A DNA stretch of 64,000 nucleotides from NCBI GenBank assembly GCA_031277855.1, contig JAITLO010000045.1, forward strand, positions 1 to 64,000, written 5' to 3'. Made by a program: the position numbers and the translations under genes. The notes under the pieces are model-generated. The model had not been told where the DNA came from. It did no database searches and saw nothing but the letters and a program-made list of their open reading frames with translations. This document shows, piece by piece, positions 1-64,000 of this stretch. Origin of the DNA: Acidovorax sp. (GTDB taxonomy: Bacteria; Pseudomonadota; Gammaproteobacteria; Burkholderiales; Burkholderiaceae_C). Position 1 is the first letter of the stretch. Every line of letters begins with the position of its first letter.

Positions 1-60
1 CCATCCCGCAAAGACACTGGCGCGCCGCGAGGAGGTCGTGAACACGCTCTCGGCCAATAA
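1..60 (+). CDS. 3' tail of an upstream gene, reading frame uncertain
   Basis: The first 60 bases precede a strong intrinsic terminator and probably hold the end of a plus-strand gene cut by the window edge. Frame 1 ends in TAA at 58-60, directly before the terminator stem. Frame 3 ends in TGA at 39-41 and has a GC-richer third codon position. The fragment is too short to choose between frames or name a family. Confidence 0.25.
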   Translation, partial: PSRKDTGAPRGGREHALGQ

Positions 61-95
61 CTGCATGCGCTGCACAGGCGCATGCAGGCTTTTTT
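61..95 (+). terminator. Rho-independent terminator
   Basis: The arms CTGCATGCGC (61-70) and GCGCATGCAG (78-87) pair perfectly over 10 bp around a 7-nt loop and are followed by a T-run at 90-95. The T-run ends only 15 nt before the ATG at 111, so the hairpin must either end an upstream transcript or attenuate the next gene. Confidence 0.85.
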
Positions 96-110
96 GCAAG
101 GTCTTCCCGC

Positions 111-1217
111 ATGCACGCAGATATTCACGACGACGATCACAACCCTCCCGCCCCCGCGCCTTTGAACGCCGCACAGGTTCGCGCTTTCTGGCAGCAGTTT
201 TCCGCGCAACTGGTGGCGCTGCAAGCCTTGCCGGGCGTGGAGTTTGTGGAGCAGGCCAATGCCTTGCTGCAGCAGCAGGCCGCAGCGCTTTCCGTGGAGC
301 TGGAAGGCCTGCCCGGGGAGCCCGGGGCCAGGCTGGTGTTCACCGCCCATGGCGATGTGGAGCAGTTCGAGAATGTGCAAGCCCTGGTGCGCCAGGCGCC
401 GCCCGATCTGCCCTATGCCGTGCAGGCATTCCGCAGCCGCACTTTGGGCGGCAACTTTGCCATGCGCATGCAGGACTTCGAGCTCTCCTGTGCGGATGTG
501 CGTGTGGCGCATTACGACGCCGGCGGTATCACCGGCCTCACGCTGTCCTTTGCCAAAGACATTCCGGACGACATGCAAGAACATGCGCGGCATATGGCCT
601 TCATCTTGCTGGACCATGTGCTGGGCGAATGGGATTTCTCCGTACGAGTGGGCCCTGTGGAATTTGCCGAAGGCGAATCCCAGGCCGAGAGTGCGGGCCT
701 GCCGCTGCCGTCTTTTCCCGTGCTTTTTGATGCCTTCCAGCGTCAGGTGCTGGGCCGCAGCTATGCCTTCCCTTCCGAGGAGGAAGACCGCTGGATGTCG
801 CTGGAAGTCCGTGTCCGGGATGCGGGGCCGGACGACGCGCCCGACCTGCTGACCTTCCACGACAGTGCCAATGCCCTGGCCACGCGGGCAGACCTGTCCC
901 ATCTGCTGGAATGGACGCTGCCCTTTTCCAGCCAGGCCGAGCTGGACGGCGCACGCGATGCCCAGGACGCGTTGGAGGCCGAGTTGCTGCGCCTGCAGCG
1001 CGGCGTCACCGCCTTCACGCGCATAGAGGGCATGACCACGCGGACAGCGGTTTTTTATGTGGATGACCCGGATCACGCCTTGAAATTGGCCGGGCGCCTG
1101 GGGGCTGAACATGCCCCGCAGCAGGCCTGCCAGTTGCAGCTGCGCTTTGATCCGTCCTGGCGCGAATACCTGGGGTTGTATGCCGCCATCCACCGGAGCG
1201 ACGAGGCAGCCACATGA
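111..1217 (+). CDS. Hypothetical protein with a DUF695-like C-terminal region
   Basis: A 368-residue soluble protein with no signal peptide or membrane segment. The C-terminal third (about 290-365) contains an aromatic FYVDDPDHALKLA stretch and a DPSW..Y motif, which resembles the DUF695 pattern. The N-terminal part is acidic and was not recognised. The stop codon overlaps the start of the next gene (ATGA at 1214-1217), so the two are probably translationally coupled. The start at 111 lies just after a terminator and has only a weak CAAGG Shine-Dalgarno; no other ATG occurs for more than 300 nt. Biochemical function is unknown. Confidence 0.7.
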   Translation: MHADIHDDDHNPPAPAPLNAAQVRAFWQQFSAQLVALQALPGVEFVEQANALLQQQAAALSVELEGLPGEPGARLVFTAHGDVEQFENVQALVRQAPPDLPYAVQAFRSRTLGGNFAMRMQDFELSCADVRVAHYDAGGITGLTLSFAKDIPDDMQEHARHMAFILLDHVLGEWDFSVRVGPVEFAEGESQAESAGLPLPSFPVLFDAFQRQVLGRSYAFPSEEEDRWMSLEVRVRDAGPDDAPDLLTFHDSANALATRADLSHLLEWTLPFSSQAELDGARDAQDALEAELLRLQRGVTAFTRIEGMTTRTAVFYVDDPDHALKLAGRLGAEHAPQQACQLQLRFDPSWREYLGLYAAIHRSDEAAT

Positions 1218-1849
1218 TCACCTCCGAAACACAGCTGCGTGCGCTCTACCCCATGCCGGCCGAGCGCGCCTTGCTCAAGCAGCAGGTCGATCTGGACCGG
1301 CATTGCCTGCGCTTTATTGCGCTGTCACCGCTGTGCGTGATTGCCACCGGTGGCGCGGCCGGCAGCCTGATGGACGCCTCGCCCCGCGGCGGCGCGCCCG
1401 GCTTTGTCAAGGCACCCGATGCGCGCACGCTTTTGATTCCCGACGCGGGCGGCAACAACCGCCTGGACAGCCTCTGCAACCTGCTACACGACCCACGCAT
1501 AGGTCTGCTCTTCCTGGTGCCCGGCGTCAACGAAACCTTGCGCGTCAACGGCAAGGCTTTTTTGCGTGACGAGCCGCATTACACGGCGCTGTTTGCGGGG
1601 CCGAATTTTCACCCCAAGCTGGTGATTGAGGTGCAGGTACAGGAGGCGTATCTGCACTGCGCCAAGGCGCTGATGCGCTCGCGTGCCTGGCAGCCCGAGG
1701 CACAGGTGGCGCGCACGGTGCTGCCCAGCATGAACCAGATGATCCATGCCCAGATTGGTATGGGCGCGCCCACCGAGACGCAGGAGCAGATGGAGCAGCG
1801 CTACCGCGCGCAGATTTCCACCGAGCAACCCGGAGGCAGCATTGGCTGA
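1214..1849 (+). CDS. Pyridoxamine 5'-phosphate oxidase-fold (FMN-binding) protein, MSMEG_1061-like
   Basis: A 211-residue protein of the split-barrel flavin-binding superfamily. The central segment (about residues 65-115) has the order expected of this subgroup: RTLLIPDAGGNNRLDS, then a region ending GLLFLVPG, then ETLRVNGKAFL. In the family these form the FMN-phosphate site and the barrel core. Members may bind FMN or F420 and act as small-molecule oxidoreductases, but the substrate cannot be read from sequence. It follows the preceding gene with a 4-nt ATGA overlap, implying co-expression. Family assignment is solid and the reaction is open. Confidence 0.82.
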   Translation: MITSETQLRALYPMPAERALLKQQVDLDRHCLRFIALSPLCVIATGGAAGSLMDASPRGGAPGFVKAPDARTLLIPDAGGNNRLDSLCNLLHDPRIGLLFLVPGVNETLRVNGKAFLRDEPHYTALFAGPNFHPKLVIEVQVQEAYLHCAKALMRSRAWQPEAQVARTVLPSMNQMIHAQIGMGAPTETQEQMEQRYRAQISTEQPGGSIG

Positions 1850-1895
1850 GCAACTCCTGTATCAGGAGCTTTTGGTGCTTGCGCAGAGCGCGTTG

Positions 1896-1920
1896 CAGCC
1901 ATTTTTGGCTGGTATTTTTT
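1896..1920 (+). terminator. Weak intrinsic terminator
   Basis: CAGCC (1896-1900) pairs with GGCTG (1907-1911), followed by a TATTTTTT tract. A second small hairpin (CTCCTG/CAGGAG, 1854-1868) lies just upstream. Together they may separate the PPOX gene from the SDR gene. Confidence 0.4.
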
Positions 1921-1931
1921 GAGGAATTTTC

Positions 1932-2597
1932 ATGGCCTTGGTTTTGATCATCGGAGCATCCCGCGGCATTGGCCTGGGGCTGACCCAGGCTTATCTGGAC
2001 GCAGGCCACCGCGTCATTGCCACCGTGCGCCAGGCTGCTGACCAGCAGCGCTTGCAGGCCCTGGGGGCCGAAGCGCGGGTGGTGGATGTGGCCAACCCGG
2101 CCAGTGTCAGCGGCCTGGCCTGGCAGTTGGATGGTGAAGAGATTGACCTGGCCCTGTATGTGGCCGGTGTGTGGAGCGATCTGGATGCCGGCACACCGCC
2201 CACGCAGCAGCAGTTTGACCAGGTGATGCACACCAATGTGCTGGGCGCCATGCAGGTGCTGCCCCAGGTGGCGCCGCTGGTGGCCGCTGCGGGTGGCGTG
2301 TTCGCGCTGCTGAGCAGCGAGATGTCCTGCCTGGGCACGGCCGAGCCCGATGCCTGGCTGTACCGCGTGAGCAAGGCCGCGCTGAATATGGTGGTGGCCA
2401 GCAGCCAGGCCCAGTGGCCCGGGGCCACTCTGGTGGCACTGGACCCCGGCTGGGTACAGACCGAGATGGGCGGGGCCGGCGCACCGCTGACCTTGGCGCA
2501 AAGCGTGGCGGGCATGGTGCAGACCCTGGCCGGCGTGACCCCGGCCGATGGCGGGCGGCTGCTGCGCTACGACGGCACGCGCGTGCAAGCTGACTGA
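1932..2597 (+). CDS. Short-chain dehydrogenase/reductase (SDR) family oxidoreductase
   Basis: A 221-residue classical-type SDR. The dinucleotide-binding motif GASRGIG is at residues 8-14, the catalytic Ser at about 128, and the YxxxK pair at Tyr144/Lys148 (YRVSK). Such enzymes interconvert alcohols and carbonyls with NAD(P)(H) in the cytosol. The segment after the active site is short, which fits the small csgA/sniffer-like SDRs of about 220-230 residues. The substrate cannot be inferred. It is monocistronic or weakly linked to the acyl-CoA dehydrogenase 113 bp downstream. Confidence 0.88.
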   Translation: MALVLIIGASRGIGLGLTQAYLDAGHRVIATVRQAADQQRLQALGAEARVVDVANPASVSGLAWQLDGEEIDLALYVAGVWSDLDAGTPPTQQQFDQVMHTNVLGAMQVLPQVAPLVAAAGGVFALLSSEMSCLGTAEPDAWLYRVSKAALNMVVASSQAQWPGATLVALDPGWVQTEMGGAGAPLTLAQSVAGMVQTLAGVTPADGGRLLRYDGTRVQAD

Positions 2598-2638
2598 GCT
2601 GTGACTGTGTAGCGATAGCTATCAAAAACAAAGCTGTA

Positions 2639-2662
2639 GCAGCAGGCCACATGGGCTGCTGC
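2639..2662 (+). terminator. GC-rich hairpin between SDR and acyl-CoA dehydrogenase genes
   Basis: The arms GCAGCAGGCC and GGGCTGCTGC form a stem with one mismatch and a 4-nt loop. No T-run follows, so it is either a weak terminator or part of a short repeat that begins with a GATAGCTATCAAAA sequence at 2614. Confidence 0.35.
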
Positions 2663-2710
2663 AGCGGATTTCTTCAAAACTGACAAGCCGACCACGGCGG
2701 GAGACAAAAC

Positions 2711-3841
2711 ATGTTGCTGAGTTCTGACCAGGAGATGATCCGTGATGCCGTGCGCGATTTTGTGCGCGAGCAAATCACCCCCCATGCCGCGCGCTGGGAC
2801 AAGGAACACCATTTCCCCAAGGATGTGCACCAGGGCCTGGCGGCCTTGGGCGCCTATGGAATTTGCGTGCCCGAGGCCCTGGGCGGCGCCGGCCTGGACT
2901 ACATCAGCCTGGCCCTGGTGCTGGAAGAAATTGCGGCCGGCGACGGCGGCACCAGCACCGTGATCAGCGTGACCAATTGCCCGGTCAACGCCATCTTGAT
3001 GCGCTACGGCAATGCCCAGCAGCAGGAGCAATGGCTGCGCCCGCTGGCGCAGGGGGCCATGCTGGGCGCTTTTTGCCTCACCGAGCCCCATGTGGGCAGT
3101 GATGCCAGCGCGCTGCGCACCACGGCCACGCGCGATGGCGGCGACTACGTCATCAACGGCGTCAAGCAGTTCATCACCAGCGGCCAGAACGGTGACGTGG
3201 CCATCGTCATTGCTGTCACCGACAAGGCCGCCGGCAAACGCGGCATGAGCGCCTTCATCGTGCCCACCCGCAACCCCGGCTACCAAGTGGCGCGGTTGGA
3301 AGACAAGCTGGGCCAGCATTCCAGCGACACGGCGCAGATCAACTTTGAGCAATGCCGCATTCCTGCCGCCAACCTGATCGGCGCCGAGGGTGAGGGCTAC
3401 AAGATCGCCCTGTCGGCACTGGAGGGCGGGCGCATAGGCATTGCCGCCCAAAGCGTGGGCATGGCCCGTGCCGCTTTTGAGTGCGCGCTGCAATACAGCA
3501 AGGAGCGCGAGAGCTTTGGTCAACCCATCTTCAACCACCAGGCCGTGGGTTTCAGGCTGGCGGAATGCGCCACGCAGATCGAGGCGGCACGGCAGCTGAT
3601 CTGGCATGCCGCCAGCCTGCGCGATGCCGGCAAGCCCTGCCTGAAAGAGGCAGCCATGGCCAAGCTGTTTGCCAGCGAAATGGCCGAGCGCGTGTGCAGC
3701 GCCGCCATCCAGACCCTGGGCGGCTATGGGGTGGTGAATGACTTCCCGGTGGAGCGCATTTACCGCGATGTGCGCGTCTGCCAGATCTATGAAGGCACCA
3801 GCGACGTCCAAAAAATCCTCATTCAAAGATCCTTGGCCTGA
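2711..3841 (+). CDS. Short/medium-chain acyl-CoA dehydrogenase
   Basis: A 376-residue flavoprotein with the full acyl-CoA dehydrogenase layout: an N-terminal helical domain, a middle beta domain with AFCLTEPHVGSD and the FITSG FAD-contact motif, and a C-terminal helical domain. The catalytic base is Glu361 in YEGTSD, the position used by short- and medium-chain enzymes; isovaleryl-CoA dehydrogenases carry theirs elsewhere. The enzyme makes the first alpha,beta-desaturation of an acyl-CoA and passes electrons to ETF. The start is preceded by GGGAGAC. Leucine-pathway genes lie 15 kb downstream, but the Glu position argues for a general SCAD or 2-methyl-branched substrate. Confidence 0.92.
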   Translation: MLLSSDQEMIRDAVRDFVREQITPHAARWDKEHHFPKDVHQGLAALGAYGICVPEALGGAGLDYISLALVLEEIAAGDGGTSTVISVTNCPVNAILMRYGNAQQQEQWLRPLAQGAMLGAFCLTEPHVGSDASALRTTATRDGGDYVINGVKQFITSGQNGDVAIVIAVTDKAAGKRGMSAFIVPTRNPGYQVARLEDKLGQHSSDTAQINFEQCRIPAANLIGAEGEGYKIALSALEGGRIGIAAQSVGMARAAFECALQYSKERESFGQPIFNHQAVGFRLAECATQIEAARQLIWHAASLRDAGKPCLKEAAMAKLFASEMAERVCSAAIQTLGGYGVVNDFPVERIYRDVRVCQIYEGTSDVQKILIQRSLA

Positions 3842-3873
3842 TTTTTGTAGGAGCTGTGGCCCGTGCAGGGGCC

Positions 3874-3968
3874 GGTCATACGGCCCTGCATGCTTTGTTG
3901 CGCAGCCTTGCCGTGCGACAGCACTGTCTGCGGCTGCGACGCCGCGCCTTCAGGGCCGTCTGCCCGGG
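3874..3968 (+). repeat. Dispersed structured intergenic repeat, copy 1
   Basis: This is one of two full copies of an element; the other is at 28372. Three nested stems are visible: ACGGCCCTG (3879-3887) with CAGGGCCGT; CGCAGCC with GGCTGCG; and an inner GTGC/GCAC. The unpaired segments CATGCTTTGTTG, TTGCCGT and GACGCCGCGCCT are identical in both copies while the stem bases differ. It lies just after the acyl-CoA dehydrogenase stop codon. No protein gene is supported here. Confidence 0.75.
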
Positions 3969-4028
3969 AGCGTATTCACGCGCCCGCTACGCTGGGTAGA
4001 TAGCCACTACCCATATGCTTCCCCTGCT

Positions 4029-5036
4029 TTACTCCCTCGCCCCTCCGGGGAGAGGGTTGGGGTGAGGGGCTGCTTGCCCCACTGGCTGCGCATTCCGCAG
4101 CGCCCACAGCACGCCACCCACCAGCAGGGCAATGCCCATCAAAGTGGGGGCTGGCGGCCAGTTGCCGCGCAGGGTGTAGGCATAGGCCAGGGCGGTCAGG
4201 GTTTCGCAGACGATGAACTGGCTGCTCAGCGAGGTGGGCATGCGTTGGCAGGCGGCGTTCCAGCACATGGCGCCCAGCCAGGAGCCCAGCACGCCGGCGG
4301 CCACCATCAAGAGCACAAACATGGCTGGTTGCGGGCCCAGGGGCATGGCAAAGCTGTCATGGCCTTCGGGGGCGGTGGCCCACAGCAGCAGATAGCCCAG
4401 TGCGGCAATCGGCAGGGTGATCAGGCCCTGGGCCGTGGCCCAGGTGCGGGGGGCGATCTGGGGCTGGCTGCGCAGCCACTCGGCATTGCGTATGGGAAAC
4501 CAGGTCCAGCACATCAGGGCGCACAGCGCCATCAAAATGCCCAGGCCGTAGTCAGCCAGGTCGGTGCCGGCGTTGACCTGGCCCAGGGCCTGCAGCTCGT
4601 GGTGGTTGACCAGGGCCATGCCGGCCAGCATCAGGCCCAGCGAGGGGAATAGGCGCTGCCAGGCCATGGCCTGGGGACCAGCGCGCAGATTGGATGCAAT
4701 GGCAATCACCACCGGCAGGGCGCCGCTGGCGATCAAAGTGGGCAGCGGTGCGCCAGCATGCTGGATGGCGCTGGTCATCAGCAGGTAAAAGGCCAGATTA
4801 CCCACCAGCGTGAGGCGCAGGGCCAGCAACCAGGCCGGGCGGCGCAGCTGGCGCAGGGCAGCACGGTCCACCCAGGCCAGGGGCAGGGCCACCAGGCCAA
4901 AGCAGAGGTAGCGCCCCAGCGTCAGCAGCAGCGGCGGGTAGTCGGGCAGCAGCAGGGGCACGACAAACACCAGGCCCCACAGCACGCCTGCCGTGGTGGC
5001 GAACAGGCTGCCACTCCACAGTTGGCGAGTCACCAT
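4029..5036 (-). CDS. EamA/DMT-family membrane exporter
   Basis: A 335-residue inner-membrane protein with about ten hydrophobic segments in two EamA halves, typical of drug/metabolite transporters that export amino acids or other small metabolites. The ATG at 5036 is chosen because GAGGAG lies 5 nt upstream and the protein then starts at the first membrane segment; 39 extra residues upstream are polar and unlike the family. The last dozen or so residues (HPNPLPGGARE) are encoded by an intergenic repeat, so the natural C-terminus has been extended. The substrate is unknown. Confidence 0.85.
   Translation of the reverse strand: MVTRQLWSGSLFATTAGVLWGLVFVVPLLLPDYPPLLLTLGRYLCFGLVALPLAWVDRAALRQLRRPAWLLALRLTLVGNLAFYLLMTSAIQHAGAPLPTLIASGALPVVIAIASNLRAGPQAMAWQRLFPSLGLMLAGMALVNHHELQALGQVNAGTDLADYGLGILMALCALMCWTWFPIRNAEWLRSQPQIAPRTWATAQGLITLPIAALGYLLLWATAPEGHDSFAMPLGPQPAMFVLLMVAAGVLGSWLGAMCWNAACQRMPTSLSSQFIVCETLTALAYAYTLRGNWPPAPTLMGIALLVGGVLWALRNAQPVGQAAPHPNPLPGGARE
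4032..4068. repeat. Short GC-rich hairpin repeat (CCCTC..GAGGG type), copy 1
   Basis: A short palindromic element of the form TCCCTCGCCCC, TCCGGGGAGAGGG, then TTGGGGTGAGGGG. A related copy is at 20877. It overlaps the last codons of the transporter gene on the minus strand and supplies its final residues (HPNPLPGG). Confidence 0.7.
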
Positions 5037-5268
5037 GGGCTCCTCAGATGCGCCCCAAGGGGCAGGCAGGCGGCGCGCAGCGGCAGGGCTGGCAGAAAGC
5101 AGACAGAGGCGGACATGGTGGTGAAGCGATGCGGCGCTGATTGTGCGACGCACTGCGGTGGTGCGCAGAGAGCGGGTGCACAGTGGATATCGCTGCAGGG
5201 GATTGGCCCGGGCCCAGGCATGGGGCGCGGCCTGGTGCTAATGCGGCTGGATCAGAGTGAACACGTTC

Positions 5269-6081
5269 TCAGAGGCTTTGCCGGCTGGCGAAGTAATGCG
5301 CGGGCGAGTCGCCCAGGGCCTTGCGGAACATGGCGATGAAGTTGCTGGGCGAGGCATAGCCCAAGGCATCCGAGACCAGGGCCACGGGCTGGCCGCGTGC
5401 CAGCAAGCCCAGACCATGGGCCAGCTGGGCCTGCTGGCGCCATTGGGCAAAGCCCATGCCGGTTTCGGCCTGCATCCAGCGGCGCAGCGTGCGCGGCGAC
5501 AGTGCACCGTAGGCGGCCCAGTCTTCCAGTGTGCGGGGGCTGCCGGGCTCTTGCAACAGGGCGTGGGCAATGCGCAGCAGCCTGGCGTCACGGGGCATGG
5601 GCAGGTGCAGGTCTTCATGGGGAGCATGGCGGATTTCGTCGTGGATGACGGCTGCCATGCGTGCCTGCTCGGGCGTGGGCTCTGCTTGCTTGTCCCAATC
5701 CACGGCGCGCAGGGCCAGGGTGCGCAGCACGGCGCTGATGCCGATCACGCAGGGCTGGGTGGGCAGGTCGGCACAGAAGTCTGGCGTGGCCAGCAGCATC
5801 CAGCTGCGAAGACGGCCGCTGACGCTGACCTTGTGCGGCATATGGGGCGGCATCCAGCCCGCGCGCTGCGGTGGCAGCAGCCAGGCGCCGTGGGGAGTGC
5901 TCACATGGATCAGGCCTTGCTCCACGCAGAAGACCTGGCCACGCGCATGCTGGTGCCAGTCGTATTCCCGCAGCCCCAGGGGCGCGTCATCCGAGGGTGC
6001 GAGCACATCGCCGTCGCGCACGGCAATCAGGGCCGGGCCTTCCAGCCATTCGCTGTAGTCACGTGCATACAGGTCCACCAT
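5269..6081 (-). CDS. AraC-family transcriptional regulator (cupin sensor plus HTH)
   Basis: A 270-residue regulator. The N-terminal half has a cupin-like sensor region (YDWHQHARGQ, then a proline-rich PPQRAGWMPPHMPH) that would bind a small ligand. The C-terminal 90 residues carry the double helix-turn-helix with the second-helix signature ALGYASPSNFIAMFRKALGDSP. The start at 6081 is chosen because it opens directly into the sensor; a longer frame to 6288 would run through the intergenic region. It is divergent from the gene at 6221, and two 21-bp-spaced direct repeats lie between them, so it probably regulates that gene and itself. Confidence 0.88.
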   Translation of the reverse strand: MVDLYARDYSEWLEGPALIAVRDGDVLAPSDDAPLGLREYDWHQHARGQVFCVEQGLIHVSTPHGAWLLPPQRAGWMPPHMPHKVSVSGRLRSWMLLATPDFCADLPTQPCVIGISAVLRTLALRAVDWDKQAEPTPEQARMAAVIHDEIRHAPHEDLHLPMPRDARLLRIAHALLQEPGSPRTLEDWAAYGALSPRTLRRWMQAETGMGFAQWRQQAQLAHGLGLLARGQPVALVSDALGYASPSNFIAMFRKALGDSPAHYFASRQSL

Positions 6082-6090
6082 GGCGCTATT

Positions 6091-6121
6091 TTGGCCGTAT
6101 TTCGGTATTTTCTGGCCGTAT
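6091..6121. promoter_or_regulatory. Putative AraC-type operator (direct repeats)
   Basis: GGCCGTAT occurs at 6093-6100 and again at 6114-6121, a 21-bp period equal to two helical turns on one face. AraC/XylS proteins typically bind direct repeats at this spacing. The site lies 12 bp upstream of the regulator start and about 100 bp before the divergent gene, in an AT-richer patch. Confidence 0.5.
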
Positions 6122-6220
6122 GCCGCTACTGTGATTTCGGACTTTATCCAAGAATGGGAATCACTATCAACAAATGCAGCCAACTCTCTGGCTGTTTTCT
6201 GCATTGGCAAGGAGTATGTG

Positions 6221-6652
6221 ATGAGCACCCAAACCAGCTCTGTATTCGCGCTGCACGATGTGCACGACTTTCCCTTTGTTCGCACCACGGCGCTGGAGCG
6301 CGCACCGGGCAGCGGTGTGCCCTGGCAGGCCGAAATGCAGGCCTTGCTGGCGCGCAGCCAGCCTTTTGTGATCTTCTATCCCTCGTTCCATACTGGTGAG
6401 CCTCCGGCCATGGATGAGGGCACACAGGCCCAGTTGCACCAGGACCGCAAGGTCCGTGTGCTGTGGCTCAAGCAATACCGCCAGCAACTGGCGGCGTTCT
6501 GCAAGGGGCTGATCACCATCGAGCCTGACCCCCAGCGCTATGCCGAAGAGGCGGCCCGCTACCCGGCCATGGAAAAAGCCTTTGGCGTGCCGCTGCGCGT
6601 GGCGGCCTCACGCCCGGAGGCCGAGGCTATGGGGCGTTTGCTGCTGGCCTGA
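6221..6652 (+). CDS. Hypothetical protein divergent from an AraC regulator
   Basis: A 143-residue protein of unrecognised family. It has no signal peptide or membrane segment; it is aromatic in the middle (FVIFYPSFHTGEPP) and helical toward the end (YRQQLAAFCKGLITIEPDPQRYAEEAARY). The ATG at 6221 is chosen for the AAGGAG seven nt upstream. A longer frame from 6080 would read through the regulatory region. Genomic context suggests it is the main target of the AraC regulator at 5269. No function is proposed. Confidence 0.75.
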   Translation: MSTQTSSVFALHDVHDFPFVRTTALERAPGSGVPWQAEMQALLARSQPFVIFYPSFHTGEPPAMDEGTQAQLHQDRKVRVLWLKQYRQQLAAFCKGLITIEPDPQRYAEEAARYPAMEKAFGVPLRVAASRPEAEAMGRLLLA

Positions 6653-6667
6653 GCGTTTTGCCCTGCG

Positions 6668-7156
6668 CTATGCCCCGCCCACATCCGGCGCATGCCGGCG
6701 CAGCACCACGGTGATCTGGCCATTGGTTTCTATGGTGGCGCGCTCCACCTCGTGGGCGTTGAGGCAGCCACTGGCACGCAGTGCGGCGGCCAGGTCGTCG
6801 GGGGTGATTTGCTCCTGGGCCAGCAGCGGCTGCTGCACCACGCCCTGGTGGATCAAGACCTTGGGCTTGCCATCCACCAGATGGCGCAGGCGTGGAAAGC
6901 GATAACTCAAATGGGCCAGCAGCACATGGCAGGCCAGCAAGGTGGCGGCGCTGACCATGCCGCCTACCAGCGAGTTGTCACCGGCATTCATGGAGTTTTG
7001 CACCGCATTCGACAGCACCAGCAGCAGCACCAGATCGAAAGGGGCGTACTGCCCGGTCTGGCGCCGCCCCGTCAGGCGCAAAAACACCAGCAAGAAAAAG
7101 TACACGGCCACGCCGCGCGCCACAAACTCCCACCAGGGGACTGCCATCTGCCACAT
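6668..7156 (-). CDS. DUF421 (YetF-like) membrane protein
   Basis: A 162-residue protein with an N-terminal hydrophobic region of about three membrane segments (residues 8-70), including the family sequence FFLLVFLRLTGRRQTGQ and then FDLVLLLVLSNAVQNSM. A small cytosolic alpha/beta domain follows (about 80-160, GKPKVLIHQG). The DUF421 family is of uncertain function and appears in stress and spore-related contexts in other bacteria. The start at 7156 has GAGGAG seven nt upstream; an alternative ATG at 7213 would overlap the upstream gene by 4 nt. It lies directly downstream of the ImmA-like gene on the same strand. Confidence 0.87.
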   Translation of the reverse strand: MWQMAVPWWEFVARGVAVYFFLLVFLRLTGRRQTGQYAPFDLVLLLVLSNAVQNSMNAGDNSLVGGMVSAATLLACHVLLAHLSYRFPRLRHLVDGKPKVLIHQGVVQQPLLAQEQITPDDLAAALRASGCLNAHEVERATIETNGQITVVLRRHAPDVGGA

Positions 7157-7209
7157 GCCGTGCTCCTCGCATTCCAAGAGCACACCACCATAGCCGAATT
7201 TCCTGGCGC

Positions 7210-7821
7210 TCAATCCCAGGTCACGCTGGGGTCCAGGCGCTGGGCCAAGGTCTTGGGCAGCTCCAGGTCCAGATCGGCCAGGCGCTGTTTGACCAGCGTC
7301 TCGGGCACCTCAAACAAATGGGCCAGTTGCTGCAGGCTGTGTGCGTGCTGCTCCGCCAAGGTGTAGCGCAGCACGGCCTCGGGCAGCAGCAGCTGCAGGG
7401 CAAAGTCATTCGCCTCGCTGTTCTGGCGCTGCTGGTGATCCGCGTGGTAGCTGTCGCTGACGCAGATGGCGTGCTGCATGCCCGGGCGCAGGTGGTGCAG
7501 CGCCAGATGGGCAATGGCATGGGCCACGCCATAGCGCTGCCGGGCAAGCGGGTGGTGCTGGCCAATGGTGACCCAGGCCTTGCGCTGGGCCGTGATCTCC
7601 AGCACCGCGCAGGCCGGGCCGGGATCGCCCAGGCGCACACGCAGCTGCATGGCCTTGGCAATGCGCGCCAGGTTGACGGGCACCGACTGGTCCCAATGGG
7701 TTTTCAGAATGCCTTCCGCAAGCAATGCCATGCGCGCATTATCCGCTGCACGGAGGTCGCGGCAGGGTGGTGCACCAGCGGGCTTTCTTGCCCTGCAGGG
7801 CCTCGCTAAAGTCTTGGACAT
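7210..7821 (-). CDS. ImmA/IrrE-like protein with a degenerate zinc-protease motif
   Basis: A 203-residue protein with the layout of ImmA/IrrE (COG2856) metallopeptidases, which cleave or inactivate Xre-type repressors. The helix that should carry HExxH reads HAIAH (101-105): both histidines and the downstream third ligand (Glu136 in EANDFALQLLLP) are present, but the catalytic glutamate is alanine, codon GCC. The fold may still bind metal or a partner without peptidase activity. The first 30 residues are low-complexity and an internal ATG at 7731 could be the true start. No Xre repressor partner lies beside it; a DUF421 gene follows. Confidence 0.7.
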   Translation of the reverse strand: MSKTLARPCRARKPAGAPPCRDLRAADNARMALLAEGILKTHWDQSVPVNLARIAKAMQLRVRLGDPGPACAVLEITAQRKAWVTIGQHHPLARQRYGVAHAIAHLALHHLRPGMQHAICVSDSYHADHQQRQNSEANDFALQLLLPEAVLRYTLAEQHAHSLQQLAHLFEVPETLVKQRLADLDLELPKTLAQRLDPSVTWD

Positions 7822-7923
7822 GAAATAGCGTGCAGTGCAGCAAATACGGGTGCTGTATGCTATGAAAAATGATGAGATTTATGTTGCTTTGCAGCAATCT
7901 CATTGCTCCAGGGAGACCGCTTT

Positions 7924-8763
7924 ATGCCCAGCCTCACACTGCAAGGACAAAGCCTCTATTACGAGGACACCCAAGGCAACGCGCCGGTGCTGGTGTTTGC
8001 CCACAGCTTTCTCATGGATGGCAGCATGTTCCATGGCCTGGCGCAACGTTTTCGATCGCAGTGGCGCTGCATCAGCTGGGATGCGCGTGGCCATGGCCGC
8101 TCCAGTGCTGCGCCAGAACCCTTCACTTACGACGATGTGGCCGATGACCTGGCAGCATTGCTCACCAAACTGGGCATCAACAAGGCCGTGGTGGTGGGAG
8201 TCTCCCAGGGCAGCCAGGTGGCGCTGCGCTTTGCCTTGCGCCACCGCCAACTGCTGCGCGCCATGGTGCTGATGGGTGCACAGGCCAGTACCGAAGACCC
8301 GCAAAAGCTGCCGGGCCAGGCCTCGCTGATTGATGAATGGGCCCGCGCCGGCCTGTCCGAGCCCATGGCCCGGGGCATGGCGCACCGGCTGGTCGATGCC
8401 GGCTGGCATGGCATTGCAGAGTGGCAGGCCAAATGGCGCGCCTGGACGCCGGCGCAGCTGCGCCGCTGTTTCTCGGCGCTGGCGCTGCGTGATGACCTCA
8501 GCGGCCGGCTGGGCGATGTGCAGCCCCCCGCCTTGCTCATCCATGGCGGGCGTGATGTCTGCGTCAGCACTGCACGCGCCCGCGCGTTGGTGCAGGAGCT
8601 GCCCCACGCACACTGGCTGCAAATTCCGGGTGCAGGCCATGCGCCCTTGCTCACCCACCCCGCCGAGGTGGAGGCAGCCATGTCCCGTTTCCTGGCCCAC
8701 CTGGGTGATCCGCTGTACCCTGAGTTTTCCGAGCCCAGCTCGGCCCAGCTCGCCGTGGCCTGA
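7924..8763 (+). CDS. Alpha/beta hydrolase
   Basis: A 279-residue alpha/beta-hydrolase. The nucleophile elbow is GVSQG with Ser94; the acid is probably the Asp of HGGRDVCVS and the base the His of GAGHAPLLTHP. The oxyanion region HSFLMDGSMF and the WDARGHGRS strand turn match enol-lactone hydrolases and related esterases. The start at 7924 follows AGGGAGA; a slightly longer frame from 7903 lacks a better site. It is divergent from the ImmA-like gene and followed by a terminator, so it is monocistronic. The natural ester or lactone substrate is not evident. Confidence 0.88.
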   Translation: MPSLTLQGQSLYYEDTQGNAPVLVFAHSFLMDGSMFHGLAQRFRSQWRCISWDARGHGRSSAAPEPFTYDDVADDLAALLTKLGINKAVVVGVSQGSQVALRFALRHRQLLRAMVLMGAQASTEDPQKLPGQASLIDEWARAGLSEPMARGMAHRLVDAGWHGIAEWQAKWRAWTPAQLRRCFSALALRDDLSGRLGDVQPPALLIHGGRDVCVSTARARALVQELPHAHWLQIPGAGHAPLLTHPAEVEAAMSRFLAHLGDPLYPEFSEPSSAQLAVA

Positions 8764-8802
8764 ATCCCGGGCCGCAGCGCCAGGGGGGCACGTCACCTTT
8801 GC

Positions 8803-8826
8803 AACGGCCCCTCAGGGCCGTTTTCT
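8803..8826 (+). terminator. Rho-independent terminator
   Basis: AACGGCCC and GGGCCGTT pair perfectly around a CTCA loop and are followed by TTCTTT. It ends the alpha/beta-hydrolase transcript. Confidence 0.8.
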
Positions 8827-8933
8827 TTGGGGCAAAGATGCAGCAGTCCGGTGCATGGCTATGCCATCCATGGCGGCACCCCGTGGAGCAGGTCTGCAAC
8901 AATCCGGGGTGTTTCCGGAAGACCCCCATATCC

Positions 8934-9362
8934 ATGTCGCCACGCGATCGCCAACCCACCGCTTCAGACCTCGCAGCCTGCCCTTGCGGGCGCACGGCCC
9001 AAGGCAAGTCCCTGGCCTATGCAGCCTGCTGCGGCCGTTTTATCGACCATTGGGATGCGGTGCCGGCGCCGGATGCCGAACATTTGATGCGCTCGCGCTA
9101 CACCGCTTTTGTGCGCGAGAACGCAGCCTATCTGCAGGCAAGCTGGCATGCCAGCCAGCGCCCGCCGGAGCTGACGTTTGAGTCCGCAGCCAAATGGCTA
9201 GGCCTGCAGGTCAAACACTTTGCGGCCACGGGCAGCGATACGGCCGAGGTGGAATTTGTGGCCCGTTTCCGTGTGGCCGGCCGCGCCATACGCCTGCATG
9301 AACGCAGCCGCTTTGTGCGGGAAGACGGGCGCTGGTACTACGTCGACGGTGATCAGTTTTAG
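8934..9362 (+). CDS. YchJ-family (UPF0225) protein
   Basis: A 142-residue cytosolic protein. The N-terminus has the cysteine pattern CPCG with a downstream ACCG, the SEC-C-like zinc-binding motif, then LMRSRYTAFV, which is diagnostic of YchJ proteins. An NTF2-like beta region ends in DGRWYYVDGD. The start at 8934 is chosen because it leads straight into the zinc motif and has GGAAGA upstream; longer frames begin inside the terminator region. Molecular role is unknown. It stands alone, 66 bp ahead of a HAD phosphatase. Confidence 0.87.
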   Translation: MSPRDRQPTASDLAACPCGRTAQGKSLAYAACCGRFIDHWDAVPAPDAEHLMRSRYTAFVRENAAYLQASWHASQRPPELTFESAAKWLGLQVKHFAATGSDTAEVEFVARFRVAGRAIRLHERSRFVREDGRWYYVDGDQF

Positions 9363-9428
9363 CCCGTAAATCCGCTCTATTTTTGAATGAAACCACTGCT
9401 GATGCGCTCTGTATCAGCATCAATAGCT

Positions 9429-10097
9429 ATGCAATTTGAAGCAATCCTGTTTGACTGTGATGGTGTGCTGGTCGACAGCGAAACCATTACCAACCGCGTG
9501 CTGCACGGCATGCTCAACGAGTCCGGTTGGGCGCTTTCCGAAGATGAATGCATGCGCATTTTTGTCGGTCACACCGTGCGCAGCAAGACGGAGCAGATCG
9601 AGGCTGAAACCGGAAAACCGCTGACCGACGCCTGGATGGCCGAGTTCTACGAACGCCGCAACCAGCGCCTGCGTGCCGAGCTGCTACCCATTGCGGGAGC
9701 CGTGCCGGCCGTGGCGCGCTTGCACCAGGCCCTGGCCGGCAAGATGGCTGTGGCCAGCGGTGCAGACAAGCCCAAGGTGGTCATGCAGCTGGACAAAGTG
9801 GGTCTGCTGCCCTTTTTTGGCGAGCATGTCTTCAGCGGCCATGATCTGCCGCGCACCAAGCCCTGGCCCGATGTCTATCTGGCCGCTGCCGCTGCCGTGC
9901 AGGCCGACCCGACACGCTGCCTGGTGATCGAAGACTCCGTGCCCGGCCTCACCGCAGGCGTGCGCGCCGGTGCCACCGTATGGGGCTTTTGCCCCAAGGA
10001 TGGCGCCCATTCCACACCCCAGCAGCTGCTGGAGGCCGGCGCTGCCCGGGTGTTTGACGATATGGCGGATCTGCCTGGGTTGCTGGGTTTGGCGTGA
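9429..10097 (+). CDS. HAD-family phosphatase (beta-phosphoglucomutase/phosphoglycolate phosphatase-like)
   Basis: A 222-residue HAD subfamily I hydrolase. Motif I is FDCDGVLVDSE (nucleophile Asp9, acid Asp11), motif II contains the Ser of ASGADKP, motif III the Lys of RTKPWPDVYL, and motif IV is VIEDSVPG. The four-helix cap between motifs I and II fits sugar-phosphate or phosphoglycolate phosphatases. The start at 9429 is the ATG just before the first strand; neither it nor the ATG at 9387 has a clear ribosome site. It converges on the autotransporter gene. Confidence 0.86.
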   Translation: MQFEAILFDCDGVLVDSETITNRVLHGMLNESGWALSEDECMRIFVGHTVRSKTEQIEAETGKPLTDAWMAEFYERRNQRLRAELLPIAGAVPAVARLHQALAGKMAVASGADKPKVVMQLDKVGLLPFFGEHVFSGHDLPRTKPWPDVYLAAAAAVQADPTRCLVIEDSVPGLTAGVRAGATVWGFCPKDGAHSTPQQLLEAGAARVFDDMADLPGLLGLA

Positions 10098-10141
10098 TGG
10101 TGAATGGGGGCGCGGCCCTGGCCTAGATCGTCACCATGCTC

Positions 10142-12979
10142 TTAAAACCCCCAGTGCAGCTTGATTTGGGCGGCCTGCTCGCGCAGGCCTTGGCCTATTT
10201 CGCTGCGCAGTCCCATGGCCAGCGCCGCATTGCGGCTCCAGGCTATTTCTGCCTCCAGTTTGAGAAGCGCCGTGTTGCGCGCCAATGGCGCTCCGGTCAC
10301 GGTGAAGCTGGGGCCCGCTTCAAACGCCAGTGTTTTGCTGGGGTTGATGTCACCCCAGGCATGGCGCCAACCCATGGTGGCGCGCAGGTGCCCATCTTTG
10401 CCTGCCCACTGAAAAGCCTGGTGCAGGTGCAGACCCAGTGTGGTGCTTGCCAGATGGGCCGTGCTGCTGTTGCCCTGAAGGGCTGCAGAGCCACCCGCCT
10501 CCCGAAAGCGGCCGGTACGTTGTTCACCCAGGACAAGACCCACAAATGGCTCCAAGCCCAGGGCATTTCCAGGGGGCAGCGCATAGCCGATTTCGGAAAA
10601 CAACTGGGCAGTGTGGGCCTGGTAATGGGCCGTGAGTGTCTGGCCCAGACTGGCGACACGGCGCTCCGAGCTGATGTCATGCCAGGTATAGGAAAGGCCA
10701 CCCAGGACGCTGATACGGGCGGTGCCATGCGCCCATTGCTTGCCACCGTAGAGTGCCGCGCTGTAGCTGTCGATCTTGGCGGTGGCACTGCGGTCCGCCA
10801 TGCGGCCGTCGGTGTAGGTGTAGCCCAGTGCCGCGCCCAGGCGCCAGCCACTGTGGCCTACGGCTTCATCCATGCCTGCAAAAACGCCCATGGTGCGCTG
10901 CTTCAGGCGTGGGGCGTTGCCATCGCTTTGGTAGCTTTGCCAAAGGCCCATGAGCTCTGCCCAGGCGGGCAAGGCCTTGGAGCTCGGCCAGGCAGAGGCC
11001 GGCAGTGCCTGACTGCTTTGGGCTATGGGAGCGCCGGGATACCAGCCTGCTGTGAGGCTGTTGCGCAACTGCCCCAGGCTGACCCGTGGCATATGCGTGT
11101 TCAGCGGGATCAGACTGCTGGCGACGCTGGCATGGGAGTCGCCGGAGAGGCTGTTGGCGAGGGCGCCGGCTTGCTGTTTGTCGATGGGTACCAGGTGCTC
11201 ATAGAGAACATGGCCGGGGCCCAGCCCTTGGATGTTGCGCACCACGGCTTGTTGGTTGTGGGTGTCCACCTGGCTGGCAAAGTCTTCCACGCCGTGCAGC
11301 ACCAGCGTCACCGTATGCGGCGTATAGAGCAAGAAAGGGCGCACAAAGGCGTAGCTGGACAGCGCTGCGCTGAAATGCGAGCCGGCGCTAATGCCCCCAT
11401 CCGCGCTCAGAATGAGATAGGGGGTGGCCAACGCGAAACTGCTGCGGGGGCCGACATGCAGCACGTTCCCGCCCAATGTGGCGGTACCGGATATATGCAG
11501 CTGGGAGGCCTGGCTGCCGTCGGGGTTGGCCTGGACCTGATAGGTGGTGCCGGGCTCCAGCACCAGGTCTCCCTGTATATGCAAGCTGCCGTAAGCGATG
11601 GTGGGCGTGCCTGGCGCCACGGTGGCACCGTTTTGCAGGGTGGTGACCAACCCCGGGGAGCCTACAGTTCCTGTACCTGCCAGCGTGGCACCACGGGCTA
11701 CGCTCAGCATGCCGCCCAATTGGCTGCCGGGCGCCAGCAGCAGTGTTCCGTCGGTGACCAGGGTGTTTCCAGCGTAGCCGCTGCTGTTTCCCAGCAGTGT
11801 CAGCGTTCCGGCACCTTCTTTGTAGAGCGTGCCAGCACCCGACAGCACCCCGAAATACTGAGAGGCATCGCTGCGCTGAAAGTGCATGGCGCCGGCATTG
11901 TCCACATTGCCTTCCAGCGTGCCTGAGCTGCCGCCCGTGCCTATTCGCAAGACGCCGGTGGCCGTGTTGGCGATGGTGCCAGCGCTGGTCAGCAGGCCGT
12001 TGTTGATCAGCGTGCCATTGTTGGTCAGCGTGCCGCTGTTGAGCAATATGCCATCGTTGATCACGCTGCCGTCATTGGTCAGGGCGCCCTGGTTGTCCAG
12101 GGTGCCCGTATTGCTGAGCAGGCTGCCAGATGCATTGCTCAGGATGACCTCGTTCTGCAAGGTGCCCGTGTTGACGAGTGTGCCGCTGTTGGCAAGCTCG
12201 AATTTGTTGATCAGGGTGCCGTAGTTGAACAGCTCAAAATAGTTGAACAGCTGGGTGATGGCATGGGTGATCAATGTGCTGCCGCGGTAATTGTTCAATC
12301 GGCCGTAGTTGTTCAACTGCCAGCCGTTGACGAGGGTGCCGTAGTTGTCCAACGTGCTGTTGGCGTGGTTGTCGAGTGTGCTGAAGTTGTTGAGTTGCCC
12401 GTAGTTGGTGAGCGTGCCGTAGTTGTCCACGGTGCCCACGGTATTGCTGTTATTTAACGTGCCGCGGTTGGTGAGCTGACCATGGTTGCTGAGTGCACCT
12501 TCGTTGTCTATCTGGCCGTGGTTGCTGAACTGGCCTCCGGCTGCATTGGTGAGGGTGCTGCTGGCGCTGGTGCTCAGCTGCTCCTGGTTGGCGAGCTCGC
12601 CGTTGTTGGTGAGGGTGCTGAAATGGTCCAGATTCAGCGTGCCACTGTTGCTCAGCACGCCGTTGTTGGTGAGCTGACTGCTGCTGTCCAGGTTCAGCGT
12701 GCCTGATGCTGCGATGTTTCCTCCATCGACCACACCGGAGGCGTAGTCGCCCGGGATGGCGTGGGTGCTGCCTGCCGGGACATCGATCACAGGTGGTGCT
12801 CCCAGCGCCATCTTCGGGCCCAGCAAACACAAGCCCAGTGCCATGGCGGCCGCTTGGGGAGCTGCCCTGTGCATGCCCGGCCTTGCTCCGGAGGGCGCGT
12901 GATCGGAGCAGCAGGCATTTGCGCGCACGGGCGCCCAGCCGGGCGGAACACGATCCATGTCGCGGGCAAGGTGGTACAT
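10142..12979 (-). CDS. Type V autotransporter with asparagine-rich tandem-repeat passenger
   Basis: A 945-residue surface protein. After a signal peptide ending near residue 61 (MALGLCLLG..ALGA), residues about 85-335 are built of short xLxNxG units of mostly six residues (TLTNYG, QLNNFS, TLDNYG, QLNNYG), probably a beta-solenoid with an asparagine ladder. Residues 375-420 form the autotransporter-associated strand repeat (GAGTLTLLGNSSGYAGNTLVTDGTLLL). The last 270 or so residues form the outer-membrane barrel and end in phenylalanine (KLHWGF), as expected for BAM recognition. The GTG/ATG region at 12979 has GGGAGG upstream; an ATG at 12874 directly before the signal peptide is an alternative. 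The ligand is unknown. Confidence 0.9.
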   Translation of the reverse strand: MYHLARDMDRVPPGWAPVRANACCSDHAPSGARPGMHRAAPQAAAMALGLCLLGPKMALGAPPVIDVPAGSTHAIPGDYASGVVDGGNIAASGTLNLDSSSQLTNNGVLSNSGTLNLDHFSTLTNNGELANQEQLSTSASSTLTNAAGGQFSNHGQIDNEGALSNHGQLTNRGTLNNSNTVGTVDNYGTLTNYGQLNNFSTLDNHANSTLDNYGTLVNGWQLNNYGRLNNYRGSTLITHAITQLFNYFELFNYGTLINKFELANSGTLVNTGTLQNEVILSNASGSLLSNTGTLDNQGALTNDGSVINDGILLNSGTLTNNGTLINNGLLTSAGTIANTATGVLRIGTGGSSGTLEGNVDNAGAMHFQRSDASQYFGVLSGAGTLYKEGAGTLTLLGNSSGYAGNTLVTDGTLLLAPGSQLGGMLSVARGATLAGTGTVGSPGLVTTLQNGATVAPGTPTIAYGSLHIQGDLVLEPGTTYQVQANPDGSQASQLHISGTATLGGNVLHVGPRSSFALATPYLILSADGGISAGSHFSAALSSYAFVRPFLLYTPHTVTLVLHGVEDFASQVDTHNQQAVVRNIQGLGPGHVLYEHLVPIDKQQAGALANSLSGDSHASVASSLIPLNTHMPRVSLGQLRNSLTAGWYPGAPIAQSSQALPASAWPSSKALPAWAELMGLWQSYQSDGNAPRLKQRTMGVFAGMDEAVGHSGWRLGAALGYTYTDGRMADRSATAKIDSYSAALYGGKQWAHGTARISVLGGLSYTWHDISSERRVASLGQTLTAHYQAHTAQLFSEIGYALPPGNALGLEPFVGLVLGEQRTGRFREAGGSAALQGNSSTAHLASTTLGLHLHQAFQWAGKDGHLRATMGWRHAWGDINPSKTLAFEAGPSFTVTGAPLARNTALLKLEAEIAWSRNAALAMGLRSEIGQGLREQAAQIKLHWGF

Positions 12980-13119
12980 ACGGCGAACCTCCCAATCTCT
13001 GTGATGGAAAGCCGCTCTGAGGCGGCTCTATCCGTGCGTGAAGCTGCCGTGTAAATTTAAGTTAGCTTTGTATGTTTTTGCCTCCCGCTGATCACGCTAT
13101 GCCATGGCCTGCCGCGACC

Positions 13120-14184
13120 TCACTCCACCACCCGGTTCAGCGCCCGGTACTCCGCCGGGCTGTGGCCGGTCCAGGTCTTGAAGGCGCGCAGAAAGCTTTT
13201 GTCGCTGGCAAAGCCGCAGGCCTGGGCGATGCGCTTGAGCGGGCGGTCGCTGCGCAGCAGCAAGGTGGTGGCACGGTCCAGGCGCACGCTGTCTTTCAGC
13301 GCCTGCAGGGTCTGGCCCTCGGCCTGCAGTTGGCGGTGCAGGCTGCGCGGCGACACCAGCAGGGCGCGGGCCAGGGTGTCGGCTGTGTGCAGCAGCTGGG
13401 TGTCGGCCACCAGCAGCTGGCGCACGCGGGCACTCCACTGTTTTTCGCGCCGGTAGGGCAGCACCTGGATGGGCAGGGCGCGTTGCAGCATCTGCTGCAG
13501 CGCGGTCTCGTCGCGGGCCAGGGGCAGGTCCAGCAGCCTGGCCTCAAAGCGCAGACTGGCCCAGGGCGCATCAAAGCGTATGGGGCCGGGGAACATCTGC
13601 GGATAGGCATCGGCATGGGCGGGCGCGGCAAAGGGAAAGCCGGCCTCCAGCAGCGGCAGGCGGGCATCGATCAGCCAACTGGCCACGCCGTGGATGTTGC
13701 GCAGCAGCGAGACGGTGCAGAACTCGCGCACCGGGCCCAGGTTGCGCAGCTCCTGCAGCCGCAGCTCGGCCAGCTCGCCGTGGCGCACCAGCTCCAGGGA
13801 CACATCGTCATTGAGCAGACCGTGGTGGCGGCACCAGCGCGCCATGGCCAGGCCCAGCGTGGGGCTGCTGATGCTTGCGCGCGCCAGCATGCCGTAGCTG
13901 CCCCAGGGCAGGCGGCGGCCAAACCAGCCCAGGGCCTCGTCGTCCAGCTCGCGCATGGCATGGCCGCACAGCAGCTCCATTTGCAGCGCGGTGATGCGGG
14001 AGCGGGTCTTGGCCACCTGCTCTGGCGCGATTTGTGCCGCCTGCAGTGCGGCAATCGGGTCCAGCTCGCGCTTGGCATAGGCCCAGACCACGGCCTGCAC
14101 AAAGGCCATGGGCGTGAGCGCGGGCGGCGCATCGAGTGCAGGAGCGGCGGAAGGGACCAGGCTGGGCGTGTACATGGGTGGCAA
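13120..14184 (-). CDS. AraC-family transcriptional regulator (Arabinose_bd/OruR-like)
   Basis: A 354-residue regulator. The N-terminal two thirds match the ligand-sensor type of OruR-like AraC proteins, with the typical G-L-A-M-ARWCRHHGLL stretch. The C-terminal HTH region (about 255-350) has PRSLHRQLQAEGQTLQALKDSVRLDRA and IAQACGFASDKSFLRAFKTWTGHSPAEYR. It is divergent from the acyl-CoA synthetase 108 bp away, with a near-palindrome ATATGGGCCCGTAT (14216-14229) between them, so control of that gene by an acid or its thioester is the simplest inference. Confidence 0.9.
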   Translation of the reverse strand: MPPMYTPSLVPSAAPALDAPPALTPMAFVQAVVWAYAKRELDPIAALQAAQIAPEQVAKTRSRITALQMELLCGHAMRELDDEALGWFGRRLPWGSYGMLARASISSPTLGLAMARWCRHHGLLNDDVSLELVRHGELAELRLQELRNLGPVREFCTVSLLRNIHGVASWLIDARLPLLEAGFPFAAPAHADAYPQMFPGPIRFDAPWASLRFEARLLDLPLARDETALQQMLQRALPIQVLPYRREKQWSARVRQLLVADTQLLHTADTLARALLVSPRSLHRQLQAEGQTLQALKDSVRLDRATTLLLRSDRPLKRIAQACGFASDKSFLRAFKTWTGHSPAEYRALNRVVE

Positions 14185-14292
14185 TTATTGCAACCTTGCT
14201 GACGGCTTCTGCGCGATATGGGCCCGTATGCTGAAGAGATTGATTGACATGGCGGGGCCACGCAGACCCCCCGGCACCAGGAGACCAGCACC

Positions 14293-16005
14293 ATGGACAC
14301 CACGCTTTTGTCCACCAGCCATGCGCGCGGCGCTACCGACAAGCCCCTGATCGAGCAGACCATTGGCGACTTTTTTGCGCAGATGGCAGCGCGCCAGCCC
14401 GGGCGTGAAGCCCTGGTCAGCCGCCACCAGGGCCTGCGCTACAGCTATGCCGAGCTGCACCGTGCGGCACGCCAGCTGGCCAGCGCGCTGCTGGGGCAGG
14501 GCATCACGCGCGGCGACCGCGTGGGTATCTGGAGCCACAACAACGCCGAATGGGTGCTGATGCAGCTGGCCACGGCCCAGGTGGGCATCATCCTGGTCAA
14601 CATCAACCCGGCCTATCGCACGGCCGAGGTGGAATACGCGCTGAACAAGGTGGGCTGCAAGGCCCTGGTGGCCATGCCGCAGTTCAAGACCAGCGACTAC
14701 CTGGGCATGCTGCGCGAGCTGGCACCGGAGCTGGCACACAGCCAAGCCGGCCAGTTGCAGGCTGCACGCCTGCCCACGCTGCGCTCCGTGGTGTGGATCG
14801 ATGTGGCGGGCGAGGGTGATGAGCAGCCCGGAATGCAGCGTTTTTCCGCGTTGATGGCCACGGGCGATGCCGATGATGCGCGCATAGACCCGATTGCCGC
14901 CACGCTGCAGAACACCGACCCCATCAACATCCAGTTCACCAGCGGCACCACGGGCTTCCCCAAGGGCGCCACGCTGACCCACCGCAACATTCTGAACAAC
15001 GGCTTTTTCATCGGCGAATGCATGCGGCTCACGCCCGAAGACCGGCTGTGCATTCCCGTGCCGCTGTACCACTGCTTTGGCATGGTGCTGGGCAATCTGG
15101 CCTGCTTCACCCATGGCAGCACCATCGTCTACCCCAACGACGGCTTTGATGCCCTGGCCGTGCTGGAGGCCGTACAGGCCGAGCGCTGCACCGGCCTGCA
15201 TGGCGTGCCCACCATGTTTATTGCCGAGCTGCAGCACCCGCAGTTTGGCGAGTTCGACCTGTCCACGCTGCGCACCGGCATCATGGCCGGCTCGCCCTGC
15301 CCCATCGAGGTGATGAAGCGCGTGGTCAAGGACATGCACTTGAGCGAAATCACCATTGCCTACGGCATGACGGAAACCAGCCCCGTCAGCTGCCAGAGCG
15401 ATGCCGACACGCCGCTGGAAAAGCGCGTGGCCACCGTGGGCAAGGTGCAACCCCATCTGGAGGTGAAGATTGTCGACCCCGACACCGGCGCCACCGTGGC
15501 TCCGGGCGTATCGGGCGAGCTGTGCACCAAGGGCTATTCCGTGATGCATGGCTACTGGGGCGATGCGGAGAAAACCCGTGAAGCCATTGATGAAGAAGGC
15601 TGGATGCACACCGGCGACCTGGCCACCATGGATGCCGAGGGCTATGTGAACATCGTCGGCCGCATCAAGGACATGGTGATCCGGGGCGGCGAGAACATCT
15701 ACCCGCGCGAGATTGAAGAGTTTCTCTACCGCCACCCGCAGGTTCAGGATGTGCAGGTCGTGGGCCTGCCCGATCAGCGCTATGGCGAGGAGCTGTGCGC
15801 CTGGATCATCACCAAACCCGGTGAAAGCCTGGACGAAGAGGGCGTGCGTGCCTTCTGCAAGGGCCAGATCGCCCACTACAAGGTGCCGCGCTATATCCGT
15901 TTTGTCGACGCCTTCCCCATGACGGTGACCGGAAAGATCCAGAAGTTCCGCATCCGCGAGGAGATGGTGGAGCGCCTGCACCTGACGGCGGACCGCACGG
16001 CATGA
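14293..16005 (+). CDS. AMP-binding fatty-acyl-CoA synthetase
   Basis: A 570-residue adenylate-forming ligase that activates a carboxylic acid with ATP and CoA. The phosphate-binding loop [11 protein letters not shown] is at 215-225, the adenine motif YGMTETSP near 357, and [25 protein letters not shown] and [23 protein letters not shown] form the hinge; the C-terminal catalytic lysine motif is TGKIQKF. The sequence fits medium/long-chain or branched fatty acids rather than acetate. The start is preceded by CAGGAGACC. A divergent AraC regulator probably controls it. It could feed the acyl-CoA dehydrogenase at 2711 or the leucine pathway downstream. Confidence 0.92.
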
Positions 16006-16058
16006 AAAACCTGGTCGGTCGCCCGCCGCATTGCACGTTGTCTACAACGCGTCTGCGC

Positions 16059-17774
16059 TCAATGCCCGTCTATGGGCAGGCCGGCCGCGCGGCGGGCCAC
16101 GACCAGGCGTTTGCGCATGGCGACTTCGGCCAGATCCAGCTCGCTGACCATGGCACGCAGCGTTTCGTCGTTGATGCGATGGGCCTGGCGCTCGCCATAC
16201 AGCGTGTCGCGTTCCACCTGGATGCAGCGCAGGCGCAGCTCCATCTCACGCAAATAGCGCAGGCGGCGGTCCTGCACCAGCTCGGGCGTGTCGCGCTGGG
16301 CCTCGGTGGAGTTGGCCACACCGCTGTCGTCCACCAGGTGGATGCGGTTGCGGTATTCCTGGGTGATGCGCCCCACCACCTCCTGGTACTGGGCCAGCCA
16401 CTGCTCGTCGTGGCGCAGGGCCTCTTCCTCGGTCAGGGTCAGGCTGGCAATGGCGGCCTTGCAGGCGACGGCGCGTGCATGGCGCTCTTCGTGCTGGGTC
16501 TCGGTGTCCTCATGCGGGGGCATGCGGCGCAAAATAATGGGCAGGGTGATGGCGGCCAGCACCAGGGTGAACAAGATCACGCCGGTGGCCAGGAAAATCA
16601 GCAGATCCCGCTCGGGAAAAGGCACGCCGCCGCGCATGTGGACGGGAATCGACAATGCCGCCGCCAGCGTCACCGCGCCGCGTATGCCGGCCATGGTGGT
16701 GGCCAGGTTCAGCAGGGCCGAGGGCTTTTCGGCCATGCGGCCTTCGCGGTGGGCCTTGCGCAGTGCGCCATGCACGCCCAGCGTGATCCAGATCCAGCGC
16801 AGCAGCAGCAGGGCAAACGAGATCACCGCCACATAGCCGATCAAACGCCAGCCGTCATGGCCGGCATCCAGCAGCGTGGCGCCCATGATGGAGGGCAGCT
16901 GCAAACCCAGCAGCAGGAAGATGGCGCCGTTGAAGGCCGATTCCACCATGCCCCAGGTGCCCTCGGTCTGCAGCCGCTCCGAGATGAAGTTGCTGCGGTC
17001 CAGGTCGGCAAAATTGGTGGCAATACCGGCGGCCACGGCGGCCAGAATGCCCGAGACACCGATTTTTTCACCCACGATGTAGGCCGCAAATGGCAGCAGC
17101 ACCAGCAGCAGCACCATCTGCGTGGCAGCCACATCGCCCACGCGGCGGGTGACGGTGTCGCGCATGCGGCTGAAACCCCAGCCCAGCAGTGCGCCAATGC
17201 CCAGGCCGCCCACGGCCATCCAGGTGAAGTCCTTGGCCACGGCGTCCCAGGAGAACACTCCCGTCAGCGTGGCGGCCACGGCGAATTTCACGGCCACCAG
17301 GCCGGAGGCGTCGTTCAGCAGCGACTCGCCCTCCAGCATGTGCATGGTCTTGCTGGGCATGCCCAGGTTGCGGGTGATGGCCGAGACGGCTACGGCATCG
17401 GTGGGCGAGACCACGGCGGCCAGGGCAAAGGCCACGGTAAGCGGAATCGAGGGAATCATCCAGTGGATGAAATAGCCCAGGCCCAGCACCGTGAAGCACA
17501 CCAGCCCAAAGGCCAGCAGCAAGATGGGCTTGGCCATGGCAAAGAATTCGCGCTTGGGTATGCGCCAGCCGTCGGCAAAAAGCAGTGGCGGAATGAACAG
17601 CAGCAGAAACAGTTCTGGATCAAAGCTGATGTGCAGGCCTTTTTGGGGCCAGGCAATCACGGCGCCCAGGGCGATCTGGATCAGGGGCAGGGGGATGGCG
17701 CGCATATACCGCGCGGCAATACCCGTGACGGCGCCCAGCATCAGTACAAGCAAAACGGTTTCAACGGTGTGCAT
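16059..17774 (-). CDS. Na+/H+ antiporter, CPA1 family
   Basis: A 571-residue monovalent cation/proton antiporter. About twelve membrane segments span residues 5-415, with the NhaP/NHE ion-binding signatures LFIPPLLFADGW, SPTDAVAVSAI and LEGESLLNDASG (the ND pair is the transport site). A helical cytosolic tail of about 150 residues follows. The ATG at 17774 is chosen because membrane segment 1 begins at once; a GTG at 17837 would add 21 residues. No clear Shine-Dalgarno is seen. It converges on the acyl-CoA synthetase and is divergent from mccB. It probably handles pH and sodium homeostasis. Confidence 0.92.
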   Translation of the reverse strand: MHTVETVLLVLMLGAVTGIAARYMRAIPLPLIQIALGAVIAWPQKGLHISFDPELFLLLFIPPLLFADGWRIPKREFFAMAKPILLLAFGLVCFTVLGLGYFIHWMIPSIPLTVAFALAAVVSPTDAVAVSAITRNLGMPSKTMHMLEGESLLNDASGLVAVKFAVAATLTGVFSWDAVAKDFTWMAVGGLGIGALLGWGFSRMRDTVTRRVGDVAATQMVLLLVLLPFAAYIVGEKIGVSGILAAVAAGIATNFADLDRSNFISERLQTEGTWGMVESAFNGAIFLLLGLQLPSIMGATLLDAGHDGWRLIGYVAVISFALLLLRWIWITLGVHGALRKAHREGRMAEKPSALLNLATTMAGIRGAVTLAAALSIPVHMRGGVPFPERDLLIFLATGVILFTLVLAAITLPIILRRMPPHEDTETQHEERHARAVACKAAIASLTLTEEEALRHDEQWLAQYQEVVGRITQEYRNRIHLVDDSGVANSTEAQRDTPELVQDRRLRYLREMELRLRCIQVERDTLYGERQAHRINDETLRAMVSELDLAEVAMRKRLVVARRAAGLPIDGH

Positions 17775-17871
17775 AGGGGCGGTATTTTCAGTGACAGCAC
17801 CCTGCGCGCGCGTTTCGGCCAGATCCAAAAACCACACAAATAACTAAGGTAGACCCTTCTCGAGGAACAGC

Positions 17872-19479
<1,608 letters not shown>

Positions 19480-19500
19480 GCCCCCCGAAAGGAGCACACC

Positions 19501-20010
19501 ATGGACCCCATCAGCCACTTCACCACCTTGGCACGCTACGGCCAATGGGCCATGGTGCGGCTGCTGGACGCCGTGGCGCTGTTGCCGGAGGCGGAGTACC
19601 GGCGTGATGTGGGCCTGTTTTTTCGCAGCATCCACGGCACGCTCAACCACCTCTTGGTGACCGAGCACCATTTGTGGTTTGTGCGCTTTTCAGAAGGCGT
19701 GTCGCCCAAGGTGGCGCTGGATGCCGAGCTGGAGCCCAATCGCGCCACGCTGGACGCCAGCTTGCGCGGCCTGGCCGAACGCTGGGAACCCTGGCTGGCC
19801 ACGGTGCCCGCCGCACGCTGGGCGCAAACGCTGGACTACACCACCATGCGTGGCCTGCCGGCCAGCCTGCCCTTTGCGGCCACGCTGACCCATGTCTTCA
19901 ACCATGGCACACACCACCGCGGCCAGATCACGGCGGCGCTGACCCAGCTGGGCCAGCCCTGCCCGGAGCTGGACCTGGTGTACTACCTGCAAAGCCTGGG
20001 TACGCCATGA
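19501..20010 (+). CDS. DinB-family four-helix-bundle protein
   Basis: A 169-residue DinB/YfiT-like protein. The metal triad expected of the fold is present: His50 (TLNHLL) plus His135 and His139 (FNHGTHHRGQI). Family members include thiol-dependent S-transferases and hydrolases; SOS induction applies only to the founding Bacillus member, and no LexA site is seen here. It starts 21 bp after mccB with AAAGGAG upstream, so it is co-transcribed inside the leucine operon. It may be a metal-dependent enzyme for a by-product or just a passenger. Confidence 0.88.
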   Translation: MDPISHFTTLARYGQWAMVRLLDAVALLPEAEYRRDVGLFFRSIHGTLNHLLVTEHHLWFVRFSEGVSPKVALDAELEPNRATLDASLRGLAERWEPWLATVPAARWAQTLDYTTMRGLPASLPFAATLTHVFNHGTHHRGQITAALTQLGQPCPELDLVYYLQSLGTP

Positions 20011-20065
20011 ACTCCATGCACCTTTTCCCTTTTTCGCCGGCCCCTACCCGGCAGGAGAAAGTCCT

Positions 20066-20860
20066 ATGACCCACCGCTATCTGACCCTGACCGTCAACGC
20101 TGGCGTGGCCACGGTCACGCTGACCCAGCCGGAAATCCGCAATGCCTTCAGCGATGAGGTGATTGCCGAAATCACCGAAGCCTTTCGCACGGCAGGCGGG
20201 CGTGCCGATGTGCGCGCCATTGTGCTGGCGGCCGAAGGCCCGGCGTTCTGTGCCGGTGCCAATCTGAACTGGATGCGCCGCATGGCTGACTACAGCCGCG
20301 AGGAAAACCTGCAGGACGCGGGCGCCCTGGCCGAGATGCTGCGCACCATCTACGCCTGCCCCAAGCCCACGATTGCCCGCATCCAGGGCGATGTCTATGC
20401 CGGTGGCATGGGCCTGGTGGCGGCCTGCGATATGGCGGTGGCGTCCAGCAATGCCGGTTTTTGCCTGTCGGAAGTGAAGATCGGCCTGGTGCCCGGCACC
20501 ATCGCCCCCTATGTGCTGCGCGCCATGGGCGCGCGCGCTGGTCACCGCTACTTTTTGACCGGGGAACGCTTTGATGCGGCTGAGGCGCTGCGCATAGGCT
20601 TTGTCCACCAGGTGGTGGAAGACGCCGAGGCCCTGGACGCTGCCGTGGATGGCCTGCTCAAGTCGCTGCTGGTGGCGGGGCCCGAGGCGGTCAAGGTCTG
20701 CAAGCAACTGGTGCAGGACGTGGCCGGCCGCGACATCGATGCCCCGCTGATTGCCGCCACCGTGGAGGTGATTGCCGATATCCGCGCCAGCGCGGAAGGC
20801 AAGGAGGGCGTGCAGGCGTTCCTTGGCAAGCGCAAACCGAAATGGTTGGGTACCCCCTGA
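20066..20860 (+). CDS. liuC: Methylglutaconyl-CoA hydratase (enoyl-CoA hydratase family)
   Basis: A 264-residue crotonase-fold enzyme. The CoA/oxyanion segments AAEGPAFCAGANLNWM and GDVYAGGMGLVAACDMAVA and the loop FCLSEVKIGLVPGTIAPYV are intact. The position between the two MCC subunit genes identifies it as the hydratase that turns 3-methylglutaconyl-CoA into HMG-CoA. The NLNWM form after the first motif is common in LiuC-type members. The start is preceded by CAGGAGAAAG. A general enoyl-CoA hydratase is the only real alternative. Confidence 0.9.
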   Translation: MTHRYLTLTVNAGVATVTLTQPEIRNAFSDEVIAEITEAFRTAGGRADVRAIVLAAEGPAFCAGANLNWMRRMADYSREENLQDAGALAEMLRTIYACPKPTIARIQGDVYAGGMGLVAACDMAVASSNAGFCLSEVKIGLVPGTIAPYVLRAMGARAGHRYFLTGERFDAAEALRIGFVHQVVEDAEALDAAVDGLLKSLLVAGPEAVKVCKQLVQDVAGRDIDAPLIAATVEVIADIRASAEGKEGVQAFLGKRKPKWLGTP

Positions 20861-20876
20861 GCCGCTGCAGTGATCG

Positions 20877-20965
20877 ACTCCCTCCCCCGCCGGGGGAGGG
20901 TTTGGGTGGGGGATTGCAGCGCCGGCGTTGCGCCCCCATCCCCGTCTTCCCCCAGAGGGGGGAAG
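20877..20965. repeat. GC-rich hairpin repeats between liuC and mccA
   Basis: Two palindromic units lie side by side: CCCTCCCCC and GGGGGAGGG around a two-base loop (from 20880), then TCTTCCCCC and GGGGGGAAGGA from about 20945. The first, followed by TTTGGGTGGGGG, matches the element at 4032. The remaining bases to 21055 include a GATAGCT..GCGCTTGATAGACAAGCG stretch and no gene. The hairpins could reduce read-through and uncouple liuC from mccA expression. Confidence 0.7.
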
Positions 20966-21055
20966 GAGTGAATGCAGAAAAAAGATAGCTAGAAGCGCTT
21001 GATAGACAAGCGTTTCGTGACGAAATAACCGAAATAAGAGACGAGAAAGCGCTGT

Positions 21056-23098
21056 ATGTTCAAGAAGATCCTGATCGCCAACCGCGGTGAAATCGCCTGC
21101 CGTGTGGCCGCTTCCGCCCGCCGCATGGGCGTGCGCACCGTGGCCGTGTATTCCGATGCCGACGCCGATGCCAAACATGTGGCGGCCTGCGATGAGGCCG
21201 TGCACATCGGTGGCAGCGCGCCCAAGGACAGCTATCTGCGCTGGGAGCGCATTCTGGAAGCGGCCAAGGCCACGGGCGCCGAGGCCATTCACCCCGGCTA
21301 CGGCTTCCTTTCCGAGAACGAAGACTTTGCCCAGGCCTGCCAGGCTGCCGGCCTGGTCTTTATCGGCCCGCCCGCATCGGCGATTCGCGCCATGGGTTTG
21401 AAGGCCGAGTCCAAGCAGCTAATGGAAAAAGCCGGCGTGCCCCTGGTGCCCGGCTACCACGGTGCCGACCAGAACCCCGAGATGCTGCACAAAGAGGCCG
21501 ACCGCATCGGCTACCCGGTGCTGATCAAGGCCAGCGCCGGCGGCGGTGGCAAGGGCATGCGCCTGGTGGAAAAAAGCGAAGACTTTGTCGCTGCCCTGGC
21601 CAGCTGCCAGCGCGAGGCCATCAACAGCTTTGGCAACGATGCCGTGCTGATCGAGAAATATGTGCTGCGCCCGCGCCATATCGAGATCCAGGTGTTTGGC
21701 GACACCCAGGGCAACTGCGTCTACCTGTTCGAGCGCGATTGCTCGGTGCAGCGCCGCCACCAGAAGGTGCTGGAAGAGGCCCCGGCCCCCGGCATGACCG
21801 AGGCCTTGCGCAAGCAAATGGGCGAGGCCGCCGTGGCAGCGGCCAAGGCCGTGCACTATGTGGGCGCGGGCACGGTGGAATTCATCGTCGAGCAGCCCGG
21901 TGGCTATGAAGCCCCCGAGCAGATGAAGTTCTACTTCATGGAGATGAACACCCGCCTGCAGGTGGAGCACCCTGTGACAGAGGCCATCACCGGCGAGGAC
22001 CTGGTGGCCTGGCAGCTGCAAGTGGCCGCCGGCAAGCCTCTGCCAAAACAGCAATCGGAACTGCGTATTCAAGGCCACGCCATCGAGGCCCGCATCTGCG
22101 CCGAAAACCCCGACAACGGCTTTCTGCCCGCCACCGGCTCTCTGCATGTCTACCGCAAGCCGGTCTGCACCAGCTTTGAAATCGGTGAGGTGCGCGTGGA
22201 CGACGGCGTGCGCGAGGGCGATGCCATCAGCCCCTTCTACGACTCCATGATCGCCAAGCTCATTGTGCGCGGCGAGACGCGCGAGCAGGCGCTGGCGCGG
22301 CTGGATGCGGCGCTTGCGCAGACCCATATCGTGGGTCTGGCCACCAATGTGCAGTTTCTGCGCAAGGTGATTCGCAGCCAGGCCTTTGCCACGGCCCAGC
22401 TGGATACGGCGCTGATCGAGCGTGAGCGCCCCGAGCTGTTTGGCCAGGACCCCGTGGGCCGTGAGCTGGCCGTGGCCGCTGCCGTGGCGGCGATCCTGGC
22501 CCGGGAGCAAGGCCTGCAAAACGCCGACCCCTTCAGCCAGCGTGATGGCTGGAGCATGTATGGCCGCCAGCAGCGTTACTTCCAATTCACCCACCAGGGC
22601 GTGGAACTGGCTGCCACCCTGGTCTATGCCCAGGGCGACACCCCAGCCCAGCTGGGCGTGGCGGAAGTTGGTGCGCAGGTCGCAGGCCAGCTCCAGCCGC
22701 TGCAATCCAAGGTCTTGGCTGACGGCCGCCTGGACCTGCAACTGGGCGCGCTGCGCACCAGTGCCAATGTCTATGTGCAGGGCGACGCCGTGGCGGTGTT
22801 CACCCACGCAGGCGGCACGCTGCTGACGGCCGTGGACCTGATGGCCCATGCTGGCGACAGCGGCACCGAAGGCGGCCGCCTCACGGCCCCCATGCCGGGC
22901 AAGCTGGTGTCGTTTGCCGTCAAGGCCGGCGATGCCGTGACCAAGGGCCAGGCCCTGGCCGTGATGGAAGCCATGAAGATGGAACACACCATTGCCGCCC
23001 CGGCCGATGGCGTGGTGGAGGAGCTGTTGTATGCGCCGGGTGACCAGGTGGCGGAGGGCGCCGAACTCATCCGTATCTCCACTGCCGTGGCTGCCTGA
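21056..23098 (+). CDS. mccA: Methylcrotonyl-CoA carboxylase biotin-containing (alpha) subunit
   Basis: A 680-residue protein with biotin carboxylase N-terminal, ATP-grasp and C-terminal domains (about 1-450), including [13 protein letters not shown], the glycine-rich [10 protein letters not shown] loop and [16 protein letters not shown] middle beta domain and a C-terminal biotinyl domain follow; the biotin lysine is Lys641 in EAMKMEH. It carboxylates its own biotin with bicarbonate and ATP and hands the carboxyl to MccB. It lacks the carboxyltransferase region of pyruvate carboxylase. A terminator-like structure follows. Paralogous PccA or acetyl-CoA carboxylases look alike; context settles the call. 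Confidence 0.94.
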
Positions 23099-23104
23099 TC
23101 GGAC

Positions 23105-23211
23105 GTGATGGCAGCCATCACAAAGTGAGCACCCTCTGCATGCATGGTCTGGTTTTGGAGGCTGAATAGCCTTCAACTCTAGGCTTTATATGCAGGCGGT
23201 GCTCCTTTTTT
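23105..23211 (+). terminator. Hairpin pair ending the leucine operon
   Basis: GTGATGGC and GCCATCAC (23105-23121) form a perfect 8-bp hairpin. A longer structure follows: GAGCACC (23127-23133) pairs with GGTGCTC, then TGCAT with ATGCA inside, and the outer stem is followed by CTTTTTTCT ending at 23212. The second acts as a probable intrinsic terminator with a long structured loop. Confidence 0.6.
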
Positions 23212-23274
23212 CTATGAGGCACTTGCATTGCCTTTGACAGCACTTGCTTGGCAAGCCGGTTACCCTCCACGCTT

Positions 23275-24195
23275 ATGAAGATCAGCTTTTGTTGCAAGGA
23301 CACCAAGGCCGAGCCTTGGTTAGAAGGTTTACATGCCGCACTGCCGGATGCAGACATCAGCGTGTGGCAGCCGGGCGCACCCCAGGCGGACTACGCCGTG
23401 GTCTGGGCACCGCCCCAGCAGTTCATGGACGAGCAACCAGGTCTGAAGGCCTTGTTCAACATCGGCGCCGGTGTGGATGCGCTGATGAAGTTGAAGCTCC
23501 CGCCACAGGCCCAGGTGGTGCGTCTGGATGATGCCGGCATGTCGGTGCAAATGGCCGAATACGTGAGCCAGGCGGTGATCCGCCACTTCCGCGAGCTGGA
23601 TGGTTATGAGGCCGATATGCGTGCTGGTACCTGGGCGTTTCGCAAGCCGCGTGCGCGTGCCGATTTCACCGTGGGTGTGATGGGCCTGGGCGTGCTGGGC
23701 GCGCGCGTAGCCAAGGCGCTGACGGTGTTTGAATTCCCCGTGCTGGGCTGGAGCCGCTCGCCCAAGACGGTGGAAGCTGTGCCTACCCTGCACGGCAGCC
23801 AGGGCTTTGCCGAGTTTCTGGCCCAGACCCGCATTCTGGTGAATCTGCTGCCGCTGACGCCCGAGACCGAGAACATTCTCAACCGTGCCAACCTCAGCCA
23901 GCTGCAGCGCGGCGCCTATGTGATCAATGTCGCGCGCGGCGGCCATCTGGTGGAAGAAGACCTGCTGGCGCTGATTGCCGAGGGCCAGATTGCTGGCGCT
24001 ACGCTGGATGTGTTCCGCCAGGAGCCACTGCCTGCAGGCCACCCGTTCTGGAGCGAGCCGTGCATCACGCTGACGCCCCACACCTCGGCCCGCACGCTGC
24101 GCGATGAAAGCATTGCCCAGATCGTGGGCAAGGTGGTGGCCATGAGCCGTGGCGAGGCGGTGCAGGGCATGGTGGATGTGCAGCGCGGCTATTGA
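23275..24195 (+). CDS. Glyoxylate/hydroxypyruvate reductase A-like dehydrogenase
   Basis: A 306-residue D-2-hydroxyacid dehydrogenase of the GhrA type. The NAD(P) motif is GVMGLGVLGARVA (about 143-155). The catalytic region shows NLLPLTPETENIL, then INVARGGHLVEEDLL with the active-site arginine, the acid in the DVFRQEPLP strand, and the histidine in TPHTSA. The subfamily reduces glyoxylate and hydroxypyruvate with NADPH. The ATG at 23275 gives the family's N-terminus; no strong ribosome site is visible. It stands between the leucine operon terminator and the phosphoethanolamine transferase. Confidence 0.9.
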   Translation: MKISFCCKDTKAEPWLEGLHAALPDADISVWQPGAPQADYAVVWAPPQQFMDEQPGLKALFNIGAGVDALMKLKLPPQAQVVRLDDAGMSVQMAEYVSQAVIRHFRELDGYEADMRAGTWAFRKPRARADFTVGVMGLGVLGARVAKALTVFEFPVLGWSRSPKTVEAVPTLHGSQGFAEFLAQTRILVNLLPLTPETENILNRANLSQLQRGAYVINVARGGHLVEEDLLALIAEGQIAGATLDVFRQEPLPAGHPFWSEPCITLTPHTSARTLRDESIAQIVGKVVAMSRGEAVQGMVDVQRGY

Positions 24196-24299
24196 TTGCC
24201 AACAATGAACCAGGGCGGCGCGGTCGGACAGTGAGATTCGGGCACAGTACGCCCTTTGGTGAAGCCGGCTCAAACCGGCGCAAGTTGGAAAAACAGGGT

Positions 24300-25922
24300 A
24301 TGAATGTTTCCAGGGAGGGCCTGCAGAGGGCACAACAGTCTGGTGCCTCGGCAACCTGGCTGCAGAGAGGCTCCACTGCATGGGCGTGGTTGTGGCTGTT
24401 TTTGCCGTTGCTGTGGATGTGGCCCATCGCACGGTCTGCGGAGAACGCGGCGCTGTCGGCCTTGCTGCTGTGCGGGTGCCTGCTGTGGCGGCCCGTGGCG
24501 CGGGTGGCCGCATGCGCACTGGTGCTGATCGGTGCCTGCTATTTGGGCTATTTCTACGCGGTGCGCTCGGAACCAGATGAGTTTTTCTGGTATTCGCTGC
24601 TGGGGGCCTCGGCTTCCGAAGCCTGGGAATACGCCACTTCTTATCGGGTGCAAGACCTGGCCATTGTCCTGACCTGGCTGCTGCCCGCAGTGGCCGCCGC
24701 AGCCTATCTGTGGCGCGCGCCGCGCTTGCTGCAGGGGCGCATGGGGCGCGGCCTGGGATGGTTGTCGCTGGCAATATGGGCCTTGTTTGCGGGCACCAGC
24801 ATCACCAAGGGCTATAGCTTGGAAGCCGCGTTGCGGCGCGTGGAACGGGTCTACCCGATGGCGATGTGGGAGTCCCACATCCGCTACACCCATGCTTCTT
24901 CGGCGATCTACCAGATCCCAGAGGTACCCGCCCCTGCCCACGCCGCCATGGCCGATGTGGTGGTGGTGGTGATTGGCGAAAGTGCCAGCGCACAGCGCTG
25001 GTCTTTGCTGGGCTACCAGGGGAACGAAACGAATGCAGCGCTACAGCCCTGGAGCGAGGGGTTGCTGGCCTTGCCTGTCACGTCTAACGGCAACAACACG
25101 GGCAAGACGGTGCCGGTGCTGCTGACGGGGCAGAAGATGCGCCAGCTGTCCGATGGAGGCATGCTGACCTATCTGGATACCGCGCGCAAAGCCGGCTTCA
25201 GGGTGGAGACGCTGAGCAACCAGAGTGCATCGGGCATGGATTTGAGCTTTGCCAATGCGGCGTTGCGCCAGCGCTCCGACCTGTTTGTCAATCTGCAAGA
25301 TGGTGAGTACGACGGTGCCTTGTCTCCTTTGCTGGCGAAAAGCCTGGAGCAGGCTGCTGCGGGCAAGCCCTTGCTGGTCACCTTGCACATGTATGGCAGC
25401 CACCCCCGTGTTGCCAAGCGCTATCCCGCAGCGTTTGCGCTCTGGGATGATCCCTATGACAACAGCATTGCCTACTCCAGCAGCCTGCTGGCAGATTGGA
25501 TGGCGCAGCTGGAGGCCTTGAAGGGCCTGCGCACCGCTCTGGTGTATGTGTCAGACCATGGGCAAAATTTCCCCCAATGCGGTGGCTCTTACACCCACGG
25601 CAGTGCGCGCAGCGCCTATGAGGTGCCCTTTATGCTGTGGGGCAATGCGGCTTTGCGTACCCAGCACGCCGCATGGTGGGCGCAGCTGCAGCCGGTGGCT
25701 CGCCACGCGGTGGCAGAAGACGGTGATTTGCGGCAGACCAATTTGCTGTTTCCGGCAACTATCAACAGTCTGTTGGGCTATCCGAATGCAGTGGCGGCAG
25801 AAGGCGCTGCCCGCCAGGTTGCACTGACCGGAGATGGCAGCTATCCACCGCCGGCGCAAAGCAATGGCTGCGCCGACTGGTCTGCGCATGTGGAGCGTCA
25901 ACACCCTGCGGCCGAACTTTAA
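24300..25922 (+). CDS. Phosphoethanolamine transferase (EptA/CptA-like sulfatase-fold)
   Basis: A 540-residue inner-membrane enzyme. About five hydrophobic segments fill the first 190 residues, and a periplasmic sulfatase-fold domain follows. The metal and nucleophile motif is GESAS (226-230), where Ser228 sits at the position of the usual threonine; SDHGQN near 418 and the LHMYGSHP histidine complete the zinc site. Such enzymes move phosphoethanolamine from phosphatidylethanolamine to lipid A or core sugars. Ser at this place is also seen in CptA-like members, favouring core modification. The start at 24300 is preferred over 24192 because the longer N-terminus overlaps the previous gene and is polar. 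Confidence 0.85.
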   Translation: MNVSREGLQRAQQSGASATWLQRGSTAWAWLWLFLPLLWMWPIARSAENAALSALLLCGCLLWRPVARVAACALVLIGACYLGYFYAVRSEPDEFFWYSLLGASASEAWEYATSYRVQDLAIVLTWLLPAVAAAAYLWRAPRLLQGRMGRGLGWLSLAIWALFAGTSITKGYSLEAALRRVERVYPMAMWESHIRYTHASSAIYQIPEVPAPAHAAMADVVVVVIGESASAQRWSLLGYQGNETNAALQPWSEGLLALPVTSNGNNTGKTVPVLLTGQKMRQLSDGGMLTYLDTARKAGFRVETLSNQSASGMDLSFANAALRQRSDLFVNLQDGEYDGALSPLLAKSLEQAAAGKPLLVTLHMYGSHPRVAKRYPAAFALWDDPYDNSIAYSSSLLADWMAQLEALKGLRTALVYVSDHGQNFPQCGGSYTHGSARSAYEVPFMLWGNAALRTQHAAWWAQLQPVARHAVAEDGDLRQTNLLFPATINSLLGYPNAVAAEGAARQVALTGDGSYPPPAQSNGCADWSAHVERQHPAAEL

Positions 25923-25982
25923 CTGGCGCCGGCACGGGCCTTGCAGCCTGGAGCAGAAGCCGCCTCATTACAGGAGACAAGC

Positions 25983-26894
25983 ATGAACAACTATCCCCAA
26001 CGCGTGAAACTGGTCGATGTGGGCCCCCGCGACGGCCTGCAAAACGAAAAGCAACCCGTGCCCGCCGCCGTCAAGGTGGAGCTGGTGCACCGGCTGCAGA
26101 ACGCCGGCCTGACCGAGATCGAGGTCACCAGTTTTGTGTCGCCCAAGTGGGTGCCGCAAATGGCCGACAACGCCGAGGTGATGGCCGCAGTGCAGCGCAA
26201 GCCCGGTGTGCGTTACAGCGTGCTCACGCCCAATCTCAAGGGCTATGAGGCGGCCGTGCTGTCCAAGCCGGATGAGATCGTGGTGTTTGGTGCGGCCAGC
26301 GAGGCCTTCAGCCAAAAGAACATCAACTGCTCCATTGCCGAGAGCATCGAGCGCTTTGCGCCAGTGGTGGAGGCCGCGCGTGCTGCTGGCATTTATGTGC
26401 GCGGGGCCATGAGCTGCACCGTGGGCTGCCCTTATGAGGGCGAGATCGCGCCCGAGCGCGTGGCCTATCTGGCCGGTTTGATGAAGGGCATCGGCGTGCA
26501 GCATGTGGGCGTAGCCGACACCATCGGCGTGGGCACGCCCATCAAGGTGCGCAAAGCCATCGAAGCCACGCTGCAGCATTTCAACATCAACGATGTCTCC
26601 GGCCATTTCCACGACACCTATGGGCAGGCCTTGTCCAACACCCTGGCCGCACTGGCCATGGGTGTGTGGCAGTTCGATACCTCGGTGGCTGGCCTGGGCG
26701 GTTGCCCTTATGCCAAGGGCGCCACGGGCAATGTGGCCACCGAAGACGTGGTCTACATGCTGCACGGCATGGGTATTGAAACCGGCATTGATCTGGACAA
26801 GCTGATCGATGCCGGCGCCTACATCAGCGAACACCTGGGCCGGCCCACGCAGTCGCGGGTGGCCAAGGCCATCTTGGCCAAACGCGCGGCTTGA
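25983..26894 (+). CDS. Hydroxymethylglutaryl-CoA lyase
   Basis: A 303-residue HMGL-like TIM-barrel enzyme. The conserved VDVGPRDGLQNE (Arg16, Asp17) binds metal and substrate; HFHDTYGQ supplies metal histidines, and the catalytic cysteine is Cys241 in GLGGCPYAKGATGN. It cleaves HMG-CoA to acetoacetate and acetyl-CoA, the last step of the leucine route encoded around it. The start at 25983 follows AGGAGA. It is separated from mccA by two unrelated genes, so expression may be independent. Confidence 0.95.
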   Translation: MNNYPQRVKLVDVGPRDGLQNEKQPVPAAVKVELVHRLQNAGLTEIEVTSFVSPKWVPQMADNAEVMAAVQRKPGVRYSVLTPNLKGYEAAVLSKPDEIVVFGAASEAFSQKNINCSIAESIERFAPVVEAARAAGIYVRGAMSCTVGCPYEGEIAPERVAYLAGLMKGIGVQHVGVADTIGVGTPIKVRKAIEATLQHFNINDVSGHFHDTYGQALSNTLAALAMGVWQFDTSVAGLGGCPYAKGATGNVATEDVVYMLHGMGIETGIDLDKLIDAGAYISEHLGRPTQSRVAKAILAKRAA

Positions 26895-26957
26895 TCTCTG
26901 TGGCCTGGGCTGGAACGTTGCGTGAGAAAGGTGTGAAAAGCACCTAGGATGGCGGCC

Positions 26958-27509
26958 ATGTCAACTCGAACCCATCAACGCCTCTCGCGCCTGGCCCTGG
27001 TGCTGTCCTGCAGCCTGCTGTTGGGCGCCTGCGCGGGCATGGATGCCCAGGAATGCCGGGACACGGACTGGGCCTATCTGGGGCAGCTCGATGCCATGGA
27101 GGGCAAGCTGGACCTGGAAACCCGTGCCAGGCGCCACGCCAGAGCTTGCAAGAAAAACGGTGTGGCCATGGATGTGCGCGCCTACCAGCAGGGCTGGATG
27201 CGTGGGCTCCGGGATTTTTGTACGCCCGAAAGCGGCAAGGCCTATGCCGAAAGCGGCCGCCAGTTCCAGATGGGTTACTGCCCCGCACAGCTGGAAGCCG
27301 CTTTTTTGCAAGGCTATTCACCGGTCCGCGAGCGCTATGAAATGCAGCAGGCCATAGTCGAGCTTGAGCGCCGCATCGCCGCCAAGAAAAAAGAGCTGCG
27401 TGAGGCGCGGGATGCCAAGAACAGCGCCAGCCATATCGCCTATGTGCAAAAGGGCTTGCGCGACCTGCAGCTGGAGCTGGTGAAGCTCAAACTCAAACTG
27501 GCGCAGTAA
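26958..27509 (+). CDS. DUF2799 lipoprotein
   Basis: A 183-residue lipoprotein. The signal sequence ends in a lipobox LLLGAC, so the mature N-terminal cysteine would be acylated and the protein anchored in a membrane facing the periplasm. The mature part has DWAYLGQLDAMEG, YQQGWMRGLRDFC and GYCPA elements, which match the DUF2799 pattern, and ends in a coiled-coil of about 60 residues (LERRIAAKKKELREARDAK). An ATG nine bases upstream (26949) could also be used. Function is unknown. Confidence 0.82.
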   Translation: MSTRTHQRLSRLALVLSCSLLLGACAGMDAQECRDTDWAYLGQLDAMEGKLDLETRARRHARACKKNGVAMDVRAYQQGWMRGLRDFCTPESGKAYAESGRQFQMGYCPAQLEAAFLQGYSPVRERYEMQQAIVELERRIAAKKKELREARDAKNSASHIAYVQKGLRDLQLELVKLKLKLAQ

Positions 27510-27571
27510 AGCCGCAGCGCAAGGACTGCGCGGTGGAGGGCGCGAGGCGCTCATTCTTCAAAGAGTTTTTT

Positions 27572-28084
27572 ATGTGTGGATCAGAACTTCACGCCCTGCC
27601 CGAAGGGGTGCAGCGCGTCAGCCGTTTTTTGCAGGATGCCGGCCATCCCCATGCGCCGCAGATGCTGGATGGCGCAGCCCGTACCTCGCAGGAGGCGGCC
27701 GACCAGTTGGGCATTGCCGTGGGGCAGGTGGCCAAGAGCGTGATCTTCAAACGCAAGGAAGACGGCGCCCATGTGCTGGTGGTGGCCGCAGGTGACCGCC
27801 GTGTGGACGAGAAAAAGCTGGCGGCCCTGGTGGGCAAGGTGGGCCGGGCGGACGCTGACTATGTGAAGGAGCGCACCGGCTTTTCCATCGGCGGTGTCAG
27901 CCCCGTAGCCCATGTGCAGCCACCGGTGGTGGTGATTGACGATAGCCTGGCGCGCTTCGATGTGCTGTGGGCTGCGGCAGGCCATCCGCATGCGGTGTTT
28001 CCGCTGTCCATGGCCGCGCTCCAGCAGCTGACCGGTGCGCCGGTGGTGGATGTGGTGCAGGCGCCGGCCGGGGAGGGCGCATGA
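27572..28084 (+). CDS. YbaK/ProX-type aminoacyl-tRNA editing domain protein
   Basis: A 170-residue single-domain protein of the YbaK/EbsC superfamily, which hydrolyses mischarged aminoacyl-tRNAs such as Cys- or Ala-tRNAPro. The family's conserved lysine is in VAKSVIFKR (Lys55), followed by the VLVVAAGDRRVDEKKL strand and helix and GFSIGGVSPVAH, the characteristic GxxPxG-like loop. Cytosolic. The start at 27572 is selected because the frame upstream is not family-like. The stop overlaps the next gene's start (ATGA), implying coupling to the DUF1289 gene. Confidence 0.88.
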   Translation: MCGSELHALPEGVQRVSRFLQDAGHPHAPQMLDGAARTSQEAADQLGIAVGQVAKSVIFKRKEDGAHVLVVAAGDRRVDEKKLAALVGKVGRADADYVKERTGFSIGGVSPVAHVQPPVVVIDDSLARFDVLWAAAGHPHAVFPLSMAALQQLTGAPVVDVVQAPAGEGA

Positions 28085-28335
28085 GCTGTCCGCCCGCACA
28101 AGAAGCCCTGCTGTACAAGGCGCGCCAGGTGCTGGCGCAAGGCCTGCTGGATGTCCAGGCTGCCGAGGCTCCGCCATCGCCCTGTATTTCGGTGTGCCGC
28201 ATGGATGAGGATCGCAGCCATTGCGTGGGCTGTTTGCGCACGCTGGAGGAGTTGCGCCTATGGGGTAAGACCGATGCCGCCACGCAGCGCCAGATCTGGC
28301 ATGCCGTGCTACAACGCTGCGCGCTCACCACCTGA
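28081..28335 (+). CDS. DUF1289 small cysteine-rich protein
   Basis: An 84-residue protein. Four cysteines (35, 39, 48, 51) lie in CISVCRMDEDRSHCVGCLRT followed by LEELRLW, the DUF1289 signature thought to bind a metal or Fe-S centre. It overlaps the ybaK-like gene by 4 nt, and the pair is commonly found together in related genomes as far as I recall. Function is unknown. Confidence 0.88.
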   Translation: MSCPPAQEALLYKARQVLAQGLLDVQAAEAPPSPCISVCRMDEDRSHCVGCLRTLEELRLWGKTDAATQRQIWHAVLQRCALTT

Positions 28336-28371
28336 GTTTTGAAATTCAGTGGGCGCCTTGTGGTGAGGCGG

Positions 28372-28528
28372 CCATACAGCGCTTCATGCTTTGTTGCTCG
28401 CCCTTGCCGTACCCGGGTACTGTCAGCGGGCGAGACGCCGCGCCTGAAGCGCTGTCTGGCCGTTGTGGGGGAAGTTTGGGCGCACACTGCAATGGATAGG
28501 CCCGCTCTTGCAGGCATAGGGGCCGAAA
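28372..28528 (+). repeat. Dispersed structured intergenic repeat, copy 2 (with 3' tail)
   Basis: Homologous to 3874-3968. Stems: ACAGCGCTTCA with TGAAGCGCTGT (11 bp), CTCGCCC with GGGCGAG (7 bp), and an inner palindrome GTACCCGGGTAC. Every stem differs in sequence from copy 1 but remains paired, while the loop strings CATGCTTTGTTG, TTGCCGT and GACGCCGCGCCT are unchanged. The tail (CCGTTGTGGGG, then TAGGCCCGCTC..GCAGGCATA) recurs at 52452-52510. A 66-codon open frame across it (28339-28539) is judged non-coding. Confidence 0.78.
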
Positions 28529-28568
28529 AGATGTACTAACCAAGCCATAAGGTTTAAGGGAGCCGCTG

Positions 28569-29216
28569 ATGCGCGAGATCACGTTCTATTTGGATTTTGT
28601 GTCGCCCTATGCCTGGTTGGCTTTTGCCAAGCTGCCGGAGACGCTGGAGGGCATCAGCTGCCATGTGCGCTATCGCCCCGTGCTGTTGGGCGCTTTGCTG
28701 CAGCACTATGGCAACCCCGGGCCCGCGGGCATTGCACCCAAGCGTGCCTGGACTTATCGCCATGCCGAGTGGCTGGGCCATGCCCAGGGCACGCCGCTGC
28801 AGATGCCGCAGCAGCACCCCTTCAACCCGTTGCCTTTGCTGCGGCTGGCGCTGGCATGCAGCGATGACGGCTGTATCAACCGCTTCACGGCCGATGCCTT
28901 GTTTCGCCATGTGTGGGAAGGCGGCGGTGATGCCCTGGCGCCCGAGCGTCTGGACGCGCTGCACAGTCATCTGGCTGCGCAGTTGCGCAGCGATGCCGAG
29001 GCGCCGGCCCGGGCCAAGGCGCTGCTGCGCGCCAACACCGAGGCAGCTGTGGCGGATGCCGTGTTTGGCGTGCCCACTTTTTGTGTAGAAGGGCGCAGCT
29101 TTTTTGGCGCCGACAGCCTGCCCATGTTGCGTAATTTTTTGCAAGGCGATCCCTGGTTTGACGCCCCGCGTTGGGAGGCTGCTGCGGCGATTCCATCAGG
29201 GTTAACACAGGGTTAG
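28569..29216 (+). CDS. 2-hydroxychromene-2-carboxylate isomerase (DsbA/GST-kappa family)
   Basis: A 215-residue thioredoxin-fold protein. Residues 5-20 read TFYLDFVSPYAWLA; Ser12 is in the position that activates glutathione in the kappa class. The C-terminal thioredoxin part shows GVPTFCVEGRSFFGADSLPML. The family catalyses glutathione-dependent cis-trans isomerisation in naphthalene-type degradation, though many members have other 2-hydroxyacyl or disulfide roles. No aromatic-degradation genes lie nearby, so a different thiol-dependent substrate is likely. The start is preceded by AAGGGAGC. Confidence 0.87.
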   Translation: MREITFYLDFVSPYAWLAFAKLPETLEGISCHVRYRPVLLGALLQHYGNPGPAGIAPKRAWTYRHAEWLGHAQGTPLQMPQQHPFNPLPLLRLALACSDDGCINRFTADALFRHVWEGGGDALAPERLDALHSHLAAQLRSDAEAPARAKALLRANTEAAVADAVFGVPTFCVEGRSFFGADSLPMLRNFLQGDPWFDAPRWEAAAAIPSGLTQG

Positions 29217-29343
29217 GTGGGTGACCCTTAAGGGTTTGCAAGTACTTGTTTTGTATGGTGAAAATGTCTCTGCGGGTTAGGCCTTAGGTCGTCAGTCCTG
29301 GGTCAGTTTGACGCAAGTCAGCGTTGGTTTCGCGTCAGAAGGG

Positions 29344-29374
29344 GGTCAGTGCATTCTTCAAGAATGCATTGACC
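29344..29374. promoter_or_regulatory. 31-nt inverted repeat upstream of the MFS transporter gene
   Basis: The arms GGTCAGTGCATTCTT (29344-29358) and AAGAATGCATTGACC (29360-29374) pair in 14 of 15 positions around one C. It ends 39 nt before the ATG. No T-run follows, so it is not an intrinsic terminator. It may be an operator for a dimeric regulator or a structured 5' leader. Confidence 0.6.
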
Positions 29375-29413
29375 GGAAATGCCGGAACGAAACCCCCCAG
29401 AGGAGACAAGACC

Positions 29414-31102
29414 ATGGCCATCAACGCTGCCAACGGCGTAGGCGCAAATGGAGCGGGTACAGCCCGCCCCATGACGCCCGAAGAACGCAAAGTGATTTTC
29501 GCGTCCTCACTCGGAACCGTGTTCGAGTGGTATGACTTTTATCTGTACGGATCGTTGGCGGCCATCATCGCCAAGCAGTTCTTCAGCGGGCTGGATTCCG
29601 GCTCCGCCTTCATCTTTGCGTTGCTGGCCTTTGCGGCAGGTTTCATCGTGCGCCCCTTCGGCGCGCTGGTGTTCGGCCGCCTGGGCGACATGATCGGTCG
29701 CAAATACACCTTCCTGGTGACGATTCTGATCATGGGCATTTCCACCTTCATCGTGGGTGTGCTGCCCAACTACGCCTCGATTGGCGTGGCAGCTCCCGTG
29801 ATCCTGATCATTTTGCGCATGCTGCAAGGCCTGGCGCTGGGTGGTGAATACGGTGGCGCCGCCACCTATGTGGCCGAGCATGCCCCCAATGGCAAGCGCG
29901 GTGCCTACACCGCCTGGATCCAGACCACGGCCACCATCGGCCTGTTCCTGTCGCTGCTGGTGATTCTGGGCGTGCGCACCACCTTGGGTGAAGAAGCCTT
30001 TGTCGACTGGGGCTGGCGCATTCCTTTCCTGGTGTCGCTGGCGCTGCTGGGTATTTCGGTGTGGATTCGCATGCAGCTGTCCGAGTCTCCTGCCTTCCAG
30101 AAAATGAAGGCCGAGGGCAAGGTCTCCAAGGCACCGCTGTCCGAAGCCTTTGGCCAGTGGAAAAACCTGAAGGTGGTGATCCTGGCCCTGATCGGCTTGA
30201 CTGCCGGCCAGGCCGTGGTCTGGTACACAGGCCAGTTCTACGCACTGTTCTTCCTGACGCAGCAGCTGAAGGTGGATGCCGTCACGGCCAATCTGATGAT
30301 TGCCGCAGCCCTGTTGCTGGCTACGCCCTTCTTCGTGGTCTTTGGTTCGCTGTCCGACAAGATCGGCCGCAAGCCCATCATCATGCTGGGCTGTGTGCTG
30401 GCGGTGGTGACCTATTTCCCCGTGTTCAAGGCACTGACCGAAGCCGCCAACCCTGATCTGGCCGCTGCACAGGCCAAGAACAAGGTGGTGATCGTGGCCG
30501 ACCCTGCCGAGTGCTCGTTCCAGTTCAACCCCACCGGTACTTCCAAGTTCACCAGCTCCTGCGACATCGCCAAGCAAGTCCTGGCCAACCGCTCGGTGAG
30601 CTACGACAACGAAGCCGCACCGGCCGGCACGCCTGCCGTGATCAAGATTGGCAATGACAGCATTCCCAGCTATGCCTCGGCAGGCCTGAGCGCCGATGAG
30701 GTCAAGGCCAAGAGCGTCGAGTTCAACAAGGCCGTGGCCGACACCCTGAAGAAGGACGGCTATCCCGAGAAGGCCGACCCGGCCAAGATGAACAAGCCGA
30801 TGATGGTCGTCATCCTGTTCTATCTGGTGCTGCTGGTGACCATGGTCTACGGCCCTATCGCCGCCATGCTGGTGGAGCTGTTCCCCACCCGCATCCGCTA
30901 CACCTCCATGAGCCTGCCCTACCACATCGGCAACGGCTGGTTCGGCGGTCTGCTGCCCACCATGTCGTTCGCCATCGTGGCCCAGACCGGCAATATGTAT
31001 AACGGCCTGTGGTATCCCATCATCATCGCGGGTGTGACCGCCGTGATCGGCACGCTGTTCCTGCGTGAAACCAAGGACGTTGACATCTACGCCGAGGATT
31101 AA
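29414..31102 (+). CDS. MFS transporter, metabolite:H+ symporter (MHS) type
   Basis: A 562-residue inner-membrane transporter with twelve membrane segments. The opening FASSLGTVFEWYDFYLYGSLA, the RPFGALVFGRLGDMIGRKYTF loop between segments 2 and 3, and GLALGGEYGGAATYVAEHAP are typical of the MHS group (alpha-ketoglutarate, proline/betaine, shikimate transporters). About 110 residues (near 345-455) with two cysteines (AECSF and SSCDI) interrupt the C-terminal half; this insert is rare in characterised members. The start at 29414 follows AGGAGAC. Upstream is a long inverted repeat and downstream a strong terminator. The substrate is probably an organic acid or betaine. Confidence 0.9.
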   Translation: MAINAANGVGANGAGTARPMTPEERKVIFASSLGTVFEWYDFYLYGSLAAIIAKQFFSGLDSGSAFIFALLAFAAGFIVRPFGALVFGRLGDMIGRKYTFLVTILIMGISTFIVGVLPNYASIGVAAPVILIILRMLQGLALGGEYGGAATYVAEHAPNGKRGAYTAWIQTTATIGLFLSLLVILGVRTTLGEEAFVDWGWRIPFLVSLALLGISVWIRMQLSESPAFQKMKAEGKVSKAPLSEAFGQWKNLKVVILALIGLTAGQAVVWYTGQFYALFFLTQQLKVDAVTANLMIAAALLLATPFFVVFGSLSDKIGRKPIIMLGCVLAVVTYFPVFKALTEAANPDLAAAQAKNKVVIVADPAECSFQFNPTGTSKFTSSCDIAKQVLANRSVSYDNEAAPAGTPAVIKIGNDSIPSYASAGLSADEVKAKSVEFNKAVADTLKKDGYPEKADPAKMNKPMMVVILFYLVLLVTMVYGPIAAMLVELFPTRIRYTSMSLPYHIGNGWFGGLLPTMSFAIVAQTGNMYNGLWYPIIIAGVTAVIGTLFLRETKDVDIYAED

Positions 31103-31150
31103 ATCCGTAGAGAAGGGCAGCAGGCATCTTTTGCTGCCCGCTGCGTCCCG

Positions 31151-31189
31151 CAGACCCTGGCAACTTGGGTTGCCAGGGTCTGTTTTTTT
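31151..31189 (+). terminator. Rho-independent terminator after the MFS gene
   Basis: CAGACCCTGGCAAC (31151-31164) pairs perfectly with GTTGCCAGGGTCTG (31169-31182) and is followed by seven T. A very stable 14-bp stem. Confidence 0.93.
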
Positions 31190-31362
31190 CAAGGCGTTGT
31201 GTTGCATCAAAACGTCAAATCATTGTGTTACGTGCCCGTGGCGACATGATTTGTCAGCACGCCTCCTACAATTTGACGACCTGGCCTCTGTCTTTGCAGA
31301 ACATGTTTTCTGCCGCATGGCATTGCTGGACCAATGAACTGAAACCACCACAAGGAAACCCA

Positions 31363-32385
31363 ATGAAGATTCAACGTGTGATGCTGGCCGTTCTGGCTCT
31401 GTGCGGTACTTCGGCTGCCCTGGCCCAAAGCAGCGTGACCATCTACGGCCGTGTGAACACCACCATCGAAAGCCAGAAGTACACAGGTGAAGACCGTAAC
31501 TCGGTGATGCAGAACAATGCTTCGCGTATCGGTTTCAAGGGTGAGGAAGACCTGGGCAACGGCCTGAAGGCTGGCTTTGTGCTGGAGTCCGGCTTTGCTT
31601 CGGACACCGGTGCCGGCTCTTCGGCCAATGGCGGTCTGACCTTTGGCCGTCAGAGCGAAGTGAATCTGTCGGGCAACTTCGGTATGGTCCGTCTGGGTAA
31701 CTTCTTCCCAGAGTCCTACTACGCTACGGCTGACTATGTCAGCATGCACAACCACGACACTGGCACTTCGGCCGACGCCCTCTACATTGACCCCGCATGG
31801 ATGGGCCGTGGTGCTGCTGTCTCGCAGGATCGCAAGGGCGGCCTGGGCACTGGTAACAAGATTGCCTATCGCACCCCCAGCTTTGGCGGTCTGACGGTGG
31901 AAGGCTCCGTGGCAATGCACGAGCGCCAAAATGTTGATGGCTATCCCAATAAGTACGCTTATGACCTGGCCGCCAACTACGCCACAGGCCCTCTGGCCTT
32001 GGGTGCTGGCTACAGCCAGATCGCTGGCGCCAAGCAACTGGGCTTGCGTGCCCTCTACACCTTTGGCCAATTCACCGTGGGTGGCTACTACCAGCGCAAC
32101 GACGAGTACACCCTGGGGAGCCGCAACAACTTCCGCGTTTCCGGCATGTACGCGCTGGGCGCTTCGGAGTTCCACGTCAACGTGGGTCGTGCCAATTCCT
32201 GGAGCAAGCTGGACAACTCCGCCGCTTTGCAGTGGACCCTGGGCTATAACTACAACCTGAGCAAGCGCACCAAGGTTTATGGCTTCTATACCAAGGTGGA
32301 CAACAAGGAAAATGCTTCCTACAACGTCAATAAGGCTGGCCAGGACTTCTCGTCCTTCGCCGTCGGCATCCGCCACAACTTTTAA
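31363..32385 (+). CDS. General porin (Omp32/OmpC-like, Gram-negative porin family)
   Basis: A 340-residue outer-membrane porin. A signal peptide of 21 residues is cleaved at ALA^QSS; the mature protein begins SSVTIYGRVNTTIE and ends in phenylalanine (VGIRHNF), the BAM sorting signal. Sixteen amphipathic strands are expected, and the SRIGFKGEEDLGNGLKAGFVLE segment is the hallmark of Burkholderiales porins. It allows passive passage of small solutes, often anions. A TACAAT box at 31267-31272 may be its -10. The ATG at 31363 follows AAGGAAA. Bounded by terminators on both sides, so it is monocistronic. Confidence 0.94.
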   Translation: MKIQRVMLAVLALCGTSAALAQSSVTIYGRVNTTIESQKYTGEDRNSVMQNNASRIGFKGEEDLGNGLKAGFVLESGFASDTGAGSSANGGLTFGRQSEVNLSGNFGMVRLGNFFPESYYATADYVSMHNHDTGTSADALYIDPAWMGRGAAVSQDRKGGLGTGNKIAYRTPSFGGLTVEGSVAMHERQNVDGYPNKYAYDLAANYATGPLALGAGYSQIAGAKQLGLRALYTFGQFTVGGYYQRNDEYTLGSRNNFRVSGMYALGASEFHVNVGRANSWSKLDNSAALQWTLGYNYNLSKRTKVYGFYTKVDNKENASYNVNKAGQDFSSFAVGIRHNF

Positions 32386-32454
32386 TTACACAGCAGCGTA
32401 AGCTGCCCGCAATCCGGGGCTGGTCCAATCGGCTCTGGTCTGCTTCAAGGTGCA

Positions 32455-32489
32455 GGCTCCACACTGGCAACGGTGTGGAGCCTTTTTCT
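32455..32489 (+). terminator. Rho-independent terminator after the porin gene
   Basis: GGCTCCACAC (32455-32464) pairs perfectly with GTGTGGAGCC (32473-32482), with loop TGGCAACG, and is followed by TTTTTCTT. Confidence 0.92.
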
Positions 32490-32539
32490 TGGCCCGACCA
32501 TTCTGTGTGAGTGCTATCCATTCCCTGAGGAGACAAAGC

Positions 32540-32737
32540 ATGTGGAAGATTGTTGTGGGCTTTGTGGTGTTCGCCGCCATCAGCCTGTTTGTGATCATGA
32601 AAGCCGGTGACCAGGTGGACATGAGCGGTGAAAAACATGGTGCAGATGCAGTGCATGTGCCCGAGCCTGCACCTGCAGCGCCAGCGGTGGAAGCTCCGGC
32701 TGCCGAGGCACCCGCTGCACCTGCCGAGGCCAAGTAA
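32540..32737 (+). CDS. Small single-pass membrane protein with Ala/Pro-rich tail
   Basis: A 65-residue protein. Residues 3-20 (KIVVGFVVFAAISLFVIM) form one membrane segment; the rest is a low-complexity tail rich in Ala, Pro and Glu. The ATG at 32540 has a strong GAGGAGAC site 6-7 nt upstream, which supports translation. It sits between two strong terminators, so it is its own transcription unit. The family is not recognised; similar short tails are found in envelope-tethering or assembly factors, but no role is claimed. Confidence 0.75.
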   Translation: MWKIVVGFVVFAAISLFVIMKAGDQVDMSGEKHGADAVHVPEPAPAAPAVEAPAAEAPAAPAEAK

Positions 32738-32775
32738 TTGCGCGCCAGTTTTGCGCTGTCTTGCGCGGATGGCCC

Positions 32776-32807
32776 AGCCCTTGCACTGGTGGCAAGGGCT
32801 TTTTTTA
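32776..32807 (+). terminator. Rho-independent terminator
   Basis: AGCCCTTGC (32776-32784) pairs with GCAAGGGCT (32792-32800), and seven T follow. It ends the small membrane-protein transcript ahead of uvrA. Confidence 0.92.
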
Positions 32808-32906
32808 TTTCAGACCTTGTGGGTCCATCGTTTCCAGACCACGGCCGCAGTCCTCGATATAGGCTGGTGCTGTGATGGTCTGTGCATCGATAGAGTATGC
32901 GCGATC

Positions 32907-32922
32907 ATGTGGATATATACAG
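32907..32922. promoter_or_regulatory. Putative LexA (SOS) box upstream of uvrA
   Basis: ATGTGGATATATACAG matches the CTGT-N8-ACAG consensus used by LexA in gamma- and betaproteobacteria at all but the first position, with the expected AT-rich core. It lies 41 nt before the ATG and just upstream of a TAGAAT box at 32928-32933 that could be the -10. Binding would block the promoter until DNA damage. Confidence 0.6.
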
Positions 32923-32963
32923 TTGTCTAGAATGATTGGCCTCCGCTAGAAAAGAACGCAGCC

Positions 32964-35900
32964 ATGACCCAGGGCCAGATCCGTATCCGTGGTGCTCGCC
33001 AGCACAATCTGCAGAACATCGACCTCGACATTCGCACCGGCGAGTTGACCGTGGTCACCGGGCCCAGCGGCTCGGGCAAGTCCAGCCTGGTGTTCGACAC
33101 CTTGTTTGCCGAAGGCCAGCGCCGCTATGTGGAGACTTTCAGCGCCTATGCGCGCCAGTTTCTGGACCGCATGGACAAGCCGGCCGTGGACCGTGTCGAG
33201 GGCGTGCCGCCGGCAATTGCCATCGACCAGACCAATCCGGTGCGCAACTCCCGCTCCACCGTGGGCACGATGACGGAGCTGAACGACCACCTCAAGCTCT
33301 TGTTCGCCCGCGCTGCCCATTTGTTCGACAGCGCCACCGGCCTGCCCGTGCAGCACGACACGGCGGACACCATTTACCAGGCCTTGCAGCAGCGCTGCGA
33401 GGCAGCCGGTGACCCACGCATTGCCCTGACCTTCCCGGTGGAGCTGCCGGCCAATACCTCGGCCGACGAGGTGGCGCAGTGGCTGTCTGCCAGCGGCTTT
33501 ACCAAGGTCCAGGCCGAGCGCGAGCTGGAGCGTGTGGCGGCGGTGGCCGAAGCGCCTGCCAAGGGCAAAAAGGCCAAGGCTGCGGCACCGGAGAGAATCA
33601 AGCTGCTGGATGTGGTGGCCGACCGCTTTCGCTTCAGCCGCGTGGAGCGCGCCCGGGCCATGGAGGCCATCGAGGTGGCCCTCAAGCGCGGCAGAGGCCA
33701 TATGACGGTGTATGTGATGCCGGAAGAGGGCGAGCCGTACGAATGGAAGTTCTCGCTGGGCCTGCACTGCCCCGAGAGCAATCTGAGCTACACCGCACCC
33801 ATGCCCAGCCTGTTCTCGTTCAACTCGGCCGTGGGCGCCTGCGACAGCTGCCGCGGTTTTGGCCGGGTGATTGGCGTGGACTGGGGCCTGGTGATTCCCA
33901 ACGACAAGCTCACGCTGCGCACCGGGGCCATCAAGGCCATTCAAACACCGGCCTGGAAAGAAATCCAAGACGACTTGATGCGCCATGCCGAGGCCGAAGG
34001 CATTCCCCGCGACATCGCCTGGAGCAAGCTCACCAAGGCCCAGCAGGCCTGGGTGATTGACGGCTCGCCCAACTGGAACGGCAAGTGGAACCAGACCTGG
34101 TATGGCATACGCCGCTTCTTTGAATACCTGGAAACCAAGGCCTACAAAATGCACATCCGCGTGCTGCTGTCCAAGTACCGCAGCTACACGGAATGCCCGG
34201 CCTGCAAGGGCGCGCGCCTCAAGACCGAAAGCCTGCTGTGGCGCATAGGCGGCAAGCCCCAGGCCGATGCCGTGCTGTCGGCCGATCAACGATTCATGCC
34301 CATGGGCGTGGGCTGGTCCGAGCAGCAGTTGCAAGCCCTGCCAGGTCTTTGCCTGCACGACTTGATGCGCCTGCCCATCACGCGCTTGAGCCAGTTTTTT
34401 GCCAGTCTCAAACTCACCGACCAGACCGGTCTGGCCGAGGGCGAGCTGCAGGCGCTGAAGCTCCTGAACGAGGAGATCGGCACCCGCCTCAAATACCTGG
34501 TGGATGTGGGCATTGGCTACCTCACGCTGGATCGCCAAAGCCGCACGCTGTCCGGCGGCGAGGTGCAGCGCATCAACCTGACCACGGCCCTGGGCACCTC
34601 GCTGGTGAACACCTTGTTTGTGCTGGACGAGCCCAGCATTGGCCTGCACCCCCGCGATATGGAGCGCATTACCCAGGCCATGCACCGGCTGCGCGATGCC
34701 GGCAACACCCTGGTGGTGGTGGAGCATGACCCGGCCGTGATGTTTGCTGCCGACCGCATGATCGACATGGGCCCAGGCCCGGGCGCCAAGGGCGGCAATA
34801 TTGTTTTCGACGGCACACCAGAGGAACTGAAGCAGGCCGACACGCTGACCGGCGCCTATCTGGGCGGGCGCAAGCAGGTGGGATTCGGTATCAAGCGCAT
34901 GGTGACCGAGTCCACACCGCGCTTGATTCTGGAAGGCGCGCGCGAACACAATCTGCAGAACCTGAACGTGGACTTTCCGCTGCAGCGCCTGGTCACGGTG
35001 ACGGGGGTCTCGGGCTCGGGCAAGTCCTCGCTGATCCAGGACATTCTGGCGCCGGCGCTGATGCGCCACTTTGGCAAACCCACGGACAGTCCCGGTGCCC
35101 ATGACCGCCTGCTGGGCGCCGACTTTCTGGCCGATGTGGTGTTTGTCGACCAGTCCCCCATTGGCAAGACGGCGCGCTCCAATCCCGTCAGCTATGTGGG
35201 CGCCTGGGACAGCATTCGCGAGCTGTTTGCGCTGGCGCCGCTGGCCGCGCAGCGCGGCTACACGGCCTCCAAGTTCAGCTTTAACAGCGGCGATGGCCGC
35301 TGCCCCACCTGCGGCGGCTCGGGCTTTGAGCATGTGGAAATGCAGTTCCTGTCCGACGTCTATCTGCGCTGCCCGGACTGCCACGGCAGCCGTTACCGCG
35401 AAGAGATTCTGGAGATCACCCTGGAGCGCGGCGGTCGGGCATTGTCCGTGGCCGATGTGCTGGAGCTCACCGTGGCCGAGGCTGCGCTGCTCTTCGCCCA
35501 GGACGCCGATGTGATCCGCGCGTTGCAGCCCATTGTGGATGTGGGCCTGGAATATGTGAAGCTGGGCCAGCCCGTGCCTACCTTGAGCGGTGGCGAGGCC
35601 CAGCGCCTCAAGCTGGCCGGCTTTCTGGCCGAGGCTGCCAAGACCGCAGCCAAGAGCAAGCAGCAGTTGGCGCGCAAGGGCACTTTGTTCTTGTTTGATG
35701 AGCCCACCACCGGCCTGCACTTTGAAGACATTGCCAAGCTGATGCGCGCGCTGCGCAAGCTGCTGGAGGCTGGCAACAGTCTGATCGTCATCGAGCACAA
35801 CCTGGACGTGATCCGCGCCAGCGACTGGCTGATCGACCTGGGCCCCGAGGGCGGCGACGGCGGTGGCCAGATCGTGGCCCAGGGCACGCCCGAGGAGGTG

Positions 35901-38885
35901 CGCCAGGTCAAGGCATCGCACACCGCGCAGGCGCTGCGCGAGTACGACCAGGCCATGGGCGTGGGCGGCCTGCGTGTGGAAGAGGTGGCGCCCATGCTCA
36001 CTCAAACAGAGCGCAGCAAGCGCGTCAGGCCTGCGTTGGCAAGCAAAAACGCCATTGAAATCGTCAACGCCAAGGAGCACAACCTGAAGAACCTGTCGGT
36101 GGATATTCCACGCGGCAAGTTCAATGTGGTGACCGGGGTCTCGGGCTCGGGCAAGTCCACGCTGGCCTTTGACATTCTGTTCAACGAGGGTCAGCGCCGC
36201 TACCTGGAATCGCTGAATGCCTATGCCCGCTCCATCGTCCAGCCCGCGGGCCGGCCCGAGGTGGATGCGGTCTGGGGCATTCCGCCCACCGTGGCCATCG
36301 AGCAGCGGCTGTCACGCGGCGGGCGCAAGTCCACCGTGGGCACCACCACCGAGGTCTGGCACTTCTTGCGCCTGCTGTATGTAAAGCTGGGCACCCAGCA
36401 CTGCGTGCACGATGGCGCAGCCGTGGAGCCGCAAACGCCGGAGCGCATTGCGGCCCAGCTGCTGTCCCAGTTCAAGGGCCAGCATATCGGCCTGCTGGCC
36501 CCGCTGGTGGTGGGGCGCAAAGGCGTCTATACCGAGCTGGCCGACTGGGCGCGGCCCAAGGGCTACACCCATTTGCGGGTTGATGGGGCTTTCCTGCCCA
36601 CCACGGGTTTCCCACGCCTGGACCGTTTCAAGGAACACCATATCGAGCTGCCCGTGGCCAGCGTCAAGATCACGGCGGCCAACGAGGCCGAGCTGCGCAG
36701 CCAATTGGCCAAGACGCTGGAGATCGGCAAGGGCGTGGTCCATGTGCTCTCGGGCATAGACCAGCTGGAAGCCACCATGGCCAGCGGCGGTGCCGGTGTG
36801 GGCGCGGTGCAGGTGTATTCCACCCAGCGTGCCTGCCCGGTCTGCTCCACCAGCTATGCCGAGCTGCAGCCCGCACTGTTCTCGTACAACAGCAAGCATG
36901 GCTGGTGCCCGGATTGCGTGGGCACCGGCGTCAAGCTCACCAAAGAGCAACGCAAGGTTTATGACGACAGCCAGCTGGCCGAAGACAACCGTGGCCGCGA
37001 GCTGACCTTTGATGGCCAGGAGGTGGAAGACCTGCAGGAAACCTGCTGCCCCACTTGCCAAGGCACACGCCTCAACCCCACGGCCCGGGCCGTGCAGTTC
37101 CACGGCCTGGCCGTGACGGCGCTGGCGCAGATGTCGGTCACCCATTTGCGCGAATGGTTCCAGGCGCTGAAGCCCACGGGCCGCGAGGCCGATATTGCCC
37201 GCGATCTGCTGCCGGAAATCCTGGGGCGTTTGGAGTTTCTGGAAGAAGTGGGCCTGGGTTATCTGACGCTGGACCGCGGCGCGCCCACGCTCTCCGGCGG
37301 CGAGGCCCAGCGCATACGCCTGGCGGCCCAACTGGGCAGCAATTTGCAGGGCGTGTGCTATGTGCTGGACGAGCCCACCATCGGCCTGCATGCCCGTGAC
37401 AACCATATTCTGCTCAACGCCCTGCACAAGCTGGGCGACAAGGGCAACACCCTGGTGGTGGTGGAGCATGACGAGGACACCATACGCCGTGCCGACCATG
37501 TGATCGACATCGGCCCCAGCGCCGGCAAGCGCGGCGGCAGCCTGGTGGCCCAGGGCACGCCGGCCGACATCATGGCGGCAGAAGATTCGCAAACCGGCCG
37601 CTATCTGCTGCACGCCATGCGCCATCCCTACCAGGCGCGCCGCCCCGTGCTGGGCGTGGCGGCTGCTATGCAAACAGAAGCTGTCGGCGCAGATGCAGCC
37701 AGTGTCAAACCCAAGAAACGCACCAAAAAACAACTGGCGGCAGATGCGGCCGCCGCTCTGGCCGCCGACAGCGCCGCGGCCAATGCACAGCTACAGAACC
37801 CGGTGCAGGACAGCGGCCCGCTGCATTGGCTGACGGTGGAAGGCGCGCGCCTGCACAATCTGCAAGATGTGGAGGCCAGCGTGCCGCTCAAGCGCCTGGT
37901 GGCCGTCACGGGAGTCTCCGGCTCCGGCAAGTCCACGCTGGCGCGTGACGTGCTGTTGAGCAATGTGGCGGCCCTGGTGGCACAGCGTAGTACCAAGGCC
38001 GGCCGCGAGGAGATGGAGGCTGGTAAAAAGCTCAAGCTGGTGGGCGCCAAGGCCGTCACCGGTTATGAGGTGATCGACCGCGTGCTGGAAGTGGACCAGA
38101 CGCCGATTGGCAAAACCCCGCGTTCCTGCCCAGCCACCTACATCGGTTTTTGGGACACCATCCGCAAGCTGTTTGCCGACACGCTGGAAGCCAAGGCGCG
38201 CGGCTATGGTGCAGGGCGCTTTAGCTTTAACACCGGTGAAGGCCGCTGCCCGGCCTGCGAGGGACAGGGCATGCGCACCATCGAAATGAGCTTTCTGCCC
38301 GATGTGAAAGTGCCTTGTGAAACCTGCCATGGCGCACGCTTCAACCCCGAAACTTTGGCCGTCACCTGGCGTGGCAAAAGCATTGGCGAGGTGCTGCAGA
38401 TGGAGGTGGACGAGGCCGTGGCGTTCTTCGCTTCCATGCAGAACATCGCCCATCCGCTGCAGCTGCTCCAAGACGTGGGCCTGGGTTATCTGACCCTGGG
38501 CCAGCCTTCGCCCACGCTCTCCGGCGGTGAGGCCCAGCGCATCAAGCTGGTGACCGAGCTCACCAAGGTGCGCGATGACGTCACCAAGCGCGGCAATAAG
38601 GCTCCGCACACGCTGTATGTGCTGGACGAGCCCACGGTGGGCCTGCACATGGCCGACGTGGACAAGCTGATCCGCGTGTTGCACCGCCTGGTCAACGCCG
38701 GCCACAGCGTGGTGGTCATCGAGCACGACCTGGATGTGATCGCCGAGGCCGACTGGATCATCGACCTGGGCCCCGAGGGTGGTACCGGTGGCGGCCAGAT
38801 CGTGGCCGCCGGCACGCCGGAAGAGCTGGTGCGCATCGGCACCCACACCGGCCAGGCGCTGGCCCCGGTGCTGGCACGGGTGTGA
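32964..38885 (+). CDS. Double-length UvrA excinuclease subunit (two fused UvrA units)
   Basis: A 1973-residue protein, about twice the usual UvrA length (about 940). It carries four Walker A motifs (about 33-41, 681-688, 1058-1065, 1650-1657) and four LSGGE signatures (about 529, 874, 1443, 1852). Residues 1-1010 and 1030-1973 are thus two complete UvrA-like halves in series, each with cysteine pairs for zinc modules such as CPTCGGSG and CPACEGQG. A Lys/Ala-rich linker (about 1570-1630) separates domains in the second half. UvrA finds DNA lesions and loads UvrB; normally two chains dimerise, so a fused dimer is plausible. A LexA-like box supports SOS control. No frameshift is seen; a canonical uvrA is expected elsewhere. 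Confidence 0.93.
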
Positions 38886-38901
38886 GCCAAGGGGACGGCC
38901 C

Positions 38902-39636
38902 ATGGCTTTAACGCCCAGCAACTGGCCCAGCGCCACTGCGGTGGAACGCAGCCTGGCCGCGCAGTTCTCCCTGCCGCCGCTGCCCGCAGCGTTGCAGCCA
39001 TGGCTGGACTGGTGCGCCGCCTTGCCGGCCGAAGTGGCTTTGCACCTGGAAGCGATGGGCCCGCTCACCGGCCCACGCACGGTGGACGGCCCCAGTCTGC
39101 TGCGCGCCATGGAAGGCTACCGCTTTGTGCTGGACCAGCTGGCCAGCACGCCGGAGCAACTGGTCTGGCATGACATGGTGGAGTGCGGCGATTGGCAGCC
39201 CCATTGGCTGGTGTTGCAAAACAGCGAGGGCGACCCGTTGATAGCCGACCTGAGCCAGCCCACCGTGCCGGTGCTGGAGGCCCTGCATGGCGCCGGGCAT
39301 TGGGACCCTCAGCCCTGTTTTGACAGCGTGGCGGAGTTGATGCAGCAGATTGAGGTCTACACACCGCAATCACCGGGCGACGGGCCGCCGACGGTGTTTT
39401 ATTCGGTGGATCTGGTGGATTTGGGCCCCCAGCCGCTGCGTGTGCTGACGGCGCTCAAGACCCACCCGCGCTGGCGCGACCATGCCGGTGCCCGGCTGCT
39501 GGCCCTGCGCGATCAGCTGCCGCTGTGCCTGTTGGACAACAATGTCAGCGCCAGTCTGCGCGACCACTGGGTCCACATCTGCGAGGCCCAGGGTGGCAAG
39601 GTGGAGGTGAGGGAACGCACGCTGCCGCGACCCTAG
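38902..39636 (+). CDS. Hypothetical protein, SMI1/KNR4-like
   Basis: A 244-residue soluble protein that starts 16 bp after uvrA with AAGGGGA upstream, so it is probably co-transcribed. The middle region (WLVLQNSEGDPLIADLS, then HGAGHWDPQPCFDSVAEL) resembles the SMI1/KNR4 fold, which is often found in immunity proteins of toxin systems and in other binding roles. No toxin gene lies nearby, and the match rests only on pattern. The C-terminal 70 residues were not recognised. Confidence 0.65.
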   Translation: MALTPSNWPSATAVERSLAAQFSLPPLPAALQPWLDWCAALPAEVALHLEAMGPLTGPRTVDGPSLLRAMEGYRFVLDQLASTPEQLVWHDMVECGDWQPHWLVLQNSEGDPLIADLSQPTVPVLEALHGAGHWDPQPCFDSVAELMQQIEVYTPQSPGDGPPTVFYSVDLVDLGPQPLRVLTALKTHPRWRDHAGARLLALRDQLPLCLLDNNVSASLRDHWVHICEAQGGKVEVRERTLPRP

Positions 39637-39668
39637 GGCGTGTACAGAAGTCACAACAAAGAAAGTCC

Positions 39669-40943
39669 ATGGAAAAACCTGTCATTGTTTTTGTGAGTGC
39701 GGTCTACCCCAGCCAGCACAGCCTGCTGTGCAGCTATTTGCGCCAGACCGGCATGGCGGACAGCTGGTTTATGACCATGCCGGGCCATGTGCAGCGCCAC
39801 GCCCAGGATGGCGATCATCTGCTGCCCTTTCAACCCGATGGCGACATCATGGGCCACCAAGGCTATTACTACGCCAGCAAGGCCGAGCGTTCGGCCCGTA
39901 TTGCACGCGGCATTTACCAGGCCATTCAGGCCTTTGAAACCAAGCAGGGCAAGAAGGTGGACGTGATCGTCTCGCACTCCATGTGGGGCTCCACCAATTT
40001 GCTTTATGACGAGCTGGATGCAGCCTTTGTCAGCTACATCGAATTTCCCAGCTACCGCGCCCATGGCTGGGATGCGCGCTACCCGCCCGATTTGTCCCAG
40101 CGCATGACAGACCGCAACATGGAAATGCTGCACTACCATCAGGTGCTGTGCAGCGATCTGACCATCACGCCCAGCCAGCATGCCAAGTCCATGTTCCCGT
40201 CGGAGTTGCAAAGCCGCATTGCGGTGCAGTTCGAGGGCTTTGACCTGTCAGCCGAGATGGCGGCGCCACGGCCCACGGCGCGTGCGGATGCGCGTTTCAC
40301 CATCGGGTTTTCTGCCCGGGATATGTCCAGCGCCAAGGGCTTTGAAACCTTTATGCGCCTCGTGGACCGCATGGTCCACCAAGGTCAGGCCGAGGGCCTG
40401 CGTTTTGTGGCCTTGGGCGATGCACAGGCACCCACCTATGGCTATGAGCAGCAATGGGTGCAGCGCCAGTACGGGGATGCGCAACTCAGCTTCAAAGACC
40501 ATTTGCTCAAGCTCTACCCGGCTGCTGAGGTGGTGGAGTTTCCGGGCAAGCTCCCCTATGCACAGTTCGCCCAGTTGCTGGGCGAGATCGACCTGTTTCT
40601 CTACCCCTTGCGCCATGGTGTGGCCAATTGGGGGCTGATGGAAATCCTGGCACGTGGTGGCTGTGTACTGGGCTCCAACTGGGGCTTTGTGCCCGAGCTG
40701 GTGCAGCACGATGTCAATGGCATGCTGCTGCCCGATGACGACCAGGCCTGGCTGGCCGCCATCGCCAGCCTGCGCGCCGACCCACAGCGGCAGCAGCGTT
40801 ACCGCCAGGCCGCCATGGAAACGGGCAAGGCCTTTCACATTGCCAGCGTGGCGCCGCGCTATATGGACCTGTTCCGCCTGGCCATGCTGAACCAACGCAC
40901 GCGAAAGAGTGCATGGGGTGTCGGCTCACAGGCGCATGGCTAG
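39669..40943 (+). CDS. Glycosyltransferase, GT4/GT1-like
   Basis: A 424-residue cytosolic glycosyltransferase with a GT-B layout. The N-terminal domain begins PVIVFVSAVYPSQHSLLCSYL. The C-terminal nucleotide-sugar domain has FTIGFSARDMSSAKGFETFMRLV and the late motif GLMEILARGGCVLGSNWGFVPELV with DVNGMLLP, equivalent to the EX7E region of GT4 enzymes. The donor and acceptor cannot be inferred, and no polysaccharide cluster surrounds it. The start at 39669 has only a weak AAAGAAAG site. It lies 32 bp after the SMI1-like gene. Confidence 0.82.
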   Translation: MEKPVIVFVSAVYPSQHSLLCSYLRQTGMADSWFMTMPGHVQRHAQDGDHLLPFQPDGDIMGHQGYYYASKAERSARIARGIYQAIQAFETKQGKKVDVIVSHSMWGSTNLLYDELDAAFVSYIEFPSYRAHGWDARYPPDLSQRMTDRNMEMLHYHQVLCSDLTITPSQHAKSMFPSELQSRIAVQFEGFDLSAEMAAPRPTARADARFTIGFSARDMSSAKGFETFMRLVDRMVHQGQAEGLRFVALGDAQAPTYGYEQQWVQRQYGDAQLSFKDHLLKLYPAAEVVEFPGKLPYAQFAQLLGEIDLFLYPLRHGVANWGLMEILARGGCVLGSNWGFVPELVQHDVNGMLLPDDDQAWLAAIASLRADPQRQQRYRQAAMETGKAFHIASVAPRYMDLFRLAMLNQRTRKSAWGVGSQAHG

Positions 40944-41097
40944 CTCCTCTATTCAGAGCGGCCGTTCCTCGCTTCACGCGCCTGCCTAGCACCAGAAATG
41001 CCGAGGACCGTCGTGAAGAAGCCGGGCTTGAGTGGGTGAAATAATGGAAGGGCGCAGCCGCTCCGGCTGCACTTCTTCAACATTTGCATCGGCCCAC

Positions 41098-42069
41098 ATG
41101 GCAGACATACCCCATCGCTCTTTCTTGCAGCCCCATGGCAGCGAGGTCAATCGCTCCGGTGAGTTGGAGGTGCTGGTGCTGGTGGCAGAGCGCGGCAGCC
41201 TGTCGGCTGCGGCCCGGCTGCTGGACCTGTCTCCCTCGGCGGTGAGCAAGACGGTGTCACGGCTGGAGGCACGCCTGGGCGTGCAGCTGCTGCAGCGCAG
41301 TACCCGGCGCTTGCAACTGACGGCCGAGGGCGCACAGCTGGTGGAGCAAGGCAAACGCCTGCTGGCCGACCTGGATGCGCTGGAGGCCAGAGTGGCTGCG
41401 CGCAGCGCGCCCCAGGGTGTGGTGCGCATCACGGCCAGCACCTCCACCGGCCAACTACTGCTGGTGCCCAAGGTGCCGCAGCTGCTGGAGCAGCATCCGG
41501 GGCTGGAGCTGGAGCTGCTGTTCTCCGACCAGGTGGCCGACCTGGTGGCGGAAGGCATAGACATCGCCATCCGCTGGGGCCAGTTGCCGTCCTCCGACAT
41601 GGTGGCGCGCAGGCTGGGTTGCACCCGCCAGGTGATTGTGGGTGCGCCGGAATACTTGGCCCGCCACGGTGTGCCGCTGCACCCGCAGGAGCTCCAGACC
41701 CACCGGCGCATGGGCTGGTCTTACCCACGGGCCATTCCGCACTGGCCTTTTCTGGTGGACGGGCAGCGTGTGGCAGTGGATACGGGCGAGGTGCTGCGCG
41801 TCAACGACGGCGATGTGCTGCGCAGCCTGGCTGTGGCCGGAGCCGGCCTGGCCAGGCTGTCGCTGTTCCACGCCTGGCAAGACCTGGAGGCGGGGCGTTT
41901 GCAGGTGGTGCTGGAGGATTTCAACTGCGGCGATCTGGAGCCCATCCACGCGGTCTACCTGGGCAAGCCCGAGCGCCTGCCGCCACGCACCCGGGCCGTG
42001 CTGGATTTTCTGCAAACCCATATCGATCTGCGCCACGCCGAGCTACTGCCCGTGCCGTGGCGGGCTTGA
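41098..42069 (+). CDS. LysR-family transcriptional regulator
   Basis: A 323-residue LysR regulator. The winged HTH is at about 20-80 (SLSAAARLLDLSPSAVSKTVSRLEARLGVQLLQRSTRRLQLT), followed by a substrate-binding domain with VADLVAEGIDIAIRWG, typical of the CrgA/DmlR-like subgroup. The protein could start at 41044 or 41032; 41098 leaves a short leader before the HTH and is the simplest choice. No divergent target gene is apparent, since the upstream neighbour is on the same strand and ends 154 bp away. The next gene follows within 16 bp. Confidence 0.88.
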   Translation: MADIPHRSFLQPHGSEVNRSGELEVLVLVAERGSLSAAARLLDLSPSAVSKTVSRLEARLGVQLLQRSTRRLQLTAEGAQLVEQGKRLLADLDALEARVAARSAPQGVVRITASTSTGQLLLVPKVPQLLEQHPGLELELLFSDQVADLVAEGIDIAIRWGQLPSSDMVARRLGCTRQVIVGAPEYLARHGVPLHPQELQTHRRMGWSYPRAIPHWPFLVDGQRVAVDTGEVLRVNDGDVLRSLAVAGAGLARLSLFHAWQDLEAGRLQVVLEDFNCGDLEPIHAVYLGKPERLPPRTRAVLDFLQTHIDLRHAELLPVPWRA

Positions 42070-42084
42070 GCCACCCACCTCACC

Positions 42085-42420
42085 ATGGCCCGCAGCAGCG
42101 AGAAAATCATCTATCTGCAGCCCGATGCACCGGCCAAGCCGGCCATGGGCGCGCCCTGCAATGGCTGCGGTCTGTGCTGCCTGGCCGAGCCCTGTCCGCT
42201 GGGCATGTGGGTGTCACGACGGCGCAGCGGGGCCTGCAAGGCCTTGCAGTGGAATGCCTCCGCGCAGCAGTACCGCTGCGGCATGGTGGTGGACCCCGGT
42301 TCCGTGCTGGGTTGGAAAAGGCCCTGGGCCGTGGCACTGATCGCCCGGTTGGCCCGGCGCTGGATTGCCGCAGGCATGGGTTGCGACGCGGACTGGCAGG
42401 CACAACCGCCGCGGGATTGA
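42085..42420 (+). CDS. Small cysteine-cluster protein (YkgJ-like)
   Basis: A 111-residue protein with a CNGCGLCCLAEPCPLG cluster (Cys25, 28, 31, 32, 37), the CxxCxxCC pattern of the YkgJ family that is thought to bind zinc or iron. A further Cys near 51 and Cys65 may complete the site. It begins 15 bp after the LysR stop codon. Function is unknown. Confidence 0.8.
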   Translation: MARSSEKIIYLQPDAPAKPAMGAPCNGCGLCCLAEPCPLGMWVSRRRSGACKALQWNASAQQYRCGMVVDPGSVLGWKRPWAVALIARLARRWIAAGMGCDADWQAQPPRD

Positions 42421-42993
42421 GCTGCCAGGGCAGTGGAGGTCACCCCATTTCCTTAATGGTTTCAAGGCCTTGAAGGTGGTGGCGCTTGCCTCCATGAATA
42501 ATCCGCAGACCGTCTAATCCGGCGGAACCTGGCCGATATTGCTGACGGGCCCGTCCGTGGCTGGCCTTTTTTCTGGGTGCATTTGCGCTTCGCTAGGCAG
42601 TATCTCGCCCTGGCTTCAGTGTTTCGCAGACAGCGGTCGCCGGCTGTGGCCAAGACCTTGGGCCATCGCAGGCCAGATGAAAAATTCGATCAATGTGGCA
42701 GTGCATGCGAGCATGTGCTGGCCCTTATGGAGACACGGGTGTTTCGATCAGCCGACAAGACCATGGCGTCTGGGTTGCGCAGATCGTAAGGCACTCATCT
42801 GCACAGCTTTCGCAGCGCATGCAGGATGGTTCTGCTCAGAGGCCAGCGCTCGGCTTTCGGTGACCGTGCGAATGTCGATTTCCCCGCCCTTTTTTGAAAG
42901 CGCGCGATGATGAATCCACACATGCATAGCCTCCTGGTCCTCAGACGCTTGGTGCATTGAACTGCATCTGCGTTGTGCGGGCCACTACAGCCT
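42421..42993. other. 573-bp region without a supported gene
   Basis: This stretch separates the YkgJ-like gene from the giant adhesin gene. It has a perfect 12-bp palindrome GACGGGCCCGTC (42544-42555) followed by TGGCC and six T (42567-42572), which may terminate the upstream transcript. The rest is less GC-rich than neighbouring genes and presumably holds the adhesin promoter, but no confident -35/-10 pair was found. A 69-codon minus-strand frame (42748-42957) lacks a ribosome site and family match. Confidence 0.4.
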
Positions 42994-45900
42994 ATGTCGC
43001 GGCGTTTGTACCCAACTCCCAGAGCGAGGTCTCGGTGGGTTGGGTTGCTGTCGGCAAGGTGGTGCGCAGTGGTTTTTTCGTTGGCACTCTGGCTTTGGTG
43101 TGAGCATAGTGAGGCGGCCGTGCCTGTGGCCAATCCGATCAGCATTGCGGTGGCCAGAAACAGCAGCGAGACGGCAATTTCGCCCAATGTCGCGGGTAGT
43201 TTCACCAGCGTGGACATTGCGGGCTTGGCGGTCAATGGCACTGCGCGGGTGGGAACAGACAAGCTGATTTATTACACCCCGGCCTATAACTATGTGGGCA
43301 CCGATACGTTTTCCTATACCGTGTCGAATGCGGATGGAACCTCGGCACCGGCAATGGTCACTGTCACCGTCAACCCATCACCTCCGGTGGCGGTGGACAG
43401 CAGCAGCACAGTTGCTGCCAACAGCACGGCCAATGTCATGGCCTTGGCACTCAGCGGTGGAGAGGCCAGCAGCCTGAATATTCTGTCCACCACCACACAT
43501 GGCACGCTGGTGGTGACGGGGGCCACAGCCACTTACACACCTGCTGCGGACTATTACGGCGCGGATGCGTTCAGCTATACCGCCGTCAACGCTGGTGGCG
43601 TCTCCCTGGCTGCCAAAGTCAGCATCACGGTCAACCCGCCGCCACCGATAGCCAATGATGTTTACGCTTATGCATCTGGCGTGCTACCTGTCACGATCTT
43701 GCCGAACGTCACCGGTGTTTTTCGCAGCGTGGTCAGAGTGCTCTATCCGTCGCACGGCACAGTCTGGACCACCCAAAGCACAAGCTTCAGCTATCTGATT
43801 GAAGTGGGCTACTCGGGCACCGATTTCTTTACCTATACCGCGACCAATGCAGGGGGCACCTCTGCACCTGCCACGGTCTACATCAATGTGGATCCAGCGG
43901 TGCCCATGGCGAGCAGCAGCAGCGTCTCGGTCGCGGCCAATAGCAGCGCCAATGCTCTGGCGCTGAGCCTCAAGGGCGGAGTGGCCACCAGCGTGGCTAT
44001 GGTCAGCCAACCTTCCCATGGCACGGTCACGACCAGTGGCGCCAGCATCAACTACACGCCTACGGCGGGTTACTCCGGTGTGGATGCATTGAGCTACACG
44101 GCCAGCAATGCCAGCGGCACTTCCAGTGCAGCGACGGTGAGCATCACCGTGACGGCGCCCACGCTGAGCCTTAGCCCCAGCAGCCTGGCGGGGGGGCAGG
44201 TGGGTACGGCCTATAGCCAAGACTTGAGTGCCAGCCTGGGCACGGCACCCTATAGCTATACCGTGAGCGCAGGTAGCTTGCCCGCAGGGCTGAGCCTGAG
44301 TCCGGAAGGGCTGCTCAGTGGAACGCCTACGGCAGATGGTAGCTTTGGTTTTACGGTCAAGGCTACGGACAGCTATGGGGCCACAGGCACGCAAAGCTAT
44401 GTGCTGGTCATCAATATTCCGGCACCTGCAGCAGCGGCTGTCAGCCTCAAAGTGGCGGCCAACAGCAGCGCCAAGTCGGTGGCGTTGAACCTCAGCGGTG
44501 GCGCGGCCTCCAGCGTGGCAATTGCCACCCAACCCAGCCACGGCACGGCCACGGTCAACGGGATGGATATCAGCTACATGCCTACGCCGGGTTATTCGGG
44601 TGTGGACACATTCACCTACACGGCCAGCAATGACAGCGGTACTTCCAGCCCAGCCACGGTGAGCATCACGGTGACGGCGCCGACCTTGGGTATCGGCCCT
44701 GACAGCCTGGATGGGGGCCAGGTGGGCCTGGTCTATAGCCAGGCCCTGAGCGCCAGCCTGGGCACGGCTCCCTACAGCTATACCTTGAGCGCGGGCAGCC
44801 TGCCCCAAGGCCTGAGCCTGAACACCACCGGACTGCTCAGCGGAACGCCCATGGCCAGCGGAAGTTTTAGCTTTACGGTGCAGACCAAGGACAGCTATGG
44901 GGCCACAGGTATACGCAGCTATACATTGGACATCGCCATCGAGGCCCCGGTGGCGGGGGATGCCAGCGCTACGGTGGCGGCCAACAGCAGTGCCAACGCG
45001 GTGACGCTGAACCTCAGCGGTGGCGCCGCCAGCAGTGTGGCAGTGGTCACCAAGCCGGGCCACGGTGCGGTCACGGTCAGCGGGATGGGCATCATCTATA
45101 CACCTACGGTGGGTTACTCCGGGGCAGATTCGTTGACCTATACCGCCAGCAATGTCAGTGGCACCTCAGCAGCTGCCACCGTGCGCATCACGGTGACAGC
45201 ACCGACCTTGGGCATCAGCCCCACAAGCCTGGCGGGAGGCATGGTGGGGGCAAGCTATCGCCAAGTCTTGAGTGCCAGTCTGGGGACCGCACCCTACACC
45301 TATGCCGTGAACGCGGGCAGTCTGCCAGGAGACTTGAGCCTGAGCGAGGCTGGGGTACTCGGTGGAACGCCCACGGCCAGCGGCAGCTTTAGCTTTACGG
45401 TGCAGGCCACGGACAGCTATGGAGCTACGGGCACACGCAGCTATGCCTTGGACATTGCCATCCAGGTACCGGTGGCGGGGGATACCAGCGCCACGGTGGC
45501 GGCCAACAGCAGCGCCAACGCGGTGACGCTGAACCTCAGCGGTGGAGCCGCCTCCAGCGTGGCTGTGGTCACCAAGCCCCATCACGGTACGGCGACGGTC
45601 AGCGGGATGGACATCAGCTACACACCTGTGGCGGGCTATTCGGGAGCGGACGCATTTACCTACATGGCCAGCAATGGCAGCGGTAGCTCGGCAGCCGCTG
45701 CCGTGACGATGACGGTGATAGCGCCTGTGCTTTCCATCACGCCCTGGAGCCTGGAGGCTGGCACGGTCAATACGGCTTACAGCCAGACCTTGGCTGCAGG
45801 TCTGGGCACAGCGCCTTATCGCTATGCCCTGAGCGCAGGGACATTGCCCGGGGGCCTGAGCCTGAGTGAGGCGGGAGTGCTCAGTGGAACGCCCATGGCC

Positions 45901-48900
45901 AGTGGCAGCTTTAGCTTTACGGTGCATGCCACGGACAGCTATGGGGCCACAGGTACACGCAGCTATACATTGGACATCGCCATCCAGGCCCCGGTGGCGG
46001 GGGATGCCAGCGCCACGGTGGCGGCCAACAGCAGTGCCAAGTCGGTGGCGCTGAACCTCAGAGGTGGGCCGGCCTCCAGCGTGGCAGTGGTGAGCCAGCC
46101 CAGCCATGGCACGGCCGTGGTCAGCGGAACGGACATCCGCTACATGCCCACGGCGGGTTATTCAGGAGCAGACGCGTTCACCTACACGGCCAGCAATACG
46201 AGCGGCACCTCCAGCGCAGCCACGGTGAGTATCACGGTGACCCCTGCGACGTTGAGTATCAAGCCGGCTGACCTGGAAGCGGGCAAGGTCGGCGCAGTCT
46301 ATAGCCAAGAGTTTCACGTCAGCTTAGGCACGGCGCCTTATACCTACTCCCTCACTGCGGGCAGCTTGCCGAGCGGGATGGCGCTGGGCAGCATCAGTGG
46401 AACACCCACAGAAAGTGGAACCTTCAGCTTCACCGTTCAGGCCACGGACGTTTATGGTGCAACGGGGTCGCAAAGCTATAGCCTGAGCATTGTGCTTCCG
46501 CTACCGGAAGCATCTGATTCAAGCCAATCGGTGATGGCCAACAGCGATGCCACGCAGATATCGCTGAGTCTTTCGGGTGGTGCGGCCGACAGTGTGGCTG
46601 TGGTGCAGCAGCCAGCCCATGGAACGGCTGCGGCCAGCGGAACCAGCATCAGCTACACGCCCACGGCAGGTTACTCGGGGGCAGACGCGTTCACCTACAC
46701 CGCCAGCAATACCAGCGGAACCTCGGCTGCAGCCACGGTGAGCGTGAGCGTGCTGGCCCCCACCCTAACCATCAAGCCCAGCAGCCTGGATGCCGGCATG
46801 GTGGGGACTGCCTATAGCGCCAGCTTGAGTGCCAGCTTGGGCACCGCCCCTTATCACTATGTGGTGGCCTCGGGCAGCCTGCCCGGGGGGCTGAGCCTGG
46901 GGGGTGACGGGACACTGGCTGGCACGCCTATGTCCAGTGGGAATTTCAGCTTCTCCATACTGGCCAGTGATGTCTATGGTGCGACGGGCACCCAAAGCTA
47001 TGTGCTGTTCATTACGCCTTTGCCGGTGCCCGTGGCAACAGCCTCGAGTTTCACCGTCTCGGCCAATAGCAAGGACAACCAGGCGGCGCTGAACATCATG
47101 GGTACGGCAGATAGCGTGACCGTCGCCAGCCAGGCGACCCATGGCATGGCCACGGCCAGCGGAGCCAGCATCAGCTACACGCCCACGGCAGGTTACTCGG
47201 GGGCGGACGCATTCACCTACACCGCCAGCAATACCAGCGGAACCTCGGCCGCGGCCATGGTGAGTGTGACGGTGACAGCACCCATTCTGATGTTGCGCCC
47301 CAGCACTTTGATCACAGGCATGGTGGGGTCGGTCTATAAAGAGACGCTGTCCGCCCTCGACGGTACGGCGCCTTATGCCTATGTGCTGTCATCGGGGAAT
47401 TTGCCAGGGGGGCTGAGCCTGGGAAGCGATGGTGTGCTCGCAGGAACGCCCACGGCCAGCGGAAATTTCGGCTTCTCCGTCCAGGCCCGTGACGCCTATG
47501 GTGCGACCGGAACGCAAAGCTATGTGGTATCTATTGCAGCTTTGCCGCTGCCCGTGGCCACGGCCTCGAGTTTCACCGTCCTGGCCAACAGCAAAGACAA
47601 CCAGGTGGCGTTGAGCATCACGGGCATGACAGACAGCGTGGCCGTCGCCAGCCAGGCGGCCCATGGCATGGCCACGGCCAGTGGAGCCAGCATCAGCTAC
47701 ACGCCCACGGCCGGCTACTCGGGAGCGGATGCATTCACCTACACCGCGACCAATATCAGCGGGACTTCGGCTGCCGCCACGGTGGGTGTGACGGTGACGG
47801 CGCCCACCCTGATGCTGCGCCCCAGCACTTTGATTACAGGCATGGTGGGGGCAGTCTATAAAGAAACCCTGACTGCCCTCCAAGGCACCGCTCCCTATGC
47901 CTATGTGCTGTCATCGGGGAATCTGCCAGAGGGGCTGAGCCTGGGGGGGGATGGCGTGCTCACGGGGACGCCCACGGTCAGTGGCAATTTTGACTTCAGC
48001 ATCCAAGCACGTGATGCCTATGGTGCGACCGGAGCGCAAAGCTATGCGCTGTTCATTGCACCTCTGCCGGCGCCCGTGGCCAATGCCTCGAATCTCACCG
48101 TCCTGGCCAACAGCAAGGACAACCAGGTGGCGTTGAGCATCACGGGCACGGCGGCCAGTGTGGCTGTCGCCAGCCAGGCAAGCCATGGCATGGCCATGGC
48201 CAGCGGAGCCAGCATCAGCTACACCCCCACGGCCGGCTACTCGGGTGCGGATGCGTTTAGCTATACCGCCAGCAATCTCAGCGGAACATCTGCAGCCGCG
48301 ACGGTGAGTGTCAGCGTGCTCACTCCCGTGCTGCGCATTGCCTCCAGCCTGCCAGCGGGCACCGTGGGCACGGCCTATAGCTATAGCTTGAGCGCCAGCC
48401 TGGGGACGGAGCCTTATACCTACACCCTGGCCTCAGGCAGCTTGCCTGCGGGGATAGGCCTGTCCGGTGGCGGCGCACTGACGGGGACGCCCACGGTCAG
48501 TGGAAGTTTTAACTTCACCATCCAGGCTCGCGATGTTTATGCAGCCACTGGCACGCAGAGTTACGGGCTGTTCATTGCGCCTTTGCCGGTGCCGGAGGCC
48601 AGTTCCTCCGCAATCACGGTGCAGGCCAATAGCAGTGACAACCTGGTCACGTTGCCGCTGGCAGGCGGCGAGGCCGCCAGCGTGGCCGTAGCCTCGCAAG
48701 CGGCCCATGGCACGGCCACGGCCAGTGGCACCACCATACGCTACACGCCCACGGCAGGATATTCAGGGGCAGATGCCTTTGCCTACACCGCCAGCAATAG
48801 CAGCGGCACTTCGGCAGCGGCCACGGTCACGGTCACGGTCAGTCCGCCCACGCTTCGCATCAGCCCTGGCACATTGCCCCCGGGCATGGTGGGAACGGCC

Positions 48901-51102
48901 TATGGCGAGCATCTGAACGCCACCTTGGGTACAAAACCCTATGTGTACGCCCTGGCATCGGGCAGCCTGCCTGCAGGCCTGAGTCTGTCCAATGCCGGCA
49001 TGCTCAGCGGCATACCCACCACCAGCGATGTTTTCGATTTCACGGCGCAAGCCACCGATGCCTACGGCGCCATCGGAACGCAGCGTTACAGCGTGAGCAT
49101 TGCCATCCAGGCGCCCATTGCAGGTGCAGTCAAAGCCACGGTGGCCGCCAACAGCCAAGACAACCCTGTGGCGTTGAATCTGTCGGGCGGTGCTGCGGCC
49201 AGCCTGGCCGTGACGCAGCAGGCCGTGCATGGCATGGCCGTGGTCAACGGCAATGCGCTGAGCTACACGCCTACGGCGGGCTACTCGGGGCAGGACTCTT
49301 TCACCTATACCGCATCCAATGCCAGCGGTGCCTCATCGGCCCTGGTGACTATCACGGTGACCGGACCCGTGCTCCAGATCAGCCCTGCTGCGGGACCCTT
49401 GCCGGAGGCCACCGAAGGCAAGGCCTATAGCCTGAGTCTGTCTGCCAGCGGAGGCTCGCCGCCCTACAGCTATGCGTTGAGCAGCGGGGCCTTGCCTGCG
49501 GGATTGACGCTGTCCACCAGTGGCTTGATGGCAGGGACACCTGCAGCGGGTGCTGCGGGACGCTTCAGCTTCAGCATAGGGGTGAAAGATGTGTATGAGG
49601 GCCTGGGTCAGGCGAGCTACACGCTGGCCGTGGGCCAGATGTTGCCCGTAGCGCCATCGCTGAGCGTGACCCTGGCCCCGGAAGGCACTGTGGAGCTGGA
49701 TGTGAGCTCCGGTGCGACAGGGGCGCCTTTCACCGCCGCCACGGTGCAGTCCCTGACACCCGCCAACGCGGGCCAAGCATCGATACGCATCGGCCCATCT
49801 GCCCAGGCGAGCCAGGGGCCAAGCTATCTGCTGCGCTTTACCAGCGGCCGCGGCTTCAGCGGGGCGGCCGTGGTGGTCTATACCTTGAGCAATACCGCAG
49901 GCACTTCGGCGCCGGCACAGATCCGTATCCAGGTGCTGGCGCGCAGCGACCCCAGCAAAGACGCCGAAGTGGCCGGTACGGTGGCAGCCCAGACCCAAAG
50001 TGCCAGCCGTTTTGCCAGCGCCCAGATCTCCAATGTCGCCACGCGGCTGGAGAGCCTGCATGCCGATGGCTGGGGGCGCTCGGATTTTGGGCTGCGCCTG
50101 AACACCGGGAGCCAGGCCGCATCCAGCCAAGCCATGCCCGACGCCTTTCCCTTGGCCGGCTACCAGGCAACGCCGCACCCCAGCCAGCACGGCTATGGCC
50201 TGTATGCCAGCCAGCCCAATTTGCCGGACCTGCCCGCCAGCAGCCAGACTGCTGCGGCTGCCAGGCAGGAGCTGGCGTTCTGGGTGGGCGGTTCATTGGA
50301 ATATGGCCGCCAATATGTGCGTGACGTGGAGACGGAATACCGCTTCACCAGCAGCGGCATCAGCGCAGGAGGGGATTGGCGCGTCAACGATTTGTTCACG
50401 CTGGGTCTGGGCTTTGGCCTGGGCCGTGACAGCGCACTCATTGGTGTGAATGGCAGCAAAAACGTGGCCAACAGCCAAAGCATGGTGTTGTATGGCAGCC
50501 TGCGCCCGGCCAAGCAGGTGTTTGTCGATGGTTTGCTGGGCTATGGCCGTTTGCGCTTTGACTCCACCCGCTACATCACGGACGGCAGCGGTCTGGCCGT
50601 GGGCACGCGCACCGGCCGCCAGATGTTTGCGGCCCTGGTGGGCGGTATGGAGTTTCGTGAAGCTGGCTGGATGTGGTCGCCCTATCTGCGGCTGGAGCTC
50701 AGCCGGAGCACGCTGGACAGCTACAGTGAATCCGCCCCAGGCCTGGCCGCGCTGACCTATTTTCCCCAGCAGGCAAGTGCCTTGAGCGGCGTGCTGGGTG
50801 TGCGTGCGGAAGGGGTTTATGCGCTGGGGACGGTCAAGCTGGCGCCCAAGCTCAGGCTGGAATACACCCACAGCCTGCAGCGCACCGGCGAGGCCCAATT
50901 CGCCTATGCCGATCTGGCCGATCTGGGGCCTGCCTATAGCCTGGCGGCCAGCAGTACCCGGTCCGGCAATTGGACCTTGGGCCTGGGGCTGCGCATACGT
51001 TGGCGCAGTGGGGTGGAGCTGTCAGTAGACCTCAATTCCAGCATCGATATCCATAGCAACCGCAGCCAGGGCCTGTCCCTGGGTCTGCGCGTACCGTTTT
51101 AA
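42994..51102 (+). CDS. Giant modular autotransporter adhesin (Ig/cadherin-like and He_PIG repeats)
   Basis: A 2702-residue surface protein. A long signal peptide (about 1-41, hydrophobic CAVVFSLALWLW) leads to three cadherin/Ig-like (Big_9-type) domains, then eleven tandem modules of about 174 residues, each a Big_9-like domain (SYTPTAGYSGADAFTYTASN) plus a putative-Ig (He_PIG) domain (GTAPYSYTLSAGSLPAGLSLS..GLLSGTP). A last Ig-like domain, a linker and a 280-residue beta-barrel ending in GLRVPF follow, as in type Va autotransporters. The ATG at 42994 is chosen over an upstream TTG. It would project a long rod from the outer membrane for adhesion or biofilm. The ligand is unknown. Confidence 0.92.
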   Translation: MSRRLYPTPRARSRWVGLLSARWCAVVFSLALWLWCEHSEAAVPVANPISIAVARNSSETAISPNVAGSFTSVDIAGLAVNGTARVGTDKLIYYTPAYNYVGTDTFSYTVSNADGTSAPAMVTVTVNPSPPVAVDSSSTVAANSTANVMALALSGGEASSLNILSTTTHGTLVVTGATATYTPAADYYGADAFSYTAVNAGGVSLAAKVSITVNPPPPIANDVYAYASGVLPVTILPNVTGVFRSVVRVLYPSHGTVWTTQSTSFSYLIEVGYSGTDFFTYTATNAGGTSAPATVYINVDPAVPMASSSSVSVAANSSANALALSLKGGVATSVAMVSQPSHGTVTTSGASINYTPTAGYSGVDALSYTASNASGTSSAATVSITVTAPTLSLSPSSLAGGQVGTAYSQDLSASLGTAPYSYTVSAGSLPAGLSLSPEGLLSGTPTADGSFGFTVKATDSYGATGTQSYVLVINIPAPAAAAVSLKVAANSSAKSVALNLSGGAASSVAIATQPSHGTATVNGMDISYMPTPGYSGVDTFTYTASNDSGTSSPATVSITVTAPTLGIGPDSLDGGQVGLVYSQALSASLGTAPYSYTLSAGSLPQGLSLNTTGLLSGTPMASGSFSFTVQTKDSYGATGIRSYTLDIAIEAPVAGDASATVAANSSANAVTLNLSGGAASSVAVVTKPGHGAVTVSGMGIIYTPTVGYSGADSLTYTASNVSGTSAAATVRITVTAPTLGISPTSLAGGMVGASYRQVLSASLGTAPYTYAVNAGSLPGDLSLSEAGVLGGTPTASGSFSFTVQATDSYGATGTRSYALDIAIQVPVAGDTSATVAANSSANAVTLNLSGGAASSVAVVTKPHHGTATVSGMDISYTPVAGYSGADAFTYMASNGSGSSAAAAVTMTVIAPVLSITPWSLEAGTVNTAYSQTLAAGLGTAPYRYALSAGTLPGGLSLSEAGVLSGTPMASGSFSFTVHATDSYGATGTRSYTLDIAIQAPVAGDASATVAANSSAKSVALNLRGGPASSVAVVSQPSHGTAVVSGTDIRYMPTAGYSGADAFTYTASNTSGTSSAATVSITVTPATLSIKPADLEAGKVGAVYSQEFHVSLGTAPYTYSLTAGSLPSGMALGSISGTPTESGTFSFTVQATDVYGATGSQSYSLSIVLPLPEASDSSQSVMANSDATQISLSLSGGAADSVAVVQQPAHGTAAASGTSISYTPTAGYSGADAFTYTASNTSGTSAAATVSVSVLAPTLTIKPSSLDAGMVGTAYSASLSASLGTAPYHYVVASGSLPGGLSLGGDGTLAGTPMSSGNFSFSILASDVYGATGTQSYVLFITPLPVPVATASSFTVSANSKDNQAALNIMGTADSVTVASQATHGMATASGASISYTPTAGYSGADAFTYTASNTSGTSAAAMVSVTVTAPILMLRPSTLITGMVGSVYKETLSALDGTAPYAYVLSSGNLPGGLSLGSDGVLAGTPTASGNFGFSVQARDAYGATGTQSYVVSIAALPLPVATASSFTVLANSKDNQVALSITGMTDSVAVASQAAHGMATASGASISYTPTAGYSGADAFTYTATNISGTSAAATVGVTVTAPTLMLRPSTLITGMVGAVYKETLTALQGTAPYAYVLSSGNLPEGLSLGGDGVLTGTPTVSGNFDFSIQARDAYGATGAQSYALFIAPLPAPVANASNLTVLANSKDNQVALSITGTAASVAVASQASHGMAMASGASISYTPTAGYSGADAFSYTASNLSGTSAAATVSVSVLTPVLRIASSLPAGTVGTAYSYSLSASLGTEPYTYTLASGSLPAGIGLSGGGALTGTPTVSGSFNFTIQARDVYAATGTQSYGLFIAPLPVPEASSSAITVQANSSDNLVTLPLAGGEAASVAVASQAAHGTATASGTTIRYTPTAGYSGADAFAYTASNSSGTSAAATVTVTVSPPTLRISPGTLPPGMVGTAYGEHLNATLGTKPYVYALASGSLPAGLSLSNAGMLSGIPTTSDVFDFTAQATDAYGAIGTQRYSVSIAIQAPIAGAVKATVAANSQDNPVALNLSGGAAASLAVTQQAVHGMAVVNGNALSYTPTAGYSGQDSFTYTASNASGASSALVTITVTGPVLQISPAAGPLPEATEGKAYSLSLSASGGSPPYSYALSSGALPAGLTLSTSGLMAGTPAAGAAGRFSFSIGVKDVYEGLGQASYTLAVGQMLPVAPSLSVTLAPEGTVELDVSSGATGAPFTAATVQSLTPANAGQASIRIGPSAQASQGPSYLLRFTSGRGFSGAAVVVYTLSNTAGTSAPAQIRIQVLARSDPSKDAEVAGTVAAQTQSASRFASAQISNVATRLESLHADGWGRSDFGLRLNTGSQAASSQAMPDAFPLAGYQATPHPSQHGYGLYASQPNLPDLPASSQTAAAARQELAFWVGGSLEYGRQYVRDVETEYRFTSSGISAGGDWRVNDLFTLGLGFGLGRDSALIGVNGSKNVANSQSMVLYGSLRPAKQVFVDGLLGYGRLRFDSTRYITDGSGLAVGTRTGRQMFAALVGGMEFREAGWMWSPYLRLELSRSTLDSYSESAPGLAALTYFPQQASALSGVLGVRAEGVYALGTVKLAPKLRLEYTHSLQRTGEAQFAYADLADLGPAYSLAASSTRSGNWTLGLGLRIRWRSGVELSVDLNSSIDIHSNRSQGLSLGLRVPF
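43903..49640 (+). repeat. Tandem array of eleven 522-bp coding modules
   Basis: The He_PIG halves begin at 44155, 44677, 45199, 45721, 46243, 46756, 47278, 47800, 48322, 48844 and 49363: spacings 522 (x4), 513, 522 (x4), 519. Neighbouring units are near-identical over long runs (for example around 46645, 47167, 47689 and 48211), so recent duplication or gene conversion is likely. All changes keep the frame. Confidence 0.93.
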
Positions 51103-51298
51103 GCAGAGATAGCGCGGCCCTGTGTTCTGCGTTGGAGATGGGTTCAGCGAATTTTTGGTGCAGGACACTAGGGATAGCACCCAGGGAGGCATTGCGCTGG
51201 ACTTCTATAGTCTCAATGTCGTTTATTTATTTTCTTGGCGACATTTTCAATTTGCGCACCGCGGTGCCACCAACTTTGCCTGAGAGACAGAGAGCAGC

Positions 51299-52282
51299 AT
51301 GGGATTCACTTTTCGTACAACGGCATGGGCCATGGTGGCCGCCGTCGCAAGCTGGAGCAGCATGGGCGCCGCGCAAGCGCAGGACGCGGCGGCGAACTGG
51401 CCGAGCAAACCCATCAAGCTGACCGTGCCCTATACCCCGGGCGGCTCGACCGACATCGTCAGCCGTACCGTGTTGGATGCTGTCAGCAAAAAGCTGGGCC
51501 AGCCGGTGATTGTGGAAAACCGCCCCGGTGCCAACAGCACCATAGGCGTGACCCAGACGGCCCGCGCGCCGGCCGATGGCTACAACTTTGTCAGCGTGCT
51601 GGCGGCCTATACGGTGAATATGTCGCTGTACAAAAAGCTGGCCTACAAGCCTGGCGACTTTGTGGCCGTCAGCCACATGGCCGATCTGCCCATGTTTTTG
51701 TTCGCGGCCAACAAGCTGCCGGTGAAGAACGCCAAGGAGCTGGCCGAATACGGCAAGACGCACCCGCTGAACTACGCCTCCAGCGGCACCGGCGCCAGCG
51801 CCCACATGATTGGTGCGCGCTTTGCCCAGGAGAACGGGCTGAACGCCCAGCATGTGCCCTACAACGGCAGCGCCCCCATCCTGTCTGACCTGATGTCGGG
51901 CCAGGTGGACCTGTTGTTCGACCCGGCCCTGGTGCCCATGCCCCATGCCAAGAATGGCAAGATCAAGGTGCTGGCCGTGGCCTCGGAAAAACGCTGGCCC
52001 GGCGAGCCAAATGTGCCCACCATGCAGGAGTCGGGCTTCCCCGGTTTTGTGATGAACTCCTGGGTGGGCCTGCTGGCCCCCAAGGGCACGCCCCAACCCA
52101 TTGTGGACAAGCTGTCCAAGACCATTGCCGAGGCCGTGCAGTCACCCGAAGTCAAGGACAAGCTGACGCAGCTGGGCTTTGGCGCCATTGGTAGCACGCC
52201 GGCGCAGTTTCAGGCCTTGATCGACAAGGACACGGCCATGTACCGCCAAATCATCGAAACCGCGAAGGTGAGTATCGATTGA
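51299..52282 (+). CDS. Bug-family (tripartite tricarboxylate transporter) substrate-binding protein
   Basis: A 327-residue periplasmic binding protein. A signal peptide is cleaved near AQA^QDA (about residue 28). The Bug signature PSKPIKLTVPYTPGGSTDIVSR, then GQPVIVENRPGANSTIGV and GYNF, shape the carboxylate-binding cleft. Solitary Bug proteins without membrane partners are common in Burkholderiales, and no TctA/TctB homologue is nearby. The start has a GAGAGC site. It probably captures a carboxylate or other small acid. Confidence 0.93.
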   Translation: MGFTFRTTAWAMVAAVASWSSMGAAQAQDAAANWPSKPIKLTVPYTPGGSTDIVSRTVLDAVSKKLGQPVIVENRPGANSTIGVTQTARAPADGYNFVSVLAAYTVNMSLYKKLAYKPGDFVAVSHMADLPMFLFAANKLPVKNAKELAEYGKTHPLNYASSGTGASAHMIGARFAQENGLNAQHVPYNGSAPILSDLMSGQVDLLFDPALVPMPHAKNGKIKVLAVASEKRWPGEPNVPTMQESGFPGFVMNSWVGLLAPKGTPQPIVDKLSKTIAEAVQSPEVKDKLTQLGFGAIGSTPAQFQALIDKDTAMYRQIIETAKVSID

Positions 52283-52378
52283 CACCCCCCTGAGTCGCCT
52301 GCGGCGCCTTCCCCCCGCTCTTCGCTCGCTGCGCTCGCGGGCAGGGGGACGCTGCCAGCGCGGCGGGGCGGCCCTTGC
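52283..52378. repeat. GC-rich palindromic repeat, left copy of an inverted pair
   Basis: It begins CACCCCCCTGAGTCGCC, has the core CGCCTTCCCCC, a variable hairpin, then GGGGGACG, and ends GGGGCGGCCCTTGC. The same blocks occur in reverse orientation at 53504-53589. It starts immediately after the TGA of the Bug gene. Confidence 0.75.
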
Positions 52379-52414
52379 GCGGCAGCCCTGGTATGGGCTT
52401 GCGCCAGTTTTATC

Positions 52415-52510
52415 GGCTCAGGGCCTGGCGCTTTGCCTGAAGCGCTGTCTGTCCGTTGTGGGGTGATAGCCAAGGCCCGCTGCGCTGCGTAGGCCCGCTC
52501 CGGCAGGCAT
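52415..52510 (+). repeat. Dispersed structured intergenic repeat, copy 3 (truncated)
   Basis: CCTGAAGCGCTGTCTG, then CCGTTGTGGGG and TAGGCCCGCTC..GCAGGCATA match the 3' half and tail of the copy at 28372-28528. The 5' half is replaced by a shorter hairpin, GCGCTT with AAGCGC. No gene is present in the 357-bp interval 52283-52639, which holds two repeats and a terminator. Confidence 0.7.
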
Positions 52511-52517
52511 ATCCGCA

Positions 52518-52556
52518 CTAAAAAAGCCCGTTCTCTTTGCGAGGGCGGGCTTTTAT
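52518..52556. terminator. Bidirectional terminator between convergent genes
   Basis: AAAAAAGCCCG at 52520-52530 and CGGGCTTTTAT downstream form an AAGCCCG/CGGGCTT stem with T-runs on both strands. It serves the Bug gene (plus) and the HAD phosphatase gene (minus). Confidence 0.8.
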
Positions 52557-52639
52557 TTGGATAGTGCCTTTAGCGCTTAGGCGCTTGGTTTCTGATGGTT
52601 TTTGCTTTGAAACCGGCTGTGCAATTGCGCTAGCTGCTC

Positions 52640-53440
52640 TTATTTTTGTGCAGCCAGAATATGCTCGGCCAGCTGCACAAAGCCATCGCCGCGCTCGGCC
52701 TGGGTGGCGTAGCGGGGCAGGTGCTGCAGCTGAGGCACAAAGCGGGCGATATTCGCCACGCCCACCGACAGCGGCACGGACTGGAACATCAGCTGGTCAT
52801 TGGTGGAGTCGCCGATGTAAATCCAGCGGTCCAGCGTGGCGTCGAGATCGAGGTCGAACAGCTGGCGCACGATCCAGCGCGCACCTTCGAGCTTGTTGTG
52901 TCCGCCAAACCAGCCGTTGATGTGGATGGAGCTGACGGTGGCATTCATGCCGGCGGCTTGCATGATGGCCACGCAGGCATCGATCTGGGCCTGGGGCAGC
53001 TGGGTAAATTCGCTGTGGTCCACGGCGATATCGCATTCGCGGCCATGGGAGTCGGTGGCGCGCAGAGCGCCGGGCACCTGGGCCTCGACCTGGGCCAGAA
53101 CCTCTTGCATGCGTGCAAAGTTGTGGGTGCGTTCGGCCTCGCCCTGCTGGTAGAGCTTGTCCAGTCCGCCTGCGGCATTGCGCTTCAGCGCCACGGCGCC
53201 GTTCTCGGCCACGATGGCATCCACCGGCCAGGCCGCAGCAAACGGTACGCTCCAGCCCACGGGGCGGCCGGTAATGGGCACCACCTTCAGGCCGGCATCT
53301 TTCAGGCGGGCCATGGCGGCCACCACATGGGCCGGCACCTCGCCCTCGGTGGTCAGCGTGTCATCGATATCGGTCAACACGCCCAACAGGCCGGCAGGAA
53401 CCGGCAACTCGGACAAGGGGCGCAAAAACGCATTACTCAC
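52640..53440 (-). CDS. HAD-IIB phosphatase (sucrose-/mannosyl-phosphate phosphatase-like)
   Basis: A 266-residue HAD subfamily IIB hydrolase. Motif I is LTDIDDTLT (Asp24, Asp26), motif II is PITGRPVGW, the cap follows with VDAIVAENGAVAL, and motif IV is GDSTNDQLMF. The family dephosphorylates sugar phosphates such as mannosyl-3-phosphoglycerate or trehalose/sucrose phosphate; the synthase partner is not in the window, so the substrate is open. The gene is bracketed by an inverted repeat pair and a terminator. Confidence 0.88.
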   Translation of the reverse strand: MSNAFLRPLSELPVPAGLLGVLTDIDDTLTTEGEVPAHVVAAMARLKDAGLKVVPITGRPVGWSVPFAAAWPVDAIVAENGAVALKRNAAGGLDKLYQQGEAERTHNFARMQEVLAQVEAQVPGALRATDSHGRECDIAVDHSEFTQLPQAQIDACVAIMQAAGMNATVSSIHINGWFGGHNKLEGARWIVRQLFDLDLDATLDRWIYIGDSTNDQLMFQSVPLSVGVANIARFVPQLQHLPRYATQAERGDGFVQLAEHILAAQK

Positions 53441-53503
53441 AGCAAAACTTTCTCAATCTTGATCCGCGCATAAAACCGGCGCGGCCCAGCTCAGAGACAT
53501 CGA

Positions 53504-53589
53504 GCAAGGGCCGCCCCGCAGCGAGGATATCGTCCCCCTCCGGCGCGAAGCGCCAGAGAGGGGGAAGGCGCGCAGCGCCTCAGGGGGTG
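53504..53589. repeat. GC-rich palindromic repeat, right copy of an inverted pair
   Basis: Reverse-oriented relative of 52283-52378: GCAAGGGCCGCCCC, then CGTCCCCCTC, the hairpin GGCGCGAAGCGCC, GAGGGGGAAGGCG and CAGGGGGTG. It lies between the HAD and prfC genes. Confidence 0.75.
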
Positions 53590-53593
53590 AGGC

Positions 53594-55222
53594 TCAGTTC
53601 GCTGAGCCTAGTGCCAGCCCAGCATGCTCGCGCAGCGGGTGGAAATGGATCTTGGGGAAACGCTCCTGGGCCAGGCGCACGTCATAGGGGCTGGTGCACA
53701 AAAAGGCCAGAGTGTCGGCCGCATCGTGTGCCAGGCGCATGGGGTAGGCGCTTTCAAACTCGCGCAGCTCGGCCGGGGTGTCGGCCGTGATCCAGCGTGC
53801 GCCGGTGTACTGGCAGCCTTCCAGGCGCACATCGCAGTCGTACTCGGTCTTCAGGCGGTGCTGCACCACTTCAAACTGCAGCTGGCCCACAGCGCCGAGT
53901 AGCATATTGCCGCCCACATCGGGCTTGAAGACCTGGATGGCTCCTTCCTCGCCCAGCTGCATCAGGCCTTGCTGCAGCTGCTTGGTGCGCAGCGGGTTTT
54001 TCAGCACCACGGTCATGAACATTTCGGGGGCGAAGAAGGGCAGGCCGGTGAACTGCAGATTGGGACCATCGGTGATGGAGTCACCCAGCTGCACACCACC
54101 GTGGATGGTGAAGCCGATGATGTCGCCGGCATAGGCCTCGTCCACGGCCTCGCGGCGCTGGGACATAAAGGTCACCACGCTGGTGGGGCGCAGCTCCTTG
54201 GCGGTGCGCTGCACCTTCATCTTCATGCCGGGCGTGTATTTGCCGCTGGCCACGCGCACAAAGGCAATGCGGTCGCGGTGGTTGGCGTCCATATTCGCCT
54301 GGACCTTGAACACCACGCCGGCAAAGCCCTTGTCCTCGGGGTGTATGGTTTTTTCTTCGCGGTTGCGGTTGACCTCGGTGAAGGCAATGCGCGGGCCTGG
54401 CGGGGGCGACATATCGACCACGGCGTTCAGCACTTCCATCACACCGAAGTTGTTCACACCGGAGCCAAAGAACACCGGCGTCAGCTTGCCGGCCAAGAAG
54501 GCCTCATGGTCCCATTCGGCCGAGGCGCCCTGGGCCAGCTCCATGGACTCCAGCGCATCGTCAAAGGCCTTGCCAAAGCGGGCACGCAGCTTGTCGGTCT
54601 CGGTCAGCGGAATGATTTCAAAGTCTTCGGGGCGTTTTTCGCTGCCTGCGGCAAACACCGTCATGGTTTGCGTTTGCAGATTGATGATGCCGCCAAAGCT
54701 CTTGCCCTGGCCCACGGGCCAGGTGATGGGGCAGCAGGGCATGCCCAGCTCGCGCTCCACTTCGTCCATGATGTCCAGCGGGTCGCGCACTTCACGGTCG
54801 AACTTGTTGATGAAGGAGATGATGGGGGTGTTGCGCTGGCGGCAGACCTCGATCAGGCGGCGGGTCTGGGCTTCCACACCGTTGGCCGCGTCGATCACCA
54901 TCAGCGCCGAGTCCACGGCCGTCAGCACACGGTAGGTGTCTTCCGAGAAGTCCTTGTGGCCGGGAGTGTCGAGCAGATTGATGACATGGTCGCGATAGCT
55001 CATCTGCATCACCGAAGATGCCACGGAGATGCCGCGCTGCTTTTCGATCTCCATCCAGTCGGAGGTGGCATGGCGCGAGGCCTTGCGGCCCTTGACGGCA
55101 CCGGCAATCTGGATGGCGCCCGAGAACAGCAGCAGCTTTTCGGTCAGCGTGGTCTTACCCGCGTCCGGGTGGGAAATGATGGCGAACGTACGACGGCGCC
55201 GGGTTTCGGGTGCGTATGACAC
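53594..55222 (-). CDS. prfC: Peptide chain release factor 3
   Basis: A 542-residue translational GTPase that recycles RF1/RF2 after termination. The G1 loop HPDAGKTT is at 18-25, G3 is DTPGHKDF and G4 is NKFDRE; domains II and III follow, with GVVFKVQANMD and GAVGQLQFEVVQHRL. The GTG at 55222 is chosen because betaproteobacterial RF3 begins SYAPETRRRRTFAIISHPDAG; a frame opened at 55390 would add 56 unrelated residues. No strong Shine-Dalgarno precedes the GTG. It is monocistronic. Confidence 0.96.
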   Translation of the reverse strand: MSYAPETRRRRTFAIISHPDAGKTTLTEKLLLFSGAIQIAGAVKGRKASRHATSDWMEIEKQRGISVASSVMQMSYRDHVINLLDTPGHKDFSEDTYRVLTAVDSALMVIDAANGVEAQTRRLIEVCRQRNTPIISFINKFDREVRDPLDIMDEVERELGMPCCPITWPVGQGKSFGGIINLQTQTMTVFAAGSEKRPEDFEIIPLTETDKLRARFGKAFDDALESMELAQGASAEWDHEAFLAGKLTPVFFGSGVNNFGVMEVLNAVVDMSPPPGPRIAFTEVNRNREEKTIHPEDKGFAGVVFKVQANMDANHRDRIAFVRVASGKYTPGMKMKVQRTAKELRPTSVVTFMSQRREAVDEAYAGDIIGFTIHGGVQLGDSITDGPNLQFTGLPFFAPEMFMTVVLKNPLRTKQLQQGLMQLGEEGAIQVFKPDVGGNMLLGAVGQLQFEVVQHRLKTEYDCDVRLEGCQYTGARWITADTPAELREFESAYPMRLAHDAADTLAFLCTSPYDVRLAQERFPKIHFHPLREHAGLALGSAN

Positions 55223-55447
55223 GGTATGGAATGCGCTGTTGTGGCCGGGTGGCCAGCCAAAAGAAAAAAGCGGCCGAGAGCCTGCCGGAGAGGCAGAGGG
55301 CCTGAAAGGCCGGCATTTTAACTTTGGTGGCCTGCGTGTGGTGGGCAAGGGGCATGTGCCACCACCATGGGCTGCTGCAATGCGCGACAAGTTGGCTGTC
55401 CGAAGCGGGTGCTCCGGCCGGGCGCAACTGGGCGCAGGGCTTGACAG

Positions 55448-56770
55448 TCAAAGCCGTTGGAGTGCCTGCGCGGTTGTATCCAGCAACAGGTCTGCATGCT
55501 CCTTGCTGAACACCAAGGGAGGGCGCAGCTTGAGCACATTCCCGTGCAGCCCTGTGGCGCTGAGGAGGACATGCTGCTCGCGCAGCAGGTTCACGAGGCG
55601 GTGTGTCTCTTCTTTGGCGGGCAGGCGTTGAAGGCGGTCGCGCACCAGCTCCACACCGATGAACAGGCCGTCGCCACGCACATCACCAATCAGAGGGTGG
55701 TGTTGGCCCAGCTCACGCAGTCCCTGGCGCAGGTAGGCTCCCATATGCGCGGCGTTTTGCTGCAGACCATCTTGCTGTATGACGTCCAGCGTGGCCTGTG
55801 CGGCAGCGCAGGAGACGGGGTTGCCGCCAAAAGTGTTGAAGTAGCGCGCCTCATGACCAAAGCGCTCCAGCACCTCGGGGCGGGCCGCCAGGGCTGCCAC
55901 GGGATGGCCATTGCCCATGGGCTTGCCCATGGTGACGATGTCTGGCACCAGACCATGGCGGGCAAAGCCCCACATGTGCGCGCCCGTGCGGGCAAAACCG
56001 GCTTGCACCTCATCGGCGATGAACAGGCCGCCGGCTTGGCGTATGGCTGCGACGGCGGGGGCCAGAAAGCCGGCAGGGTCGGTATAGACGCCATCGCTGG
56101 AAAAGAGAGTGTCCAGCAGCAAAGCCGCAGGCCGTATGCCATGGCGTTGCAGATCGGCGATGGCATCACATACCTGCTGGGCAAACCAGGAGCCCAGGGT
56201 CGTGGGCTCATGCCGGTAGCTGTCGGGCGCTGGTACGGTGCGCGTGTCTGGGGCCAGAGCAGTGCCCAACGAAGGCGAGACCCCAGCTACCGCCGTGGTG
56301 ACGCCGTGGTAGGCCAGCTGCGTGACGATCACACCGCTGGCTCCCGTATAGGCCCGTGCTACGCGCAAGGCCAGGTCGTTGGCTTCGCTGCCGGTGCAGG
56401 TAAAAACCATTTGCGACAAGGCATCGGGCATGGTGGCCAGCAACTGCTCTGCGTAGTCGACCACACCGTGGTGCACATAGCGTGTATGGGTGTTGAGCGT
56501 GGCTGCCTGCCGGGCAATGGCATCCACCACGCGCGGGTGGCCGTGGCCTATGGAGGCCACGTTGTTATAGGCATCCAGATAGCGCTGTCCGTCTGCGTCA
56601 TACAGCCACACGCCCTCTCCGCGGACGATGTGCAATGGGTGGTCGTAAAAAAGCCGGTAGCCTGGCCCGAGAACACGCTGGCGCCGCAGAATGAGTGCGC
56701 GCTGTGCGTCGGGCATATCCACGGCGCCTTGCGGATCAAAAGCGTTGAGCATGGCGGGGTCTCGGCTCAT
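55448..56770 (-). CDS. Class III PLP enzyme, AGXT2L-like phospho-lyase
   Basis: A 440-residue fold-type I PLP enzyme. The Schiff-base lysine is Lys283 in MGKPMGNGHP, Asp253 (IADEVQAGFARTG) contacts the cofactor ring, and GSEANDLALR binds phosphate. The GKPMGNGHPVAA and GSEANDLALR forms are typical of the AGXT2L branch, which includes ethanolamine-phosphate and 5-phosphohydroxylysine phospho-lyases, rather than GABA or ornithine transaminases. It overlaps the kinase gene upstream by 4 nt (ATGA), the expected order for phosphorylate-then-eliminate chemistry. A standard transaminase is the main alternative. Confidence 0.88.
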   Translation of the reverse strand: MSRDPAMLNAFDPQGAVDMPDAQRALILRRQRVLGPGYRLFYDHPLHIVRGEGVWLYDADGQRYLDAYNNVASIGHGHPRVVDAIARQAATLNTHTRYVHHGVVDYAEQLLATMPDALSQMVFTCTGSEANDLALRVARAYTGASGVIVTQLAYHGVTTAVAGVSPSLGTALAPDTRTVPAPDSYRHEPTTLGSWFAQQVCDAIADLQRHGIRPAALLLDTLFSSDGVYTDPAGFLAPAVAAIRQAGGLFIADEVQAGFARTGAHMWGFARHGLVPDIVTMGKPMGNGHPVAALAARPEVLERFGHEARYFNTFGGNPVSCAAAQATLDVIQQDGLQQNAAHMGAYLRQGLRELGQHHPLIGDVRGDGLFIGVELVRDRLQRLPAKEETHRLVNLLREQHVLLSATGLHGNVLKLRPPLVFSKEHADLLLDTTAQALQRL

Positions 56771-57843
56771 GGTTGGCTCTTCCTTGCATGTTCACAGGCC
56801 TGCAGCAGGCTGTCTTGGGCCTGTGCAGCCGGCAAGGCATCGAGCAGCCCCAGCCCTCTCCAGGCCAGCTCATGGTTGCGCAAGATATAGGTCTGGTTTT
56901 CGGGGTATTGCATGGCACGCCAGCCGGTGATGGCCACCGTGATCAGCAGTCGTGCCGCAATCAGCTCGGGGACCAGAGCGATTTCTTCGGTGGTGAGGGC
57001 CAGTCGCTGGTGGTAGCCGGTGAGCAGCGGCACCACACCTTCCAGCAAGGGGTTGGTTGCATCGCAGAGGTGGTAGGCGCAGGCCACGCTGACGTCTTGC
57101 ACCAGCGGTGCGCGCACCATATCGCCAAAGTCCAGCAGCATGTCGATGCGGTCGCTGTTTTGGCGGTCGACCATGATGTTGTCGGGGTTCAGATCGCTGT
57201 GTATGACCTGGCGGCGCAGCCCGGCCAAAGCGGGCTGGGTGTGCATGAGAAAGTGCTCCAGAAAACGCTGGGCCTGGCGTTTGCGCTCGGGCGCTTTGAT
57301 CAACTCCACCAAATGTGCGATGCGATCGGTATGTTGTATGTCCCAGAGCAGCACATGGTCAGCCATGGGGTGTTCAAACCCTTGCAGTCCCAGGTCAACG
57401 CTGGCCAGCGCCACTCCTATGGCTTGCCGCTGGCGCGCACTGCGTGGTGCTTGGCTCATGGGGATGCCGGGGGAAAAATCAATCAGCCGGATTGCGCGGC
57501 GCTCGCCCGTGGCGCTGTAATGCGTGCACTGATGGTGGCCATCGGTAGAGGGATAGAGATGGGGGATGAACTGCTGTGCCTCGGTTGTTTGCAGGTGCAG
57601 CTGTGCACGGGTCTGGAAATCGGTGATTGCAGGGTCTTCTGCCGGATGTGTGGCCTTGAGCACGTAAGCGCGGCCATCTATGGTTTGGAGCTTGAAATTC
57701 TGATCACGCTCGCTGCTGAGCAACTGCACCGTCGCATGAATGCCATAGGCCTTGCGTGCAATCTCCATGGCCTGGTTGTTGCTGAGCGGAGGGGCGTGGC
57801 CAGAGAAAACCTGGCTGCAGACCGGTGGCGTGGGCGCGTTCAT
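56767..57843 (-). CDS. Hydroxylysine-kinase-like aminoglycoside-phosphotransferase-fold kinase
   Basis: A 358-residue APH-fold kinase. The nucleotide lysine is Lys63 (AYVLKATHP), the catalytic loop is HSDLNPDNIMV (His215, Asp217) and the metal-binding DFGD starts at Asp238. The N-terminal SSERDQNFKL segment and overall length fit the HYKK (hydroxylysine kinase) group, which phosphorylates small hydroxy-amines, rather than antibiotic-resistance kinases. The start at 57843 has AGGAG eight nt upstream; an upstream frame adds 40 residues without support. It is followed by the AGXT2L-like lyase with a 4-nt overlap and is divergent from a polyamine-type importer. Confidence 0.86.
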   Translation of the reverse strand: MNAPTPPVCSQVFSGHAPPLSNNQAMEIARKAYGIHATVQLLSSERDQNFKLQTIDGRAYVLKATHPAEDPAITDFQTRAQLHLQTTEAQQFIPHLYPSTDGHHQCTHYSATGERRAIRLIDFSPGIPMSQAPRSARQRQAIGVALASVDLGLQGFEHPMADHVLLWDIQHTDRIAHLVELIKAPERKRQAQRFLEHFLMHTQPALAGLRRQVIHSDLNPDNIMVDRQNSDRIDMLLDFGDMVRAPLVQDVSVACAYHLCDATNPLLEGVVPLLTGYHQRLALTTEEIALVPELIAARLLITVAITGWRAMQYPENQTYILRNHELAWRGLGLLDALPAAQAQDSLLQACEHARKSQP

Positions 57844-58106
57844 TGAATGCACTCCTGAAAAAGAGGAAGGCCGTGATCCCGGAGATGCATCCCTCTGACT
57901 TTGCAAGGCCTTGTCCGCAGATGCGGGAAGCAGCGTCCGTGCTTTCACGGTGAGCCGGGCCATGCATCACCTGGGATGGGGTAGAGGATGCTAGACGTAA
58001 ATGGCTTGGGAGTTAATGACCATTGGTGCCCCCCATATGTGGCGAGTAGGGCGTGGAATCCACCCCTTTAGCCCCATGAACATGGATGCAGAAAGGCGAA
58101 TGAGCG

Positions 58107-59225
58107 ATGACATATGAGCAGCCTCGTCACGATGCTTCCGTGCTGGTGCGTTTTCGTGGCGTGCAAAAGACCTATGACGGCGAGCATCTGGTGGTCAAGC
58201 ATCTCGATCTGGACATTTACCAGGGAGAGTTTCTGACGCTGCTGGGCCCTTCGGGTTCGGGGAAGACCACCTGTTTGATGCTGCTGGCAGGTTTCGAATA
58301 TCCCAACGCAGGGGAGATTTATCTGGATGGGCGCCTGATTAACCAGCTGCCCCCGCATAAGCGAGACATAGGCATGGTTTTTCAAAACTACGCCTTGTTC
58401 CCACACATGACCGTGGCGGAAAACCTGGCTTACCCATTGCGGGTGCGCGGCGTGGGGGCAGCAGAGCGTGAGCGGCAAGTGCGGGACACCTTGGCCATGG
58501 TGCGCATGGAGGCCCTGGGGGCACGTTATCCGGCACAGCTTTCTGGTGGGCAGCAGCAACGCGTTGCCTTGGCGCGGGCTTTGGTGTTCAAACCCAGGCT
58601 GGTCTTGATGGATGAACCGCTGGGTGCGTTGGATAAACAGCTGCGCGAGCATATGCAAATTGAGCTCAAGGCGCTGCACAGGCAATTGGGTGTGACCTTT
58701 GTGTATGTCACGCACGATCAGGCCGAGGCGTTGGCCATGAGCGACCGCGTGGCCGTGTTTGACCAAGGTGTGATCCAGCAGTTGGCGCCAGTGGACACGC
58801 TTTATGAAGCACCGGCCAACCCTTTTGTGGCGGCCTTTATCGGTGACAGCAACCGTCTGCACGGCCGCATTGGCGAACCTGGGCAGGAAGGCTGCACACT
58901 GCAGTTGCCTGGCGGCATCTCATTGCGAGGCCTGGGCGTGGGCGAAGTTCGTGAGGGGCAGAGCGCGCTTGCCAGCATTCGCCCGGAGCGTCTGCACCTG
59001 GTGGCCGAAGACCTGGCAGGCGCAGACGGCTCCAACCGACTGCAAGCCCGTGTGGCAGGTCTGATCTATTTTGGTGACCATGTGCGCTTGCAATGCGATG
59101 TGCCGCAGCAGCCCCAGTGCTTTGTCAAGGTGCCACAGGGAACACCGGCCTTGCAAGACATGGCGCTGGGGCAGTGGGTGACGCTGGAATTCCGGCACGA
59201 GCATTTGCGTGTGTATGCCGTGTGA
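58107..59225 (+). CDS. ABC transporter ATP-binding protein, PotA-like
   Basis: A 372-residue ATPase of the spermidine/putrescine importer type. Walker A GPSGSGKTT is at 47-55, the Q-loop is FQNYALFPHMTV, the signature LSGGQQQRV starts at 145, Walker B is VLMDEPLGALD and the switch histidine is in VTHDQAEA. A TOBE regulatory domain fills the last 120 residues. It powers uptake with the permeases at 60317 and 61598 and the binding protein at 59272. It opens this operon 263 bp from the divergent kinase gene. Confidence 0.93.
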   Translation: MTYEQPRHDASVLVRFRGVQKTYDGEHLVVKHLDLDIYQGEFLTLLGPSGSGKTTCLMLLAGFEYPNAGEIYLDGRLINQLPPHKRDIGMVFQNYALFPHMTVAENLAYPLRVRGVGAAERERQVRDTLAMVRMEALGARYPAQLSGGQQQRVALARALVFKPRLVLMDEPLGALDKQLREHMQIELKALHRQLGVTFVYVTHDQAEALAMSDRVAVFDQGVIQQLAPVDTLYEAPANPFVAAFIGDSNRLHGRIGEPGQEGCTLQLPGGISLRGLGVGEVREGQSALASIRPERLHLVAEDLAGADGSNRLQARVAGLIYFGDHVRLQCDVPQQPQCFVKVPQGTPALQDMALGQWVTLEFRHEHLRVYAV

Positions 59226-59271
59226 ACGGCAGTGCCTTGCAGGTTTTGATCCATCCAGAAAGGGGACATCC

Positions 59272-60297
59272 ATGCGCCATACAGGATTTCTTTGCATAGG
59301 AGCAGGCCTGGCCTGTCTTGCGCACGCCGGGGACTTGACCGTGGTGAACTTTGGTGGCGCCAACGGCAATGCCCAGAAGGCTGCCTTTGTACAGCCGTTT
59401 GAAAAAGCCACGGGCCGCAGCATCACCAGTGTGGAATACAACGGCGAACAGGCCAAGGTCAAAGCCATGGTGGAGGCACGCAAAGTCAGCTGGGATGTGG
59501 TGGACATTGAAACCAGCGACGTGACGCGGGGTTGCGAGGATGGCCTGTATGAAAAAATCGATTGGTCGCAGATTTCGGCCAAACCCGATCTCATGCCCGG
59601 CGCCGTACTTGAATGTGGGGTGGGCATTTTTGTTTGGTCCACGGTGCTGGGCTATGACGCCAGCCGCCTCAAGATCGCGCCCACGGGCTGGAAAGACTTC
59701 TGGGACCTGAAAAAATACCCGGGCAAGCGCGGCCTGCGCAAGACCGCCATCTACAACCTGGAGTTTGCTTTGATGGCCGATGGCGTGGCAGCCCAGGATG
59801 TGTACCAGGTGCTGTCCACCAAGGCAGGTGTGGACCGGGCATTTCGCAAGCTCGACGAAATCAAGCCCCATATCCAGTGGTGGGAAGCAGGGGCCCAGTC
59901 AACCCAGTTTCTCGTGGCGGGGGACGTGGTGATGTCCACCTCATTCAGCGGTCGCATCGATGCCGCACAGCGCGAAGGCAAACCTTTGCAAGTGGTCTGG
60001 AGTGGCAGCATTTATGAGATGGACTACTGGGCTATTCCCAAAGGCTCGCCCAACAAGGCCTTGGCCCACAAGTACATTGACTTTACGGTGTCGCCTACAG
60101 CCCAGCTGGCCTATGCCAACTTGATTGCCTACGGTCCGGTGAATATGCGTGCCAGCAAGCAGCTGGATGCCAAGGTGCTGGCGCAAATGCCTGTGGCGCC
60201 TGCCCATGTGGCACAGGCACTGAAGATGAATGGTGAGTTCTGGACCGAACACGCCGAAGAGCTGCAGCAGCGCTTTACGGCTTGGGCGGCGCGTTGA
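59272..60297 (+). CDS. ABC transporter periplasmic substrate-binding protein, PotD/PotF-like
   Basis: A 341-residue periplasmic protein with a 19-residue signal peptide (cleavage near AHA^GDL). The mature start LTVVNFGGANGNAQK and the WDVVDIETSDVTRGCEDG and MDYWAIPKGSPNKALA segments match the extracellular family-1/6 polyamine-binding group. It fixes the importer's specificity for a small cationic or amine-bearing compound. The start at 59272 follows AAAGGGGAC. It sits 46 bp after the ATPase gene. Confidence 0.92.
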   Translation: MRHTGFLCIGAGLACLAHAGDLTVVNFGGANGNAQKAAFVQPFEKATGRSITSVEYNGEQAKVKAMVEARKVSWDVVDIETSDVTRGCEDGLYEKIDWSQISAKPDLMPGAVLECGVGIFVWSTVLGYDASRLKIAPTGWKDFWDLKKYPGKRGLRKTAIYNLEFALMADGVAAQDVYQVLSTKAGVDRAFRKLDEIKPHIQWWEAGAQSTQFLVAGDVVMSTSFSGRIDAAQREGKPLQVVWSGSIYEMDYWAIPKGSPNKALAHKYIDFTVSPTAQLAYANLIAYGPVNMRASKQLDAKVLAQMPVAPAHVAQALKMNGEFWTEHAEELQQRFTAWAAR

Positions 60298-60316
60298 CGC
60301 TATAGGGGCACGGTCC

Positions 60317-61585
60317 ATGCGCAGCGCTGCGGAACAGACCTTTTCTGGCGGGCTGACGTCAGTGAAAGAGGGCGTGGACCCGGCCCTGCGCCGCTCGCTG
60401 CGCAGGGCCGAATGGCGGCGCAAGCTGAAGGCCTGGGCCTTGATTGCGCCCATGGTGATTTTTCTGACCTTGGTCTTCATCCTGCCCATCAGCATGTTGA
60501 TGTGGAGGGCCATAGACAACCCCGAGGTGCGCCAGTTCCTGCCGCAGACTGCGGCCGTGCTGGCCGACTGGGATGGCAAAGGCCTGCCTGAAGAAGCCGC
60601 GTTTGCGGCACTGGCTGCCGACCTGCAGACCACCAGCGCTGCCGACCGGATAGGAAATCTGGCGCGCAGACTCAATAGCGAGCGCAGTGGTTTTCGCTCC
60701 CTGATCACCAAGAGCGCAAAAGCCCTGCCTTTGCAAGGCGAAGCACGCCAGGCCTTGCTGGCAGTCGACCCGCGCTGGGGAGAGCTTGTGTACTGGCAGG
60801 CGATTGCCCGCAATACAGGGCGCTTCACTCCCGCTTATGTGCTGGCGGCGTTGGACCATGTACAGGACGCACAAGGCCATATCGTCAAGGCGGACCCCGC
60901 CTCGGCCATCTATCTGGATATCTTTGGCCGCACGCTGTGGATGGGGGGCGTCTCCACCGTGCTGTGTCTGCTGCTGGCTTTTCCCTTGGCCTACTGGGCG
61001 TCGACCTTGCCGGAGCGCCAGGCCCATTTGGTGATGATCTGTGTACTGATTCCATTTTGGACCTCGGTGCTGGCGCGCATCGCGGCCTGGATGGTGTTGC
61101 TGCAGCAAGGGGGGCTGGTCAACAGCGGGCTGATGGCCGTGGGGCTGATCCATGCGCCGCTGCCTCTGCTGTTCAATCGCACGGGGGTCTACATCTCCAT
61201 GGTGCACATCATGCTGCCATTTATGATCTTGCCGCTGTACAGCGTGATGCGGAGCGTGCCTGCCTCCTATATGCGGGCCGCCATCTCCTTGGGCAGCCAT
61301 CCGTTTGCCGCGTTCTGGCGCGTGTATGTCCCGCAGACCTATGCCGGTGTGGGAGCAGGCTGTCTGCTGGTCTTCATCACCGCTATTGGCTACTACATCA
61401 CGCCGGCGTTGCTGGGTGGGCCGGGTGATCAGATGGTGAGTTACTACATCGCCTATTTCACCAACCAGGTGATCAACTGGGGCATGGCCTGTGCCCTGGG
61501 GCTGTTGCTGTTGCTGGCCACGCTGGTCTTGTATGCGCTGTACCAGCGCATGGCACGGCCGAATGCATCGGTATCTAGGCGTTGA
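60317..61585 (+). CDS. ABC transporter permease, PotB/PotH-like
   Basis: A 422-residue permease with six membrane segments. The EAA loop that touches the ATPase reads YMRAAISLGSHPFAAFWRVYVPQ. A long periplasmic insert of about 150 residues separates segments 1 and 2 (DNPEVRQFLPQTAAVL onward), a feature of some proteobacterial polyamine-type permeases. The start at 60317 has AGGGG upstream. It is followed after 12 bp by the second permease. Confidence 0.9.
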   Translation: MRSAAEQTFSGGLTSVKEGVDPALRRSLRRAEWRRKLKAWALIAPMVIFLTLVFILPISMLMWRAIDNPEVRQFLPQTAAVLADWDGKGLPEEAAFAALAADLQTTSAADRIGNLARRLNSERSGFRSLITKSAKALPLQGEARQALLAVDPRWGELVYWQAIARNTGRFTPAYVLAALDHVQDAQGHIVKADPASAIYLDIFGRTLWMGGVSTVLCLLLAFPLAYWASTLPERQAHLVMICVLIPFWTSVLARIAAWMVLLQQGGLVNSGLMAVGLIHAPLPLLFNRTGVYISMVHIMLPFMILPLYSVMRSVPASYMRAAISLGSHPFAAFWRVYVPQTYAGVGAGCLLVFITAIGYYITPALLGGPGDQMVSYYIAYFTNQVINWGMACALGLLLLLATLVLYALYQRMARPNASVSRR

Positions 61586-61597
61586 GCGGGGAAAGAC

Positions 61598-62467
61598 ATG
61601 AAAGAGCTGTCCAGACGCAAATTCCGGCCCGCATGGGCTCCCCACGCCACATGGCCTGAGCGGGTGTGGAAGCCGTTGCAACGCACCTTCTGTGTGCTGG
61701 TGCTGCTCTATATGGTGCTGCCTGTCATGGCCATCGTGCCGCTGTCGTTCAGCGACAGCAGCTTTCTGGCGTACCCGGTGCAGGGTGTCTCGCTGCGTTG
61801 GTACCGCAATCTGTTTGCATCCCCTGAATGGATGCAGGCAGCGCGCAACAGCTTTATGGTGGCGCCCCTGGCCACAGCCCTGGCCACGGTACTCGGCACA
61901 CTGGCCGCAGCGGGCCTGGCGCGCGTGGAGTTCCGTGGCAAGGCCTTGCTCATGGCACTGTTGATTTCGCCCATGGTGGTGCCTGTCATCGTGGTGGGCG
62001 TGGGCATGTATTTGTTCTTTGCCCCTCTGGGGCTTTCCGAGAGCTATATCGGGCTGGTGCTGGCGCATGCCGCACTGGGGGCCCCCTTTGTCATCACCAC
62101 GGTGCTGGCCACTTTGCAAGGCTTTGACTACAACCTGGTGCGGGCCAGCCTGGGCCTGGGGGCCAGCCCTCTCACCACATTCTTCCGGGTGATGCTGCCC
62201 TTGATTGCCCCCGGAGTGGTATCGGGCGCGCTGTTCGCCTTTGCCACCAGCTTTGACGATGTGGTCATCACCCTGTTTCTGGCAGGGGCCGAACAAGCGA
62301 CCTTGCCCAGGCAGATGTTCACCGGAATTCGCGAAAACATCACGCCCACCATTGCCGCGCTGGCCACCATCTTGGCATTTCTTTCCACGGGGTTGCTGCT
62401 CACGCTGGAGTGGCTGCGTGGTCGTTTGCTGCGCAGAACTGGCCATAGCGGAATGCCCCGCGTTTGA
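61598..62467 (+). CDS. ABC transporter permease, PotC/PotI-like
   Basis: A 289-residue second permease with six membrane segments and the EAA loop VRASLGLGASPLTTFFRVMLPLIAPG. It pairs with the 422-residue permease to form the heterodimeric channel of the importer. The start is preceded by GGGGAAAG. It is the last gene of the four-gene operon; the 201 bp that follow carry no clear terminator or gene. Confidence 0.93.
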   Translation: MKELSRRKFRPAWAPHATWPERVWKPLQRTFCVLVLLYMVLPVMAIVPLSFSDSSFLAYPVQGVSLRWYRNLFASPEWMQAARNSFMVAPLATALATVLGTLAAAGLARVEFRGKALLMALLISPMVVPVIVVGVGMYLFFAPLGLSESYIGLVLAHAALGAPFVITTVLATLQGFDYNLVRASLGLGASPLTTFFRVMLPLIAPGVVSGALFAFATSFDDVVITLFLAGAEQATLPRQMFTGIRENITPTIAALATILAFLSTGLLLTLEWLRGRLLRRTGHSGMPRV

Positions 62468-62668
62468 TATTCCCGCCGCCTTCACTGCCTGGCTGCAAAC
62501 GAATGCCTGGCACCCATCTCGTGTGGGCTTTCGCCCTAGCCGAGGCATGGGCCGTCTTGATGCCATCTTGATATCGCCTCCCGCAATCTCAATCCGCTCT
62601 TGACGGGGCAATTCCTACAGTGACTCCATCGCAAAAGGGCCTGCTGTATGCCCTGCGGGAGAAACGCA

Positions 62669-62764
62669 ATGATGAACCACTGGATGGATGTCCTGGCCGT
62701 ATGCACGGCCCTGGGACTTTTTGCCTATTTGGGCTATGCGCTGCTGCGCCCCGAGAAGTTTTGA
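62669..62764 (+). CDS. kdpF: KdpF, small membrane subunit of the Kdp potassium pump
   Basis: A 31-residue peptide: MMNHWMDVLAV, one membrane span, and an end LGYALLRPEKF. The single span and the Y-ALL--EKF terminus match KdpF, which stabilises the KdpABC P-type K+ pump. GGGAGA lies six nt upstream. It is followed by another small gene and kdpA on the same strand. Confidence 0.85.
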   Translation: MMNHWMDVLAVCTALGLFAYLGYALLRPEKF

Positions 62765-62774
62765 GGGGGCTGCC

Positions 62775-62867
62775 ATGCAAGTGCTGCAAGACCTGGTGTT
62801 TGTGGGCCTGACGCTGGCCTGCTTTGTCGGCCTGTTGGGCTTTGTTCGGGCTTTAGCCCGTATCTGA
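62775..62867 (+). CDS. Second small single-span peptide in the kdp operon
   Basis: A 30-codon frame: MQVLQDLVFVGLTL, then ACFVGLLGFVRALARI. It forms one membrane span with a basic end. GAGGGGG lies upstream and the spacing is 10 bp after kdpF and 12 bp before kdpA. Short peptides with a similar L-F-V-L...R-ERL pattern occur beside kdpF in other phyla as far as I recall, so this may be a conserved accessory subunit. Expression is not proven. Confidence 0.6.
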   Translation: MQVLQDLVFVGLTLACFVGLLGFVRALARI

Positions 62868-62879
62868 AAGGGGCACGCC

Positions 62880-64000
62880 ATGTGGTTACCCTGGATGGAA
62901 TACGCCGCCGTGCTGGCGGTGGTGACGTTGCTGACGATTCCCATGGGGCAATGGTTGGCACGTTGTTTTACGAGCGAGGGCCATACCTGGCTGGAGCGGC
63001 TGAGCTACCGCGCTTTGGGTGTGAACCCGGCTGAGCGCATGGGCTGGCAGCGCTACGGTGCGGCCCTGGTGCTGTCCAACGCCGCCATGATGCTGCTGGG
63101 CTATTTTGTGCTGCGCATGCAGGCCCAACTGCCGCTGAACCCGCTGGCAATTGCGGCCCAGGCGCCGGATTTGGCTTTCAACACCGCCGCTTCCTTCATC
63201 ACCAACACCAACTGGCAGGCCTATGCGGGAGAAAACAGCCTCAGCAATGCCACGCAGATGGCGGCCATCACCTTTTTGATGTTTGCCGGTGCTACGACCG
63301 GTGTAGCAGCAGGCGCAGGTTTTGTGCGCGGCCTGGCGCGATCCAGCAGCCAGGACATTGGCAACTACTGGGTGGACTATGTGCGCGTGTTCTGGCGTGT
63401 GCTGCTGCCGCTGTCCTTCGTCATGGCCCTGGTCTATGTCTGGCAGGGCATGCCGCAGACGCTGCATACCGAAGCGTGGGCGACCACGCTGGAAGGTACA
63501 CGTCAGGAGCTGCTGATGGGCCCGGTGGCCAGCTTTGAAAGCATCAAGCACCTGGGCACCAACGGCGGCGGCTTTTTCAGCATGAATGCGGCCCACCCGT
63601 TCGAGAACCCCACGCCGCTGACGAATGTGCTGCACATCTTCTCGATGCTGCTGATCCCCGCGGGCCTGACCTATGCCTTTGGCTCCATGTTGCTGCGCCG
63701 TCGCCAGGGCTGGGTGTTGTTTGCGGCTTGCATGGTGATGTTTGTCGGCTTTTTGAGCCTGGTGTTCGTGGCCGAGCAAAACGGCAGCGGTCTGCTGGCG
63801 CGCGCCGGCGCCGACCAGCAATGGAGCCCCACCCAGCCCGGCGGCAATATGGAGGGCAAGGAGCTGCGCTTCGGCATCGTGGACACGGCCTTGTTCGTGA
63901 CCACCACCACGGCGGCCACCACGGGTTCGGTCAATGCCATGCATGACTCGCTGACGCCGCTGGGCTCCATCACGCCGCTGGCGCAGATGATGCTCAACTG
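62880..64000 (+). CDS. kdpA: KdpA, potassium-binding channel subunit (partial)
   Basis: The first 373 residues of the K+-translocating subunit of the KdpFABC ATPase; the 3' part lies beyond the window. The selectivity-filter loops characteristic of the superfamily are present: [18 protein letters not shown] and [25 protein letters not shown]. The third region [22 protein letters not shown] is also intact. It would be induced under low potassium by KdpDE, whose genes are probably further downstream. The start has AAAGGGGC upstream. Confidence 0.95.

Follow-up and report, generated by a model that had tools for sequence, protein, structure and literature searches.

Copies of a probable Correia-type hairpin repeat behind genes of Acidovorax sp. 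and related bacteria

The Correia elements of Neisseria (CREE/nemis) are mobile repeats with about 100 intergenic copies per genome; the part of PMC2649163 drawn on here describes them as confined to Neisseria and their mobiliser as undetermined. They have been classed as IS630-derived MITEs (PMC2817692), a 46-bp NEMIS core has been reported in N. meningitidis (PMC2267715) and inversion has been reported, as cited in PMC10969869. Patterns of the 26-bp terminal repeat (TATAG[CT]GGATTAA...) are given in PMC2911385 and variants of the repeat in PMC5039591. In the open-licence literature no paper was recognised that describes the repeat treated below outside Neisseria, which is not proof of absence. 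ERIC elements of enterobacteria, to which it can be likened by description, are also intergenic palindromes, and they change mRNA levels at the 3' ends of genes (PMC10969869). REPs and BIMEs (GTAG, CGTC) are likewise intergenic palindromes found mainly 3' of genes, with alternative complementary stem bases and in clusters (PMC3733652); the main text of that paper mentions no Comamonas, Acidovorax, Delftia or Burkholderia.

The stretch of DNA analysed (64 000 nucleotides of Acidovorax sp., contig JAITLO010000045.1; the window) holds two copies of a hairpin of about 95 nt, in which three nested stems are set apart by two conserved internal loops (Table 1). A sequence-only reading had described two copies with common unpaired strings and three stems, on the plus strand behind stop codons. 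These strings and stems were present at both sites, and the hairpins begin 31 nt (copy A) and 33 nt (copy B) past TGA stops at 3839-3841 and 28333-28335, respectively. Both sites are read here, with a probability of roughly 65%, as copies of one Correia-type non-coding, non-autonomous mobile repeat which lodges at gene 3' ends.

Table 1. Positions of the two element copies in the window.
Feature	Position	Strand	Remarks
Copy A left flank	3842-3872	+	From acyl-CoA dehydrogenase gene (2711-3841) stop codon to hairpin
Copy A hairpin core	3873-3966	+	Model R1 row, 104.9 bits
Copy A stems	Outer arms 3873-3889/3950-3966, middle 3901-3907/3932-3938, apical 3913-3916/3921-3924	+	
Copy A right flank	3967-4019	+	Extent inferred from other copies; conservation weak here
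Copy B left flank	28336-28368	+	From DUF1289 gene (27967-28335) stop codon to hairpin
Copy B hairpin core	28369-28462	+	Model R1 row, 125.2 bits
Copy B stems	Outer arms 28369-28385/28446-28462, middle 28397-28403/28428-28434, apical 28409-28412/28417-28420	+	
Copy B right flank	28463-28515	+	Bears the GGCCCGCTC..GC end typical of element copies

The copy B stretch 28369-28469 folded at -55.8 kcal/mol (z -5.2), a value equalled by none of 200 shuffles; the copy A stretch 3873-3973 gave a weaker fold alone (z -1.5), which 15 of 200 shuffles equalled. Comparison with Rfam 15 returned no family above the gathering threshold in the window, nothing at E ≤ 5 over 28300-28600 around copy B, and a single weak match, outside the element, on four further element loci. 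A search for a plasmid or phage vehicle for the window copy gave no match. A DsbA-like gene lies 3' of copy B, starting at 28569. After copy A, at about 4021-4079, the window also contains a second GC-rich dispersed repeat (CTCGCCCCTCCGGGGAGAGGGTTGGGGTGAGGGG), which recurs in genomes G032, G462 and G027.

Of the 21 genomic occurrences of the string GACGCCGCGCCT, 19 lie in full element copies and two are chance matches. The 19 full copies form a gap-free alignment of 101 columns (A1); conserved sequence extends beyond this core by about 31 nt on the left and about 46 nt on the right, which puts the element at about 180 bp. A covariance-model search of the genome (model R1, E ≤ 0.001) returned 103 rows, comprising 72 strong copies (≥ 90 bits), nine of lower score and 22 echoes that the palindrome gives on the opposite strand. 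Of 5734 first-look candidates 150 were scored, and the strong copies number at least 72. The echoes and four weak rows (34.6-51.6 bits) were omitted and the other 77 rows were retrieved. The 30 copies behind a wider model, R2, come from the own genome and from seven relatives in the same genus; R2 aligned 80 own-genome rows, 77 of them distinct.

That the fold is maintained across the copies, as the sequence-only reading had proposed from two, is supported by changes on both sides of the stems. In A1 both sides had changed in 14 of 27 pairs, compared with 4.6 in shuffles (0 of 500 as high), and 96.5% of the cells were paired, against 26-51% in slid controls. Stems did not come apart when further copies were added: the 77 distinct copies gave both-side changes in 25 of 29 pairs (11.3 in shuffles; 0 of 500) with 95.4% of the cells paired (slid controls 24-47%). 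The 77-copy alignment is fitted to model R2; A1 and a further alignment, A2, are not, yet agree with it. The two internal loops, ATGCTTTGTTG with ACGCCGCGCCT and TTGCC with TGTCTGC, are almost invariant while the stems vary.

Within contigs, 11 of 48 gaps between copies were under 3.5 kb, where 4.3 were expected (p 0.002) on the assumption of 77 copies placed at random on one line. Close-set copies often lie 2.7-3.1 kb apart with ordinary genes between them (C26:75708/78475, C24:12309/15118 and C47:114826/117924). Composite units between such copies were considered and rejected: among ten proteins in or beside four pairs, six had ordinary Pfam domains and four had none. A sister repeat that keeps the frame but has another tip (GTTGC-stem-CTCGCAATAGCnnnGCTATTGCTGCG-stem-GCGCCTTG) was also observed, for example at G462 C2:362999 (L323, L363) and in the own genome at C1:209152 and C27:112028. 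Its pattern (≤ 3 mismatches, one strand) was found 74 times in G462, 43 times in G032, 25 times in the own genome and once in G004 (reversed-pattern control 0-2), and it is still scored by R2 at 31-40 bits. Since copies of it stand at own contig ends (C1:47, C45:47, C48:12, C27:129663, C39:155208 and C47:118926), it probably belongs to a longer repeat at which the assembly broke off.

Orthologous spacers differ between species in the presence, absence and inversion of the element. Relative G032 has at least 66 strong copies; relative G004, which is less close than G032, has no R1 match. Twenty own loci were mapped in an 800-kb part of G032, with flanks mostly 86-95% identical, and 19 of them hold the element there; with both window loci included, it is present at 21 of 22 sites, in the same orientation at 19 and inverted at two, one of which is copy B. 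Copy A is identical in G032 across 94 bp (3877-3970) and its flanks differ. At the exception, C47_117924, G032 has no element and the spacer retains the apparent right end of a copy. G004 is without the element at 14 of 14 sites (12 of 12 mapped and both window sites), and R2 found no match in the G004 stretches and the 28372 spacers of G460, G028, G022 and G006 (26 loci, 402 806 bases). The element-free spacers of G004 are too diverged for ends or a target duplication, such as that of the TA at which Correia elements insert, to be read, and loss in G004 is possible. Sites shared at about 90% identity imply that most copies are old, and no recent jump was seen in the orthologous-site comparison.

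In the 19 same-orientation pairs with G032, 499 of 548 pair cells were unchanged; ten had changed on both sides and still paired, three had changed on both sides and were broken, and one-sided changes left six paired and 30 broken. Compensation is present between orthologous copies, but most recent changes are uncompensated. Whole apical blocks of six bases are often swapped (GTACCGAGGTAC versus GTAGATGACTAC), a pattern consistent with conversion among copies or with copying inside the palindrome, and whole stem types also differ between orthologues in flanks about 90% identical. Such events could be taken to explain the stems with no selection on structure at all, template switching in the palindrome or inter-copy conversion rewriting both arms together; the 201 cells of A2 changed on both sides, set against one changed on one side with pairing kept, speak for this process. 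We regard the explanation as rather unlikely, because pairs are kept across genera in arms of little common sequence and because the strand bias of imperfect pairs (see below) would not be expected from copying alone.

That the core of the window repeat is the core of the neisserial Correia element, which the sequence-only reading had missed, is well supported by sequence comparison. Model R2, which contains same-genus copies only and no Neisseria sequences, scored 42.4 bits against a gonococcal element (L349), aligned along all 100 positions (E 1.4e-10 in 4.0 kb), and 53.9 bits against the element L352 of genome G565, again at full length (E 3.4e-11 for that genome). Mismatches to the published Correia repeat numbered zero in L352, one in L349 and six in the copies of a Neisseria MAG. 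One of these MAG copies, used as a query, matched two 2.17-Mb N. gonorrhoeae records, which are filed as plasmids, with 81% identity (114 of 141 bases), at no fewer than 40 places in each. In the Neisseria-type copies examined the hairpin core, GTTG..CTTGCCGTAC..GTACTGTC.GCGG..CGCCTTGTC, can be aligned with R2 throughout, whereas the outer arms read TATAGT..AAATTTAAA in Neisseria (TATAGT..TTAAATTTAAA in the MAG copies) and are GC-rich in the own genome. None of the 77 own copies came within three mismatches of the four published patterns of the terminal repeat (the best had nine), so the repeat was not filed as a CREE; only the core is shared. Both are dispersed as many intergenic copies, but gonococcal Correia copies often lie 5' of genes (76 in FA1090, according to the part of PMC2649163 cited) and own-genome copies lie 3'.

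Matches to R2 were found in the family in 175 of 399 genomes, representing 79 of the 141 genera sampled, and in the phylum in 37 of 398 genomes (26 of 212 genera sampled), the own genome being counted in both. Ten candidates were scored per genome, so that copy numbers are lower bounds; the cut-off, E ≤ 0.001 for each genome, would be expected to admit about 0.4 false genomes per survey. A pattern scan of named genomes gave at least 115 stretches, with 80 loci among the matches listed, which include Massilia, Janthinobacterium, Diaphorobacter, Duganella, Undibacterium, Azonexus, Rhodoferax and the Neisseria MAG. The outer arms differ by lineage: Janthinobacterium has both an A run and a T run in 20 of 22 rows and Massilia in 15 of 30, and both runs are missing from seven of seven Diaphorobacter rows and from 78 of the 80 own rows. 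Tandem arrays of four copies each occur in G031 (L066 2402-3165, steps of 221 bp) and in Janthinobacterium (L186 5924-6695 and L270 1538-1900, with steps of 217-228 and about 115 bp). The Massilia litorea plasmid NZ_CP062942.1 (L350 1477-1578) carries a relative of the whole element (72.5 bits), with a D-amino acid dehydrogenase gene on one side and a SIR2-family gene on the other.

Gene context was determined with a custom approximate ORF caller, using codon usage from 27 long window ORFs, for the 72 of the 77 retrieved copies that scored at least 90 bits. None of the 72 lies inside a called gene; 42 are between convergent genes, 15 tandem sense, 13 tandem antisense and two divergent, and 70 lie 3' of the stop of at least one gene, in agreement with the location at mRNA 3' ends that had been suggested for the two window copies. 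The left end is mostly just behind the stop. With a same-strand upstream gene, the hairpin starts 25-56 nt past the stop in 48 of 57 copies, roughly what the conserved left flank measures, and in five diverged copies it begins 2-10 nt past the stop. Among the 85 other-genus matches at named loci (alignment A4, 87 rows minus two echoes), 29 were tandem sense, 26 convergent, 12 tandem antisense and eight divergent, with four inside ORFs and six with one side unknown. In Massilia, eight of 18 left ends and seven of 15 right ends lie no more than 7 nt from a stop.

This placement, with so many convergent and only two divergent sites and with stems that are kept, would also suit a resident mRNA 3'-end element, a hairpin that processes, stabilises or terminates the upstream transcript and whose copies are kept for that job and are not parasitic. 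The paired A and T runs of the Janthinobacterium and Massilia arms, as found in two-way terminators, point the same way, and a T run follows the GC stem in 21 of 22 and 20 of 30 rows of these genera, respectively. The explanation is possible, though we think it doubtful, for the own-genome arms almost always lack such runs, the antisense orientation is taken by 13 of the 28 copies between tandem genes, and G004 does without the element at every site compared. Moreover, by eye, a hairpin resembling a terminator, T run included, already stands between stop and copy in four of the nine copies more than 56 nt from the stop. An intrinsic terminator was rejected for the own genome, a T run being present in only two of 80 rows, and neither terminator-like nor sigma-70-like sites were called at either window copy, the latter result bearing on the promoters that mark the ends of Correia elements.

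Movement as a REP or REPIN by a RAYT (Y1 tyrosine) transposase, a substrate of which had been one suggestion of the sequence-only reading, would share with the element the intergenic palindromes behind genes, the tandem arrays and perhaps a strand preference. REPs, however, are 20-40 bp long with a tag beside one stem (PMC3733652, in the part cited), whereas the element is one hairpin of about 95 nt with fixed internal loops. No GTAG tag was seen outside its stem; copies of the GACG type do offer a CGTC on their minus strand, but this overlaps the middle stem, and the stem lacks the AT pairs described for CGTC families. The own genome has a single Y1_Tnp gene (L069 about 1830-2550; C1:178376), and 14 Y1_Tnp matches were found in 13 of the 15 element-bearing genomes searched, leaving two with no match. 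Within about 1.5 kb of the own gene or the 14 matches (53 453 bases) there was no element copy, and no RAYT gene flanked by the element was found. The own Y1_Tnp gene was read as lying just upstream of an apparent glutamate synthase gene, with no copy beside it. We consider a RAYT substrate of the usual form very improbable; of the earlier interpretation, the kept structure and the place at gene 3' ends stood and the REP-type substrate did not.

Imperfect pairs showed a strand bias. In own copies 53 were A.C and 12 G.T (22 versus eight distinct position-types), and conserved unpaired columns showed no bias (G>A 8, C>T 7). The 87 rows from the 80 named loci, still including two echoes, gave 119 A.C and 37 G.T (29 versus 21 distinct types), and the A.C:G.T ratio in the outer stem was 26:9 in Janthinobacterium, 36:4 in Massilia, 1:1 in Diaphorobacter and 33:10 in others. 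Counted per sequence, A.C led G.T by 34 versus 7 and 52 versus 12, with relatedness making p values too small. Read on the opposite strand, an A.C becomes a G.T, so the excess hints that the strand which folds is the complement of the reported one. In other genera the minus strand folded more stably in 61 and the plus strand in 17 of 78 cases, and the minus-strand advantage persisted with G-U pairs forbidden; for the 77 own copies the figures were 39 versus 37, which does not favour the complement. A plus-strand RNA, judged from wobble pairs, was rejected, as the A.C excess points the opposite way; the own-copy folding energies were undecided on it.

The reading as a Correia-type mobile repeat is met on the other side by several observations: no exact empty site, no mobiliser and no Correia terminal repeat were found, and broken one-sided changes exceed compensated ones between orthologues. 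The repeat has likely spread as DNA. It may have been mobilised in trans by an enzyme, with copies landing or surviving directly downstream of genes. The hairpin would persist through a need to fold when single-stranded, be it ssDNA in transit or RNA at the 3' end of a transcript; in such RNA it may be bound or cleaved by RNase III, as published work on Correia elements suggests by analogy. Tentatively, the moving unit might be the hairpin core and not the terminal repeat: an old proteobacterial element would be recognised by some enzyme as a single folded strand, change its arms freely from lineage to lineage and land flush behind stops. The Correia element of Neisseria would then represent one of its branches and not an IS630-derived MITE.

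The common core with Neisseria suggests, from sequence comparison, that the age and the distribution of the repeat go beyond a single genus. With this core present under other arms in so many of the genera sampled in the family and the phylum, the question of these elements widens from one genus to a large clade, and many environmental genomes become available for a search for the mobiliser, for a target rule and for any effect on RNA. The placement behind stop codons and the strand bias of imperfect pairs are concrete predictions open to testing.
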